The position numbers and the translations under genes are program-made. A stretch of DNA of 51,130 nucleotides from NCBI RefSeq assembly GCF_027000115.1, contig NZ_JALTON010000049.1, positions 1 through 51,130 on the forward strand. The letters run 5' to 3'. Origin of the DNA: Thiohalobacter sp. GTDB taxonomy: Bacteria > Pseudomonadota > Gammaproteobacteria > Thiohalobacterales > Thiohalobacteraceae. The notes below the pieces were generated by a model that was given only the letters and a program-made list of their open reading frames with translations, was not told the origin of the DNA and ran no database searches. Of this stretch, positions 1-51,130 are shown piece after piece. Numbering within the stretch: the stretch's first letter is position 1; every line of letters begins with the position of its first letter.

Positions 1-127
1 CGATTACATCGAGATGTTCTACAACCGCCGTCGCAAGCACGGCTACAATGACATGCTCTCGCCGGTGGAGTACGAGAAAAGATATTTTATGAAGCTCGAG
101 AGTGTCTAGAGAACCCGGGGCGATTCA
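1..127 (+). mobile_element. Right end of an IS3-family insertion sequence (left part outside window)
   Basis: The first 127 bases are the tail of an IS3-family element. They hold the end of the transposase gene (2-109) and then a candidate terminal inverted repeat at 105-127. Read on the other strand, that repeat starts TGAATCGCCCCGGG, which is typical of IS3-group ends (TGA..CGCCCCGGG). The element stops at about base 127, directly beside the integron-type cassettes, so it probably inserted into or beside the cassette array. The exact boundary is inferred because the left end and any target duplication are outside the window. Confidence 0.75.
2..109 (+). CDS. IS3-family transposase OrfB, C-terminal fragment
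   Basis: The reading frame is open from the window edge and ends at TAG 107-109, giving 35 residues. It contains the characteristic end of the IS3/IS150 integrase-core transposase: YIEMFYNRRRKH, then a few residues, then LSPVEYE. In this family (rve domain, DDE recombinase) the segment lies just after the catalytic glutamate. The catalytic residues themselves are to the left of the window, so it cannot be said whether the element is active. The window edge, not a mutation, cuts this gene. Confidence 0.85.
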   Translation, partial: DYIEMFYNRRRKHGYNDMLSPVEYEKRYFMKLESV

Positions 128-183
128 CTCTTAAGTTGGAAGCAGAGTTAATTTCTGCATTCGGAATACGAAAGTACGGGGGC

Positions 184-489
184 ATGCTTACAAATAAAGT
201 CCGACCTAACCCGAATAACATCAGCCGTAGAATAAAAGTAAATGTGCCAGAAGGATGTTATGAAAAGGCGCAGATGGGTCTAGAACTCGTTAAATCTGCT
301 GTCATGGAGCTGGCAAAAGCCAATCCAGACGGCATAAAAAATTCCGATACAGCGAAATATTTGGGTCTGCAATCTGATTATGGTGGTGGGTCAAAGGATT
401 ACTTGAGCTACAGTATCCTCGGAATTTTAATGAAGGAAGGCAAAATTAAACGTAATGAGAAGAAAAAGCATGTGGCAGTATCAGAGTGA
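184..489 (+). CDS. Hypothetical cassette protein, probably a winged-helix-like domain
   Basis: This gene encodes about 102 residues from ATG 184. The frame stays open further left (TTG 136 would give 117 residues) and even runs into the IS end, so it may be the C-terminal remnant of a longer protein cut by the IS. It is basic at both ends. The middle (residues about 35-90) has the pattern of a helix-turn-helix or winged-helix: NSDTAKYLGL, then a linker, then YLSYSILGILMKEGKI. I recall similar tails on restriction-endonuclease-like proteins, but this is memory, not a search. Its base composition is clearly lower in GC than the chromosomal genes to the right. It is followed within 3 bases by an attC site, so it is a mobile gene cassette. 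No function is assigned. Confidence 0.6.
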   Translation: MLTNKVRPNPNNISRRIKVNVPEGCYEKAQMGLELVKSAVMELAKANPDGIKNSDTAKYLGLQSDYGGGSKDYLSYSILGILMKEGKIKRNEKKKHVAVSE

Positions 490-491
490 GC

Positions 492-556
492 GCATAACAA
501 TGCACTTGAGCGGGGCGCCGCATAAAACGCGGCGCCCCTCAGCTTAATTGTTATCG
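492..556 (+). other. Integron attC recombination site (cassette 1)
   Basis: The site has the architecture of an attC: GCATAAC at 492-498 and GTTATCG at 550-556 at the outer edges, with ATAACAAT and ATTGTTAT as perfectly complementary arms. Inside is a long GC-rich stem (GGGGCGCCGC facing GCGGCGCCCC) around a short AT-rich loop. Folded as single strand it makes the imperfect hairpin that IntI integrases recognise. The stop codon of the preceding gene lies just before it, as in a normal cassette. The predicted crossover is between G550 and T551. No integrase gene is visible in this window. Confidence 0.8.
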
Positions 557-611
557 GCCAGAGGTGAGTGCGGTGTAAGATGGCAATACGGGCAAATTTG
601 GAGAGATCGAT

Positions 612-851
612 ATGGCGAGAAAAGTTGAGGAGATAGAACGTGAAATACGCGCACTGAGTGATGACGAGCGAAATCATTTGCTAAGGGACTTGGTGGCGGA
701 TCTTGATGGGAATCCTGACCCCGAGGTAGAAAGAGCTTGGCTGGAAGAGGCTCGGCGCAGGCTTCGAGAGCTTCAGCAGGGAGATGTTGAAGCGCTGTCC
801 GCTGAAGAAGTATTTAGAAGCGCGAGGGATCGCCTAAAAGATGGAAGTTGA
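612..851 (+). CDS. Addiction-module antitoxin (TIGR02574/Unstab_antitox-like)
   Basis: This acidic 79-residue protein starts MARKVEEIEREI and contains LSDDERNHLLRDLVADLD followed by PEVERAWLEEARRRL. That is the pattern of the short unstable antitoxin family often called putative addiction module component. It would bind and neutralise the toxin encoded by the next gene and, as a complex, probably repress its own promoter. A purine-rich ribosome-binding site (GAGAGA) precedes ATG 612. The toxin gene overlaps the last 11 bases, which couples their translation. The gene sits inside an integron cassette. Assignment to the family is firm from the motif; the regulatory role is inferred from the family. 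Confidence 0.85.
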   Translation: MARKVEEIEREIRALSDDERNHLLRDLVADLDGNPDPEVERAWLEEARRRLRELQQGDVEALSAEEVFRSARDRLKDGS

Positions 852-1137
852 GTTTCATCCCGAAGCAGCCGCTGAATTCACGGCAGCATCTGCTTACTAT
901 GAAGAGGAAGTCCCCGGCCTGGGGGGTGCATTTATCACCGAGTTAGAAAGGGTGGCGGAATTGATAAAGCAACACCCCTTCCTTGGAAGTCCAATAGACG
1001 AAATATTTCGTAGGGTGGTGTTGGTGCGTTTCCCATTTTCTGCCATCTACTGCCTTGAAGAAGAGACGTTATTGATAGTTGCTGTCGCCCACCAGCGGCG
1101 CAAGCCAGGATACTGGCGCGACAGAGTTGGCCGATAA
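841..1137 (+). CDS. ParE/RelE-superfamily toxin
   Basis: This 98-residue protein has the ParE/RelE fold signature: an N-terminal strand (VEFHPEAAAEF), two helices with AYYEEEVPGLGGAFITELER, then FPFSAIYCLEEETLLIVAVAHQRRKPGYW. The final AVAHQRRKPGYW block is typical of ParE-type members. ParE toxins act on DNA gyrase and RelE toxins cut mRNA at the ribosome; the sequence favours the ParE side but does not prove the target. It overlaps the antitoxin by 11 bases and its stop codon (TAA 1135-1137) lies inside the attC site. This is the classical compact toxin cassette of a chromosomal integron. Confidence 0.88.
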   Translation: MEVEFHPEAAAEFTAASAYYEEEVPGLGGAFITELERVAELIKQHPFLGSPIDEIFRRVVLVRFPFSAIYCLEEETLLIVAVAHQRRKPGYWRDRVGR

Positions 1138-1189
1138 CAAACGCTTCCAGCCGACGCAAACAACGCGCGGCTGAAGCGGAACGTTAGCT
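1132..1189 (+). other. Integron attC recombination site (cassette 2)
   Basis: The outer boxes are CGATAAC at 1132-1138 and GTTAGCT at 1183-1189. Between them lie the inner arms CGCTTCCAGCCG and CGGCTGAAGCG, which pair with a bulged base, a hallmark of attC asymmetry, around a short CA-rich loop. The left box is the exact complement of the right box of the first attC (GTTATCG), as expected for adjacent cassettes. Crossover is predicted between G1183 and T1184. After this site the sequence becomes ordinary chromosome. Confidence 0.82.
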
Positions 1190-1219
1190 GGTTGAAGCGC
1201 CGACCTGAAAACGACCGCT

Positions 1220-2092
1220 CTATTTCGACTCGCCATCAATAAACCCCACCCCCGCCCCAATCACCTCCGCATCGCGCAGAATCCGCCGATGCCCCAGCCC
1301 TTCGGTAATCATCAGTTCCGCGCGCGCCCAGTGGGCGGCCAGTGCCTCGGCGTCGGTGAGGGGTGCGTCGCGGTCGTCCCGGTCGTGGATGATGAGTGCC
1401 GGGCAGGCCCGGTCGCCGAGCATGCGGGCGACCTGGAGACGTTCGCGGAAGTCTTCGCCGAAGCGTTGGGCGATGCGGCGGGTCATGTCGGCCATCACGG
1501 CGGGCGGGATGGCCAACATGGCCTGGAAGCGTTCGAGCAGCAGGTCGGGGCCGGCGGGCGGGGCGACCAGGACGCAGCGTTGCAGCGCCAGCCCCTCGCC
1601 CAGCGCCTGGGCGGTGATCAGGGCGCCGAAGGAGTGGGCGATCAGGCCATGCAGGGGGCCTTCGCGGTCGGCCAGCGCACGCAGGGCGCGGGCACACTGG
1701 TAGAGGTCGGTGGCATTACCCGCTGAGCGGCCGTGGCCGGGCGCGTCGAGGCCGACCACGCGGAAGCCGCGCGCCAGTAGGGGGTCGATGAAAGCGCCGA
1801 GCTGGGTGGCGCGGCCGTTCCAGCCGTGCACCAGGGCGATGGTCGGGGCCTGTTCCGGACCCCACTGGTAGGCCGCGAGTTCCAGCCCGTCCACTTCGAG
1901 GATGCCTTCGCGGGCGCGTTCGCGAATGCGCGTCTCGCGCGGTGGTTCGGGGAAGCGGTGGGTGCGGAACCAGAGTTCGCTGGCGAGCCGGCCGAAGGGG
2001 CGGGGGGCGACCGGTCCCAGCCAGCGAAAGGCCAGCCGCAGCAGGCGCAGGCGTGCGGGCTGGCGGGGGCTGCTGCGATGTCGTTTGTTCAT
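1220..2092 (-). CDS. Alpha/beta-hydrolase family protein
   Basis: This protein of 290 residues has the alpha/beta-hydrolase fold. After a basic N-terminal region it shows the oxyanion-loop motif LVHGWNG (88-94), the DAPGHGRS turn, and the nucleophile elbow HSFGA with Ser154. An acidic cluster HDRDDRDAP (236-244) and GLGHRR with His268 complete a plausible Ser-Asp-His triad. The nucleophile motif is A-H-S-F-G rather than strict G-x-S-x-G, which many esterase-like members share. Substrate cannot be told. ATG 2092 is preferred because it removes a low-complexity leader; ATG 2164 in the same frame would add 24 residues. It is convergent with the integron cassettes and stands alone. Confidence 0.8.
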   Translation of the reverse strand: MNKRHRSSPRQPARLRLLRLAFRWLGPVAPRPFGRLASELWFRTHRFPEPPRETRIRERAREGILEVDGLELAAYQWGPEQAPTIALVHGWNGRATQLGAFIDPLLARGFRVVGLDAPGHGRSAGNATDLYQCARALRALADREGPLHGLIAHSFGALITAQALGEGLALQRCVLVAPPAGPDLLLERFQAMLAIPPAVMADMTRRIAQRFGEDFRERLQVARMLGDRACPALIIHDRDDRDAPLTDAEALAAHWARAELMITEGLGHRRILRDAEVIGAGVGFIDGESK

Positions 2093-2348
2093 GTGCCTGA
2101 ATTCATGTCCGAAATTCCGGGTCCTTGGCTTTTGCGCGGATGGGTTGGCCAGCGAAGCCACCACAGGTTTCCGATCATGCGAGGTGTTCTTCCTGTCCTT
2201 TCATTCTGGTGCTTCCGTGGCGCCCTTTTGTCCGGGTGAAACAGGCCGGTAAAGGGCGTGAAACCTTCGGCCGATACCCTGCTTAGGGCAAGGGATGTCC
2301 TGCAGGGCAGACAGGGTTGTCACCTCCAGGCCACAGGGGAGACACGCC

Positions 2349-2528
2349 ATGAGCCCGAGCAAACGCCACATGACCAACGTATCACCGAACACGCCCGCCA
2401 AGAAGCATCGCGCGCGGGTTTCGCAAACCGCGCTGCGCCAGGCGCTGGCCCGCCGCCGGCTGGAAGAGCGGCGCGAGGCCGAGATGCTGCGCCAGCAGTG
2501 CTACGACGTCTTTTCCGACGAGGAGTAA
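2349..2528 (+). CDS. Small charged protein of unknown function
   Basis: This encodes 59 residues from ATG 2349, which is preceded by a strong ribosome-binding site (AGGGGAGA). The N-terminus is basic and polar. The rest is an arginine/glutamate helix (ARRRLEERREAEMLRQQ) ending in an acidic DVFSDEE tail. The layout resembles the short PA3496-type envelope-associated proteins of gammaproteobacteria, but that is only a general likeness. The clear ribosome-binding site and family-like composition argue that it is real. It is followed by a cluster of dispersed repeats and then by the convergent MATE gene. Confidence 0.55.
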   Translation: MSPSKRHMTNVSPNTPAKKHRARVSQTALRQALARRRLEERREAEMLRQQCYDVFSDEE

Positions 2529-2570
2529 GCCGTCGCGGGCGTGCCCGTCACGTATGGCGGCGTCAATCCG

Positions 2571-2706
2571 ATGGGCACGTCGCTGCGCTCCTTTGCCCAT
2601 CCTACGTTCTGCGGGTCTTTGCCACCGCCAGTCAGGTAGGATGGGCAAAGGCCCGAAGGGCCGGGCCCATCACAGCGGTGGTGTGAACCTGATGGGCACG
2701 TCGCTA
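2571..2706. repeat. Inverted cluster of the TAGGATGGGCAAAG dispersed repeat
   Basis: Copies lie in opposite directions: one on the minus strand at 2571-2606 and one on the plus strand at 2636-2672. A truncated end at 2691-2706 runs into the stop codon of the MATE gene. Each copy has a GTAGGATGGGCAAAG start, a short self-complementary centre and a GTGCCCATC end, so each can fold alone and the pair can fold together. Two more clusters occur at 5004-5092 and 14234-14387. All lie directly after gene ends, which suggests REP-like elements with roles in transcript ends, or passive spread. Confidence 0.8.
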
Positions 2707-4041
2707 CAGCTTGCGGGTGTTTGCCAAGGCCAGCGGCTGCCGGCGGAGAAACCATGCCAGTGACAACGCCCGCGCGGCCATGAAGGTCATGAGCGCGGCC
2801 CACAGCCCGTGGTTGCCCCAGGGACTCAGCAGCGCCCAGGCGGGCAGGTAGATCAGGAACACGCTCACCAGCATGCCGTTGCGCAGGTCACGGCTGCGGG
2901 TGGCGCCAATGAATATCCCGTCCAGCCAGAAGGCCCACACCGACAGCAGCGGCGTGGCGATCACCCAGGGCAGGTATTCCAGCGCGGTTTCGCGCACGGC
3001 CTCGATGCCGGTGAGCAGGCGGATGAGTTCCGGGCCGAACAGGGCGTAGCCGAGCGAGAACACCAGTGCCGTGCCGGCGGACCATTGCAGGGTGGTGGCG
3101 AGGCTGCGCTGCAGGGCCTCGCGCCGTCCGGCGCCGATGGCCTTGCCGACCATGGCCTCGGCGGCATGGGCGAAGCCGTCCAGGCCATAGGCCATGAAGG
3201 TCTGGAACTGCAGCAGCACGGCGTTCGCGGCCAGGATCAGTTCGCCGAAGCGCGCGCCCTGGGCAGTGAAGAAGGCAAAGGCCGCGAGCAGGCCCACGGT
3301 GCGCAGAAACAGATCGCCGTTGACGGCGAGCAGCGCGCGGCAGGCGCGCAGGTTGCACAGCCGGGCCGGTTCCCAGTCGCCCGGCATCCGCCGCAGGCGC
3401 CGGCGCGCGAACATCACCGCCATGGTCAGGCCGACGTATTCCGCGAGCACCGAGGCCAGCGCCACGCCGTCGGCCGTCATCCCCAGGCCGTACACGAACA
3501 GCACGTCGAGCAGGGCGTTCAGACCGTTGATGGTGAGGGTAACGATCAGCGGCACGCGGCTGTCCTGCAGGCCGAGGAACCAGCCCCAGAACACATAGTT
3601 CGCCAGCGTCGCCGGCGCCGCCCAGAAGCGCACCTCGACATAGGCGCGCGCCTCGGCGTCGATGCCTGTCTCCGCGCCCATCAGCGCCAGCCCCGCCGCG
3701 GTCAGCCAGGGCTGCAACAGCAGCAGCAACGCCGCGAGCAGCGCAGCCAGGATCAGGCCGCGGCCCAGCACCTCGCGCAGCTCGCGGCCATCCTCCGCGC
3801 CGCAGGCGTGCGCCGCCAGCCCGGTGGTGCCCATGCGCAGGAAGCCGAAGGCCCAGAACAGGAAGTGGATGAGCACCGAGCCGATGGCCACGGCGCCCAG
3901 GTAGACCGGGTCCGGCAGGTGGCCGACGACGGCGGTATCCACCATGCCCAGCAGCGGCACCGAGAGGTTGGACAGGATGATGGGCCCGGCAAGCTGCCAG
4001 ACGTGGCGGTGGGATCCATCCTGCGGGGCCGGTGAAGACAT
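2704..4041 (-). CDS. MATE-family multidrug/sodium-type efflux transporter (DinF-like)
   Basis: This 445-residue inner-membrane protein matches the length and repeat layout of MATE exporters, with about twelve hydrophobic segments. The start is typical: HRHVWQLAGPIILSNLSVP, then GMVDTAVVGHL. The second half begins near FLRTVGLLAAFAFFTAQGA and includes the DGFAHAAEAMVGKAIGAG motif seen in DinF-type members. Such proteins export cationic compounds or metabolites using a Na+ or H+ gradient. ATG 4041 was chosen because the in-frame extension to 4707 is low-complexity and has no membrane character. The stop codon lies at the edge of a dispersed repeat. The transported substrate is unknown. Confidence 0.9.
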   Translation of the reverse strand: MSSPAPQDGSHRHVWQLAGPIILSNLSVPLLGMVDTAVVGHLPDPVYLGAVAIGSVLIHFLFWAFGFLRMGTTGLAAHACGAEDGRELREVLGRGLILAALLAALLLLLQPWLTAAGLALMGAETGIDAEARAYVEVRFWAAPATLANYVFWGWFLGLQDSRVPLIVTLTINGLNALLDVLFVYGLGMTADGVALASVLAEYVGLTMAVMFARRRLRRMPGDWEPARLCNLRACRALLAVNGDLFLRTVGLLAAFAFFTAQGARFGELILAANAVLLQFQTFMAYGLDGFAHAAEAMVGKAIGAGRREALQRSLATTLQWSAGTALVFSLGYALFGPELIRLLTGIEAVRETALEYLPWVIATPLLSVWAFWLDGIFIGATRSRDLRNGMLVSVFLIYLPAWALLSPWGNHGLWAALMTFMAARALSLAWFLRRQPLALANTRKL

Positions 4042-4254
4042 GGGCGCGCAGTGTGCCCGGTCGGGTGCGTTGTTACCAGTCGTTCGCGCGCGGCGGACGT
4101 GCCGCCGGCGCTGCCTGTTTCCGCCGTGGTGCAACATGCGGGCTGCGCCCGGTTTCGGGCGGCGCGGCGATTCCCGGCAGTCTGCGCAGGAAATCGCGGC
4201 CCGATCGCGGGTAATATCCGCGGTTTCGAATTCCCTGCGAAGCGGAGCTGAGGC

Positions 4255-4641
4255 ATGGTGCAGAAACTGGTGGTGGCGATCGACGGCGTGTCCCAGCTCG
4301 AGTACGACCGTACCCGGCCGCTGGCGCCGCAGCAGCAGGCCGCGCTGGAGGCCATGGACCGCAGGATGGACGGCGGCATCCGCCTGGCCGGGCTGGAGGT
4401 GCCCGAGCCCGACCCGCTGCAGCGGGCGCGGTTCGTGGCCGAGCAACTGGTGGCGGCCATCGACACGGAACAGGAGGCGTTGGCCGCGGCCACCCTGGCC
4501 TGGCTGGCGAACCGCCTGCCGGAGTTGCGCCAGGTGGCGGTGCGGCACTCGGCCGCGGGCCGGGTCATCGACCTGGTGTTCGATCGCGATCACGTCCCGG
4601 AACAGACGGTGCAGTTTCACCGGCCCGGGGGTGATGCATGA
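4255..4641 (+). CDS. Conserved hypothetical protein, first of a tandem paralogous pair
   Basis: This soluble protein of 128 residues begins MVQKLVVAIDG after a GGAGCTGAGG ribosome-binding site. It shares a pattern with the next gene: RMDGGIRLAG at about 39-48, PDPLQRARF at 57-65, a helix with VAAID, then WLANRLPELR at 83-92 and a closing strand with V-I-D-L. The next gene has MDGILDKGIELDG, PDEQQRLRY, WLVQRVPRLD and a similar end, so the two look like products of an old tandem duplication. The stop overlaps the next start by 4 bases (ATGA), implying co-translation and perhaps a heterodimer. I do not recognise the family. Confidence 0.7.
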   Translation: MVQKLVVAIDGVSQLEYDRTRPLAPQQQAALEAMDRRMDGGIRLAGLEVPEPDPLQRARFVAEQLVAAIDTEQEALAAATLAWLANRLPELRQVAVRHSAAGRVIDLVFDRDHVPEQTVQFHRPGGDA

Positions 4642-4982
4642 GCCGCGAGGCGCTGGCGGTCTATCGCAACGGGGCCTGCGTGCATGCCTGCGACCGGCGC
4701 GAGGCACGGGCGCGCATGCAGTTCGCGTACGTGGCGAAGATGGACGGGATTCTGGACAAGGGCATCGAACTCGACGGCGAGTTCATCCGCCGGCCGGACG
4801 AGCAGCAGCGGCTGCGCTACATGATCGGCGAGGTGGTAGATGCGGTGCTGCGCAACGACACCCGCATGCTGGACATGCTCGGCCGCTGGCTGGTGCAGCG
4901 GGTACCGCGGCTGGATGCCATCCGCATCGAGGATGCCGGTGCCGAACTCGACGTACGCCTGTCCTTCAGCGACGAGGGATAG
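4638..4982 (+). CDS. Conserved hypothetical protein, second of a tandem paralogous pair
   Basis: This encodes 114 residues starting MSREALAVYRNG, translationally coupled to the preceding gene through an ATGA overlap. The core (FAYVAKMDGILDKGIELDG, then PDEQQRLRYMIGEVVDAVL, WLVQRVPRLD and AELDVRLSFSDE) parallels the upstream protein almost block for block. The central helices are predicted amphipathic. There is no signal peptide, membrane segment or cysteine pattern. A dispersed repeat cluster begins about 20 bases after its stop. The function is unknown; the gene pair could form a two-subunit complex. Confidence 0.7.
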   Translation: MSREALAVYRNGACVHACDRREARARMQFAYVAKMDGILDKGIELDGEFIRRPDEQQRLRYMIGEVVDAVLRNDTRMLDMLGRWLVQRVPRLDAIRIEDAGAELDVRLSFSDEG

Positions 4983-5003
4983 CCTGCCGCCGGCGCGGGC
5001 GTC

Positions 5004-5092
5004 GCAGGATGGGCAAAGGAGCGCAGCGACGTGCCCATCGCACGCTCACCAGCGGACGGATAGGCACGGCGCCATGGCCTCTTGCCCATCCA
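5004..5092. repeat. TAGGATGGGCAAAG-type dispersed repeat, one good and one decayed copy
   Basis: A plus-strand copy at 5004-5040 (GCAGGATGGGCAAAGG ... GTGCCCATCG) is followed by a degenerate minus-strand copy at about 5057-5092 (GGATAGGCACGG ... CTTGCCCATCC). The order, a head-to-head inverted pair, repeats what is seen at 2571-2706 and 14284-14387. The repeat separates the convergent end of the paralogous pair from the DUF2892 gene. Confidence 0.75.
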
Positions 5093-5117
5093 CCCGCACC
5101 GCGGGCCTGCGCTGCGC

Positions 5118-5312
5118 CTACTTGCCTTCCTGCTTGCAGGTCCCGAAGCCAATCAGGGCATAGGCCGGGCAGAAGCCGACGATGGCGGTGATCAGCGGGA
5201 TCAGGCCGATCCAGCCCCAGGGCGTCTTCGGACCCACGAACACCATGGCGATCAGCGCCACGCCCACGATGACCCGCAACAGGCGGTCGATACCTCCGAC
5301 ATTGCACTGCAT
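5118..5312 (-). CDS. DUF2892/YgaP-type transmembrane protein
   Basis: This 64-residue protein has two hydrophobic segments (about 9-26 and 33-55), beginning MQCNVGGIDRLLRVIVG and ending GFGTCKQEGK. It contains the GLIPLITAIVGFCPAY motif that defines the DUF2892 family, the same unit that anchors the E. coli rhodanese YgaP in the inner membrane. It stands alone here with no rhodanese domain attached. It lies 75 bases downstream of a Crp/Fnr-type regulator on the same strand and is probably co-transcribed with it. The role of free-standing members is unknown; association with sulfur or redox regulation is plausible. Confidence 0.88.
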   Translation of the reverse strand: MQCNVGGIDRLLRVIVGVALIAMVFVGPKTPWGWIGLIPLITAIVGFCPAYALIGFGTCKQEGK

Positions 5313-5387
5313 GGTTCTGTCTCCTCTCGCTTGTGGATCGATATGCCGGCAGTGTGCGCCGGCTGTTCGATGGGGTCAGTGACCCGG

Positions 5388-6065
5388 TCACACAAGCCCG
5401 GCACCGGCCACGGCCTTCAACGCGGCGCGATCCAGCAGCTGTACCCGGCCGCGGCCGGCGGCAATCCAGCCGCGGTCGGCGAAGGCGCCGAGGTGGCGGG
5501 TCACCACTTCGCGGGCAGTGCCCAGCTCGGCGGCCAGCGCCTGGTGGGTCTGGTGCACGCAGCCGGCCTCGTCGGCGAGGCCGAGCAGGCAGCCGGCCAG
5601 GCGGCGGTCGATGTCGCCGAAGGCGATGGCCTCCATGCGTCGCAACACTTCTGCGAGCCGTTCCCCGAGACGATGAAAGACAAAGGTACGGAACCGAGCA
5701 GAGGCGCTCAGGGCGCGCTCGAACACCGGCTCGGGAATGGCGAAGGCGGTGACGTCCGTCTCGGCGAAGCCGGCGGCGGGATAACGCTCGTGGGCCAGCA
5801 GGCAGCTGGTGGTGAGCACGCAGGACTGGCCGGGACCCACGCGGTACAGCACCACCTCGCGCCCGGACTCGGTGAGGAGTTCCACCCGCACGCTGCCCTC
5901 GGCCACCAGCAGGTACCGGCTGCAGGCGGCGCCCGGCGCGAACACGGGCGTGCCGGCGGGCAACCGAACCACGGCCAGGCCGGCCGCCAGTGCTTCCAGC
6001 GCCGGGTCCTGCCGCGGGTCCAGTTCGGGAAAGGTTTGCAGCCAGCGCTCGGATGCCTTCATCAT
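5388..6065 (-). CDS. Crp/Fnr-family transcriptional regulator
   Basis: This 225-residue protein has the two-part Crp/Fnr structure. The N-terminal cyclic-nucleotide-like beta barrel (about 20-125) includes GTPVFAPGAACSRYLLVAEG and VLYRVGPGQSC. A long dimer helix follows (about 130-160), then a C-terminal helix-turn-helix with LAAELGTAREVVTRHLGAF (about 180-200). The recognition-helix block REVVTRHL is typical of Fnr-type binding of TTGAT-like half sites. There is no N-terminal cysteine cluster as in oxygen-sensing FNR, though several cysteines occur in the barrel, so a redox or thiol signal is possible but unproven. It precedes a DUF2892 gene, a pairing I have seen in other proteobacteria. 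Confidence 0.9.
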   Translation of the reverse strand: MMKASERWLQTFPELDPRQDPALEALAAGLAVVRLPAGTPVFAPGAACSRYLLVAEGSVRVELLTESGREVVLYRVGPGQSCVLTTSCLLAHERYPAAGFAETDVTAFAIPEPVFERALSASARFRTFVFHRLGERLAEVLRRMEAIAFGDIDRRLAGCLLGLADEAGCVHQTHQALAAELGTAREVVTRHLGAFADRGWIAAGRGRVQLLDRAALKAVAGAGLV

Positions 6066-6189
6066 GCAGTCTCCGGACGGGGGAGGGCGTAATGACCATT
6101 GTACGCAGGAAGCGCTGGGCGGGGGTGTGGGCGCTGCCCTTCGACCAGGAAGGCAGCCTGGCGGGCAGCACGCGCTGAGGCAGGGGGAA

Positions 6190-7599
6190 TCAGGCCGCCA
6201 GCTGGCGTGCCATGGCGTCCAGTGCCTCGGCGGATTCCAGCACCCGGGTGCAGATCTCGCGCGCGGTTTCCAGATCCAGCCCCAGGGCGTTGAGCACCAG
6301 CGGCGGGGGTTCGCTGTCGGCGCCGTCGCCGATGCCCTCGGCGCGCAGCAGGTGGTCCACCAGCAGTACCAGGTTGGCGTACATGGCGTGTTCGCCGGCG
6401 TAGGTCTCGTTGTGGTGCTCGGTGACGCTGGTGATCACCGGTTCGGGCATCTCCCAGGCGCTCATCAGCCAGCCGCCCATCTCGGTGTGTTCCACCCCCA
6501 TCACCCGCTTCTCGATCAGCGGGACCGGGATCTGCGGATTCGCCGCCACCACCCGGTTGAGCAGGAAGAACTCGGAGCGGAACAGGTGCCCGGCGAGCAG
6601 GAAGCCGAAGTTGTGCAGCAGTCCGGCCAGATAGGCCATGCCGGGGTTGATCGCCAGCCGCGCGCGCAGTGCCGTGGCCAGCGCCTGTGCCAGCGCCGCA
6701 CTGTAAGTGGCATGGCGCCAGAAGGCCTGCAGCCCCAGCGGGCCGTCGGCGGGGTTGCGGAAGGTGCGGCTGGCGGCCAGTCCCAGGCACATGCTGAGTG
6801 CGTTGTCGAAGCCGAGCACCCGGCCGATGGCCTGATCCAGGGTGTCGATCCGGCCCTGGTAGTTGAAAAAGGCCGAGCGGGCATAGCGGATGACCTGGGC
6901 GGTGAGGCTGGGATCGACGGCGACGATGTCGGCCAGGTCGTGAATGGTGGCATGGGGATCGTTGCGTACCCGCAGCAGGCGCCGCGCCATCTCGGGCATG
7001 GCGGGCAGGCGCTCGATGGCCTCGATCTCGTGGCGGATGTCGCTGGCGGGGCGCAGGGCGAGAATGGGGTGGCTGCGCTCGAGATTGCCGGGCAGCACGA
7101 AGTCGCGCGGGTCGCGGCTCTCCAGCACCGACAGCGGCCGGGACAGGTCCAGCCGCCGGCTGTCCTCGTGCAGCCGCTCGAAGTCCTGCCGTGACAGGCA
7201 CACCAGGGCGCGGTGGTGGCCGGGCTCGAAACAGATGTCGCCCTCGCCGAAGAGCTGGTTGTCCACCACCGTGGGCAGTCCCCAGGGTTCGCCGATGGCG
7301 GGCACGGAACGGGGCTCGCAGTCGTGGAAGGTCGCCGCCACCACGGGGTGGGGCGCCGGGCGCAGGTCGCGGCCCAGGGCCTGTTTCAGGGCCTGGAAGT
7401 CCAGCAGGTGATGCGCCGGCAGCACCGCGAGCAGCAGGCCGCGATCGTCCTCCAGCAGCACGGCGCGGGCGAGGTTGTGCGGGTCCAGATTGCTGGCGCT
7501 GGCCGCCTCTTCGAGGGTGTCCGTGGGTTCGTGCAGGCGCAGCTCGTAGCGCACCTTGCGCTGGTCGAGATGTTTCTGCAGACGATTGGCGAGCTGCAT
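6190..7599 (-). CDS. YbaK-like deacylase domain fused to an HDOD domain
   Basis: This 469-residue protein joins two domains. Residues 1-155 match the YbaK/ProX aminoacyl-tRNA deacylase family and are clearly paralogous to the separate YbaK protein encoded at 48726-49196 (shared VLLED, DCEP, GEPWG/GAPWG). Residues about 185-400 form an HDOD domain (LPAMPEMARRLLRVRNDP, VAVDPSLTAQVIRYA, AYLAGLLHNFGFLLAG). HDOD domains are HD-like but non-catalytic, and here the HD position reads H-N. The YbaK half has Arg45 where the separate paralogue has Lys45 at the position of the conserved lysine, so deacylase activity is doubtful. The protein is more likely a signalling or sensing protein. A 14-bp spaced stop and no close partner suggest a single-gene unit. 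Confidence 0.85.
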   Translation of the reverse strand: MQLANRLQKHLDQRKVRYELRLHEPTDTLEEAASASNLDPHNLARAVLLEDDRGLLLAVLPAHHLLDFQALKQALGRDLRPAPHPVVAATFHDCEPRSVPAIGEPWGLPTVVDNQLFGEGDICFEPGHHRALVCLSRQDFERLHEDSRRLDLSRPLSVLESRDPRDFVLPGNLERSHPILALRPASDIRHEIEAIERLPAMPEMARRLLRVRNDPHATIHDLADIVAVDPSLTAQVIRYARSAFFNYQGRIDTLDQAIGRVLGFDNALSMCLGLAASRTFRNPADGPLGLQAFWRHATYSAALAQALATALRARLAINPGMAYLAGLLHNFGFLLAGHLFRSEFFLLNRVVAANPQIPVPLIEKRVMGVEHTEMGGWLMSAWEMPEPVITSVTEHHNETYAGEHAMYANLVLLVDHLLRAEGIGDGADSEPPPLVLNALGLDLETAREICTRVLESAEALDAMARQLAA

Positions 7600-7996
7600 G
7601 GCTGGATCCCCGGAATGGCGCCGACCTGTAACGGACGGTCCTTGTCCGGCCGCGGGCTACGCACGCGACCCCTTTTGTACCTAGACTAGTCGGTTTTCCG
7701 GCACCCGGTCGTGGACGGTGTCACAGTTCGCGGGTGCACAGGGGGTGAGACCGGCCGCAGGGAACCGGGTTCCCCGCTGCCCCGGTCCGGTAGCTAGCCT
7801 GGCCGGAATCCGGAATCGCCGATACTCGCGTTCAGGTGTGCCGGATTGCTCGCGTTGTTCGCCCCGCGGGCGTTCAGCGCGCAAGGCTGGGCGATGCACA
7901 TGACTTCGGTCCGTGCCTTCCGTGCTGTCCGTGGCACTCTTCAACCGGTCTTCGTGGGCCCGGGGCCGGGTGCCGGATCCCGCAGTGCGGCAGCGG
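7600..7996. other. Intergenic region with no recognised gene
   Basis: This 397-base gap separates two genes on the minus strand. It should hold the promoter of the YbaK-HDOD gene, probably near 7675-7700 where a small AT-richer patch (TTTTGTACCTAGACTAGT) occurs. I see no tRNA-like, terminator-like or repeated structure and no convincing reading frame with a ribosome-binding site. Confidence 0.5.
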
Positions 7997-8815
7997 TCAG
8001 CCGAGATCCAGGTCGACCCACACCGGGCAGTGGTCCGAGGGCTTCTCCATGGCGCGGATGTCGTAGGCGATGCCGGCCTCGCGGCAGCGTCCGGCCAGCG
8101 GTTCGGTGACCAGAATCATGTCGATGCGCAGGCCGCGCTTGGGCTCGCGCTCGAAGCCGCGGCTGCGGTAGTCGAACCAGCTGAAGCAGTCGTCGGCCTC
8201 GGGATGAAGGATACGGAAGCTGTCGCTCAGGCCCCAGTCGAGCAGGGCGCGGAACCATTCGCGCTCCTCGGGCAGGAAGCTGCACTTGCCGGTGCGCAGC
8301 CAGCGTTTGGCGTTGTCGGCACCGATGCCGATGTCGGTGTCCTCGGGCGCGATGTTGAAATCGCCCATCACCACCAGCGGCTGCTCGGGCGTGAAGTTTT
8401 CCTGCAGGTAGCGCATCAGGTCGGCATAGAACTGGCGCTTGGCCGGGAACTTGACCGGGTGGTCGCGGCTCTCGCCCTGCGGGAAGTAGCCGTTGATGAC
8501 GGTCAGCGACTGGCCGTCGGGCAGGGCGTAGCGGCCGGTGATGAGCCGTCGCTGCGCTTCCTCGCCGTCGAAGGGGAAACCGCACTGGACGGACTCCGGT
8601 GCCTCGCGCGACAGCAGGGCGACGCCGTAGTGGCTTTTCTGGCCGTGATAGTGGGGGACATAGCCGAGGCTGCGGATGGCCGCCTCGGGGAAGTCGGGAT
8701 CGGGGACCTTCGTTTCCTGGATGCCGATGATGTCCGGCGCGTAGCGTTCGCGCAGGGCCTCGAGGTGGTGCTGGCGGGCGCGGATGCCGTTGGTGTTGAA
8801 AGAAACGAGACGCAT
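7997..8815 (-). CDS. xthA: Exodeoxyribonuclease III
   Basis: This 272-residue protein is close to the 268 residues of E. coli ExoIII. It is a Mg2+-dependent AP endonuclease and 3'-5' exonuclease of base-excision repair. All active-site blocks of the EEP superfamily are visible: [10 protein letters not shown] (4-13), IQETK with Glu34 for metal binding, [13 protein letters not shown] around residue 150, and PSDHCPV with catalytic His262 near the C-terminus. ATG 8815 is chosen because the longer frame to 9166 overlaps the divergent gene and adds unrelated sequence. It is divergent from the 8912 gene, with under 100 bases for both promoters. Confidence 0.95.
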
Positions 8816-8911
8816 GCGGGGCTCCTGGTCCGAAAGCCGGCATTGTACCGCAGCGGCGTTCCCCGCAGGGCCGAATGCCGGTACCCTGTGCGCATTCATC
8901 CGGAGCCTGCA

Positions 8912-9247
8912 ATGACCGATCATCCCCGAATCATCGAACGCCTGCTGGCGCTGGCCGAGCGCCTCTATGCCGATACCGAGGGCTTTCTCGACCAGCCCGG
9001 GCAGCAGCAACTCTGGTACGACCGCGGTTACGCCAATGGCATGATCCAGGCCCTGCGCGAGGCCGGTGCCGGCGAGCGGGTGGCGGCGCGGCTGACGCCC
9101 GATGCACAGGATGTCGCGGCCGACTGGGCAGCGCTGGCCTGGGGCCAGGCCTATGCCCATGGCCATGCCATGGGTCTGCGCGAGGCGCGCGAGGTGCTGG
9201 GCCTGCCGGTCGGCGCTGCCAACGACGCCGGGGCGAACGGTGGCTGA
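8912..9247 (+). CDS. Conserved hypothetical protein upstream of DUF502
   Basis: This acidic, mostly helical protein of 111 residues begins [18 protein letters not shown]. It has [17 protein letters not shown] near the middle and [22 protein letters not shown] near the end. The two tyrosine/glycine blocks (YDRGYANGM and [11 protein letters not shown]) look like an internal repeat that could pack as helical hairpins. The stop codon overlaps the GTG start of the DUF502 gene, so the two are translationally coupled and then followed closely by zapE. No enzyme motif is visible and I do not recognise the family. Confidence 0.7.
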
Positions 9248-9932
9248 AACGAACGCGCCCGGCTTCTGGGTGCGGACGCGCCGCTATCTGCTGACAGGCG
9301 TGTTCACCGCCATTCCACTGTGGGTGACCTGGTTGATTGTCGAGCTGCTGGTAACCCAGCTTTCGCGCTTGGGCCGGCCCTGGATCCAGGCGCTGGCCGA
9401 GCCGCTGCGCGACCAGTGGCCGAACCTGTCGCGCTGGCTGCTGGCGCCCTGGTTCGAGTCGGCGCTGGCGGTGCTGCTGGCGCTGGTCGGCTTCTACCTG
9501 CTGGGTTGGGCGGTGACCCGGGTGGTGGGGCGCAAGCTGCTGGCGCTGTTCGATGCCGTCATCAATCGCATCCCGCTGGTGCAGAAGGTCTATGGCGCCA
9601 CCAAGCAGTTGCTGGGCGTGATCCAGCAGAAGCCGGAGGGTACCCACCGTGTGGTGCTGATCGACTTCCCGTCGCCGGAGATGAAGGCGGTTGGCTTCGT
9701 GATGCGGGTATTGACCGACGAGGTCACCGGCGAGCAGCTTGCCGCGGTGTACGTGCCCACTACGCCCAATCCGACATCAGGTTATCTGGAGATCGTGCCG
9801 ATAGAACGGTTGGTACCCACGGACTGGAGCATGGACGAGGCGATGACCTTCATCATATCCGGCGGCGCGGTGGCGCCCGATCGTTTTTGCTACCGGCGCG
9901 AGACTGCGCCACCACCGGCCGGAGACACGTGA
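9240..9932 (+). CDS. DUF502-family inner-membrane protein
   Basis: This 230-residue protein starts at GTG 9240, inside the end of the previous gene. It has two strong membrane segments: [22 protein letters not shown] (about 15-36) and [22 protein letters not shown] (about 70-92). A conserved DUF502 core then follows: [32 protein letters not shown] and [18 protein letters not shown]. The family is widespread in proteobacteria and also found in plants (COV proteins); its biochemical role is not established. The GTG start is supported by coupling with the upstream stop and by the membrane segment following shortly after. It lies 7 bases upstream of zapE. Confidence 0.92.
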
Positions 9933-9939
9933 GGCCACG

Positions 9940-11058
9940 ATGACCACGCCGCTGGCGCGCTACCAGGCGGATCTGGCGCGCCCCGACATCCGGCCGGATC
10001 CCGCCCAGGAACAGGCCGTCCATCATCTGGAACGGCTGTATCAGGCGCTGCTGGCGCAGCCGCCGGCGAGCCGATGGACACGTTGGCTGCGGCGCCGCCG
10101 GCCGCCCGTGCGCGGGCTCTATCTCTGGGGCGGCACGGGGCGCGGCAAGACCTGGCTGGTCGACAGCTTTCACGACTGCCTGCCCTTCGCGGAAAAGCGC
10201 CGCGTCCACTTCCATGCCTTCATGTGCGAAGTCCATGAGCGCCTGCGCGTGCTGCCGCGCACGCCCGATCCGCTCAAGGTGATCGCCCGCGGCCTGGCAC
10301 GCGAGATTCGCGTGCTCTGTGTCGACGAATTCCAGGTGCAGGACATCGCCGATGCCATGCTGCTCGGCGGGCTGCTCGAGGCCCTGTTCGAACAGGGTGT
10401 GACCCTGGTTGCGACCTCCAACGTCCCCATCGACGAACTCTATCTGAACGGGCTGCAGCGCGACCGCTTCCTGTTCGCCATCGATCTGCTGAAACGCCAT
10501 ACCGAGTCGGTGCATCTGGCCGGCGAGACTGACTTCCGCTGCGCGCTGCTGGACGCGGCCGGGACCTATCATGTGTGCACGGGCGAGGCCGCCGAGGCGC
10601 TGATGGAGGCGCAGTTGGCGCGGCTGGCGCCGGTGGAAGCAGCGCGTGATGCCGTGCTGCGACTGGGGCAGCGGGAGGTGCCGGCGGTGGCGCTGGCCGA
10701 CGACGTGGCCTGGGTGCGCTTTGCCGAGCTCTGCGAGCGGCCGTTGTGGGCCGGCGACTATCTGGAGCTGGCGCGGCTGTGTCACACCCTCCTGCTGTCG
10801 GATGTGCCCGCGCTCGACGAGGATCGCGACGACCACGCCAAGCGCTTCATGCACCTGGTCGATGCCCTCTACGACCATGGCGTGAAACTGGTGGTGGCAG
10901 CCGCGGTCCCGGTGGACAGGCTCTACCAGGGGCGCTACTTGGCATTTCCCTTCCAGCGCACGGTGAGCCGGCTGGCGGAGATGGGCAGCCACGCCTATCT
11001 GGCGCGCCCGCATCGGCTGCATGGTAGCGGACGGACACAACCAAAAACGGCCCCCTGA
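9940..11058 (+). CDS. zapE: Cell division protein ZapE (AFG1-like ATPase)
   Basis: This 372-residue protein is almost the same length as E. coli ZapE (375). It is a P-loop ATPase that associates with the Z-ring during division and is related to mitochondrial AFG1/LACE1. The Walker A motif GGTGRGKT is at 64-71 and Walker B VLCVDEF at 125-131. Other family blocks are visible, including VRGLYLWGG, VHFHAFM and TLVATSNVPIDELY. It follows a conserved hypothetical and DUF502 gene in a tight same-strand run and ends in a terminator-like hairpin used by the convergent gene. Confidence 0.95.
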   Translation: MTTPLARYQADLARPDIRPDPAQEQAVHHLERLYQALLAQPPASRWTRWLRRRRPPVRGLYLWGGTGRGKTWLVDSFHDCLPFAEKRRVHFHAFMCEVHERLRVLPRTPDPLKVIARGLAREIRVLCVDEFQVQDIADAMLLGGLLEALFEQGVTLVATSNVPIDELYLNGLQRDRFLFAIDLLKRHTESVHLAGETDFRCALLDAAGTYHVCTGEAAEALMEAQLARLAPVEAARDAVLRLGQREVPAVALADDVAWVRFAELCERPLWAGDYLELARLCHTLLLSDVPALDEDRDDHAKRFMHLVDALYDHGVKLVVAAAVPVDRLYQGRYLAFPFQRTVSRLAEMGSHAYLARPHRLHGSGRTQPKTAP

Positions 11059-11066
11059 GGGACCGT
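11043..11066 (-). terminator. Rho-independent terminator of the DsrC-like gene
   Basis: Read on the minus strand, an 8-bp stem (ACGGTCCC with GGGGCCGT, one G-T pair) encloses a TCAG loop and is followed by TTTTGG. It lies just after the stop of the DsrC-like gene (11089). It overlaps the last codons of zapE on the other strand, so it may also affect the end of that transcript. Confidence 0.65.
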
Positions 11067-11088
11067 CTTCGGGACCGGTTCCGGGGGA

Positions 11089-11388
11089 TCAGACGCAGCC
11101 GGTGGGCTTGGGCAGTCCGCCCCACTTGCAGATCAGTTTCATCGGCCCCTTCTTGAAGATGTCGTAGAGGTCCTTGGTGCTGACGCCAACGGCCTTGGCG
11201 AACTTGCGGATCGGCGGCACCACGCCATCCTCCTCGTACATCTGGCGCGCGGCGCGGATGTAGTTCATGACCTCCTCGGTCATCTCGAAGCCGTCTGCCC
11301 TGGCCAGTTCGGTGGCCACCTCTTCGCTCCAGTCGTCACGATTGACCAGAAAGCCTTCCGGATCCAGTTCTACCTGTACAGCACTCAT
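11089..11388 (-). CDS. DsrC/TusE-family sulfur-carrier protein, short variant
   Basis: This 99-residue protein has the DsrC/TusE signature, ending GLPKPTGCV with two cysteines, Cys87 and Cys98, spaced exactly as the redox-active pair of true DsrC. DsrC carries trisulfide between sulfur-relay enzymes and sulfite reductase; TusE passes sulfur to MnmA for tRNA thiolation and keeps only the C-terminal cysteine. This protein is shorter than both: the loop of about 7-8 residues before the (K/R)YLY segment is missing (AKAVGVSTKDLYDIF). It therefore looks like one of the DsrC-like side families. It is monocistronic with a good AGAGGAATGAG ribosome-binding site and a hairpin (11419-11432) in its leader. 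It is not next to dsr, hdr or tus genes here. Confidence 0.85.
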   Translation of the reverse strand: MSAVQVELDPEGFLVNRDDWSEEVATELARADGFEMTEEVMNYIRAARQMYEEDGVVPPIRKFAKAVGVSTKDLYDIFKKGPMKLICKWGGLPKPTGCV

Positions 11389-11586
11389 GTTCTCATTCCT
11401 CTAGGGATGTGGCATATCGGCCCGACCGGGCCGGATTAAAATCTTGAGTAATTCTATCAGGTATTGGCGGCGCGTCCAGCGGCAAATGCCCTGGAAACCC
11501 TGGGGTATGCGGAATTGTGCGGCGCATCCGGTTGCTGTTTCCGCCCTGTGCTAGCCTCGATCAACGACCGACAGGGAGGCCTGCCC

Positions 11587-12114
11587 ATGAAATCCAGACG
11601 TGTTTTCCTCTGCAGTCTGCTGGCGCTGGGCGCCGCCGCGCTGGCGGTGCCGCTGCGGGCCGCCGAGCCGCAGCCACCGGATGGCGAGGTGGCGCGCGCC
11701 CAGTTCACCCGCGCGGTGGTCAACCGCGAACCCGTGGACGAGGTGCTGGAGCTGCCCAACAGTGCGCGCGAGATCTTCTTCTTCACCGACCTGCGGGGCC
11801 TCGCAGGGCGCCGGGTGGTGCACCGCTGGGAGTACCAGGGCCGGGTGATGGCCGAGGTGGGTTTCGACGTGGGCGGGCCGCGCTGGCGGGTGTTCTCGCG
11901 CAAGGCGCTGCTGCCGACCCAGACCGGGAAGTGGAGCGTGGTGGTGGTGGACGAGGAAACCGGCTGGCCGCTGCACGTGGACGTGTTCCGCTATGTGGAG
12001 GCGCCGTCCCAGCCGGAGCCGGTACCCGAGGCTGTGCCCATGCCGGCCGAACCGATGGTGCCTCCGGCAGACAGCGCGCCGCCCGCTCCGGCGGAGGCCG
12101 AGCCGGCGCCCTGA
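11587..12114 (+). CDS. DUF2914-domain exported protein
   Basis: This 175-residue protein begins with an Arg-rich, signal-peptide-like segment (MKSRRVFLCSLLALGAAALAV, then AEPQ), so it is probably periplasmic. The middle (about 35-140) matches DUF2914: AQFTRAVVNREPV, IFFFTDLRG, HRWEYQGRVMAEVGFDVGG and LLPTQTGKWSVVVVDEETG. The C-terminus is a proline/glutamate/alanine tail (about 140-175) likely to be flexible. The domain is often found on proteins with other N-terminal modules; its ligand is unknown. ATG 11587 is supported by the signal peptide directly after it. It converges with the coiled-coil membrane protein gene at 12135. Confidence 0.75.
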   Translation: MKSRRVFLCSLLALGAAALAVPLRAAEPQPPDGEVARAQFTRAVVNREPVDEVLELPNSAREIFFFTDLRGLAGRRVVHRWEYQGRVMAEVGFDVGGPRWRVFSRKALLPTQTGKWSVVVVDEETGWPLHVDVFRYVEAPSQPEPVPEAVPMPAEPMVPPADSAPPAPAEAEPAP

Positions 12115-12134
12115 ACCGCGGGCGTGCGGTGGAT

Positions 12135-13079
12135 TCAGAACAACGCCGCGGAAGGTACGACGGCGACATCGGGCTCCGGCATCGTCGCTGGTGCGGCGGG
12201 CGGCGGCGCGGCGCGGCGGCTGCGCAGGCGGGCCTGGTAACGCTGTTCCGCGGCCCGTCGCAGACGCATTTCCTCGGCCGCCACCCGGCTGCGCCAGCTG
12301 GCCGAAGGTGCCTTGTTCGTGGCCTTGTCCTGTCCGGCGTTGCCCGGGGACGGCGGTGTCGTGGCCTTGGGCGCGGCAGGTGTTGCCGGGGTGGCCTTGC
12401 CGCCCGGCAGCAGGTGGTTCAGCGGTATGCCGGCGAGTGCGCGATCGACTAGCTGCGGCTGCAGCAGTACGAGCGTGGCCGCCGCGCCCACGCCGATGCC
12501 GAGGGCGACGATGACGGCAATGGCCAGGCTGCGCAGGGTGCTCCCGCGGCGGCGCGCGGGTGCGGCAGCGGCAGGACGCTGGCGGTCATGGCGGGTGCTG
12601 CTGCGTGACCGGCCCTGCGGGGCAGCGGCCTGCGGCGGCGGAGCCGGACGCGGCGCGTCCTCGGCCAGGCGCAGGTCCGATTCCGACGGATCGCGGCGCA
12701 GGCGCGGCCGCGGGCTGCCGGTGAGCAGGGCCACCTCGAAGTCGGTGTCGGATGCCGGTGTCTCGGTGGGCAGCGGATCGCCGGGGGCCCAGACATTGCG
12801 GCCCTCGCGGCGGGCCGTTTCCAGGCGCAGCCGCCGCAGTTCGGCCTCTACCTTCTGTTCCATGCGCCGCGCGGCCTCGATACGCTTGCGGGCGGCCTCG
12901 TTCATGAAGCGGGTGCTGGTTAGCTCGGCATCGGCCTGGTCGCGGACCTTGCGGGCCGTTTCCAGCAGGTGTTCCAGTTCGCGCACGCGATCGGCGCCAG
13001 TGGCCGCGCTGGGCGCGATTCCACTCGTCGCGTCGGGCGCGTCCTGTCCGCCCTCGATGGTGATGTGCCTGTTTCGCAT
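12135..13079 (-). CDS. Membrane-anchored coiled-coil protein of unknown function
   Basis: This encodes 314 residues from ATG 13079 with an AGGAAAGGG ribosome-binding site. Residues about 30-90 form a charged coiled coil (RVRELEHLLETARKVRDQA and on through KRIEAARRMEQKVEAELRR). A disordered Arg/Pro/Ala-rich region follows, then one membrane helix at about 185-210 (LAIAVIVALGIGVGAAATLVLL). The rest is low-complexity Pro/Ala with a basic stretch. The order suggests a cytoplasmic coiled coil and a periplasmic tail, as in some division or chemosensory scaffold proteins, but no family is recognised. The in-frame ATG 13109 would add 10 residues. Confidence 0.55.
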   Translation of the reverse strand: MRNRHITIEGGQDAPDATSGIAPSAATGADRVRELEHLLETARKVRDQADAELTSTRFMNEAARKRIEAARRMEQKVEAELRRLRLETARREGRNVWAPGDPLPTETPASDTDFEVALLTGSPRPRLRRDPSESDLRLAEDAPRPAPPPQAAAPQGRSRSSTRHDRQRPAAAAPARRRGSTLRSLAIAVIVALGIGVGAAATLVLLQPQLVDRALAGIPLNHLLPGGKATPATPAAPKATTPPSPGNAGQDKATNKAPSASWRSRVAAEEMRLRRAAEQRYQARLRSRRAAPPPAAPATMPEPDVAVVPSAALF

Positions 13080-13386
13080 GCCCTTTCCTGCCCCTGTGGA
13101 TCCTTTCAAGGTGTCGTCGGCCAGTCTGGAGACGGCCGCGAGCAGTGTCCGGTCGCCCGTTCCGGTCCGTGCGTGAACCCCGTGGCAGAACCGACAAGCC
13201 GTTCGCGTTCAGTGCTGCATCCCGCGGTCCGACAGGCCGTACTTCCGGCATGAGGCTTAGCGGCCGGCGAAAACCCGGGCTTGAGGGCACCGGCCCGGCA
13301 ACTGCGTGAAATGTGAGCGATTTGACGAAACGGGCCCGGCCGCGCAGAGTATGCAGCCCGATTTCGACGCGCGAGAGGGCGCATTG
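13080..13386. other. Divergent promoter region
   Basis: This 307-base region lies between two divergent genes. On the plus strand TTGACG (13322-13327) followed 17 bases later by CAGAGT (13345-13350) is a weak sigma-70-type candidate for the gene starting at 13387. No RNA gene or repeat was recognised. Confidence 0.35.
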
Positions 13387-13671
13387 ATGGCATCGACAGT
13401 CGACGAACTGAGCATCGAGTACGAGGAAGGCGGCATCAAGCTGGTCAAGCAGCTGGACAAGGTGGTGCTGTCCAAGGGCGCCTGGTCCACGGTGATCTTC
13501 CGCTACCAGGACTGGGACCGGCGCAAGGAAGAATACGGTCCCGAGAAATACAGCATCCGCCGTTACCAGAAGCGGAACGGCGAATACATACCGAAGTCGA
13601 AGTTCAATATATCGAGCAAGGACCAGGCCAGGGCCCTGATCGAGGCCCTGCAGGGCTGGATAGAGGACTGA
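13387..13671 (+). CDS. Conserved hypothetical protein, possible PC4-like fold
   Basis: This protein of 94 residues starts at ATG 13387 (GAGAGGGC ribosome-binding site); a longer frame to 13306 lacks support. It begins with an acidic strand (ELSIEYEEGGIKLVKQLDKVVL). A basic, aromatic stretch follows (STVIFRYQDWDRRKEEYG, then YSIRRYQKRNGEYIPKSKF) and it closes with a helix (SKDQARALIEALQGW). A curved beta sheet followed by one helix, with many Lys/Arg/Tyr residues, is the layout of PC4-type single-strand DNA-binding domains. This is structural inference, not a recognised family match. It precedes a PilZ-domain gene by 94 bases on the same strand. Confidence 0.65.
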   Translation: MASTVDELSIEYEEGGIKLVKQLDKVVLSKGAWSTVIFRYQDWDRRKEEYGPEKYSIRRYQKRNGEYIPKSKFNISSKDQARALIEALQGWIED

Positions 13672-13765
13672 CCCCCGCCCCCTCGGCGGACTGGCCTGGA
13701 ATATGCACGGAATCCCGCACGGGAACCCGTGCGGCATGGTCCGCGGCAGTGCAAGAGGGGGTCCT

Positions 13766-14197
13766 ATGCGCAGTTACATCAGGCACCCGTCAGACATCCC
13801 GATCGAGTTCCGCCCCGCCCCGGGCGCGCGGATCGAGCAGGAACGGATGACAAACGTCAGTTTCGGTGGCGTGGCCTTCAGTTGCCACCACGCCGTGGAG
13901 CCGGGGCTGGTCCTGTGGATCCGAATCACCCATGTCAATCCCGTATTCGAGGCGCCCGTGCGGGTGAGCTGGTGCCGGCCGCGTGACGGCCGTTACGAGG
14001 TTGGCGTGGAGTTTCTGGCGGCGGAAGACGAATACCGCGCCCGCATGGTGGAACAGATCTGCCACATCGAGCACTACAAGCGCGAGGTGTTACGCACCGA
14101 GGGTCGGCGACTCACCGGTGATCAGGCCGCCCGGGAGTGGATAGAAAAGTACGCCGCCGGTTTTCCCGAACTGACCGGCGTGCTCGGCGAGGGTTGA
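13766..14197 (+). CDS. PilZ-domain protein (c-di-GMP binding)
   Basis: This 143-residue protein has the PilZ signature: an N-terminal Arg/His-rich block (MRSYIRHPSDIPIEF) and MTNVSFGGVAFSC, corresponding to the [D/N]xSxxG motif that contacts c-di-GMP. The barrel continues through VLWIRITHVNPVFEAPVRVSWCRPRDGRYEVGVEF. The C-terminal third is helical (RARMVEQICHIEHYKREV) and not part of the minimal domain. The first motif is RHPSD rather than strict RxxxR, so ligand binding is likely but not certain. ATG 13766 follows a GAGGGGG ribosome-binding site. It would act as a cytoplasmic c-di-GMP effector, partner unknown. Confidence 0.88.
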   Translation: MRSYIRHPSDIPIEFRPAPGARIEQERMTNVSFGGVAFSCHHAVEPGLVLWIRITHVNPVFEAPVRVSWCRPRDGRYEVGVEFLAAEDEYRARMVEQICHIEHYKREVLRTEGRRLTGDQAAREWIEKYAAGFPELTGVLGEG

Positions 14198-14233
14198 GTC
14201 ACGGGCCACGCCATGATCGCGAAGGCACAGCAT

Positions 14234-14387
14234 CGCAGGATGGGCAAAGCGCAGCGTGCCCATCGGGAAACCGCGTGGGTCATGATGGGCACGGCCCTCC
14301 GGGCCTTTACCCATCCTACGCGCTATGCGCTGTCAGTTTCTTTCCGCTGCAATGTAGGATGGGCAAAGCGAAGCGTGCCCATCAAAC
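14234..14387. repeat. Three-copy cluster of the TAGGATGGGCAAAG dispersed repeat
   Basis: Copies lie at 14234-14264 (plus), 14284-14322 (minus) and 14354-14387 (plus). Each has the GGATGGGCAAAG start, a variable short palindromic centre (GCGCAGCG, GGCCCTCCGGGCC, GCGAAGCG) and a GTGCCCATC end. The array fills the space between the convergent ends of the PilZ gene and the inositol-phosphatase-family gene. With the clusters at 2571 and 5004 this makes at least seven recognisable copies in the first 15 kb and none that I noticed in the remaining 36 kb. Confidence 0.82.
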
Positions 14388-14491
14388 GTCCTTTGCGCCT
14401 CCGCGTACGCCCTGTTCCGTGTCCGCTGCAGAACAGGAAACGGCATGCCTGCCCTCTTGCCCGTCGCGATGCCTTGCTGCAGCGGGCCGGT

Positions 14492-15286
14492 TCAGCCCGC
14501 CGCGCGCAGCCACGCCTGCCAGGCCGCGAACAGTTCCGCGTCCGGCGAGGCGACCACCGGGCGCGGCGCCATGTCGGCGCGGAACACAGGATCGCCCTCC
14601 AGCGTGGCGCTGAAGCCGCCGGCCTCTTCCAGCAGCAGGGTGCCCGCCGCGAAATCCCACAGCTTCTGCCCGCCGTGCAGATAGACATCGCCGCGACCGG
14701 CCGCCAGCCAGGCCCATTCCAGGGCACAGGAACCGAAGTTGCGCTGTGAATGCCAGGGCGGTCGCTCGGCGCAGGCGCGGCGAAGTGCCGGCTTCAGCCG
14801 CTTGAAGTCCACCAGCGCGATCGCCTTCGACAGCGGTGTGTCGCGCGGTTCCAGTTGCAGCCGTTCGCCGTTGCGGAAGCAGCCATTGCCGCGGCTGGCG
14901 TATACGGACTCGTCGCGCACCGGGTCGTGAATCACGCCCACTACCGGCTGTCCCGCCTCGATCAGCGCCAGCGAGACACCGAAGAAGGGAATACCGGCAG
15001 CAAAGTTGCTGGTGCCGTCGAGCGGGTCGAGGCACCAGAGCGGCCGGCCCTCCGCCAGCAGGGCGGTCTGTTCGTCGGTGCCCATTTCCTCGCTGAGAAA
15101 GCCGATCTCCGGCCAGTCGCGGGCGAGCGCCTGCTGCAGCCGGCGGTCCATGGCCAGGTCGGCCTCGGTGAGCACGCTGCCATCGGCCTTGAAGCTGCGG
15201 CGGACGCGCTCGAAGCGCGGCATCAGTTCCTCGCGGGCGGCGCGGCGGACCAGTTCCGCCAGGGTCGTGGGATCGGGCAGGGGCAT
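14492..15286 (-). CDS. Inositol monophosphatase family protein
   Basis: This 264-residue protein carries the metal-binding motifs of the IMPase/FBPase/CysQ superfamily: GFLSEEMG (Glu pair), WCLDPLDGTSNF (the DPxDGT motif) and GGQKLWDFAAGTLLLEEAGG (the WD..AG..L..E.GG block). Family members hydrolyse inositol-1-phosphate, 3'-phosphoadenosine phosphate or histidinol phosphate. The sequence does not show which, though in a sulfur-metabolising organism a PAP phosphatase (CysQ-like) role would fit. ATG 15286 is used; ATG 15301 would add five residues. It lies 20 bases after selO on the same strand and may share its transcript. Confidence 0.88.
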   Translation of the reverse strand: MPLPDPTTLAELVRRAAREELMPRFERVRRSFKADGSVLTEADLAMDRRLQQALARDWPEIGFLSEEMGTDEQTALLAEGRPLWCLDPLDGTSNFAAGIPFFGVSLALIEAGQPVVGVIHDPVRDESVYASRGNGCFRNGERLQLEPRDTPLSKAIALVDFKRLKPALRRACAERPPWHSQRNFGSCALEWAWLAAGRGDVYLHGGQKLWDFAAGTLLLEEAGGFSATLEGDPVFRADMAPRPVVASPDAELFAAWQAWLRAAG

Positions 15287-15305
15287 GGAGGCTTTCCGCA
15301 TGGAG

Positions 15306-16811
15306 TCAGGAAGAACAGCTGATGGCGACGCGTGGCGCATCGGGCGGCGGTGGCAGGGCGTAGGCCTCGTCCACCGGCTGGTCGTCGAAGGGGCGCGAAA
15401 GGATCCGCTGCAGCCGCTCGACCTCGCTGAAGTCGCCGCGCCCGGCGGCCTCGATGGCGCGCTGCGCAAGGTGATTGCGCAGGATGTACTTCGGGTTCTC
15501 GCGGCACTGCCGCTGCCGGCGCTCAGCATCGTCGCGGCCCTCGGCGCGCAGCCGCTGCCGGTAGTCGGCATGCCATGACGGAAAGGCCTCGCTGGTGGCG
15601 AAGTGCTCGACGAGCGCGGGGCCGGGCGCTTCGTTCGCGTGCGTGTGTTCGGCGAGCAGCCGGAAGCTGCGTGTGTAGTCGAGGCTTGCGTCGGCCATCA
15701 GTGTCAGCAGGCGCTCGATCAGGGCATCGTCGCCTTCGCGTGCCTCCAGCAGGCCGAGGCGGGCACGCATGCCCTGCGCGTAGCGTGCGCGGAAGCGTTC
15801 GACATAAGTATCGAACTCGGCCTTTGCGGCCTCCGCCGCCTCGGCGGCATCGTCGGCGAGAATGGGCAGCAGGGCCTGCGCCAGGCAGCTCAGGTTCCAC
15901 AGCCCCACGTCGGGCTGGCGGTCGAAGGCATAGCGGCCCTGGTGGTCGGAGTGGTTGCAGATGAAGCCGGGTTCGAAGGCATCGAGAAAGCCGAACGGGC
16001 CATAGTCCAGGGTCAGGCCGAGGATGGACATGTTGTCGGTGTTCATCACCCCGTGCGCGAAGCCGATCCGCTGCCAGTCCGCCATCAGGTCGGCGGTACG
16101 CCGGGCCACCTCCCGGTACCAGCCCAGGTAGTCGCCGGGCGACAGCCCGGGGAAGTGGTGTGCCATGACATGATCGGCGAGCCGACGCAGCCGTTCGAAC
16201 TGGCCACGATAGTAGAACACCTCGAAGGAACCGAAACGGACATGACTGGGTGCCATGCGCAGCAGTACCGCGCCGGTTTCGATACGCTCGCGGTAGACCT
16301 CCTCGGGCGAGTGGCCGATGCACAGGGCGCGGGTAGTGGGTATGCCGAGCGCGGCCATGGCCTCCGAGCACAGGTATTCGCGGATGGTCGAACGCAGCAC
16401 CGCGCGGCCATCGCCGTCGCGCGAGTAGGGGGTCAGGCCCGCGCCCTTCAGTTGCAGTTCCCAGCGCTCGCCGGCACTGTTGGTGACCTCGCCGAGCAGG
16501 ATCGCGCGGCCATCGCCCAGCTCCGGCACCCAGTGGCCGAACTGGTGGCCCGCGTAGAGCATGGCCAGCGGTTCGGCGGCCGGGTGCGGGGCGTTGCCGG
16601 TGAGGAAGGCCGCAAGCTGCGGATGCCGGATTTCGTCGGGACTCAGGTCGAGCAGCCGTGCGGCGTCGGGGCTCACGGCCACCAGCCGGCAGTCGCGCAG
16701 CGGCGTCGGTTGCACGCGGCTGAAGAAGGCCTCGCCGAGGCTGGCGAAGCTGTTGCTGAACCGCAGGCGCTCGAGCAGCGAGGCCGGCGTGTCGGGATGT
16801 GGGCTGCTCAT
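15306..16811 (-). CDS. selO: Protein adenylyltransferase SelO (YdiU)
   Basis: This 501-residue pseudokinase-fold enzyme transfers AMP from ATP to Ser/Thr/Tyr of target proteins and has been tied to redox homeostasis. Conserved SelO blocks are visible: LYAGHQFGHWVPELGDGRA, LKGAGLTPYSRDGDGRAVL, REYLCSEAMAALGIPTTRA, and the metal-binding HGVMNTDNMSILG with its Asn and the later Asp in PFGFLDAF. The C-terminus is AISCSS, with cysteine third from the end, where eukaryotic SelO has selenocysteine. ATG 16811 aligns with the usual family start; ATG 16844 is possible. It lies just downstream of folE on the same strand. Confidence 0.95.
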   Translation of the reverse strand: MSSPHPDTPASLLERLRFSNSFASLGEAFFSRVQPTPLRDCRLVAVSPDAARLLDLSPDEIRHPQLAAFLTGNAPHPAAEPLAMLYAGHQFGHWVPELGDGRAILLGEVTNSAGERWELQLKGAGLTPYSRDGDGRAVLRSTIREYLCSEAMAALGIPTTRALCIGHSPEEVYRERIETGAVLLRMAPSHVRFGSFEVFYYRGQFERLRRLADHVMAHHFPGLSPGDYLGWYREVARRTADLMADWQRIGFAHGVMNTDNMSILGLTLDYGPFGFLDAFEPGFICNHSDHQGRYAFDRQPDVGLWNLSCLAQALLPILADDAAEAAEAAKAEFDTYVERFRARYAQGMRARLGLLEAREGDDALIERLLTLMADASLDYTRSFRLLAEHTHANEAPGPALVEHFATSEAFPSWHADYRQRLRAEGRDDAERRQRQCRENPKYILRNHLAQRAIEAAGRGDFSEVERLQRILSRPFDDQPVDEAYALPPPPDAPRVAISCSS

Positions 16812-16866
16812 TGGGGCATGATGGCCGGCGCCGGGAGGCTGCACAACCCGCGCCGGGTACGGGAAT

Positions 16867-17487
16867 TCAGCGGCGCATCAGTTCCATCAGCTCGGAACGG
16901 GTGCGGGCATCAGTCTTGAAGGTGCCGCGCATGGCGCTGCTCACGGTCGAGCTGCTCTGCTTTTCCACGCCCCGCATCATCATGCAGAAGTGGCTGGCCT
17001 CCATCACCACGCCCACGCCATGGGGTCCCAGGATGTCCATCATGGCATCGGCGATCTGGTTGGTGAGCCGTTCCTGTACCTGGAGGCGGCGGGCGAACAC
17101 GTCCACGATGCGGGCGATCTTGGACAGGCCGATGACCTTGCCCCTGGGCAGGTAGGCGACATGGGCGCGGCCGAAGAAGGGCAGCATGTGGTGCTCGCAC
17201 AGGGAGTAGAACTCGATGTCCTTGACCAGCACCATTTCCTCGCAGTCCTCGCTGAAAATGGCGTTGCGGACGATGTCCTCGACCGTCGTGCGATACCCGC
17301 TGGTGAGGAAGTCCATGGCCTTGGCCACGCGCAGCGGGGTGCGCTTCAATCCCTCGCGCTCGGGCGATTCGCCGATGCGCTCCAGCATCTGTCGCACCAG
17401 ACTCTCGAACTGGGGATCGTGGCTTTCCTCGGAATCGGTGTCGTAGTCGTCGTAGACGGGATTGGCCGGGGTGATGCGCTTGGTCAT
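16867..17487 (-). CDS. folE: GTP cyclohydrolase I
   Basis: This 206-residue enzyme converts GTP to dihydroneopterin triphosphate, the first step of folate (and pterin) synthesis. Zinc ligands Cys97, His100 and Cys168 match E. coli Cys110, His113 and Cys181 with exactly the same spacing. Other family blocks are present: [59 protein letters not shown] and [12 protein letters not shown] 17487 follows a gap of about 120 bases shared with the divergent FKBP-type gene. It is probably the first gene of a unit continuing into selO. Confidence 0.97.
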
Positions 17488-17605
17488 GGGCGTCCTCGAA
17501 CCGTCGGGTTGATATGCTCGGCGGTGGGACAGACTATAGCAGTTCCCCCGACCGGCGCACTTTTCCCCATGGAATCTGCGGATCGGCGGACAGTGGAGAA
17601 CCGAG

Positions 17606-18136
17606 ATGACAGAGAAGCCGTTGCACTTCGTCAAGCGACGGAACTACCAGAGCATCGTCAAGGACAAGGTGGTGCGGCTGCGCTATGCGCTGTTCGACCT
17701 CGATGCCGGCGAGCAGGTGCTGGCCTATCGCGACGATCTCTACTACCTGCATGGCCGCTATGGCGGCGCCTTCCCGAAGGTGGAGGAGGCGCTCGAGGGC
17801 CTGGGCGTGGATGCCAAGGTCGAGGTGGACCTGGCGCCGGAGGAGGCCTACGGGTCACGCGATCCCGGCCTGGTGCTGCAGGTGCTGGCCGACGAGCTGC
17901 CGCCGGAGGTGCGCCGGGTGGGTGCCGAGATCGAGGGCGAGGCCGAGAACGGCGACACCCGCCGCTTCCGCGTGACCCGGGTCGAGGACGGCGTGGTGAC
18001 CCTGGACGGCAATCACCCCCTGGCCGGGCGCCGGTTGCGCTTCGTGCTCGAGGTGCTGGACATCCGCGAGGCGCGGCCGGAGGAGATCGAGGCCGGCTAT
18101 GCCTTCGCGCCCGGCGCCGATCGGGATCGGGGCTGA
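17606..18136 (+). CDS. FKBP-type peptidyl-prolyl isomerase, SlyD-like
   Basis: This 176-residue cytoplasmic protein has the SlyD architecture, an FKBP domain with an inserted IF chaperone domain in the flap. Visible blocks are [23 protein letters not shown], a [19 protein letters not shown] loop, [20 protein letters not shown], then the insert and [27 protein letters not shown]. It lacks the histidine-rich metal-binding tail of E. coli SlyD. Six bases downstream begins a carbohydrate-kinase gene, so it heads a glycerol-related gene run; whether it has any functional tie is unknown. Confidence 0.9.
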
Positions 18137-18141
18137 GATCC

Positions 18142-19548
18142 GTGGCCGGGACCCTGCCCTGCCGGCTGTTGCTGGACCAGGGCGGGCATTCGCTGCGTGG
18201 CCGGCTGCTGGCGCCCGACGGCGCGCTGCTGCGGTCGGAACAGGTGGGACTGGACCCCGCCGCCGATCCCGATCCTGCGGTGCTGGCCTCGGCCCTGCAG
18301 GAGTTGATCGATGCCCTGGTGGCAGAGGCCGCAGCCGATGTCCCGATCGAGGCCGCCCTGGCGACCGAGCGGGCCAGCGTGCTCGCCTGGGATGCGCAGA
18401 CCCGACAGCCGCTCTCGCCCCTGCTGCGCTGGAACCGGCATGCATCCGCCTGGCTGCCCGGGCTGACGGCGGACGAGGCCGGGCGACTGCGGGCCAGCAC
18501 CGGCCTGCGGCTGTCGTCGCATTATGGCGCGCCCAAGCTGGCGGCGCTGTACCGATCGCGTCCCGACCTGCGGGCGTTGGCCGCGGCGGGCCGGCTGCGG
18601 CTGGGCCCGCTGGCGGGCTGGCTGGTGGCCGCGTTGACCGGGGACGACGGCGTGGACGAGACCACGGCCGCCCGCACCCTGCTGCTCGACGTGCGCCGCG
18701 GTGAGTGGGCGCCCTCGCTGGTCACGGCCTTCGGTCTGCCCCGGTCTGCCTTGCCCGAGGTGCGTGCGCCCGGCGCCGGTTTCGGCACGCTGGCGGCGGG
18801 CGGGCGCCGCGTGCCGCTGCGCCTGTTGATTGGCGACCAGTCTGCCGCGGTCCATGCCGCGGGCACGGCCGTGCTCAACCTCGGTTCGGGTGCCTTCCTG
18901 CTGCGGCCTCTGGCCGACTTCACCACGGCACCGGGACTGCTGACCACGGGACTGGGCGAGGTCGATGGCCGCCGGCGCTTCGCCCTCGAGGCGACCGTCA
19001 ACGGCGCGGCCAACGCCCTGGATACCGTCGCCGCGGCGAGCGGCGTTGCCCTCGGATCGGAACTGCTGGCGGCGGCCCTGGCCGAGCGGGAGGGTGTTCC
19101 ACTGTTTCTCAATTGCGAGGGTGGTTTGGGCGCGCCCTGGTGGCGGGCCGATGCGCGCAGCCGCTGGCTGGGCGAGGCGGCCGACCTGCCGCGCCGGCTG
19201 CGCGCGGTGCTGGAGTCGCTGGTGTTCCTGGTGCGGGTCAATGTCGAGGCCATGGTCGTCGCCGCAGGTCCGATCGCCCGGCTCTGCATCGGCGGCGGCC
19301 TCAGTGCCGTGGCCGGCCTGGCGCAGTTGCTGGCCGACGGCCTCGGTCGCACGGTCGAGATCGCGCGCGATCCCGAGCTGACCCTGCAGGGGCTGGCCGC
19401 ACTGACGGGCGGGCCGGAAGCCGCAGGGTTCGATGCCCGGCGCCCGCGGCCGGACGCGGTGCTGGAAGCGCGCTTCCAGCGCTGGTACCGCGCCATGGTC
19501 GAGGCCTTCGGGCCGCCGGAGTCCGCACTGCCGGACCCCACGTCATGA
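18142..19548 (+). CDS. Divergent FGGY-family carbohydrate kinase, probably glycerol kinase-like
   Basis: This 468-residue protein starts at GTG 18142, six bases after the upstream stop. It begins CRLLLDQGGHSLRGRLL, a variant of the phosphate-binding ALDQGTTSSRA loop of glycerol kinase. Later blocks are LIGDQSAAVHAAG, VLNLGSGAFLL, NCEGGLGAPWWRADAR and RLCIGGGLSAVAGLAQLLAD, which correspond to the ATPase-core motifs of FGGY kinases. It is shorter and more diverged than GlpK (about 500 residues). The two following genes, a glycerophosphodiester phosphodiesterase and a GlpD-type dehydrogenase, make glycerol the best substrate guess. The stop overlaps the next start (ATGA). Confidence 0.82.
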   Translation: MAGTLPCRLLLDQGGHSLRGRLLAPDGALLRSEQVGLDPAADPDPAVLASALQELIDALVAEAAADVPIEAALATERASVLAWDAQTRQPLSPLLRWNRHASAWLPGLTADEAGRLRASTGLRLSSHYGAPKLAALYRSRPDLRALAAAGRLRLGPLAGWLVAALTGDDGVDETTAARTLLLDVRRGEWAPSLVTAFGLPRSALPEVRAPGAGFGTLAAGGRRVPLRLLIGDQSAAVHAAGTAVLNLGSGAFLLRPLADFTTAPGLLTTGLGEVDGRRRFALEATVNGAANALDTVAAASGVALGSELLAAALAEREGVPLFLNCEGGLGAPWWRADARSRWLGEAADLPRRLRAVLESLVFLVRVNVEAMVVAAGPIARLCIGGGLSAVAGLAQLLADGLGRTVEIARDPELTLQGLAALTGGPEAAGFDARRPRPDAVLEARFQRWYRAMVEAFGPPESALPDPTS

Positions 19549-20285
19549 AGCCGGTCATCGTTGCCCACCGTGGTCACGCCCGCGAATTTCCGGAGAACAC
19601 CCGGCCGGCGTTCGAGTCGGCACTGGGCCTGGGCGCGCCCTTCATCGAGCTGGATGTGCAGTTCAGCCGCGACGGGGTGCCGGTGTGCCTGCACGACGCC
19701 GATCTGGCGCGGGTGTCAGGCAGGCCGGTGTCGGTGCTCGACAGCGACTGGGCACGATTGGCCGAATGCCCCGTCGGCGAACCGGCCCGCTTCGGCCGGC
19801 GCTTCGAGTCGGTGCGACCGATGCGCCTCGATGCCCTGCCGGAACTCCTCGCCGCCCATCCCGCCGCCCGCGCCTTCGTCGAACTCAAGGACGAGAGCAT
19901 TGCCGCCTTCGGTCTCGATGCCTGCCTGGCCGGCATCGGCGCGGCCCTGGGGAGCGTGGCCACGCGTTGCTGGCTGATCGGCTACGACGCCGCCGTGGCA
20001 GCCGCAGCCCGGGACGCCGGTTTTGCCGGCGCTGGCTGGGTGCTGTCGGCCTGGGATGATGCCCATCGCCAGCGTGCGCAGGCACTGGCGCCGGACTTCC
20101 TGTTCGTGAACCACCGTCGCCTGCCACCCGAGCCCGCGCCCCTGTGGCCGGGTCGCTGGCAGTGGGTGAGCTACGAGATCGACAGCTTGGCGCTGGCGCG
20201 CGCGCTCATGGCGCGTGGCATCCGTCACCTGGAAACCATGGCCGTGGGTGCGCTGATGGAGGGACTGGCCGATGCGTCGGGCTGA
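19545..20285 (+). CDS. Glycerophosphodiester phosphodiesterase
   Basis: This 246-residue cytoplasmic-type GDPD has no signal peptide. The catalytic motif is clear: VAHRGHAREFPENTRPAF with His8 and Arg9 plus the ENT block, then FIELDVQFSRDGVPVCLHD carrying the metal-binding Glu and Asp and the second histidine. It hydrolyses glycerophosphodiesters to glycerol-3-phosphate and an alcohol. That product is the substrate of the dehydrogenase encoded next, which overlaps it by 14 bases. The start overlaps the kinase stop by 4 bases. The three genes form a tight operon for glycerol and glycerophosphodiester use. Confidence 0.93.
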   Translation: MKPVIVAHRGHAREFPENTRPAFESALGLGAPFIELDVQFSRDGVPVCLHDADLARVSGRPVSVLDSDWARLAECPVGEPARFGRRFESVRPMRLDALPELLAAHPAARAFVELKDESIAAFGLDACLAGIGAALGSVATRCWLIGYDAAVAAAARDAGFAGAGWVLSAWDDAHRQRAQALAPDFLFVNHRRLPPEPAPLWPGRWQWVSYEIDSLALARALMARGIRHLETMAVGALMEGLADASG

Positions 20286-21450
20286 CTGGGACACGGTGGT
20301 GATCGGCGCCGGCATCCATGGTGCAGGCTGTGCCCAGGCGCTGGCCGCCGCCGGGCACCGGGTGCTGGTGCTGGAGCAGACGGCGGTCGCAGCCGGTACC
20401 TCCAGCCGGTCCAGCAAGCTGATCCACGGCGGCCTGCGTTATCTGGAGACGGGCCAGTTCGCACTGGTGCGCGAGTGCCTGGCCGAGCGCGAGCGCCTGC
20501 TGCGCCTGGCGCCGCGGCTGGTGCGCCTGACACCGCATTTCATTCCCGTCTATCCCGGCATGCGCCGGCCGGCATGGAAGATCCGCCTTGGCCTCGTCCT
20601 GTACGCCCTCCTGGGCGGGCTGGGGCCGCATGTGCGTCACCATCGGCTGCGCCTGCGCGACTGGCCGAATCCCGACGGCCTGCGCCGCGAGGGTCTGCGG
20701 GCGCTGTTCCGCTATCAGGACGGCCAGACCGACGATGCCGCCCTGACCCGCGCCGTGATGGCCTCGGCCGAGTCGCTGGGAGCGCGGCTGGCCATGCCTG
20801 CCCGCTTCGAGGGCGCGCGCTGGGAAGAAGGCCGCTGGCGGCTGTGCTGGCAGCAGGACGGGGCGGTGCAGTCGGCCACGGCCCGTACCCTGGTCAACGC
20901 CGCCGGTCCCTGGGTGAACGCGGTGCTGGCACGGATCGAGCCGCGGCCGCCCCGCGCGGCGGTGGAGCTGGTGGCAGGGACTCACCTGGTATTCGACCGG
21001 CCGCTGCGCGCGGGTGTGTATTACGTCGAGGCCCCGGACGACGGGCGTGCCGTGTTCCTGATGCCCTGGCAGGACGAGCGCACCCTGGTGGGCACCACTG
21101 AACGCCCCTGGGATGGCGAACCGGGCGCCGTGGCGCCGAGTGCAGCCGAGGTCGACTACCTGCGCCGTACCGCGGCGCATTACATGCCGGCCTTCGCTGC
21201 CCTCGAGCCGGCCGATGCCTTCGCCGGCCTGCGGGTCCTGCCAGCCGCCGACGGCGATCCCTTCCGCCGTGCCCGCGAGACGCTGTTCCAGCAGGACCAG
21301 GAAGGGCACCTGGTGTCCATTCTGGGCGGCAAGCTGACCGCCTATCGGGTCACGGCCGCGCGCGTCGCCGGGCTGCTGGTCCCGCGGCTGCCGCGGCGGG
21401 CGCGGCGGGCGGACACGGCGACGTTGCGGTTGGGTTTGGGTGAGGCGTGA
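20272..21450 (+). CDS. FAD-dependent glycerol-3-phosphate dehydrogenase (GlpD-type), short form
   Basis: This 392-residue protein has the N-terminal FAD-binding motif GAGIHGAG (12-19), then SSRSSKLIHGGLRYLE, the family hallmark of GlpD. Later blocks are RTLVNAAGPWVN, LVAGTHLVFDRPL, FLMPWQDERTLVGTTE and the C-terminal ILGGKLTAYRVTA. E. coli GlpD has about 500 residues; here the C-terminal cap domain is missing and the protein ends soon after the GGKLT block. It would oxidise glycerol-3-phosphate to dihydroxyacetone phosphate and pass electrons to quinone at the membrane. The overlap with the GDPD gene supports the pathway. It is convergent with msrB, 6 bases away. Confidence 0.88.
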   Translation: MRRADWDTVVIGAGIHGAGCAQALAAAGHRVLVLEQTAVAAGTSSRSSKLIHGGLRYLETGQFALVRECLAERERLLRLAPRLVRLTPHFIPVYPGMRRPAWKIRLGLVLYALLGGLGPHVRHHRLRLRDWPNPDGLRREGLRALFRYQDGQTDDAALTRAVMASAESLGARLAMPARFEGARWEEGRWRLCWQQDGAVQSATARTLVNAAGPWVNAVLARIEPRPPRAAVELVAGTHLVFDRPLRAGVYYVEAPDDGRAVFLMPWQDERTLVGTTERPWDGEPGAVAPSAAEVDYLRRTAAHYMPAFAALEPADAFAGLRVLPAADGDPFRRARETLFQQDQEGHLVSILGGKLTAYRVTAARVAGLLVPRLPRRARRADTATLRLGLGEA

Positions 21451-21456
21451 GGCGGA

Positions 21457-21840
21457 TCAGGGCTCGCGGGGATGGAAGCGCAGGGCGGCCGAATTGATGC
21501 AGTAGCGCAGCCCGGTGGGCGGCGGGCCGTCGGGGAACAGGTGGCCGAGGTGCGCGTCGCAGTGCCCGCAGCGGACCTCGGTGCGCACCATGCCGTGACG
21601 GGTGTCGGTCAGTTCCCGGATCTGGGCGTCCTCGGCGCGGTTGCTGAAGCTGGGCCAGCCGGTGCCGGAATCGAACTTGTCGCGCGAGTCGAACAGGGGG
21701 GCGTCACAACAGACGCAGTGGAAGCGGCCGTCACCCTTGAAGTCGTGGAAGGCGCCGGTGAAGGGCGGCTCGGTGCCACCGCAGCGAGTGATGCGGTACT
21801 GTTCCTCGGTCAGTGTCTCGCGCCACTTGTCGTCACTCAT
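21457..21840 (-). CDS. msrB: Peptide-methionine (R)-S-oxide reductase
   Basis: This 127-residue protein repairs methionine-R-sulfoxide in proteins. Zinc-binding cysteine pairs are at Cys42/Cys45 and Cys91/Cys94 ([16 protein letters not shown]). The catalytic cysteine is Cys114 in [10 protein letters not shown]. The position of the usual resolving cysteine (GCGWPS) reads SGTGWPSF here, so recycling must use another cysteine or direct thioredoxin attack, as in other Thr/Ser-type MsrB proteins. ATG 21840 lies 13 bases from the Rieske gene on the same strand, so the two are probably co-transcribed. Confidence 0.96.
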
Positions 21841-21853
21841 GGGGGCCGTCTCG

Positions 21854-22168
21854 TTACGCGATACGCACCAGAATGCGACCGTCCTCGATGCGTACGGGGT
21901 AAGTGCGCAACGGCTCGGTGGCCGGTTCTTCCAGCGGGCGGCCGGTGCGCAGGTCGAAGCGGCTGCCGTGGAGGGGGCAGGACACGCAGTGGTCCTTGAG
22001 CGCGCCCAGATACAGGGAGGCATCCTCGTGGGTGCACATCTCGTCGGTGACCAGGATCTCGCCATCGGCATTGGCGATCAACAGCCGGCGGCCGGCAGCC
22101 CGGGCGCGGCTCAGGGTGCCGGGCGGCACGTCGTCGAGGTATCCGATTTCCACGAAGCTTTCGTTCAT
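21854..22168 (-). CDS. Small Rieske [2Fe-2S] ferredoxin-like protein
   Basis: This 104-residue protein is a single Rieske domain. Cluster ligands are Cys45 and His47 in the CTHEDA box and Cys64 and His67 in [10 protein letters not shown]. The domain closes with [22 protein letters not shown]. This form resembles the ferredoxin subunits of oxygenases and NirD-type proteins rather than a membrane bc1 subunit, as it has no anchor. It lies directly upstream of msrB, so it may supply electrons in a redox-repair setting; that link is inferred only from position. Confidence 0.9.
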
Positions 22169-22220
22169 TGAGGCTCCCCGTTCAGATGCCCGGGAGTGTG
22201 CCTGTTCCGCGGCAGGGCGT

Positions 22221-22284
22221 CCAGCCCTCCCCGGGCGCGGCTGCAAACAGGGCATCATCCGCTGCCTCTGGCCCAACATGGGGG
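22221..22284 (+). repeat. Dispersed 64-bp element, copy A
   Basis: This stretch, CCAGCCCTCCCC ... GGCTGCA ... CATCATCCGC ... CAACATG, matches a second copy at 34102-34166 at roughly three bases in four over about 64 bases, both on the plus strand. Each copy lies upstream of a gene for a protein with an N-terminal membrane segment. The nature of the element is unknown. Confidence 0.6.
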
Positions 22285-22334
22285 CTGGCCGCAGCCCCGT
22301 TCAGGAAGGCGACCGCCGGGCCGATGACAGGGGA

Positions 22335-23141
22335 ATGATGAAGCACCGGTATCCAGGACGACAGGCCGGCGTGCTGCGCACCCTCCGGGTGGCGGTGCTG
22401 CTGGTGGTGCTCGCCGCGGTCGCGGGCGAGAGCTATCTCAGCCGGCTGCGCACCACCGACTGGGATGCCCCGCTGTGGGTGGCGGTGTATCCCATCAATG
22501 CCGACGGCAGTCCGGTGACCCGGGCCTACATCGAGGGCCTCGATGACGCCGCCTTCGAGCCGATCGAGGCCTTCCTGTCGCGCGAGGCCAGGCGTTACGG
22601 GTTGTCGCTGGCTCACCCCATGGTATTGCGGCTGGCGCCCGAGGTGCAGGAACTGCCGCCCGAGCCGCCGCGCGACGGGCCGTTCGCCATCATGTGGTGG
22701 AGCCTGAAGATGCGCTACTGGGCCTGGTCGCGGACCCGTGATGCCGGCGGTCCGCCAGCCAACATCACCCTGTTCGTGAAGTACCACGATCCCGCGCGGC
22801 ACCAGCGGCTGGCCCATTCGGTGGGGTTGCAGAAGGGCCTGCTGGGCGTGGTCAATGCCTATGCCAGCCGCGGCATGCGCGGCCAGAACCAGGTCATCGT
22901 TGCCCACGAGCTGCTGCATATCGTGGGCGCCACGGACAAGTACGACATGCAGACCCTGCAGCCGATCTGGCCCGAGGGCTACGCCGAACCCGACCGCTCT
23001 CCGCGTCATCCGCAACGCCGTGCGGAGCTGATGGGCGGGCGCATACCGTTGTCCGCGACCCGGGCCGAGATTCCGCGCAGTCTGCGGCAGGTGGTGGTGG
23101 GCCCGGTGACGGCGGCGGAGATCCGCTGGCTCCGGCCCTGA
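22335..23141 (+). CDS. Putative membrane-anchored zinc metalloprotease-like protein
   Basis: This protein of 268 residues has an N-terminal hydrophobic signal or anchor (about 14-32), so the rest is outside the cytoplasm. A HELLH motif lies at 191-195 (VIVAHELLHIVGATDKY), the HExxH zinc-protease pattern, with an Asp/Tyr-containing continuation that could supply a third ligand. Other parts are not recognised: a beta-rich region (WVAVYPINADGSP) and an Arg/Trp-rich centre. The start is one of two consecutive ATGs at 22335 after an AGGGGA ribosome-binding site. The substrate is unknown, and activity is inferred only from the motif. Confidence 0.7.
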   Translation: MMKHRYPGRQAGVLRTLRVAVLLVVLAAVAGESYLSRLRTTDWDAPLWVAVYPINADGSPVTRAYIEGLDDAAFEPIEAFLSREARRYGLSLAHPMVLRLAPEVQELPPEPPRDGPFAIMWWSLKMRYWAWSRTRDAGGPPANITLFVKYHDPARHQRLAHSVGLQKGLLGVVNAYASRGMRGQNQVIVAHELLHIVGATDKYDMQTLQPIWPEGYAEPDRSPRHPQRRAELMGGRIPLSATRAEIPRSLRQVVVGPVTAAEIRWLRP

Positions 23142-23218
23142 CCCGCCAGGCCGTTGCGTGATGTCGCCTTCGCCTGTCCGATGCGGGTAGAATCCCGCGC
23201 TTTCCATGGAGACACCGC

Positions 23219-23599
23219 ATGAGTGCGCCCCTGCTGCTGGCCATCGTCGAACTGGGCGGCTATCCCGATTTCTCGCCGCTCTATCGCCGCCTCGGTTGCG
23301 AGGTGGTCGTCGAACGTACCATGCGCAAGGCCGTTGCCACGGCCCGCAAGCGCAAGCCGCGAGTGATCGTAGCCGAGTTCAACTACCAGTCGGACTTTCG
23401 CGACCGCACCAGCAGCCTGGAGACCCTGCAGGCGGTGGTGCAGCGCCTGCCGGATACGCGGGTGATCGTCTTCTACGACCGGGACGCGGAAGCGCAGCTC
23501 GCGCGCCTCAGGAGCCGTTTCGAGCCTTTCCGGGTGCTGGCCTTTCCGATCGAGGAGGCGGAACTGGAGGCGGCGGTGAAGGCCGCGCTGGCTGACTGA
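23219..23599 (+). CDS. Conserved hypothetical protein with receiver-like fold
   Basis: This 126-residue protein has alternating strands and helices: APLLLAIVELGG, VVVERTMRKAVATARKRKP, RVIVAEFNYQSDFRD, then TRVIVFYDRD and a final ALAFPI-like strand (RVLAFPIEEAELEAAVKAA). The layout resembles a response-regulator receiver domain, but the phosphoacceptor aspartate is not at the expected strand end (AEFNYQ). If so it would be a pseudo-receiver. A TAGAAT -10-like box lies at 23188-23193. No partner histidine kinase is nearby. The fold assignment is an inference from pattern. Confidence 0.65.
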   Translation: MSAPLLLAIVELGGYPDFSPLYRRLGCEVVVERTMRKAVATARKRKPRVIVAEFNYQSDFRDRTSSLETLQAVVQRLPDTRVIVFYDRDAEAQLARLRSRFEPFRVLAFPIEEAELEAAVKAALAD

Positions 23600-23610
23600 G
23601 CCGGCCCGGA

Positions 23611-24066
23611 TCAGCGCCGGGAGCGGCGCTCGCGGCCGCGGAAGCGCGTCACCTGCTTCACGACCTCATGGTAGGGAATCCGGTCGATGTCGCCGAAGCG
23701 CGCCTCGGCGCGATTGAGCAGGTCGAAGGCATCGTCCACGGTGGCGGCGCCTTCCCGTTCCGGGTCGAGCAGGGCCTGCAGTCCGAGCAGGCCGCCGGCC
23801 TGCACGCGGATTTCCTTGTTGTGCGGCAGGGGGCCGCCGATGCTGGGCATCTGCAGGGCGAAGCGGGCGCTGTTGCGGGTGCGTTCGAGAAAGGCCGTGC
23901 AGCGGGCCAGGGCCTCGTCGGACTGGCAGCCTACACCCTCACGGTCAGCGAGGTAGAAGCGCCGCATGCAGGAACAGCCGACCTGCCGGGCATTGAGCGC
24001 CTTTTCATAGATGCAGCGGCGCGCGTTGACCGTCTTGTAGGTGGCGCGGTACTCGTCCTCTTCCAT
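23611..24066 (-). CDS. Cysteine-containing conserved hypothetical protein
   Basis: This protein of 151 residues is notable for a cluster of cysteines in its first third: RRCIYEKAL, GCSCMRRFYL, GVGCQSDEALARC. Five cysteines fall within about 40 residues, so metal or Fe-S binding is possible. The remainder is helical, with LGLQALLDPEREG and DDAFDLLNRAEARFGDIDRIPYHEV, and a very basic end. It lies 12 bases downstream of a second small unknown gene on the same strand; the two form a pair. I do not recognise either family and assign no function. Confidence 0.65.
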   Translation of the reverse strand: MEEDEYRATYKTVNARRCIYEKALNARQVGCSCMRRFYLADREGVGCQSDEALARCTAFLERTRNSARFALQMPSIGGPLPHNKEIRVQAGGLLGLQALLDPEREGAATVDDAFDLLNRAEARFGDIDRIPYHEVVKQVTRFRGRERRSRR

Positions 24067-24078
24067 GACAGCGCCGGC

Positions 24079-24318
24079 CTATTTCTCCCATTCCATGACG
24101 ATGGGCTTCTCGCGCTTTTCCATCAGCCGCTCCTCGGCTTCCAGCCGGCTGCCGGCGAACATGATCTTGACCGTGATCCCGGTATCGCGGCCCAGCTCGG
24201 CGCGGCGTGCGCGGGCGAACTTCTTGGCGTCCTGGAAGCTGTCGAACTCGGTCTGGTAGTCGAGGTTCTTGACCAGGCCGGTCGGGTCCGAGGTGATGTG
24301 ATAGACGAAATAGGGCAT
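24079..24318 (-). CDS. Small conserved hypothetical protein, partner of the Cys-rich protein
   Basis: This protein of 79 residues begins MPYFVYHITSDP and contains LDYQTEFDSFQDAKKFARARRAEL and VKIMFAGSRLEAEERLMEKREKP. It has a beta-alpha-beta look and no cysteines. A longer frame to 24528 exists, but ATG 24318 fits the conserved MPYFVYHI start. The gene is immediately upstream of the cysteine-rich gene and they are probably co-transcribed. I have the impression of similar pairs in other sulfur-oxidising gammaproteobacteria, but this needs a search. Confidence 0.65.
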   Translation of the reverse strand: MPYFVYHITSDPTGLVKNLDYQTEFDSFQDAKKFARARRAELGRDTGITVKIMFAGSRLEAEERLMEKREKPIVMEWEK

Positions 24319-24502
24319 GGTCCTGTCGATCCTCTTCAACGTGTGACGACGTGCGGACAGGAGTCCGCGGGCGCACCATTCTAGCAGTTCGGGACCGTTC
24401 GCCCCATGCAACCGCAGCGGCAGCGGGGTTTTCGGTGTCACCCGGCGATGCGTGCCCGCGCTACAATGGAGGTTGACACTCGCGCCGGAGGAATCCCGAG
24501 AC

Positions 24503-24859
24503 ATGGTCAACAAGCCTGACATACGCACCGCCGTTCCGAAGCATCGCTACCAGCTTGGCGAGTTCCAAGTGGTGGTGCTCGGCGAGGTCGAGAGCGGCGA
24601 TGCGCAGGACTATCGCTACATCATGGCCGTGGTACGGGAGGGCGATCCCGAGCCCGGCGTCTATCTCACTTGCGAGCGCCTGCCGGCCGAGCAGCGTAGC
24701 GGGGGCGCCTATGGCATGCGCCTGGTGATGCGTGACGGGGCCGAGCTGCTGGGCCAGGAAGACGGCTGGCGCGACCTGCACCGTTTCACCGAGGACGGGC
24801 TGGCGGTGTTGCGCAAGCTGCTCAACCTGGGCGACGAGACGCCGTACCGGCTGATGTGA
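24503..24859 (+). CDS. Conserved hypothetical protein upstream of a ferredoxin reductase
   Basis: This encodes 118 residues from ATG 24503 with a GGAGGA ribosome-binding site. The protein is beta-rich: YQLGEFQVVVLGEVESGD, YRYIMAVVREGDPEPGVYLTCER, then YGMRLVMRDGAELLG and a closing helix with LAVLRKLLNL. It has no membrane segment, cysteine motif or enzyme signature. It is 7 bases upstream of the CDS for a 2Fe-2S flavin reductase, so an operon is likely. It may be an accessory to that reductase; this rests only on position. Confidence 0.68.
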   Translation: MVNKPDIRTAVPKHRYQLGEFQVVVLGEVESGDAQDYRYIMAVVREGDPEPGVYLTCERLPAEQRSGGAYGMRLVMRDGAELLGQEDGWRDLHRFTEDGLAVLRKLLNLGDETPYRLM

Positions 24860-24866
24860 GCCGGGC

Positions 24867-25925
24867 ATGAGCCATCGCGTCACCCTGCTGCCTTCCGGGC
24901 ACAGTTTCGAGGTCGAGCCCGGCGAGGTGCTGCTGGATGCCGCGCTGCGCGCCGGCCTGAATATCCGCTATAGCTGCAACAGCGGGAGTTGTGGTGAATG
25001 CCTGGCGCGGCTGGTGGAAGGCGAGCTGGGCCCGGTCGGCCATCACGACTTCGTCATCCCCGGGGCGGAGCGGTTCCGCGGCGCCTTTCTCATGTGCCGG
25101 GCCACGGCTGCCTCGGATCTGGTGATCGAGGCCGGCGAGGCGCGCAGCGCGGCGGACATCCCCCGCCAGCGGCTGACCGCGACCGTGGCCAGGCTCACCC
25201 CTCTTTGCGACGACGTGCTCGAAGTGCAGTTGCGCACGCCGCGTTCGCGGACCCTGCGGTTTCTTGCCGGCCAGCATGTCACCCTGCGGCTGCCGGGTGT
25301 GCCGCCGCGCAACAAGTCCATCGCCAGTTGCCCCTGCAACGGCATGCTGCTGCAGTTCCATGTCAGGCGCGTGCCGGGCGATGCCTTTTCCGAGTATGTG
25401 CACACGCAGCTGAAGGCACGGCAGAAGGTCGAGCTGGAAGGGCCCTGGGGCGACTTCGTGCTGGACGAGGATTCGCGCCGGCCGATCATGTTTCTGGCCT
25501 TCGAGACCGGCTTCGCGCCGATCAAGAGTCTGATCGAGCACGCCATCTCCCTTGAGCTGCCGCAGCCGATGCGGCTGTACTGGGTGGCCCGCGACGCGTG
25601 CGACCATTACATGGAAAACTACTGCCGTGCTTGGCAGGACGCGCTCGATGATTTCCATTTCATCCCCGTGGCCGGCGACGGGGGGCGGACCGACTGGCTG
25701 CCGCCGGAGACGGTGCCGGGCCTGCCGGCACAGCTCGATTCCGCCGCGCGCGCCGTGCTGCACGGCGCCTGGCGCATGACGCAGGACTTTCCCGATGTCG
25801 GCCCCTTCGACATCTATGCCAACGGGCCGGCGTCGGTGATAACGGCCGCCCGCGCCCTGCTCGGGGCGCACGGGTTGCGCGAGGACCGGCTGTTCGTGGA
25901 CGAGTTCGAGCGCTTCCCGGGGTAA
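24867..25925 (+). CDS. 2Fe-2S ferredoxin:NAD(P)H reductase-like electron transfer protein
   Basis: This 352-residue protein has an N-terminal plant-type [2Fe-2S] ferredoxin domain with Cys37, Cys42, Cys45 and Cys77 (CNSGSCGEC ... LMCRA). A ferredoxin-NADP reductase module follows (about 95-345). Its flavin-binding block reads RNKSIASCP where RxYS is usual, and the nicotinamide block reads AFETGFAPIKSLIE instead of GTGxAPxxS. Both are altered enough that FAD and NAD(P)H binding may be unusual. Relatives include reductase components of oxygenases and CDP-deoxyhexulose dehydrase reductases. No oxygenase is adjacent; the neighbour is a small unknown protein. Confidence 0.85.
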   Translation: MSHRVTLLPSGHSFEVEPGEVLLDAALRAGLNIRYSCNSGSCGECLARLVEGELGPVGHHDFVIPGAERFRGAFLMCRATAASDLVIEAGEARSAADIPRQRLTATVARLTPLCDDVLEVQLRTPRSRTLRFLAGQHVTLRLPGVPPRNKSIASCPCNGMLLQFHVRRVPGDAFSEYVHTQLKARQKVELEGPWGDFVLDEDSRRPIMFLAFETGFAPIKSLIEHAISLELPQPMRLYWVARDACDHYMENYCRAWQDALDDFHFIPVAGDGGRTDWLPPETVPGLPAQLDSAARAVLHGAWRMTQDFPDVGPFDIYANGPASVITAARALLGAHGLREDRLFVDEFERFPG

Positions 25926-25974
25926 CACCGTACCCGGCCCCCACTTCCGACCTGGTGCAATATGCGGGTTAGGG

Positions 25975-26268
25975 CTACATGCCCACCGACTCCACTGCAT
26001 GCCCCAGCAACAGCACGAACCCTTGCTGGCGGATGATGCCATCGGTACTGAACTCGAAGCGGTAGGTGCGTGCCAGCCGCACCCGGCCGCCGGCGTCGCG
26101 CCGCAGCCGCAAACGGGCGAGGCTCACCGACTGGTCGAGCAGCTGCAACCCTTGGGCCTCGCAGCTGCGGGTGGCGGCGCCGAGCGCGATTTCCCGTGCG
26201 CGCAGACCATCCAGCCAGAACCAGACCAGGCCGGCGACGCCGAGCAGGGCGAGCAGGGGGGAGGGCAC
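25975..26268 (-). CDS. DUF3301-family membrane-anchored protein
   Basis: This 97-residue protein has one N-terminal hydrophobic segment (LLALLGVAGLVWFWLDGLRAR) followed by AAATRSCEAQGLQLLDQSVSLARLRLRRD and YRFEFSTDGIIRQQGFVLLLG. This is the DUF3301 pattern (short proteins with CexxglQLLDqsV and YxFEfs). The role is unknown. A glutamate-rich YdcH-like gene lies 3 bases upstream on the same strand. A GGTGCAATATGCGGG dispersed motif lies between it and the reductase gene. Confidence 0.85.
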   Translation of the reverse strand: MPSPLLALLGVAGLVWFWLDGLRAREIALGAATRSCEAQGLQLLDQSVSLARLRLRRDAGGRVRLARTYRFEFSTDGIIRQQGFVLLLGHAVESVGM

Positions 26269-26271
26269 GGC

Positions 26272-26478
26272 TCAGGCGTCGATGTCGGGGATCAGGCTGC
26301 TCTCCAGGCGCTCGATCATGTCCTTGAGCAGCAGCTTGCGTTTCTTCATCCGCGACAGGGCGAGCTGGTCCATGTGCGGATCGTGCGACAGGCGGGTGAT
26401 GGCGTGGTCCAGGTCGCGGTGTTCGAGGGTCAGTTCCTCGATGCGTCTGCGGATGCTGGCAGCCTCGGCTTCGTCCAT
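26272..26478 (-). CDS. DUF465/YdcH-like small coiled-coil protein
   Basis: This 68-residue protein starts MDEAEAASIRRRIEEL and has the family core LEHRDLDHAITRLSHDP, then QLALSRMKKRKLLLKDMIERLE. DUF465 proteins are short helical hairpins common in gammaproteobacteria with no firmly known function. The KKRKLLLKDMI motif is diagnostic. It is divergent from ygiQ and 3 bases upstream of the DUF3301 gene, so the two small genes are probably co-transcribed. Confidence 0.9.
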   Translation of the reverse strand: MDEAEAASIRRRIEELTLEHRDLDHAITRLSHDPHMDQLALSRMKKRKLLLKDMIERLESSLIPDIDA

Positions 26479-26549
26479 ACCTGAATACCCTGCGGCGGGG
26501 ATAACCCCGAATGCTGTGTGGGAAAGCGCGAGGCAATGGGGCGGTGCAC

Positions 26550-26558
26550 TGCTATAAT
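26550..26558 (+). promoter_or_regulatory. Extended -10 promoter of ygiQ
   Basis: A perfect TATAAT (26553-26558) is preceded by TGC, an extended -10 box (TGnTATAAT). The -35 position is poor, as expected for such promoters. Transcription would start near 26565, which places it downstream of the far-upstream ATG at 26518 and supports ATG 26623 as the start of ygiQ. Confidence 0.7.
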
Positions 26559-26622
26559 GGGTCCAGGTCCCGGCCTCGCCGTTTCATTCTCCGCTCCCCG
26601 CGGATCGATCTCAAGCATCCCC

Positions 26623-28944
<2,322 letters not shown>

Positions 28945-28977
28945 GTCGGCCGACTGGCCCTGGCCCCCGATCGATGG

Positions 28978-29063
28978 CCACGGAACCCACCGTATCCACG
29001 GAAACGATCATTCAACACACTTGGAAGGAAACCGGCAGAGTGACCGACAGGTTCCGTGGATCC
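28978..29063. repeat. Inverted repeat downstream of ygiQ
   Basis: CCACGGAACC (28978-28987) is reverse-complementary to GGTTCCGTGG (29050-29059), and ATCCACGG with CCGTGGAT adds further pairing. The loop is about 60 bases. It may be a terminator-like or processing structure for the ygiQ transcript, but it lacks a U-run. The 175-base gap between ygiQ and the DUF2934 gene holds nothing else that I recognise. Confidence 0.4.
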
Positions 29064-29119
29064 AGTGGATGCCGTGGCTATTATTCGCAATGGACTGCGG
29101 GCGCCATGAACCCGGCGCG

Positions 29120-29401
29120 TCAGTTCTTGCCGCTGCTGTCCTTGCGCAGGCCGAGGCGTTCGTCGATTTCGCGTTCGGCATCGAGCCAGTCGGCGACCGG
29201 ATCGCCGGGGGCGAAACCGCGTTGCTCCGCGCGGAAATAGGCGGCCAGGGCGATCATCTGACGTCGGGTTTCCGGGGTGATTGCCTCGCTGTCGCCAGGA
29301 ATGTCGGCGGGCTTGATGGTGCGCGTCTTGCGCGGGGTTCGGCGGGCGGTGGTGGTCTTCTCCGCAGTGGTCTGGCGCGTGCGCTTGCTGCTGGTGGTCA
29401 T
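29120..29401 (-). CDS. DUF2934-domain protein with basic tail
   Basis: This protein of 93 residues has a Thr/Arg/Lys-rich N-terminus (MTTSSKRTRQTTAEKTTT, then ARRTPRKTRTIKPADI) resembling histone-H1-like or disordered nucleic-acid-binding tails. The C-terminal half holds the DUF2934 signature IALAAYFRAEQRGFAPGDPVADWLDAEREID. DUF2934 is a short helical unit of unknown function found in many proteobacteria, often with basic extensions. It is convergent with ygiQ and not obviously part of an operon. Confidence 0.82.
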   Translation of the reverse strand: MTTSSKRTRQTTAEKTTTARRTPRKTRTIKPADIPGDSEAITPETRRQMIALAAYFRAEQRGFAPGDPVADWLDAEREIDERLGLRKDSSGKN

Positions 29402-29542
29402 GCCTGCTTCCCCTGTGTGACGGTGAATCCCTGTCTGCCCTCTATGCCGTTGCGGCTGCGTCCGGGGCCTTCCCGCCTGAGTGTAGTCGGCCATTTTCGG
29501 GCTGCAAGGGGATCTCGCCACAAGACCGGAAGGACAAGCAGA

Positions 29543-29562
29543 ACGGGCCCCGAAGGACCCGT
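29543..29562 (-). terminator. Terminator-like hairpin after the rhodanese gene
   Basis: On the minus strand ACGGGTCC pairs with GGGCCCGT around a TTCG tetraloop. It lies about 27 bases past the stop of the cNMP/rhodanese gene (29589). The following T-run is weak (TTCTGCTTG), so termination may be partial. Confidence 0.5.
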
Positions 29563-29588
29563 CGATAGATCAGGGGGATACAGGCGGT

Positions 29589-30689
29589 TCAGGCGGCGGC
29601 TTCTTCGTCGTCCCTGGTAACGATCTGTTTTTCGTAGATGCTGGTGGTCTCGAACGGCCAGTCGCGGATGCCGCCTTCCAGCGAGAGTACGTCGAACTGG
29701 TTCTGGGCCAGGATCAGGGTGGCCACGGCGCTGCGGGCGCCGCCATGGCAGTAGACGATGTACTTCTTGTTCCGGTCCAGTTCCTCCATCCGATTGCGCA
29801 GCTCGAACAGCGGGATCAGGGTCGCGCCCGGGATGTGGTGGTCGTCGAACTCCTCCGGGTAGCGCACGTCGATCATCTCGTAGCCGGTTTCGAGCATGGT
29901 CTTGGCGACGCTGGGGTGGACGGTCTTGATCAGCGGGTTGCTGATCAGCTCCTCGAAGGCGCCCTTGTCCAGCACCAGCACCTCGCCGTCCTCGAGCATC
30001 TTCACCGACTCGCTGCGGGTGCTGCCCGAGATCAGGGCCTCGCAGCCGAAGGCATCGCCTTCGCCGATCTCGGCAATCTTGTGCAGTTCGTCATCGTACA
30101 GGCCACGCTGGTATACCTCGGCGCGGCCGCGGGTAATGATGTAGTAAGCGTCGCCCTGTTCACCCTGCTGGATGACGTATTCGCCTGCCTTGACCTCGCG
30201 GGTCCGCATGCGATGGAACGCGGCCTCGACCGTTTCCAGCGGCAGGCGCCGGAACACCAGCGAGTTGCGCACCCGCTCCAGCAGTTCGGCCACCTCGTCG
30301 TTGGTGTCCTCCATCATGTGCACCACTTCGTCCCAGGAGATGAGGTTGTCCAGCAGCTCGCGGTCCGCGTGGCAGATGATGGCGTCCTCGCGGGCCACCA
30401 GGGTGCTGCTCTGCGGTGCGGGCGGCAGCAGCACGGGCCGCTTGCGGGTGTCCTCGGGGCCGGCGATGGTCTTGATGGCGCCGGAATAGATGACCTCGAG
30501 CCGGCCCTCGACCACGAACAGGTAGTCCTGGTCCTTGCCGCCGGCGATCTGGAAGATCTCGCCGGCGCGCATTTCCACGAAGCGGACGATATTGACCACC
30601 TCCCTGATGCGTTCCTCGGACAGCAGGTTGAAGGGCTGGTAGTGCCTGGACAGGCGGTCCAGGATGTGATCCATCTTGGCGCTCATCAT
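29589..30689 (-). CDS. Protein with two cyclic-nucleotide-binding-type domains and a C-terminal rhodanese domain
   Basis: This 366-residue protein has two cNMP-binding-type barrels and a rhodanese domain in one chain. The first barrel (about 15-120) has GEIFQIAGGKDQDYLFVVEGRLEV. The second (about 143-245) has YVIQQGEQGDAYYIITRGRAEVYQ and GDAFGCEALISGSTRSESV. The rhodanese domain (about 255-355) has the loop YCHGGARSA with Cys314, which would carry sulfane sulfur. ATG 30689 was chosen for its GGAGG ribosome-binding site; ATG 30704 is possible. It is 34 bases downstream of a persulfide-dioxygenase-like gene on the same strand, a tie consistent with sulfane-sulfur sensing or handling. Regulation by cyclic nucleotide is inferred from the family, not shown. 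Confidence 0.88.
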   Translation of the reverse strand: MMSAKMDHILDRLSRHYQPFNLLSEERIREVVNIVRFVEMRAGEIFQIAGGKDQDYLFVVEGRLEVIYSGAIKTIAGPEDTRKRPVLLPPAPQSSTLVAREDAIICHADRELLDNLISWDEVVHMMEDTNDEVAELLERVRNSLVFRRLPLETVEAAFHRMRTREVKAGEYVIQQGEQGDAYYIITRGRAEVYQRGLYDDELHKIAEIGEGDAFGCEALISGSTRSESVKMLEDGEVLVLDKGAFEELISNPLIKTVHPSVAKTMLETGYEMIDVRYPEEFDDHHIPGATLIPLFELRNRMEELDRNKKYIVYCHGGARSAVATLILAQNQFDVLSLEGGIRDWPFETTSIYEKQIVTRDDEEAAA

Positions 30690-30723
30690 GGTCGGGTCCT
30701 CCACTGGGTGGTCAGGGCATTCG

Positions 30724-31578
30724 TCACAGATAGTTCAGCGGGATCTTCAGGTAGGCAACCTGATTGTCCTCGGGGTCCGGCAGGTGGCCGGCGTTGATGT
30801 TCACCTGCAGGCTGGGAAACAGCAGGCGCGGTGCCGAGAGGCCCTTGTCGCGCTCGGTGATGCGGGCGACGAAGGTCTCCTCGTCGATGTCGGCGGGCAG
30901 ATCGACATTGCGCTGTTTCGATTCGCCGATGGTGGTCATGTACTGCAGGTCACGACCGCTGGGGTAGTCGTGGCCGACGAACACCCGGGTGTCGTCGGGC
31001 AGGGTATACAGGCGCCGGGTCACGGAACGGTAAAGGTCCCGGGCGCTGCCGCGGGGGAAGTCGCAGCGGGCCACGCCGATGTCCGGGACGAACAGGACGT
31101 CGCCGGTGAACAGCATGTCGCCGATGCGGTAGGTCAGGCAGGCAGGCGTATGGCCGGGCGTGTGCATCACCTCCACGGTGAAGCTGCCGGCCTCGAGCCG
31201 GTCGCCGTCGGCCAGCAACCGGTCGAACTGGCTGCCGTCGGCGGGAAAATTCTTGAAGTTGAATATCCCGGCGAAGATTTCCTGCACCACGCGGATGTTC
31301 TCGCCGATGCAGAACTGCGCGCCCAGGCGCGACTTGAGTTCGCTGGCGCCGCTGAGGTGATCGGCATGCACATGGGTGTCCAGGATCCAGTGCACCTTGA
31401 GCTTGTGCTCGCGGATGAAGGCCTCGACCCGCTCGACCGACTCGGTGAAGGTGCGCCAGGGCACGGTGTCGAGATCGAGCACGGGGTCGATGACCACCGC
31501 ATCGCCGGTGTGCTCGTCATGGACCACGTAGGTCATGGTGAAGGTGCGTCCGTCGTCGAAGAAGGCTTCAACCTGCAT
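30724..31578 (-). CDS. Metallo-beta-lactamase-fold hydrolase, persulfide-dioxygenase-like (ETHE1/Blh group)
   Basis: This 284-residue protein carries the MBL metal motif THVHADHLSG (His69, His71, Asp73, His74), then HTPGHTP, TGDVLFVPDIG and VFVGHDYPSG for the remaining ligands. ETHE1 and Blh proteins oxidise glutathione persulfide to sulfite with one iron. The block VARCDFPRGSARDLYRSV matches that group, and the glutathione-site residues were not checked. It is the first gene of a two-gene unit with the cNMP/rhodanese protein. Together they suggest conversion and sensing of sulfane sulfur. Confidence 0.87.
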   Translation of the reverse strand: MQVEAFFDDGRTFTMTYVVHDEHTGDAVVIDPVLDLDTVPWRTFTESVERVEAFIREHKLKVHWILDTHVHADHLSGASELKSRLGAQFCIGENIRVVQEIFAGIFNFKNFPADGSQFDRLLADGDRLEAGSFTVEVMHTPGHTPACLTYRIGDMLFTGDVLFVPDIGVARCDFPRGSARDLYRSVTRRLYTLPDDTRVFVGHDYPSGRDLQYMTTIGESKQRNVDLPADIDEETFVARITERDKGLSAPRLLFPSLQVNINAGHLPDPEDNQVAYLKIPLNYL

Positions 31579-31735
31579 TGCGGGGCTTCCTGTCGGCTTG
31601 TTCGATGGGGGCTTCGGCTGGTGTCGCGAGCAAGGGTGTTAGCGGCCGCGGACGCGGGCGCTTGAGAGTGAATATCAAGGTATTCTGACACGGTTCGCGG
31701 CGGGAATTCCGCAGCGAAGCCTGGTCACGGACAAC

Positions 31736-31760
31736 AAAAAACCCCGCCGGGGCGGGGTTT
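31736..31760 (-). terminator. Rho-independent terminator
   Basis: On the minus strand AAACCCCGCC pairs with GGCGGGGTTT in a very strong hairpin, and the run TTTTTTGTTGT follows. It lies 24 bases downstream of the stop of the Xre/ParS-type gene. The stem is nearly symmetrical with A/T at both ends, so it could also stop transcription arriving from the other direction. Confidence 0.9.
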
Positions 31761-31783
31761 CGCCGGACCGGTTCGCGGCCGGG

Positions 31784-32191
31784 TCAGGCGTGCGAGCCGG
31801 ACATGTCCCAGGCGTAAGTGCAGTCGAGGTGAGTGCGCACCCGGATCAGGCCGGACATGCCGTCCTCCACCATGCACTCGGCGGGCGTGCGGCGGCGCAG
31901 GTGCTTGTTGCGCTTGCGCAGCCAGTGCAACCCCATCTGCGGATTGTGCGGGAACATGGTGCGCAGGGCATCGGCGATGCCGAGCAGCTGCTCGATGCGT
32001 TCCATGGTGGCCGGGTTGTCGGGCAGGGCCTCGCCCATGTCGCGGTAACGGTTGATGCGCCGCGCCGGGGTGCCCTCGGGCAGCGCCAGGATGCGGACCT
32101 GGTCGCTGTTGTCCATGCCCCAGCGGTCGAGGATGTTGATGACCGCCCGGGTCAGGGCCTTGCGTTCTTCGTCGGTAAGATTTTCCAGCAT
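31784..32191 (-). CDS. Xre/MbcA/ParS-type antitoxin-like protein (DUF2384)
   Basis: This 135-residue protein starts MLENLTDEERKAL after an AGGAGCAGAACC ribosome-binding site. It has an Xre-like N-terminal region (RAVINILDRWGMDNSDQVRILALPEG) and the DUF2384 block ATMERIEQLLGIADALRTMFPHNPQMGLHWL. DUF2384 proteins are usually antitoxins for RES-domain toxins. No RES-type gene lies beside it: the next gene upstream on this strand is a small unknown protein. So it could be an orphan, or its partner could be a new toxin. The C-terminus (EDGMSGLIRVRTHLDCTY) departs from typical antitoxins. Confidence 0.8.
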   Translation of the reverse strand: MLENLTDEERKALTRAVINILDRWGMDNSDQVRILALPEGTPARRINRYRDMGEALPDNPATMERIEQLLGIADALRTMFPHNPQMGLHWLRKRNKHLRRRTPAECMVEDGMSGLIRVRTHLDCTYAWDMSGSHA

Positions 32192-32252
32192 GGTTCTGCT
32201 CCTGTGCCGGCCGCGCCGCGGCCGGTATTTCAAATTCGTTGTTCGCCGGCGC

Positions 32253-32558
32253 TCAGTGTTCCGGCTTGCCGTCCTTGCCGCCGCGCAGGCTGTTCACGTC
32301 CAGCTTGACCACCACCTCGCTGCGCGGTTCGTCGATGAACCGCGGGCGCATGTTCATGGGCCGGCCGTGTTCCTCGGCCAGCTCCTGCTCGCGCGAGGCG
32401 ATCAGCGAGAGGCAGTTGCGGATCAGGTTGACGGTTTCCTCGGTGAGGGGGTGGCGAAAGCCCGGCTTGGCATGGGTATCCTTGGCCACGCTGGTCAGGG
32501 TGCGCTTCATCATGCGCAGGATGCGCTCTTCCTTGGTGAGTTCCGGCTGTTCGGACAT
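32253..32558 (-). CDS. Small conserved hypothetical protein upstream of the Xre/ParS-type gene
   Basis: This protein of 101 residues starts MSEQPELTKEERILRMMKRTL. It has HPLTEETVNLIRNCLSLIASREQELAEE, a helical region, and ends FIDEPRSEVVVKLDVNSLRGG. The gene is 62 bases upstream of the Xre/ParS-type gene on the same strand. It does not look like a RES toxin (no RES motif, too short) and has no obvious toxin fold. Its sharing of an operon with DUF2384 is the only hint of function. I do not recognise the family. Confidence 0.65.
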   Translation of the reverse strand: MSEQPELTKEERILRMMKRTLTSVAKDTHAKPGFRHPLTEETVNLIRNCLSLIASREQELAEEHGRPMNMRPRFIDEPRSEVVVKLDVNSLRGGKDGKPEH

Positions 32559-32652
32559 GCTGTTGACTACCTCATGGAACCGCCGGAGGCCGTTGCCCGG
32601 CGTGGTTCTTGATCGAAACGGTCGGATATTATGCCATGTTGGCCCGTCCGTT

Positions 32653-33246
32653 TCACCCGCTGGTCGCCTCGGCGGCCTGGGCGGCTTCGTCCACGAAGCA
32701 ATAGGACCAAGGGGTGTCTGTAATAGATTCAATCGGTTGTGTCAATCCCGGGGTGGGGGCGGCCTCGCTTTCATGGATGCCCCAGATTTCCAGGAAGAGG
32801 CGGGCGCGGGCGCCCTGGTGACGCCAGCGCCAGGTCTCCGGGGCCGATTGCCCGCCACAGGCCCGGCAGCGACCGCCCGCGTTCAGGACCTGGGCGGCCG
32901 GTGCGCTGGCACGGCAGTGCGGGCAGCGCGGCCGCGCCCGGCTGCCCGCGCGCCATACCGGTATCGGAAACAGGGGGCCGAGATGCAGATGACAGAAGCG
33001 GCCCAGACGTGCCGCCTCCGCGCGGGCGCCCGGATCGTCCGGCGGGGCCAGCTCCAGGGCCGGCGAACAGCCGACCAGGCTCACCAGCTCCAGGAAGCGG
33101 TCGCCGGCCTCGAAGTGACGGCGGCCGTCCAGCTCGAAGGGTGCGCCCAGCAGGCCGAGCTCGCTCAGTGCCGAGCGGAGTCGCGCCTCCAGATCCGGAA
33201 TCGGCGTTATATCAGTGGGATACAGCAGCAGCTTGGGCGTGCGCAT
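32653..33246 (-). CDS. Conserved hypothetical protein with zinc ribbon
   Basis: This 197-residue protein begins MRTPKLLLYPTDITPIPDLEARLRSAL. It has a zinc ribbon in the middle, CPHC (about 108-111) and CRAC about 20 residues later, after an Arg-rich lead. After the ribbon comes WRWRHQGARARLFLEIWGIHESEA. Such a ribbon is typically for RNA, DNA or protein contact. ATG 33246 was chosen over an upstream start because the extra residues are low-complexity. It is 14 bases downstream of a DNAJ-related gene, so the pair is probably co-transcribed. Confidence 0.7.
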   Translation of the reverse strand: MRTPKLLLYPTDITPIPDLEARLRSALSELGLLGAPFELDGRRHFEAGDRFLELVSLVGCSPALELAPPDDPGARAEAARLGRFCHLHLGPLFPIPVWRAGSRARPRCPHCRASAPAAQVLNAGGRCRACGGQSAPETWRWRHQGARARLFLEIWGIHESEAAPTPGLTQPIESITDTPWSYCFVDEAAQAAEATSG

Positions 33247-33260
33247 GGCGGTCGTGAACC

Positions 33261-33839
33261 TCAGCGCCCGCGGCGGGAGAGCAGGCAATCGGCCGCGGCA
33301 TTGATCTCCTGCAGCCGGCGCGTGTCGCCCCCGCGGTCCGGGTGGTGTTCCATGGCCAGCTTGCGGTAGCGGTGGCGGATGGCCGCCTCGTCGGCATCCG
33401 CCGGCAGGCCCAGTACCTTGAGGGCGTCGCCGCGCTGGTCGAAGCGGGCGAACCGGCGCCAGAAACTGTCCAGCAGGCGTTCCACCTCGGCCCGGCCGGT
33501 GCGTTCGAGGTTGCCCATATCCAGGTAATAGTCGCGCAGCGGATCGGTGTCGCCGATGCCTTTGCCCGTCTGCTCCCGCCAGGGCAGCAGCTGGATCTGC
33601 AACGCAGAGATGCGCAACCGCCCGCGGCCGGCTGCGTGCAGGCGCTCCTGCAAGCGGTAAAGGGCGTTGAACAGCAGGAAATGGATCCGGAACAGAACCT
33701 CGGGGTCCTGCAGCGACGGGATCTCGAGATCGCAGTCGGGATGCTCGCGCAACGCCACGATCAGCGCATGTTCGCTGAGCCCGGCGGGATGGGCCTTGAG
33801 GATGCGGTACAAAATGTCGGGCAGCAGGCGGGCAGTCAT
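33261..33839 (-). CDS. DNAJ-related protein (N-terminal DNAJ-related domain plus J-domain)
   Basis: This 192-residue protein has an N-terminal region typical of gammaproteobacterial DNAJ-related proteins: LYRILKAHPAGLSEHALIVALREH, then LFRIHFLLFNALYRLQERL and YYLDMGNLERTGRAEVERLLDSFW. A C-terminal J-domain follows with VLGLPADADEAAIRHRYRKLAMEHHPDRGGD. The HPD tripeptide (166-168) that triggers DnaK ATPase is intact. Family members place the J-domain last, as here. It is probably a co-chaperone of DnaK with a specific client; a linked zinc-ribbon protein lies directly downstream. Confidence 0.9.
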   Translation of the reverse strand: MTARLLPDILYRILKAHPAGLSEHALIVALREHPDCDLEIPSLQDPEVLFRIHFLLFNALYRLQERLHAAGRGRLRISALQIQLLPWREQTGKGIGDTDPLRDYYLDMGNLERTGRAEVERLLDSFWRRFARFDQRGDALKVLGLPADADEAAIRHRYRKLAMEHHPDRGGDTRRLQEINAAADCLLSRRGR

Positions 33840-34181
33840 ATGATCGGAGGTGTGATGCGGGTCACGGCGTGGCGTTCAACTGGGCACCAGCATAGCCGAT
33901 AAAGACCTAGCACGCATATTGCACCAAGGCGGAAGCGGGCGGCGGGTCATTTGTTGGGCTGGCGGGCAATAAACCGGATTCCTGCCCCCATGGTCCAGAC
34001 CCCGGTTTGTGTCCGCCCGCTTCCTGCTGCGGCCCTGGCGGATTTTCGCCCGCCCTCGGGGGCGCTTCACTCAAGCCGTAGCGACGGCTATGGCTTGAGC
34101 GCCAGCCCTCCCCGAGCCCGGCTGCAGATCCGCCATCATCCGCAGCCCTTGATGCAACATGCGGGCGAGAGAGGTGAATTC
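33840..34181. other. Intergenic region with dispersed motifs
   Basis: This 342-base gap holds CTTGGTGCAATATGCGTGC on the minus strand (near 33909-33930), a motif that recurs with the core TGCAAYATGCGGG at about 4131, 25955, 34153 and, weaker, 42455. It also contains copy B of the dispersed element (34102-34166). No gene is visible. Confidence 0.5.
34102..34166 (+). repeat. Dispersed 64-bp element, copy B
   Basis: CCAGCCCTCCCC ... GGCTGCA ... CATCATCCGC ... CAACATGCGGGC resembles copy A at 22221-22284 in order, spacing and strand. It ends 15 bases before the start codon of a membrane helix-hairpin-helix gene. Confidence 0.6.
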
Positions 34182-34700
34182 ATGGCCGGATCGACCTTTT
34201 CACTGTATCGCGACGCCACCCTGTTCGACCGGGCCGCGGCGCGGCTGGCGGCCGCCGTGCGGGGCCGGCTGCCGGCGCGCATTGAGCTGCGCTGGGCGTT
34301 GGTGCTGGCCACGGGCGGGCTGCTTCTGCTGCTGTTGGCGGTGTTCCAGTTGCTGTCCGCCTGGCTCGGCGGGCCGGCGGCGACCGCCCATCTGTTCGCC
34401 GCGCTCCTGCTTCCCTGGCCCGCTGGGCGACTGCTGGCGGCTGCCGAACAGGCGGCGCGACCGACCCCGCCCTCCCGGCCGGCCCGAGCCGTCCCGCCTC
34501 GGCCCCGACTGGCCGGTACCGCCTTCCTGACCGAGGTCCGGCGTGCCGGGGTCAATGTGCGCATCGCGCGGTCCCTGTATGCCGCCGGGGTGCGGTCGCT
34601 CGACGACCTGCGCCGTGCCAGCGATGCCGAACTGCTGGCCATCCGCGGCGTCGGCCCGGCCACCGTGCGGCGCCTGCGCGCCCACCTCGACCAGGGCTGA
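34182..34700 (+). CDS. Membrane-anchored helix-hairpin-helix protein
   Basis: This encodes 172 residues from ATG 34182 (GAGAGAGGTG ribosome-binding site). Two membrane segments (about 43-65 and 70-85, LVLATGGLLLLLLAVFQLL and TAHLFAALLLPWP) are followed by a Pro/Arg linker. The C-terminal domain (about 115-170) reads VNVRIARSLYAAGVRSLDDLRRASDAELLAIRGVGPATVRRLRAHLDQ, two helix-hairpin-helix motifs including IRGVGPATVRRL. HhH motifs bind DNA non-specifically, so this would tether a DNA-binding module to the membrane. The family is not recognised as a whole, and ComEA-like roles are only one possibility. Confidence 0.75.
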   Translation: MAGSTFSLYRDATLFDRAAARLAAAVRGRLPARIELRWALVLATGGLLLLLLAVFQLLSAWLGGPAATAHLFAALLLPWPAGRLLAAAEQAARPTPPSRPARAVPPRPRLAGTAFLTEVRRAGVNVRIARSLYAAGVRSLDDLRRASDAELLAIRGVGPATVRRLRAHLDQG

Positions 34701-34774
34701 ACCCGTCGCGCGGCGGATTGCATCGTCGCCTGCGACGTGCAAAGGTGATTTTCCCGCATCAAGGGAGCGTCACC

Positions 34775-35488
34775 ATGAACGCCGAGCGACCCTACAGCAT
34801 CCATGCCCTCGAACTGGGGCCCATGGAAAACTTCATCTACCTGATCCAGGACCACGCCAGCGGGCGCGCCGCAGTGGTCGACCCGGCCTGGGAAGTGCCG
34901 CAGATCCTGGCCCTGGCTGAACGGCTGGGCGTGCGTATCAGCGACATCCTGCTCACTCACAGCCACCACGACCACATCAACGGCATCGAGGAGGTGCTGG
35001 CGGCCTCCGATGCCCAGCTCCACCTGCTGAAGCCCGAGGCCGAGTTCTGGGGGCAGCACCTGGACCTGCCCACGCTGCATCACGGCGGCGACCGCATCCG
35101 CGTTGGCGAGACCGAGATCGAAGTGCTGCACACACCGGGGCACACGCCGGGCTCGGCCTGCTATCGGGTCGGCGACGATCTGATTACCGGCGACACCCTG
35201 TTCGTCTATGGCTGTGGTCGTTGCGACCTGCGCGGCGGCGATCCCGAGCAGATGTTTCATACCCTCAATGACCTGGTGCACAAGCTGCCGGAAGACACCT
35301 GCATCCACCCGGGTCACAACTATTCCGTGGCCGAGGTATCGACCCTGCGCGAACAGATCGAGGGCAACCCCTTCCTCCACTTCGATGACCTGAAGCGCTT
35401 CACCCACTACCGGATGCACTACCACGACCGCCATCGCCACGAACCCTACGGGCCGGTGCCGAAGGGGCAGGAGATGGTGGAGGCGTGA
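34775..35488 (+). CDS. Metallo-beta-lactamase-fold hydrolase (glyoxalase II/persulfide-hydrolase-like)
   Basis: This 237-residue protein has THSHHDHING at 61-70 and the other metal blocks HTPGHTPGSACY, TGDTLFVYGCGRCD and IHPGHNY. The order and spacing fit the hydroxyacylglutathione-hydrolase/ETHE1 branch. The C-terminal region (FLHFDDLKRFTHYRMHYHDRHRHEPYG) is rich in His and Tyr and differs from GloB. Start ATG 34775 follows AAGGGAG. The physiological substrate, a thioester or persulfide of glutathione, is not determined here. It is convergent with ispG. Confidence 0.85.
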   Translation: MNAERPYSIHALELGPMENFIYLIQDHASGRAAVVDPAWEVPQILALAERLGVRISDILLTHSHHDHINGIEEVLAASDAQLHLLKPEAEFWGQHLDLPTLHHGGDRIRVGETEIEVLHTPGHTPGSACYRVGDDLITGDTLFVYGCGRCDLRGGDPEQMFHTLNDLVHKLPEDTCIHPGHNYSVAEVSTLREQIEGNPFLHFDDLKRFTHYRMHYHDRHRHEPYGPVPKGQEMVEA

Positions 35489-35566
35489 GGCGTGAGGAAA
35501 GGGTCGCGGGAACCGGACGGCTTGCGGACACTCCTCGCCTAACGCCCGCCGCTCACGTCTCACGCC
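35482..35566. terminator. Inverted repeat between convergent genes
   Basis: GGCGTGAGGCGTGAG (35482-35496) faces CTCACGTCTCACGCC (35552-35566), complementary except for one base. The loop is about 55 bases. It covers both stop codons of the MBL hydrolase and ispG and could work as a two-way terminator, though no U-run is obvious. Confidence 0.4.
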
Positions 35567-36782
35567 CGAACCTCCGCGCCACATAGGCCTCGACGATGGC
35601 CTGGAAGTCCTCGGCGATGCGCTCGCCCTTGAGGGTGACGTCCTTTTCGCCGTCGATGTAGACCGGGGCCACGGGGCGTTCGCCGGTGCCGGGGAGGCTG
35701 ATGCCGATGTCGGCGTGGCGGCTTTCGCCGGGGCCGTTGACCACGCAGCCCATCACCGCCACGGTCATGTTTTCCACGCCGGGATAGCGTGTCCGCCAGG
35801 CGGGCATCTGCCGGCGCAGATAATCCTGGATGTCGCGTGCGAGCTGCTGGAAATAGGTGCTGGTGGTGCGGCCGCAGCCGGGGCAGGACACCACCGCCGG
35901 GGCGAAGGCGCGCAGTTCCATGGCCTGCAGGATCTCCTGTGCGACCCGGACCTCCTCGGTGCGATCGCCGCCGGGCTCGGGGGTGAGCGAGATGCGCAGG
36001 GTGTCGCCGATGCCTTCCTGCAGCAGCACGGCCAGGGCCGCCGTGGAGGCGACCACGCCCTTCATGCCCATGCCGGCCTCGGTCAGTCCGAGGTGCAGCG
36101 GGTAGTCGCAGCGGCCGGCGAGGTCGCGGTAGACGGCGATCAGGTCCTGAACCCCGCTCATCTTCACCGACAGGATGATGCGGTCGTGGCCGAGACCCAG
36201 TGCCTCGGCCTGCTGCGCGCTCTCCAGTGCCGAGGTGATGAGCGCCTCGCGCATCACGGCATCGGCCTCCAGCGGTTCGGGGCGCCGGGCGTTTTCGTCC
36301 ATCAGCCGCGCCACCACCGACGGGTCGAGGCTGCCCCAGTTGACGCCGATCCGTACCGGCTTGTCGTGGCGGCAGGCCAGCTCGATGATGGTGGCGAACT
36401 GTTCGTCGCGCTTGCGACCGCGGCCGACGTTGCCCGGGTTGATGCGGTACTTGGCCAGTGCCTCGGCGCAGGCGGGATGGCGTTCCAGCAGCTTGTGGCC
36501 GTTGAAGTGGAAGTCGCCGATCAGGGGTACGCGCAGGCCCACGGCGTCGAGGCGGTCGCGGATGTGTGGTACGGCTGCCGCCGCGGCCTCGCAGTTGACG
36601 GTGATGCGCACCAGTTCCGACCCGGCGCGGGCCAGTTCGGCCACCTGGGTCGTGGTGGCCTGGACGTCGGCGGTGTCGGTGTTGGTCATGGACTGCACCG
36701 CGATCGGTGCCTCGCCACCGACGGTGACGGGGCCGACCTGAACGGGCACGCTGCGGCGGCGCCGGATGGGGCTCTGGTTCAT
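35553..36782 (-). CDS. ispG: 4-hydroxy-3-methylbut-2-en-1-yl diphosphate synthase
   Basis: This 409-residue enzyme performs the penultimate step of the MEP isoprenoid pathway. Iron-sulfur ligands Cys300, Cys303 and Cys346 ([22 protein letters not shown]) plus Glu353 correspond to the [4Fe-4S] site of E. coli IspG. The TIM-barrel start is clear ([26 protein letters not shown]), as is [10 protein letters not shown]. It is about 37 residues longer than the E. coli protein, mainly from an insertion in the middle. It is not beside rodZ or hisS as in many relatives; ATG 36782 is the first in frame after the divergent gap. Confidence 0.97.
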
Positions 36783-36856
36783 GGGAACTCTTGGGGCGTT
36801 GCCTGGGAATGCGGCCGCATTATCGCAGGCGCCCGGCGCCCGCACCACCAGCCCGG

Positions 36857-37714
36857 TCAGTCGCCGGCGCCGATTTCCACCGGCCGGGCAGGGTCACTGA
36901 TCCACTCGCTCCAGGAACCGGGATAGAGGCGGGCACCGCCCAGCCCGGCGTGTTCCAGCGCCAGCAGGGTCTGGCAGGCGGTGACGCCCGAACCGCACAT
37001 GACGATGCAGCGCGAGGCGTCGTCGCTGCCGAGGATGCGGCCGTACATCTTGCGCAGGACCTCGGGCGGCAGCAGGCAGTCCGACGCATCGAGATTCTTG
37101 CGCCAGGGCAGGTTGCGGGCGCCGGGTATGTGGCCGGCCACGGGGTCGATGGGCTCGCGCTCGCCGAGGAAGCGTTCCTCGTCGCGCACGTCCAGCAGGC
37201 AGACGCCGTCGTCGTCGAGGCTGTCGCACAGTTGTCGGGCATCCACCGTCAGTGCCTCATCGGGCCGTGGGTGAAAGACCACGGGCGCCGGATCGGGCGG
37301 CCGCTCGGTCGACAGCGGCCGGTGTTCGTCGGTCCACTTTTCCAGCCCGCCGTCCAGTACCGCCACTGCCGGGTGACCGAGCCAGCGCAGCAGCCACCAC
37401 AGCCGGGCCGCGGTGGCCCCGCCCTGGGCGTCGTAGCAGACCACCTGGGTATCGGGACCTATGCCCCAAAGGCCGAAGGTACGCGCCAGGGTTTCGGAAT
37501 CGGGCAGGGGGTGACGGCCGCTGGTCGACGTGACCGGACCGGACAGGTCGCGTTCCAGATGGGCGTGCAGGGCGCCGGGGATGTGGCCCTGCTGCCAGGC
37601 CTCCTCGCCGGCCTCGGGATGCAGCAGGTCGAAGCGACAGTCGATGATGCGCCAGTCCGGGTCCTCGAGGTGTTCGGCGAGGGTGGCGGTGGAAACGATG
37701 GTTGAGTGGGTCAT
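36857..37714 (-). CDS. sseA: 3-mercaptopyruvate sulfurtransferase (two-domain rhodanese)
   Basis: This 285-residue protein consists of two rhodanese domains. The N-terminal one (about 1-135) has [16 protein letters not shown] and [17 protein letters not shown]; it lacks the catalytic cysteine and is structural. The C-terminal one carries CGSGVTAC with Cys240. The CG(S/T)GVT loop is characteristic of 3-mercaptopyruvate rather than thiosulfate sulfurtransferases. The enzyme moves sulfur from mercaptopyruvate to acceptors, releasing pyruvate. It is upstream of ispG on the same strand with a gap of 74 bases. Confidence 0.95.
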
Positions 37715-38054
37715 CTGGTTGTTCTAGCCCGCATGGGGCGCCAGGGATTCGATTCTCAGGGCGAAGCTGGCAAGGCAGGCTGGGCGATCGCCCGCAGCAG
37801 CATGGCCATCGCCATGGTTCAAGGGGGATCGGTCAGGCTGTGAAGCCGGATTCGCCCTGAAATCGAACAGGCACACTATCGTTCCAAATGCAGGCACATT
37901 ATGGCCTCCCCGGCCTTGTATGCTAGCTTGCGTTCTGCCCTCGCGCGCGCGCCCTGGTGTCCTGTGCGGGCTGGCCTCCCCTGCGGCGGGCGGCCGCGGG
38001 TTGCGCGGCGCAATGGGCGGATTTTGCAACGGGCGGGCGCGGGGGTAAAGGCGG
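37715..38054. other. Divergent promoter region between sseA and the ROK kinase
   Basis: This 340-base gap should hold promoters in both directions. Toward the right, TTGTATGCTAGC (near 37915-37926) resembles an extended -10. I see no tRNA, repeated or strong hairpin structure. Confidence 0.4.
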
Positions 38055-38966
38055 ATGCGCTTCGGCATCGACCTGGGCGGGACCAAGATCGAACTGGCAG
38101 CCATCGAGGATTCGGGGGCCATCCGCTGGCGGCGGCGCGTGCCCACGCCCCGGGGCGACTACGAGGCCACCCTGCGGGCGATGGCGGCGCTGGTGGCCGA
38201 GGCCGAGGCGGAACTGGGTGCGCGTGCCAGCGTGGGCGTGGCCACGCCGGGTTCGCTGTCACCGCGAACCGGCCGCCTGCGCAACAGCAATTCGGTGTGC
38301 CTGAACGGCCGTCCGCTGGGCGAGGATCTGGCGGCGCTGCTGGATCGTCCGGTGCGGCTGGCCAACGATGCCAACTGTCTGGCGCTGTCGGAGGCCCGAG
38401 ACGGGGCCGCGGCCGGCGCTGGCACGGTGTTCGCCGCCATCCTCGGCACGGGCACCGGCGCCGGCATTGCCGTCGATGGCACCATCCTGAGCGGCGCCAA
38501 CGGCATCGCCGGCGAGTGGGGGCACAATCCGCTGCCCTGGCCCGGGCCCGGGGAGACACCCGGGCCGAGCTGCTGGTGCGGGCTGCAGGGCTGCATCGAG
38601 ACCTTTCTGTCCGGTCCCGGCTGGCTGGCGCGCGAGCAGGCGGCGGGGCTGGATTACGCCAGCCCGGAGGCCATGGTTGCGGCCGCGGCGCGGGGTGACG
38701 CGAACGGGGAGGCCGCGCTGGACCGCTATGCCGACCGGTTGGCCCGTGCGTTGGCCCAGGTCATCAACCTGCTGGATCCGGACGTGATCGTGCTCGGCGG
38801 CGGCCTGGGTCGCATCACCGCTCTGTACGAAAGAGTGCCCGCGCGCTGGGCACGCTGGATCTTTTCCGATCGCGTCATTACCCGGCTGGTGCCGCCCCGG
38901 CACGGGGACTCCAGCGGGGTGCGCGGGGCGGCCTGGCTGTGGGCCCCCGGCGAGTGGCCGGGCTGA
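38055..38966 (+). CDS. ROK-family sugar kinase (fructokinase/N-acetylhexosamine-type)
   Basis: This 303-residue protein starts MRFGIDLGGTKIELAAIED, the phosphate-1 motif of ROK kinases. The substrate/zinc region reads GANGIAGEWGHNPLPW followed by CWCGLQGCIETFLSG, the CxCGxxGCxE zinc motif. The end has VIVLGGGLGRI. Such enzymes phosphorylate fructose, glucose or N-acetyl sugars; the GEWGHN block is common in fructokinase and N-acetylglucosamine/mannosamine kinases. No transporter or sugar operon is adjacent, so the physiological sugar is unknown. Start ATG 38055 is preceded by a moderate GGGGGTAAAGG site. Confidence 0.9.
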   Translation: MRFGIDLGGTKIELAAIEDSGAIRWRRRVPTPRGDYEATLRAMAALVAEAEAELGARASVGVATPGSLSPRTGRLRNSNSVCLNGRPLGEDLAALLDRPVRLANDANCLALSEARDGAAAGAGTVFAAILGTGTGAGIAVDGTILSGANGIAGEWGHNPLPWPGPGETPGPSCWCGLQGCIETFLSGPGWLAREQAAGLDYASPEAMVAAAARGDANGEAALDRYADRLARALAQVINLLDPDVIVLGGGLGRITALYERVPARWARWIFSDRVITRLVPPRHGDSSGVRGAAWLWAPGEWPG

Positions 38967-39030
38967 GCCGCAGCGGGCGTCTCCAACCACCGGTGACAGC
39001 GGGTATACTTGGCGGCCCGTGTGATTCATA

Positions 39031-39069
39031 ATTCCTGATTGCTTTGATCGGGAATGGGGCAGTGTCCCC
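39031..39069 (+). promoter_or_regulatory. Possible structured leader of the metX-type gene
   Basis: ATTCCTGAT (39031-39039) and ATCGGGAAT (39047-39055) form a 9-bp hairpin with one G-T pair and a 7-base loop. GGGG (39056-39059) and CCCC (39066-39069) form a second short stem directly after it. The ATG of metX is 21 bases further. A TATACT box lies at 39004-39009. The structure does not match a known SAM riboswitch by my reading, so a regulatory role is only suggested. Confidence 0.4.
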
Positions 39070-39090
39070 GCGAGCAACCGGAGCCGAGAT

Positions 39091-40221
39091 ATGACACCCA
39101 GGGCCAGCCGTTTCGTCGATCTGCCCGATCCCTTCGCGATGCGCCGGGGTGGCGTGCTGCGGGGCGCGCGGCTGGCCTACGAGACCTGGGGCGAGCTGGC
39201 CCCGGCGCGCGACAACGTGGTGGTGCTGTTCACCGGCCTGTCGCCCTCGGCGCACGCGGCCTCCAGCGAGGCGGATCCGACGCCCGGCTGGTGGGAATTC
39301 ATGATCGGCCCGGGGCGCCCGATCGACACCGACCGCTATCACGTCATCTGTTTCAATTCCCTGGGCAGCTGCTTCGGCTCCACCGGCCCGGCCTCCATCG
39401 ATCCCGCCACCGGCCGCCGCTACGGCATGCGCTTTCCGGAACTCACCATCGAGGACATCGCCGCCGCCGCGCATGCCGCGCTGGCGGCGCTCGGCCTGCC
39501 CCGGGTCGACACCGTGATCGGCGCCTCGCTGGGCGGGATGACGGCGCTGGCCTTCGCGGTCCAGTTTCCCGAGGCCCTGGACCGGCTGGTGACCATCTCC
39601 TCGGCCGCCCACGCCCTGCCCACGGCGCTGGCCATCCGCTCGCTGCAGCGCGAGGTGATCCGCAACGATCCTGCCTGGATGAACGGCGATTACGAGACCG
39701 AACCGGTCGAGGGCATGCGCGTGGCGCGCAAGATCGGGCTGCTGTCCTACCGCTCGGCCGTCGAGTGGAACCAGCGCTTCGGTCGCGAGCGGGTGCCGGG
39801 CGCGGAGGAACGGCCACCGTTCGGCATCGAGTTCCAGGTCGAGTCCTACCTGGAGGTCAATGCGCGAAAATTCATCGGCACCTTTGATGCAAACTGCTAT
39901 CTCTATCTTTCTCGCGCCATGGACTGGTTCGATCTGGCCGAGCATGGCGGTACGCTCAACGCCGCCATGGCGCGCCTGGCCACGCGCGACAACCTGGTGG
40001 TGGGTGTGGAAACCGATTTCCTGTTTCCGCTCGCCCAGCAGGAGGAGATTGCCGACGCCATGCGCGAGGCCGGCCTGCGGGTCGAATTCGCCGCGCTGCC
40101 CTCGCTGCAGGGCCATGACGCCTTCCTCTGCGACCAGGCCCGCTTCAGCGACGCGATCGGCCGCTTTCTCAAGCGCGAGGCGCGCGCCAGTGGCCGCGTG
40201 AACCGCCTGGTCGGCCTGTGA
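39091..40221 (+). CDS. metX: MetX-type O-acyltransferase (homoserine or serine acyltransferase)
   Basis: This 376-residue alpha/beta-hydrolase enzyme has nucleophile Ser146 in GASLGGMTA, plus VETDFLFPL (Asp) and LQGHDAFL (His) toward the end. It begins YETWGELAPARDNVVVLFTGLS and has SLGSCFGSTGPASIDPATG. MetX makes O-acetyl- or O-succinylhomoserine for direct sulfhydrylation to methionine. Some gammaproteobacterial members with succinyl or serine specificity exist, and the GSCFGSTGP loop makes the acyl donor and acceptor uncertain. A metW gene normally follows metX in gammaproteobacteria and is not present here. The next gene is a small unknown protein, so specificity should be left open. Confidence 0.88.
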   Translation: MTPRASRFVDLPDPFAMRRGGVLRGARLAYETWGELAPARDNVVVLFTGLSPSAHAASSEADPTPGWWEFMIGPGRPIDTDRYHVICFNSLGSCFGSTGPASIDPATGRRYGMRFPELTIEDIAAAAHAALAALGLPRVDTVIGASLGGMTALAFAVQFPEALDRLVTISSAAHALPTALAIRSLQREVIRNDPAWMNGDYETEPVEGMRVARKIGLLSYRSAVEWNQRFGRERVPGAEERPPFGIEFQVESYLEVNARKFIGTFDANCYLYLSRAMDWFDLAEHGGTLNAAMARLATRDNLVVGVETDFLFPLAQQEEIADAMREAGLRVEFAALPSLQGHDAFLCDQARFSDAIGRFLKREARASGRVNRLVGL

Positions 40222-40297
40222 CGCAGACGAGCGGGGCCACCGAGGTCCGGATTGGCGGAACCTCGGTGCATGGTGACATCGATGTGCAAGAGCTGTC

Positions 40298-40606
40298 ATG
40301 AGAAGAAGCAAGCGCGTCTATCCCGGAATCCACAATGACGAATTCGGCGGCATGACGGACATCGGCAAGATGATCCGCGATGCCTGGGTGTTCGGCATCC
40401 TCCCCGAGACCCAGACCTGCGAGGGTTGGGAGTACAGTCGGCTGGAGGCACTGTATGACCAGGTATTCTCCGCCTGGGAGCCCTACGGCCATCTCGTCAG
40501 CCGCCTGCCCGACGAACTCCGCGAGCGGCACCGGCGCATCCACGATGAGGCGCTGGCCCGTGCCCGCGAACTGGGCTGGGACGCCGAGCCCCGAGACGAC
40601 GACTGA
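40298..40606 (+). CDS. Small conserved hypothetical protein
   Basis: This protein of 102 residues starts MRRSKRVYPGIHNDEFGGMTDIGKMIRDAW. It contains FGILPETQTCEGWEYSRLEALYDQVFSAWEPYG and ends with an Arg/Glu-rich helix. It has no membrane segment or enzyme motif. It is not MetW, which is about twice this length with a SAM-binding motif. It lies 76 bases after the metX-type gene on the same strand. I have no function to suggest; the aromatic, tryptophan-rich centre suggests a globular domain. Confidence 0.65.
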   Translation: MRRSKRVYPGIHNDEFGGMTDIGKMIRDAWVFGILPETQTCEGWEYSRLEALYDQVFSAWEPYGHLVSRLPDELRERHRRIHDEALARARELGWDAEPRDDD

Positions 40607-40632
40607 AGCGCCGGGTTAACAGCGGGGTCGGT

Positions 40633-40721
40633 CTCAAACACAACGTCGCCAAGGCCTGCTCGAACATCGACGTGCGCTCAAGCAGCGCCACGACAACATC
40701 GTCCCGCTGTTCGCCGGCTGA
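40633..40721 (+). pseudogene. Decayed LemA-family gene fragment
   Basis: One frame encodes LKHNVAKACSNIDV and, after a shift of two bases, the next frame continues LKQRHDNIVPLFAG then stop. Together they reproduce the LemA signature (V..AWS.IDV.LK.RHDLIPNL) with a frameshift in the middle and a premature stop. Nothing upstream or downstream continues the family. It is therefore a short pseudogene remnant. The rest of the 245-base gap to the next gene (40722-40851) shows no coding signal that I trust. Confidence 0.65.
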
Positions 40722-40851
40722 TTCCCGGAGTCATTCCCCGTGCTGGAGTGCGTCGCCGACGGCATCCGCCAGATGGCGGATCTGCCCTTTGCCGGGCTGG
40801 GTGCCGTGGGCACGTTTGCCGGTTTGACAGGTTGCCGGATCGGGATCGGTT

Positions 40852-41319
40852 TCAGCCGCGCTGGTAGGTGCCCATGAGTACGGCCTCCTCGATGATGCGC
40901 GAGGCCATGGCCAGCTCGAGTTCCGCCTTGGTCGGTTCGTTCAGATCCGGCAGCAGGGCGTCGAGCGCATACAGCTTGAAGAAGTAGCGATGGCGCCCGA
41001 TGGGCGGGCAGGGGCCGCCATAACCGGTGCTGTTCCAGTCATTGAGGCCTTCGAGGGTTCCCGGGGGCAGGGCGGTGACGCCTTCCGGCAGCGCCCGGCA
41101 GTCCGGCGGCAGGTTGTAGAGGATCCAGTGCACCCAGGTCATGCGCGGGGCCGCGGGATCGGGCGCGTCCGGGTCGTCGACGATGAGCACGAAGCTCCGG
41201 GTGCCTTCCGGCACCTCGTCCCAGGCCAGGGGCGGTGAAACGTCGTCGCTGTCGCAGGTATGGCGGCGGGGGATCTCGCCGCCATGGACAAAGACGGGGG
41301 AATGCAGGGTCAGTGGCAT
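40852..41319 (-). CDS. YbhB/YbcL-family PEBP (Raf-kinase-inhibitor-like) protein
   Basis: This 155-residue protein has the bacterial phosphatidylethanolamine-binding-protein pattern: RRHTCDSDDVSPPLAWDEVPEGTRSFVLIVDDPDAP, then WVHWILYNLPPD, NSTGYGGPCPP and RHRYFFKLYALDA. The anion-binding site (DDPDAP and GPCPP) is complete. Function in bacteria is not established; members bind anionic ligands and may modulate kinases. It is a single gene, divergent from the alcohol-dehydrogenase-type gene with about 90 bases between. Confidence 0.93.
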   Translation of the reverse strand: MPLTLHSPVFVHGGEIPRRHTCDSDDVSPPLAWDEVPEGTRSFVLIVDDPDAPDPAAPRMTWVHWILYNLPPDCRALPEGVTALPPGTLEGLNDWNSTGYGGPCPPIGRHRYFFKLYALDALLPDLNEPTKAELELAMASRIIEEAVLMGTYQRG

Positions 41320-41409
41320 GCAGTGCTCCTTGGCGCGGGTCCGGCGTCCGTCCTAAGCTTAGACGACTTTCTGTCGTTCGATCGATCGGAACCGGACAAG
41401 GGAGAAGAC

Positions 41410-42414
41410 ATGTCGGCAACGATGCAAGCCATGATCATCCGGCGCTTCGGACCGCCGGAGGTGTTCGAGCGGGCCGAACTGCCGCGACCGGAAGCGGGCC
41501 CGGGGGAAGTTCTGATCCGGGTGGCGGCCTCAAGCGTCAATCCGGTGGACGCCAAGATCCGTCGTGGCGAGGTGCCGGTCGGCCCGGAATTTCCGGCCGT
41601 GCTGCATGCCGATGTCGCGGGCGTGGTGGCGTCGGTCGGTGAAGGTGTCGAGGATTTCGCGCCCGGCGACGAGGTTTATGGCTGTGCCGGCGGCGTGCGC
41701 GGTCTGCCGGGGGCGCTGGCGCAGTACATGGTCGCCGACGCGAGACTGGTCGCGCCCGCACCGCGCAGCCTGCCGCTGGTCGAGAGCGCCGCGTTGCCGC
41801 TGGTGTCGATCACGGCCTGGGAGGCGCTGGTGGAACGCGGTGCGGTGCAGTCGGGCGAGAACATCCTGGTGCATGGTGGCACCGGCGGCGTTGGCCACGT
41901 TGCGGTCCAGCTCGGCAAGTGGCGGGGCGCGCGGGTGGTCGCCACCTGCGGCAGCGACATCAAGCAGGCGCAGGCCCGGGCGCTGGGCGCGGATGCGGCA
42001 CTCGATTACACCGCCAGCACCCCGGCGGACTGGGTCGAGCGCCAGACCGATGGCGTCGGCTTCGACCTGGTGTTCGATACCGTCGGGGGACAGGTGCTCG
42101 CCGACGCCATTTCCGCCATTCGCATCAAGGGTCGGGTGGTGACCATCAGCGGCCGGTCCACCCTGGATATCAAGCCGCTGTTCCAGAAGGGGGCGAGCCT
42201 GCACACGGTGTTCATGCTCCTGCCCATGCTCACCGGCATGGGCCGCGAGGCGCACGGTGCCATCCTGCGCGAGATCGCCGGGCTGGTCGATGCGGGTCGG
42301 CTGCGTCCGCTGCTGGATGCGCAACGCTTCGGTTTCTCGCAGGTGGCCGATGCCCATGCCCGGCTGGAGTCCGGGCAGGCGACGGGCAAGATCCTGCTGG
42401 TGAACGATCTCTGA
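41410..42414 (+). CDS. Zinc-independent MDR oxidoreductase (quinone-oxidoreductase-like)
   Basis: This 334-residue protein belongs to the medium-chain dehydrogenase/reductase family. It starts MIIRRFGPPEVFERAELPRPEAGPGEVLIRV and has SSVNPVDAKIRRG and GVVASVGEGVEDFAPGDEVYG. The NAD(P)-binding Rossmann motif is HGGTGGVGHVAVQLGK at about 157-172. Catalytic and structural zinc cysteines of alcohol dehydrogenases are absent, placing it with quinone oxidoreductases (zeta-crystallin/QOR). It likely reduces quinones or enals with NADPH. It ends at a strong palindromic terminator. Confidence 0.92.
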   Translation: MSATMQAMIIRRFGPPEVFERAELPRPEAGPGEVLIRVAASSVNPVDAKIRRGEVPVGPEFPAVLHADVAGVVASVGEGVEDFAPGDEVYGCAGGVRGLPGALAQYMVADARLVAPAPRSLPLVESAALPLVSITAWEALVERGAVQSGENILVHGGTGGVGHVAVQLGKWRGARVVATCGSDIKQAQARALGADAALDYTASTPADWVERQTDGVGFDLVFDTVGGQVLADAISAIRIKGRVVTISGRSTLDIKPLFQKGASLHTVFMLLPMLTGMGREAHGAILREIAGLVDAGRLRPLLDAQRFGFSQVADAHARLESGQATGKILLVNDL

Positions 42415-42432
42415 TCGGGGAGCGGAACGCAC

Positions 42433-42454
42433 AAGGCGGGCCTCGGCCCGCCTT
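42433..42454. terminator. Bidirectional terminator-like hairpin
   Basis: AAGGCGGGC pairs with GCCCGCCTT around CTCG. It sits between the convergent stops of the QOR-like gene and the matrixin gene. It is followed by no strong U-run in either direction, though the stem is stable. The overlapping sequence GGGCAATATGCGGGCGG continues a dispersed motif seen elsewhere. Confidence 0.6.
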
Positions 42455-42474
42455 GGGCAATATGCGGGCGGGTT

Positions 42475-43377
42475 TCAGCCGCGGCGTCGCGCCACGCCGG
42501 CCAGCAGGCCGAGGCCACTGGCGAACAGCCACACGGCGGCCGGTACCGGCACGGCCTGGACCTCCCAGCCCACGTCGCGCAGCCCGGCCCAGTCCAGTTC
42601 GGTGAAGCGCTTGCGCTCACCGGCCGCGATACTGGGGGTCATGGCGGGCTCGCCCTCGCCCGGGCTGAGGGTGCCCGTCGCCCAGTGGCCCAGGTCGCTG
42701 CTCAGGGGCACGGCCCCGCCGTAGACGCTGATGCTGTTGCTGCAGGTGAAGTCCCCGCTCGCGCTCACGCAACTGTCCCAGGAGGGCGCGGTGCCCAGGC
42801 CAAGCACATGGCCGAGTTCATGCAGTGCCACGCTGAAGAAGTCGAAGCCGGAGAAGCTCTCGTCGGTGGTGACGTCGTCGTCGAAATACCAGCTCGTGGC
42901 GTTGTCGAAGGTAATGGCGCCGCCCCAGCGCGAAAAGTCGGTGGGCGGCGAATCGTCGACACCGGCCTGGCCGCGGGTTCGCGCATTGTCCAGGAAGGTT
43001 GTAGTGCCGCGGGCGCTCCAGCCGCCCGGTCCACCCGCACCGAGCGTGGTGCCCCCGAGCGACCGGGCGCCGACATAGACAACGATGGTATTGGCGGCGA
43101 CATCATAGTTGCCGAGCCTGACTTCGGTGCCCGTGCCCGGGTCGTCGAAGATGGCGGTGAAGTCGTTGATGCCTTGGCTGTCGATCGCGGTCAACTGGTC
43201 ATTGAGGCGGTTGCCGAGATAGCTGGCGGCGGCTTCCATGACCGCCTGCTGGGTGGGGCCGAAGAAGCCACTGTCGTAGCTGTAGTCGATCTGGATGGTC
43301 AGTGCCGAGGCGGGCGCGGCAGCGACCAGCAGCATGCCAGCCAGAAGGCTGGAACGAACGCGGCGGTGACAGGCCAT
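42475..43377 (-). CDS. Exported matrixin-like metalloprotease with PEP-CTERM-type sorting signal
   Basis: This 300-residue protein has a signal peptide (MACHRRVRSSLLAGMLLVAA, then APASA). The catalytic zinc motif is HELGHVLGLG with residues 186-195 and a following Ser/Trp region (SVALHELGHVLGLGTAPSW). The C-terminus is VPVPAAVWLFASGLGLLAGVARRRG, which has the VPxPA start, a hydrophobic helix and an Arg tail, as in VPLPA/PEP-CTERM signals read by exosortase. This predicts that the organism has an exosortase and an exopolysaccharide locus elsewhere. ATG 43377 follows an AAGGAGAA ribosome-binding site. Its substrate is unknown. Confidence 0.85.
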   Translation of the reverse strand: MACHRRVRSSLLAGMLLVAAAPASALTIQIDYSYDSGFFGPTQQAVMEAAASYLGNRLNDQLTAIDSQGINDFTAIFDDPGTGTEVRLGNYDVAANTIVVYVGARSLGGTTLGAGGPGGWSARGTTTFLDNARTRGQAGVDDSPPTDFSRWGGAITFDNATSWYFDDDVTTDESFSGFDFFSVALHELGHVLGLGTAPSWDSCVSASGDFTCSNSISVYGGAVPLSSDLGHWATGTLSPGEGEPAMTPSIAAGERKRFTELDWAGLRDVGWEVQAVPVPAAVWLFASGLGLLAGVARRRG

Positions 43378-43651
43378 GAAGCGATTCTCCTTGATTGGTG
43401 TGATGTTTGTCTGAATACCGAGTTCGGGCGAGGCGCGGGTCAATGCAAGTTGGATGCCTGATCTCGTCTCCCTGCGGGCAATCAGCAGGTTACCCGCTGC
43501 TGGGGTCGCTGCTGTCGAGCGATGCAAGGAAACCCGACGCGGGTGTCGACCTCTTGGCAGCGGCTTTTTACGCTTTCCATACCGGTATTTCAAGGGATGA
43601 TGATGGTCGGGCACACCGGCAGCGATTCAGGCCCTGTTAGCTGTCTCGACA

Positions 43652-44851
43652 TCACTCCGAGCGCAGCGCTTCGATGGGGTCCAGCCGCGCCGCCCGTCGC
43701 GCCGGCAGGATACCGGCGGCCAGCCCGATCAGGGTGGAACCGGCCAGCGCCGCGATCACGTAGGGCCAGGCCGGGTGCAGCGGCAGGCTGGGCAGCAGCT
43801 GGCCGAGCAGCAGGGCGCCGCCGAGGCCGAGCCCGAGCCCGAGCAGGCCGCCGAGGGTGGCCAGCAAAGCCGATTCGCCCAGGAACAGCAGCAGGATGTC
43901 CCGCCGGGTGCTGCCCAGCGCCCGCAGCAGGCCGACCTCGGCGGTGCGCTCGCTGACGGCGATGGTCATGATGGTGAGAATCCCCACCGAGCCGACGGCG
44001 AGCGAGATGCCGCCGAGACCGGCCACGGCCAGGGTCAGCACGTCGAGGACCGAGCCCAGCACCTCGAGCATCTGTTTCTGGGTGGTGATGGTGACATCGT
44101 CGCGGCCGTGGCGGGCGCTGATCAGGCGGCGGATACCGGCCACCAGCTCGTCCTCGTCGGTGCCCGGCTGGTAGAGCACGTCGATCTCCATCACGCCGGT
44201 ACGATTGAACAGCTCCAGTGCGCGGGCGGTGGGCAGGTAGAGGGTGTCGTCCAGATCGAAGCCCAGCATGGTGCCCTTGGGGCGCATGACGCCGATGATC
44301 CGGAAGCGATGGCCGGCCACCCGCACCTGGGCGCCGAGCGGGCTGCGGTTGCCGAACAGTTCCCGCTTCAGCCGGCTGCCGAGCACGGCCTGGGTGCGCG
44401 CCGCGTGGGGGTCGCCGTCCTCGAGGAAGCGGCCGGCGGCGACCTCGAAGCGGAAGGCCTCCGGAAATTCGGGGCCGACGCCATAGACCATGGTGCGGCG
44501 CTTGCGGCCGTTGCCGCGCACCTCGGCGTTGCCCCACAGGGCCGGCACTACGGCGCGCACAGCGGGCAGGCGCTCCAGCGCAAGGGCATCGTCGAGGGTG
44601 AGCGGGCGCGGGCTGCCGAAGATGCCGATGGAGGCGCCATGGGTCTGGGCCTTGCCGGGGTTGATGGCCACGATGTGGGTGCCGAACTGGGTGAACTCGG
44701 CGACCACGAAGCGGTGTATGCCCTCGCCGACAGCGGTCAGTAGCACCACGGCAGCGATGCCGATGGCGATGCCCAGCGCGGTGAGCCGGCTGCGACCGCG
44801 GGCGGCGCGCACGCTGGAAAAGGTGAGCTGCAGCAGGTCGCGGGTGCGCAT
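43652..44851 (-). CDS. MacB/FtsX-type ABC exporter permease (second in operon)
   Basis: This 399-residue membrane protein has the MacB/FtsX layout: one N-terminal membrane segment (about 22-42), a large periplasmic MacB_PCD domain (about 45-265), then three membrane segments (about 275-295, 320-345, 360-385). The end ILPARRAARLDPIEALRSE is diagnostic for FtsX-type permeases. The gene begins one base beyond the upstream permease stop. It is a distant paralogue of that permease. The two would form a heterodimeric membrane part driven by the shared ATPase. Confidence 0.92.
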   Translation of the reverse strand: MRTRDLLQLTFSSVRAARGRSRLTALGIAIGIAAVVLLTAVGEGIHRFVVAEFTQFGTHIVAINPGKAQTHGASIGIFGSPRPLTLDDALALERLPAVRAVVPALWGNAEVRGNGRKRRTMVYGVGPEFPEAFRFEVAAGRFLEDGDPHAARTQAVLGSRLKRELFGNRSPLGAQVRVAGHRFRIIGVMRPKGTMLGFDLDDTLYLPTARALELFNRTGVMEIDVLYQPGTDEDELVAGIRRLISARHGRDDVTITTQKQMLEVLGSVLDVLTLAVAGLGGISLAVGSVGILTIMTIAVSERTAEVGLLRALGSTRRDILLLFLGESALLATLGGLLGLGLGLGGALLLGQLLPSLPLHPAWPYVIAALAGSTLIGLAAGILPARRAARLDPIEALRSE

Positions 44852-44852
44852 C

Positions 44853-46064
44853 TCAGTGCCTCGCCAGCGCCTGGATGGGATCGAGGCGCGCCGCCTGCCG
44901 CGCCGGCAGCCAGCCGAACAGCAGCCCGGTGCACAGGGCGATGCCGAGGCTGCCGGCCAGCGCCCAGGCCGGCGCGCCACCGGCCAGGGCCGGTGCCAGC
45001 CGGCCCAGGACCCAGCTCCCGGCCAGGCCCAGCAAGAGGCCCAGCAGCGCGCCGGTCAGTGCCAGCAGGGCCGCTTCGGCCAGGAACAGGAGGGAGACCA
45101 TGCGCCCCGAGGCACCGATGGCACGCAGCAGGCCGATCTCGGTGGTGCGCTGGGCGACCGCGATCAGCATCACGTTCATCACCAGTATCCCCGCGACGCC
45201 CAGACTGATGGCGGCGATGCCGGCGACGGTGAGGGTGAGCGCACGAAAGATGTCGTCGAAGGCGCCGAGCACCGCGTCCTGGGTAATGACCGTGAAGTCC
45301 TCCTCGCCCTGGTGGCGTTCGGTGAGGGTGCGGCGCACGAAGGCCTTGAGCGTCTCCATGTCTTCCCGGCTGCGGGCCTCGATCAGGATGCGGAACAGGG
45401 AGCGGGTGTCGTAGAGCTGCTGGGCGCTGGCCACCGGCACGATCACCAGCTCCTCAACGTCCACGCCGATGGAACGCCCCTCGGGCGCGAGGACGCCGAT
45501 CACCCGGCAGCGCCGGTCGGCGACCCGCAGCCACCGGCCCAGGGCCGGCTGGGCGCCGAACAGCTCGTGGCGCACCCTGGCGCCCAGTACGCACACCGGG
45601 CTGGCGAGGCCGGGGTCGCCGGCCGGCAGGAAGCGGCCTTGCGCCAGGGGCCAGTGCCGGATTGCGAGCAGCTCGGCGGTCGAGCCCAGCACTGGCGCCT
45701 CCCGTTCCAGCCCGCCGGCGGCGACCAGCGCGGAGCCCACCACCACCGGGGCCACGCGCCGCACCGCCGCATGGCGGGTCAGGGCCAGGGCGTCGTCCAG
45801 GGTGAGATCGCGGGGGGTGGCGCCCATGGCCATGGCGACGCCGGCACCGCCGGTCTCGTTGCGGCCGGGCACGACGATCAGCAGGTGGCTGCCCAGCGAG
45901 GCGAACTGGCCGATCACGTACTGGCGCGCGCCTTCACCCAGCGCGGTCAGCAGGATGACCGCGGCCACCCCGATGGCCATGGCCAGCACCATGAGCGCGC
46001 TGCGCAGGCGGAAACCGCGCAGGGCGCCGGCCGCATAGCGGCCCAGGTCAGTCGCGCGCAGCAT
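44853..46064 (-). CDS. MacB/FtsX-type ABC exporter permease (first in operon)
   Basis: This 403-residue permease has the same topology as its downstream paralogue: one N-terminal segment (LMVLAMAIGVAAVILLTAL), a periplasmic domain (about 45-265) and three C-terminal segments. It ends WLPARQAARLDPIQALARH. Family members move lipoproteins, antibiotics or peptides through mechanotransmission rather than by a transport path in the membrane. Its start overlaps the ATPase gene end by 17 bases, so translation is coupled. Confidence 0.92.
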   Translation of the reverse strand: MLRATDLGRYAAGALRGFRLRSALMVLAMAIGVAAVILLTALGEGARQYVIGQFASLGSHLLIVVPGRNETGGAGVAMAMGATPRDLTLDDALALTRHAAVRRVAPVVVGSALVAAGGLEREAPVLGSTAELLAIRHWPLAQGRFLPAGDPGLASPVCVLGARVRHELFGAQPALGRWLRVADRRCRVIGVLAPEGRSIGVDVEELVIVPVASAQQLYDTRSLFRILIEARSREDMETLKAFVRRTLTERHQGEEDFTVITQDAVLGAFDDIFRALTLTVAGIAAISLGVAGILVMNVMLIAVAQRTTEIGLLRAIGASGRMVSLLFLAEAALLALTGALLGLLLGLAGSWVLGRLAPALAGGAPAWALAGSLGIALCTGLLFGWLPARQAARLDPIQALARH

Positions 46065-46743
46065 CCGTCCCGGCCCGCAGGTCGCTTACCAGACGGCCGT
46101 CGCGCAGCTTCAGCCGGCGACCGGCGCGATTGCCCAGTTCCGGGTCGTGAGTGACGACGATCAGGGTCACCCCCTCGCGGTTGAGCGCTTCCAGCACGGC
46201 GACGATGTCGTGGCCGGAGGCGCGGTCGAGGTTGCCGGTGGGCTCGTCGGCCAGCAGCAGGCCGGGGCGCATGATGGTGGCCCGCGCGATGGCCACGCGC
46301 TGGCGCTGGCCGCCGGAGAGCTGGTCCGGGCGGTGATCGGCGCGGTCGCTCATGCCCACCGCCGCCAGTGCGCGCGCCACGCTTTCGCGGCGTTCGGCGG
46401 GGTCCACGCCTTCCAGGATCAACGGCAGCTCGACGTTCTCGGCCGCGGTCATGCGCGGCACCAGGTGAAAGAACTGGAACACGAAGCCGATGTGCCGGCG
46501 CTGCACCTCGGCCAGCGCCTTGTCGTCGAGGGCGGTGACGTCGCGGCCGTCGAGGCGGTAGCGGCCGGCGGTGGGACGGTCGAGCAGGCCGATCAGGTGC
46601 AGCAGGGTCGACTTGCCGGAGCCCGAGGGGCCCATCACCGAGACGTATTCGCCGTCCTCGATGCGCAGGTCGATGCCATCGAGGGCGCGCACCTCCTGGT
46701 CGCCGACCCGGTAGTGGCGATGGATGCCCTCCAGCTCGATCAC
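46048..46743 (-). CDS. MacB/LolD-type ABC transporter ATPase
   Basis: This encodes 231 residues from GTG 46743, where the start overlaps the adaptor gene stop by 4 bases. Walker A is GPSGSGKST (38-46), the signature LSGGQ is at 142-146, and Walker B with catalytic Glu is LLLADE (162-167), followed by EPTGNLD and a [15 protein letters not shown]-loop. This is the o-228/MacB-LolD class, which drives FtsX-type permeases. Together with the adaptor and two permeases it forms an export complex. Confidence 0.96.
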
Positions 46744-47897
46744 GGGCCGGTCGGCTCCGATTCCGGCTGCACGCGGGCGCCGTCGACCACGCCTTCGCGG
46801 TCGATGGAAGTGGCCACGCGCTCGCCGGCCTCTAGCCCCTCCAGCACCTCGGTCCACTGCCAGTTGGCGATGCCGGTCTTCACGGTGCGTGCGTGCAGGG
46901 TGCCGCTGTCGGCGTCGTAGACCAGGACCTTCGGACCCTCCAGCAGCGCCTCGGTGGGTACCCGCAGGCTGTCCTCGTGGCGCTCGAGCAGGATCTCGAC
47001 ATCGGCGCTGTAGCCGGGCTTGAGATCGTCGGTCACGCCGGGGACATCGAAGTCGGCCTCGATCTCCACCGTGCGCGCCTCGCGTTCGCGGTCCCGGACG
47101 TAGGGTGCCACCCGGCGCACCTTGCCGGGGAAACTGCGCTTCGGAAAGGCGTCGAGATGGATGCGCACCGGTTGCCCGGGCTGCACGCGCGGGGCATCGA
47201 CCTCGTCCAGCGGCGCGCTGACATACAGGCAGCAGCCGTCGATCAGATCGACCGCCGGCGGCGTGGCCACGCCGACCGGCGAGGGGGTGACGAACTCGCT
47301 CAGCTCGCCGTTGATCTCGGCGACGATGCCCGGGAAGGGCGCCAGCAGCCGGGTGCGGGCCACCGCGGCCTCGGCCACCTGCAACCGGGCCGCGGCCACC
47401 TCGCGTTCGCCCCGGGCCGCGGCGCAACGAGCCCGGGCCGCGCGCGCCTGGCCCGCGGCCTGGTCGCGCCGTTCCTCGGCGGCCGCCTTCTGCCGGTACA
47501 GGCGCTCGATGCGGCGAGCGTCGCGCTCGGCCACCTCGGCCAGCACGCAGGCCTCCTCGGCGCGCGCACCGGCGGCGGCGAGCTGCTGCTCGGCGAGCGT
47601 GCGTTCAGCCTTGAGGTCCTGGTTCCAGAGTTCGAGCAGCAGCTCGCCCTGTTCGACGCGGTCGCCCTCGCGCACCGCCAGGGTCTGGATCTGGCCGCCC
47701 ACCGGCAGCGACAGCCGCGCCCGGCGGCAGGCCTTGACGGTGCCGGCGCGGGTGTTGGCGACGGTGGCCTCCACCGCGCCTCGATCGACGGTCGCCAGCC
47801 GCACCGGTACAGGCTCCGGGCGCGTGGCGGCGTAGAGCGTCACGCCGGCGGCGGCGACGAGCAGCAGTGCGATCAGGCCCTTGCGAGGTGTCGGTAT
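46740..47897 (-). CDS. HlyD/MFP-type periplasmic adaptor, probable ATA start
   Basis: This adaptor (385 residues if started at 47897) has a biotinyl/lipoyl-like domain (PVGGQIQTLAVREGDRVEQGELL) and a long helical hairpin (about residues 95-170). These are followed by barrel domains, with LLAPFPGIVAEI and VSAPLDEVDAPRVQPG. The frame continues upstream of GTG 47843 into PTPRKGLIALLLVAAAGVTLYAATRP, an ideal membrane anchor. No ATG, GTG or TTG occurs in that frame before the stop codon. The codon at 47895-47897 is ATA, set after AGGGAA at a proper distance, which suggests a mutated or non-standard start. GTG 47843 would lose the anchor. The gene leads the ABC operon. Confidence 0.8.
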   Translation of the reverse strand: MPTPRKGLIALLLVAAAGVTLYAATRPEPVPVRLATVDRGAVEATVANTRAGTVKACRRARLSLPVGGQIQTLAVREGDRVEQGELLLELWNQDLKAERTLAEQQLAAAGARAEEACVLAEVAERDARRIERLYRQKAAAEERRDQAAGQARAARARCAAARGEREVAAARLQVAEAAVARTRLLAPFPGIVAEINGELSEFVTPSPVGVATPPAVDLIDGCCLYVSAPLDEVDAPRVQPGQPVRIHLDAFPKRSFPGKVRRVAPYVRDREREARTVEIEADFDVPGVTDDLKPGYSADVEILLERHEDSLRVPTEALLEGPKVLVYDADSGTLHARTVKTGIANWQWTEVLEGLEAGERVATSIDREGVVDGARVQPESEPTGP

Positions 47898-47963
47898 GTC
47901 GGTCGGTTCCCTGTCCGCTATGCGGGCATTACACGGGCTGGCAGCGGTGCGGTCAAACCCGCA

Positions 47964-48647
47964 TCAGTGCCGCAGCAGCCGGCCCCAGCGCCAGAGGTTG
48001 AGCAGACTGGCCAGCGAGGCAGCGACATAGGTGAGGGCCGCCGCGCGCAGGATGCTGCGGGCGGCCGGGCGGTCCGGCGGCGGCAGGTAACGCCCCGCCT
48101 CCAGCAGCGGCAGGGCGCGCCGGAAGCTGGCATCCAGCTCCACGGGCAGGGTCACCAGATGCACCAGCGCCGAGGCCCCGAAGGCGGCCAGGGCGCCGGC
48201 CAGCGTCAGCCAGCCGGCGACCGGGGTGCGGGTGACCAGGCCGATCAGGGGCGCGGCGACGAACAGCAGGTTGCCCAGCATCTGCGCGCCTTGCGCCAGA
48301 CCGACCAGGCGCTGGCGCAGCCGGAACCAGCCGTCGCCCTGGGCATGCTGCAGGGCATGGCCGACCTCGTGGGCGGCCACGACCACGGCAGTGAGCGAGC
48401 GGCCGTTGTGGTGTTCCGGGGACAGCGCCACCTGTCGCGTGCGCGGGTCGTAGTGATCGCCGGCCTCGGTGGTCACCACCTGCACGTCCCCGAGGTCGAG
48501 CCGGTCGAGCAGGTGGCGGGCGAACTGGCCGCCGGTGCCCGGGAAGTCGTCCCGTGGCCGGGCGTGGCGGCGCAGCACCCATTGCACCCAGAGCTGCGGC
48601 CCGAACAGCAGCATCAGCAGGGCCAGGATACCCAGGGTCAGCGGCAT
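47964..48647 (-). CDS. YugP-family zinc metallopeptidase (membrane protein)
   Basis: This 227-residue protein has several membrane segments (about 3-20, 125-145, 150-170, and near the end) around the zinc-binding motif HEVGH at 93-97 (VAAHEVGHALQHA). The block DPRTRQVALSPEHHNGRSLTAVVVAAHEVGH is typical of the YugP/neutral zinc metallopeptidase family. It lies 66 bases from the adaptor gene on the same strand but has no clear link to it. It is divergent from the YbaK gene. The physiological substrate is unknown. Confidence 0.9.
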   Translation of the reverse strand: MPLTLGILALLMLLFGPQLWVQWVLRRHARPRDDFPGTGGQFARHLLDRLDLGDVQVVTTEAGDHYDPRTRQVALSPEHHNGRSLTAVVVAAHEVGHALQHAQGDGWFRLRQRLVGLAQGAQMLGNLLFVAAPLIGLVTRTPVAGWLTLAGALAAFGASALVHLVTLPVELDASFRRALPLLEAGRYLPPPDRPAARSILRAAALTYVAASLASLLNLWRWGRLLRH

Positions 48648-48725
48648 GGCGGGGCGAGGACCGGCGGGGCGCCGGCCGGCGAACTATAATCGAGGCACAG
48701 GGCAGTCATTCCGGAGGGCAGGCTC

Positions 48726-49196
48726 ATGACCATGTCTGGCACGCTCTATCGCTATCTCGCCGATCAGGAGGTCACCTTCGACCTGGTGACCCATCCCCGC
48801 AGTGCCACCAGCCTGGAAACGGCCCGTCTCGCGCACGTTCCCGCCGACTGCGTCGCCAAGCCGGTGCTGCTCGAGGACGAGCAAGGCTATCTGATGGCCG
48901 TCATCCCCGCCAGTCACCGCCTCGATCTGGGCGAGCTGGACCGACAGCTCAATCGCCATCTCGAGTTCGCGCCGGAGGCCGAGATCGCCGGTCTGTTCGA
49001 GGACTGCGAGCCCGGCGCCATGCCGCCGGTGGGTGCGCCCTGGGGTATCCCCGAGGTCGTGGACGACCGGCTGGCCGAACAGGCCGAGGTCTGGTTCGAG
49101 GCCGGTGACCACGAGCAGCTGGTGCACATGAATGGCGAAACCTTCGCCCAGGTCATGGGCGACGCGCGCTTCGGCCGTTTCAGCGAGCACCTCTGA
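48726..49196 (+). CDS. YbaK/EbsC-family aminoacyl-tRNA deacylase
   Basis: This 156-residue protein is a single YbaK/ProX domain. It has Lys45 in ADCVAKPVLLEDEQGYLMAV, corresponding to the conserved lysine of YbaK that contacts substrate. Blocks FEDCEPGAMPPVGAPWGIPEVVDDRLAE and EVWFEAGDHEQLVHM follow. Such proteins remove mischarged amino acids from tRNA (Cys-tRNAPro, Ala-tRNAPro and similar). It is a paralogue of the N-terminal half of the YbaK-HDOD fusion encoded at 6190-7599, which lacks the lysine. Two start codons two residues apart are available; ATG 48726 is used. Confidence 0.9.
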   Translation: MTMSGTLYRYLADQEVTFDLVTHPRSATSLETARLAHVPADCVAKPVLLEDEQGYLMAVIPASHRLDLGELDRQLNRHLEFAPEAEIAGLFEDCEPGAMPPVGAPWGIPEVVDDRLAEQAEVWFEAGDHEQLVHMNGETFAQVMGDARFGRFSEHL

Positions 49197-49202
49197 ATCG
49201 GT

Positions 49203-50561
49203 TCAGGCGTCTGAATCGGTTCGGGTGTCCGTCGGACGGGCCACCGGGCGGCCGATGGCGTAGTAGGTGAAGCCCAGCGAGGCCAGCCGCGCCGGGTCGT
49301 AGAGGTTGCGCCCGTCGAAGATCACCGGCTCGCGCAGGCGGGCGCGGATCTGGTCGAAGACCGGGCTGCGGAACTCCTGCCACTCGGTGATGACGGTGAG
49401 CGCGTCGGCGCCCTCCAGTGCGTCCGTCGCCGATTCGGCCAGCCTCAGGTCTTCCCGCTCGCCATAGATGCGGCGGCACTCGTCCATGGCCACCGGGTCG
49501 TAGGCCTGCACCCGGGCGCCCGCCGCCCACAGTGCCTCCATCAGCACGCGACTCGACGCCTCGCGCATGTCGTCGGTGTTGGGTTTGAATGCCAGGCCCC
49601 AGAGCGCGATGGTTTTGTCGCGAACGTCGCCGAAATGCTGTGAAATCTTGTCGAAGAGCACCCTTTTCTGGCGATCATTCACGGACTCCACCGCGCTCAG
49701 CAGTTGCGCCTCGTAGTCGATGTCGCGGGCGATGCGTTCCAGGGCCTTGACGTCCTTGGGGAAGCAGGAGCCGCCGTAGCCGGCCCCCGGATAGATGAAC
49801 TGGTAGCCGATGCGGGGGTCCGAGCCGATGCCGACCCGCACCTGTTCGATGTCGGCGCCGAGGCGTTCTGCCATGTTCGACAGCTCGTTCATGAAGCTGA
49901 TCTTGGTCGCCAGCATGGCATTGGCCGCATACTTGGTCAGCTCCGCGGAGCGGATGTCCATGGCCAGCAGCCGGTCGTGGTTGCGGTTGAAGGGGGCGTA
50001 GAGCGCGCGCATCAGCTCGGTGGTGCGCGGATTGTCGGTGCCGACGATGATCCGGTCCGGCTTCATGAAGTCGCCGATGGCTGCGCCTTCCTTGAGGAAT
50101 TCAGGATTGGACACCACATCGAAGTCGCGCTGAACGCCGCGGTCGGCGAGCGTAGTGGCGATGGCCTCGCGCACCCGGTCGGCGGTCCCTACCGGCACCG
50201 TCGACTTGTTAACGATCACGCGGTAGTCCTCCAGGTGGCTGCCGATGGTCCGCGCCACCGCGAGCACGTGCTGCAGGTCGGCCGAGCCGTCCTCGTCCGG
50301 GGGCGTGCCCACGGCAATGAACTGGAACAGTCCGTGCGCCACGCCTTCGGCCGGGTCCAGGGTGAAACGGAGCCGGCCGGCGCGGCCGTTGTCCTGTACC
50401 ATGCGATCCAGTCCCGGCTCGTAGATGGGCACCCGGCCCTGGTTGAGCATCTCGATCTTGGCGGGATCCACGTCCACGCACAGGACCTCGTTGCCGACCT
50501 CGGCGAGGCAGGCGCCGGTGACCAGGCCGACGTAGCCGGAACCGTAGATGGTGACCTTCAT
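49203..50561 (-). CDS. ugd: UDP-glucose 6-dehydrogenase
   Basis: This 452-residue enzyme oxidises UDP-glucose to UDP-glucuronate with two NAD+. The Rossmann motif is GSGYVGLV (7-14), and the catalytic cysteine is Cys266 in [14 protein letters not shown]. Other blocks are [49 protein letters not shown] and [20 protein letters not shown]-glucuronate feeds exopolysaccharide or LPS sugars, consistent with the PEP-CTERM/exosortase prediction from the matrixin. No other polysaccharide gene is in view. The gene is alone between the YbaK gene and the tRNA-Tyr promoter. Confidence 0.96.
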
Positions 50562-50711
50562 GGCTTCCCCTGTCCTGAATGGCGATCCCGGCCTCGGGCA
50601 AAATGCCCTGCCCGGCAGTCACTTGGCGTGCTGTCCGGGCCGGGCCGAGGACGCCATGCTACCAGAACGGAACTGCCGGGCGCAGGGGTGACCGCATTGC
50701 GGCTGCTGGAG

Positions 50712-50740
50712 TTGACACGGGGCAGGCGCTCACCCAAAAT
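50712..50740 (+). promoter_or_regulatory. Sigma-70 promoter of tRNA-Tyr
   Basis: TTGACA (50712-50717) and CAAAAT (50735-50740) are separated by 17 bases. The start of transcription would be near 50747, about ten bases before the tRNA. The GC-rich stretch after the -10 (ACGCTGCTTCG) resembles a stringent-response discriminator. Confidence 0.7.

Positions 50741-51130: not shown

Follow-up and report, generated by a model that had tools for sequence, protein, structure and literature searches.

Clusters of attC sites without an integron integrase are termed CALINs (Cury et al., IntegronFinder, PMC9024848). Their origin has been attributed to off-target insertion, to loss of intI and to rearrangement (PMC8618304), and mobilisation in trans by an IntI encoded elsewhere has also been proposed (PMC12444791). 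IntegronFinder does not search for attI outside class 1 (PMC9024848), and attI sequences at the heads of such arrays would therefore normally be missed. Three described systems are close to the one treated here. In Xanthomonas, CALINs are found at recurring loci (PMC12444791). In a Shewanella prophage, an attI-led CALIN lies beside a complete integron (PMC9892861). The sedentary chromosomal integron of Vibrio cholerae contains toxin–antitoxin cassettes, and IS3 copies recombine within its array (PMC11023631).

The locus described here is at the left end of a 51,130-bp stretch of Thiohalobacter sp. DNA, termed the window (contig C49). Like a CALIN, it has cassette genes with two attC sites but no intI next to them; unlike a typical CALIN, it has sister arrays in the same genome that start at attI copies with a promoter-like motif. 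The plan resembles that of Xanthomonas, with intI at one locus and CALINs at other fixed loci of the same genome, but attI sequences at CALIN heads are not reported in the passages of that work considered here (PMC12444791). The Shewanella prophage has one intI and a second attI-led array without intI, as is also found here. It has, however, a single extra array and is a prophage, whereas the Thiohalobacter loci are chromosomal, include three intI-less attI copies, and follow a plan that recurs in complete genomes from several genera of one family. Toxin–antitoxin cassettes are present within the array in V. cholerae as well, but there one large array extends from one attI, in contrast to the several short scattered arrays of Thiohalobacter. 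As the Shewanella prophage is the one precedent found in a partial coverage of the literature, the arrangement is judged, with moderate confidence, to be a variant of a known one.

The cassette array of the window

Bases 128–1189 of the window make up the distal end of an array of integron cassettes. The features at this locus are as follows.

1..127, + strand: 3′ end of an IS3-family element, with the last 35 transposase codons (stop at 107–109) and the right inverted repeat ending CCCGGGGCGATTCA
128..489, + strand: cassette gene cut short, with the 3′ part of a LEM-3-like GIY-YIG protein remaining (homologue in genome G248)
490..557, + strand: attC1, matched by model R3; R″ box TAAC 495–498, R′ box GTTA 550–553, crossover 550/551
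551..1183, + strand: complete gene cassette of 633 bp, crossover to crossover (13-bp inverted repeat; homology in contig L125 and genome G004)
612..851, + strand: antitoxin of the Unstab_antitox family (PF09720, E 2.7e-12)
841..1137, + strand: ParE-type toxin (PF05016, E 1.7e-8)
1130..1189, + strand: attC2, the parDE cassette's own site and the array end, matched by model R3; R″ box TAAC 1135–1138, R′ box GTTA 1183–1186, crossover 1183/1184
1220..2083, − strand: alpha/beta hydrolase (PF12697), the first chromosomal gene past the array

Both attC sites are real. Covariance model R3 was trained on 18 attCs (alignment A7), from which the two window sites and their homologues were left out because circularity was to be avoided. 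With rough E-values, it matches attC2 at 1132–1189 (49.4 bits, E 2.6e-9) and attC1 at 492–556 (29.1 bits, E 1.6e-4), and nothing else in the whole window up to E = 10. An Rfam search gave no result. The R″ box at 495–498 pairs with the R′ box at 550–553, and 1135–1138 pairs with 1183–1186; folding as single-stranded DNA, compared with shuffles, gives z values of −4.0 for attC1 and −3.0 for attC2. The consensus structure of ten attCs from the Thiohalobacter genome, both window sites included, has R-box and L-box helices and an unpaired base. In this alignment seven of the eight L-box pairs show changes on both sides, and the covariation score of the L-box helix is 0.52 vs 0.14 in shuffles. The sites thus display the R and L boxes, the asymmetric stem and the bulge of a cassette attC.

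The unit between the two crossovers has a start that is complementary to its own R″ arm, in the form of a perfect 13-bp inverted repeat (548–560/1128–1140) that was equalled by one in 2000 random pairs of window stretches. Such complementarity is expected, since the closing of a cassette into a circle requires it. Antitoxin and toxin both pass their Pfam cut-offs (PF09720; PF05016, ParE), and the antitoxin falls below the cut-off of TIGR02574. The two genes have the layout of a type II system of the ParE/RelE superfamily: both domains are present, the antitoxin comes first, and the toxin gene overlaps it by 11 bases and has its stop codon inside the R″ box of attC2. A plasmid search for the toxin returned distant ParE proteins only. 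Bases 551–1183 are a mobile cassette encoding a predicted Unstab_antitox/ParE toxin–antitoxin module. A toxin–antitoxin cassette at an array end is fairly ordinary by itself; by analogy with other integrons, loss of the array tail is probably selected against because of this pair.

The same cassette is found in two other genomes. In a Chromatiales MAG (contig L125, JALVOC010000190.1) it is 87% identical over 376 bp, starting exactly at base 550; identity is 84% over 550–700 vs 32% over 500–549. Its context there consists of an IS at the crossover and a BrnT/CopG toxin–antitoxin pair upstream. The copy in G004, a genome of another genus of the same family, has 69% nucleotide identity (62% in ParE), with a DUF4160/DUF2442 cassette on one side and a Schlafen-type helicase gene on the other. 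The parDE unit thus occurs elsewhere with matching boundaries and other neighbours, and has therefore moved as a cassette; as far as sequence comparison goes, the toxin–antitoxin unit is a true mobile cassette with mobility between genomes. The IS on L125 (1550–3306) has terminal repeats GAGGCTGTCGAAAAACC/GGTTTTTTCGACAGGCTC, is located exactly at the attC crossover and is bordered by GTT on either side; it may be an attC-targeting IS. By inspection, a fragment of a group II intron-type reverse transcriptase (L125:130–900) lies just upstream of the BrnT cassette.

On its left, the array is cut by the IS. The alignment of the truncated gene with its G248 homologue (192 aa, PF22945), at 75% identity, begins at residue 73, right where the IS ends, and the portion with the GIY-YIG motif has been removed by the IS. 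The same IS3 end is found at the ends of contigs C24 and C42, with sequences that diverge after base 127, and the opposite IS end opens or closes C1, C5 and C52. The IS inverted repeat is present at six contig-end places, consistent with three collapsed copies of one IS3-family element, and the left edge of the window is a contig edge inside this multi-copy IS. No sigma-70 promoter was found within 100–1300. On the right, orthologues of the hydrolase occur in G007 and G010, again with the HDOD and crp-type genes upstream of them. A dispersed REP-like palindromic repeat, GATGGGCACGCTTCGCTTTGCCCATCCTAC, is present intergenically at window positions 2565–2700 and at L006:8270–8360 and 9040–9230.

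These results agree with much of the original prediction. It had placed two attC sites at an array end, and they are the sole R3 matches in the window; an attC-specific covariance model, the check it named, recovers both without having been trained on them. The antitoxin/toxin pair was said to fit between the two crossovers, as 612–851 and 841–1137 do, and the array to stop at ordinary chromosome, which begins beyond 1190 with the hydrolase. Related genomes could have shown the same gene order with degraded attC sites throughout; instead, the parDE cassette has different neighbours in G004 and L125.

Integrase and attI-like platforms in the Thiohalobacter genome

One integron integrase is encoded in the whole genome, on contig C58 (34276–35214; TIGR02249, 472 bits vs a cut-off of 265), and it is intact. 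It has its own three-cassette array, with chromosome on both sides within one contig. At the window locus no intI adjoins an attI and array; the two attC sites stand without intI nearby, as in a CALIN, on a contig that ends on the left side. The expectation that a chromosomal integron lies to the left of the window array therefore stands in part: the genome does have such an integron with an intact integrase, but it is on C58 and not simply to the left. Similarly, the sequence left of base 490 does hold a further, truncated cassette, but left of base 128 come the IS3-family end and the contig edge, without intI. A direct join of the window array to the C58 integron was considered and rejected, as the C58 array ends in chromosome within one contig.

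Four attI-like platforms were found, on C58, C24, C1 and C40, each pointing into cassettes. The attI core of ∼60 bp is 87–89% identical across loci, and the flanking DNA has diverged. Each attI has an upstream hairpin or repeat, GATAGACGG...GCCGYCTATCA, and all four platforms display the promoter-like motif TTG(N3)-17-TAG(N2)T, with 17-bp spacing each time, although these motifs deviate from consensus. The C24 attI is behind rpoH, that of C40 behind an amidohydrolase gene, and that of C1 beside dnaE2 and a gene for a haem-type protein, the flanking genes being named from reading of the translations, not from family searches.

C24, C1 and C40 are proposed as orphan platforms, i.e. attI homologues with right-oriented cassettes and no intI. 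On C24 and C40, cassettes with attCs follow the attI in the right orientation. On C1, a cassette-like open reading frame starts at the crossover, but the IS truncates it ahead of any attC. A whole-genome search found attCs confined to attI-led arrays and two array tails, on C52 and C49. Cassette domains include AbiTii and glyoxalase, and BrnT-like and SnoaL-like open reading frames were recognised by inspection. The AbiTii domain (PF18864, E 1e-45) is in the first cassette behind the C24 attI (L016:4383–5297); the domain is linked by name to abortive infection. In the C52 array, an IS3-type remnant interrupts the last attC (L092:1400–1880). Beside the orphan attI of C40, the sequence ATGAGACGGAAACCC (L102:4930–4957) resembles the intI start ATGGGACGGAAACCC. 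Perhaps it is an intI remnant; it is too short for significance in a protein search.

The window array most likely belongs to the orphan attI on C1. One pairing of contigs alone co-orients all arrays, namely C24–IS–C52, C1–IS–C49 (the window) and C5–IS–C42. The C1–C49 link follows by elimination, from orientation and from the IS ends, three of which are left ends and three right ends. Joining of contigs by IS target-site duplications failed, with no match in any pairing, which we take as a sign that recombination took place, or DNA was deleted, between IS copies. Recombination between IS3-type copies would have joined two truncated cassettes, with loss of the ones between them. The surroundings of the hydrolase gene are conserved in G007 and G010, which were compared for synteny between C1 and C49, and the C1 genes are absent there.

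Orphan attI copies and intI decay in relatives

Genomes G001, G004 and G006 have one intI each, plus dispersed attCs. The assemblies of G001 and G004 consist of one contig each and that of G006 of two; assembly gaps are therefore not the explanation. The attI model R1 gave two weak but sensible matches in relatives, in G065 and G093, where attI-like starts precede attCs of the same type. It found none in G001, G004 or G006 because the attI sequence is lineage-specific, and attI copies were instead located by comparison within each genome. Copies without intI were found in G004 at 639 kb (80% over 217 bp), in G006 at 2,083 and 2,088 kb, and twice in G001, where identity is 98% over 373 bp for the copy at 12.8 kb and 72% over 95 bp for that at 1,448 kb. 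All are orphan platforms as in Thiohalobacter: each leads attCs in matching orientation, with no intI there.

Similarity between orphan and intI-linked attIs in G001 and G006 is mostly short (45–95 bp, 72–80%), and the orphans of these two genomes have a common upstream module that is missing from the intI-linked copy. In G001, the attI end and first cassette at L149:15400–15773 are 98% identical to L151:8507–8879, i.e. the same cassette heads both the orphan and the intI-linked array, and recent capture or recent copying must therefore have taken place. The G004 orphan attI (L147:5297–7409) adjoins an HDOD gene whose orthologue, at window positions 6190–7599, is ∼5 kb from the window array, with the array orientation opposite to that in G004.

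At the head of the G004 parDE array, intI survives as a stub of 105 aa (PF13495), adjoined by a formate dehydrogenase/nitrate reductase-like gene. The orthologue of this gene adjoins the intact intI of the Thiohalobacter genome G000. The stub and the orthologous neighbour therefore mark an old shared integron locus, so the integrase was kept in one genus and lost in the other, where the array with its toxin–antitoxin cassette stayed.

Origin of the scattered arrays

The first question is what the window array itself represents. Hairpins are frequent in high-GC DNA, which as a matter of general knowledge, with no tool result behind it, might suggest a parDE operon flanked by two chance hairpins and no integron at all. 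This reading is as good as refuted: the held-out model matches, the covariation and the complementary cassette ends contradict it, and the homology boundary shared with L125 falls exactly at the crossover. That the array is the tail of a longer integron of the ordinary kind, with an intI and attI of its own left of base 1 that were lost to assembly, is very unlikely. The contig edge inside a multi-copy IS would allow it, as would the presence of intI in 41 of 95 relatives. However, the draft genome scored 100% complete, and its sole integron integrase is enclosed on C58; of the contig ends with an attI, that of C1 alone is correctly oriented where it meets the IS, and C1 lacks intI. Insertion of cassettes off-target at a genomic attG-type site, giving a CALIN without any attI, is improbable to a lesser degree. 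Non-classical attG sites can serve IntI as insertion points for cassettes (Loot et al. 2024, as cited in PMC12444791), off-target insertion is among the proposed CALIN origins (PMC8618304), and no attI was seen on the window contig. Against this, the left neighbour is a cassette cut by the IS, so that the array was once longer, and attI homologues of 60–217 bp, more than attG sites have in common, stand at the head of other arrays without intI, both in Thiohalobacter and in relatives.

The favoured reading, which we hold to be probable, is that of a distributed integron that arose by multiplication or decay of platforms and is possibly served in trans, with the window array probably that of C1. 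An ancestral platform would have multiplied, or several integrons would have decayed to platforms. A single IntI that reaches DNA throughout the cell may then capture and shuffle cassettes at all platforms, where the promoter-like motifs would drive them. The platforms could also be dead relics, duplicated or independent integrons minus intI, without present recombination at the orphan sites. This is rather unlikely, but it has points in its favour in the intI stub at the head of the G004 parDE array, in the short resemblance to intI start codons retained on C40 and in the truncation of cassettes by IS elements. It accords less well with attI cores that are conserved at 87–89% across orphan loci while their flanks diverged, or with the G001 orphan attI that carries the first cassette of the intI-linked array at 98% identity. 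In addition, the attC type shared across loci fits a common integrase.

CALINs are roughly as frequent as complete integrons, and how they arise is a matter of debate. An attI with a promoter-like motif at the head of intI-less arrays, in complete one-integrase genomes, points to multiplication of platforms with loss of intI; the question of CALIN origin becomes directly testable, as standard software skips attI outside class 1. The interesting part is the combination of one integrase with several attI platforms scattered across the genomes of a family. We suggest tentatively, as something a little short of an even chance, that one integrase feeds several attI-plus-promoter platforms in trans, with capture and expression at many loci; the platforms would be non-autonomous, may multiply or persist, and may be the origin of many CALINs in the family. 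If this is true, one integrase would provide a cell with several first positions, independent of each other, for the expression of cassettes.
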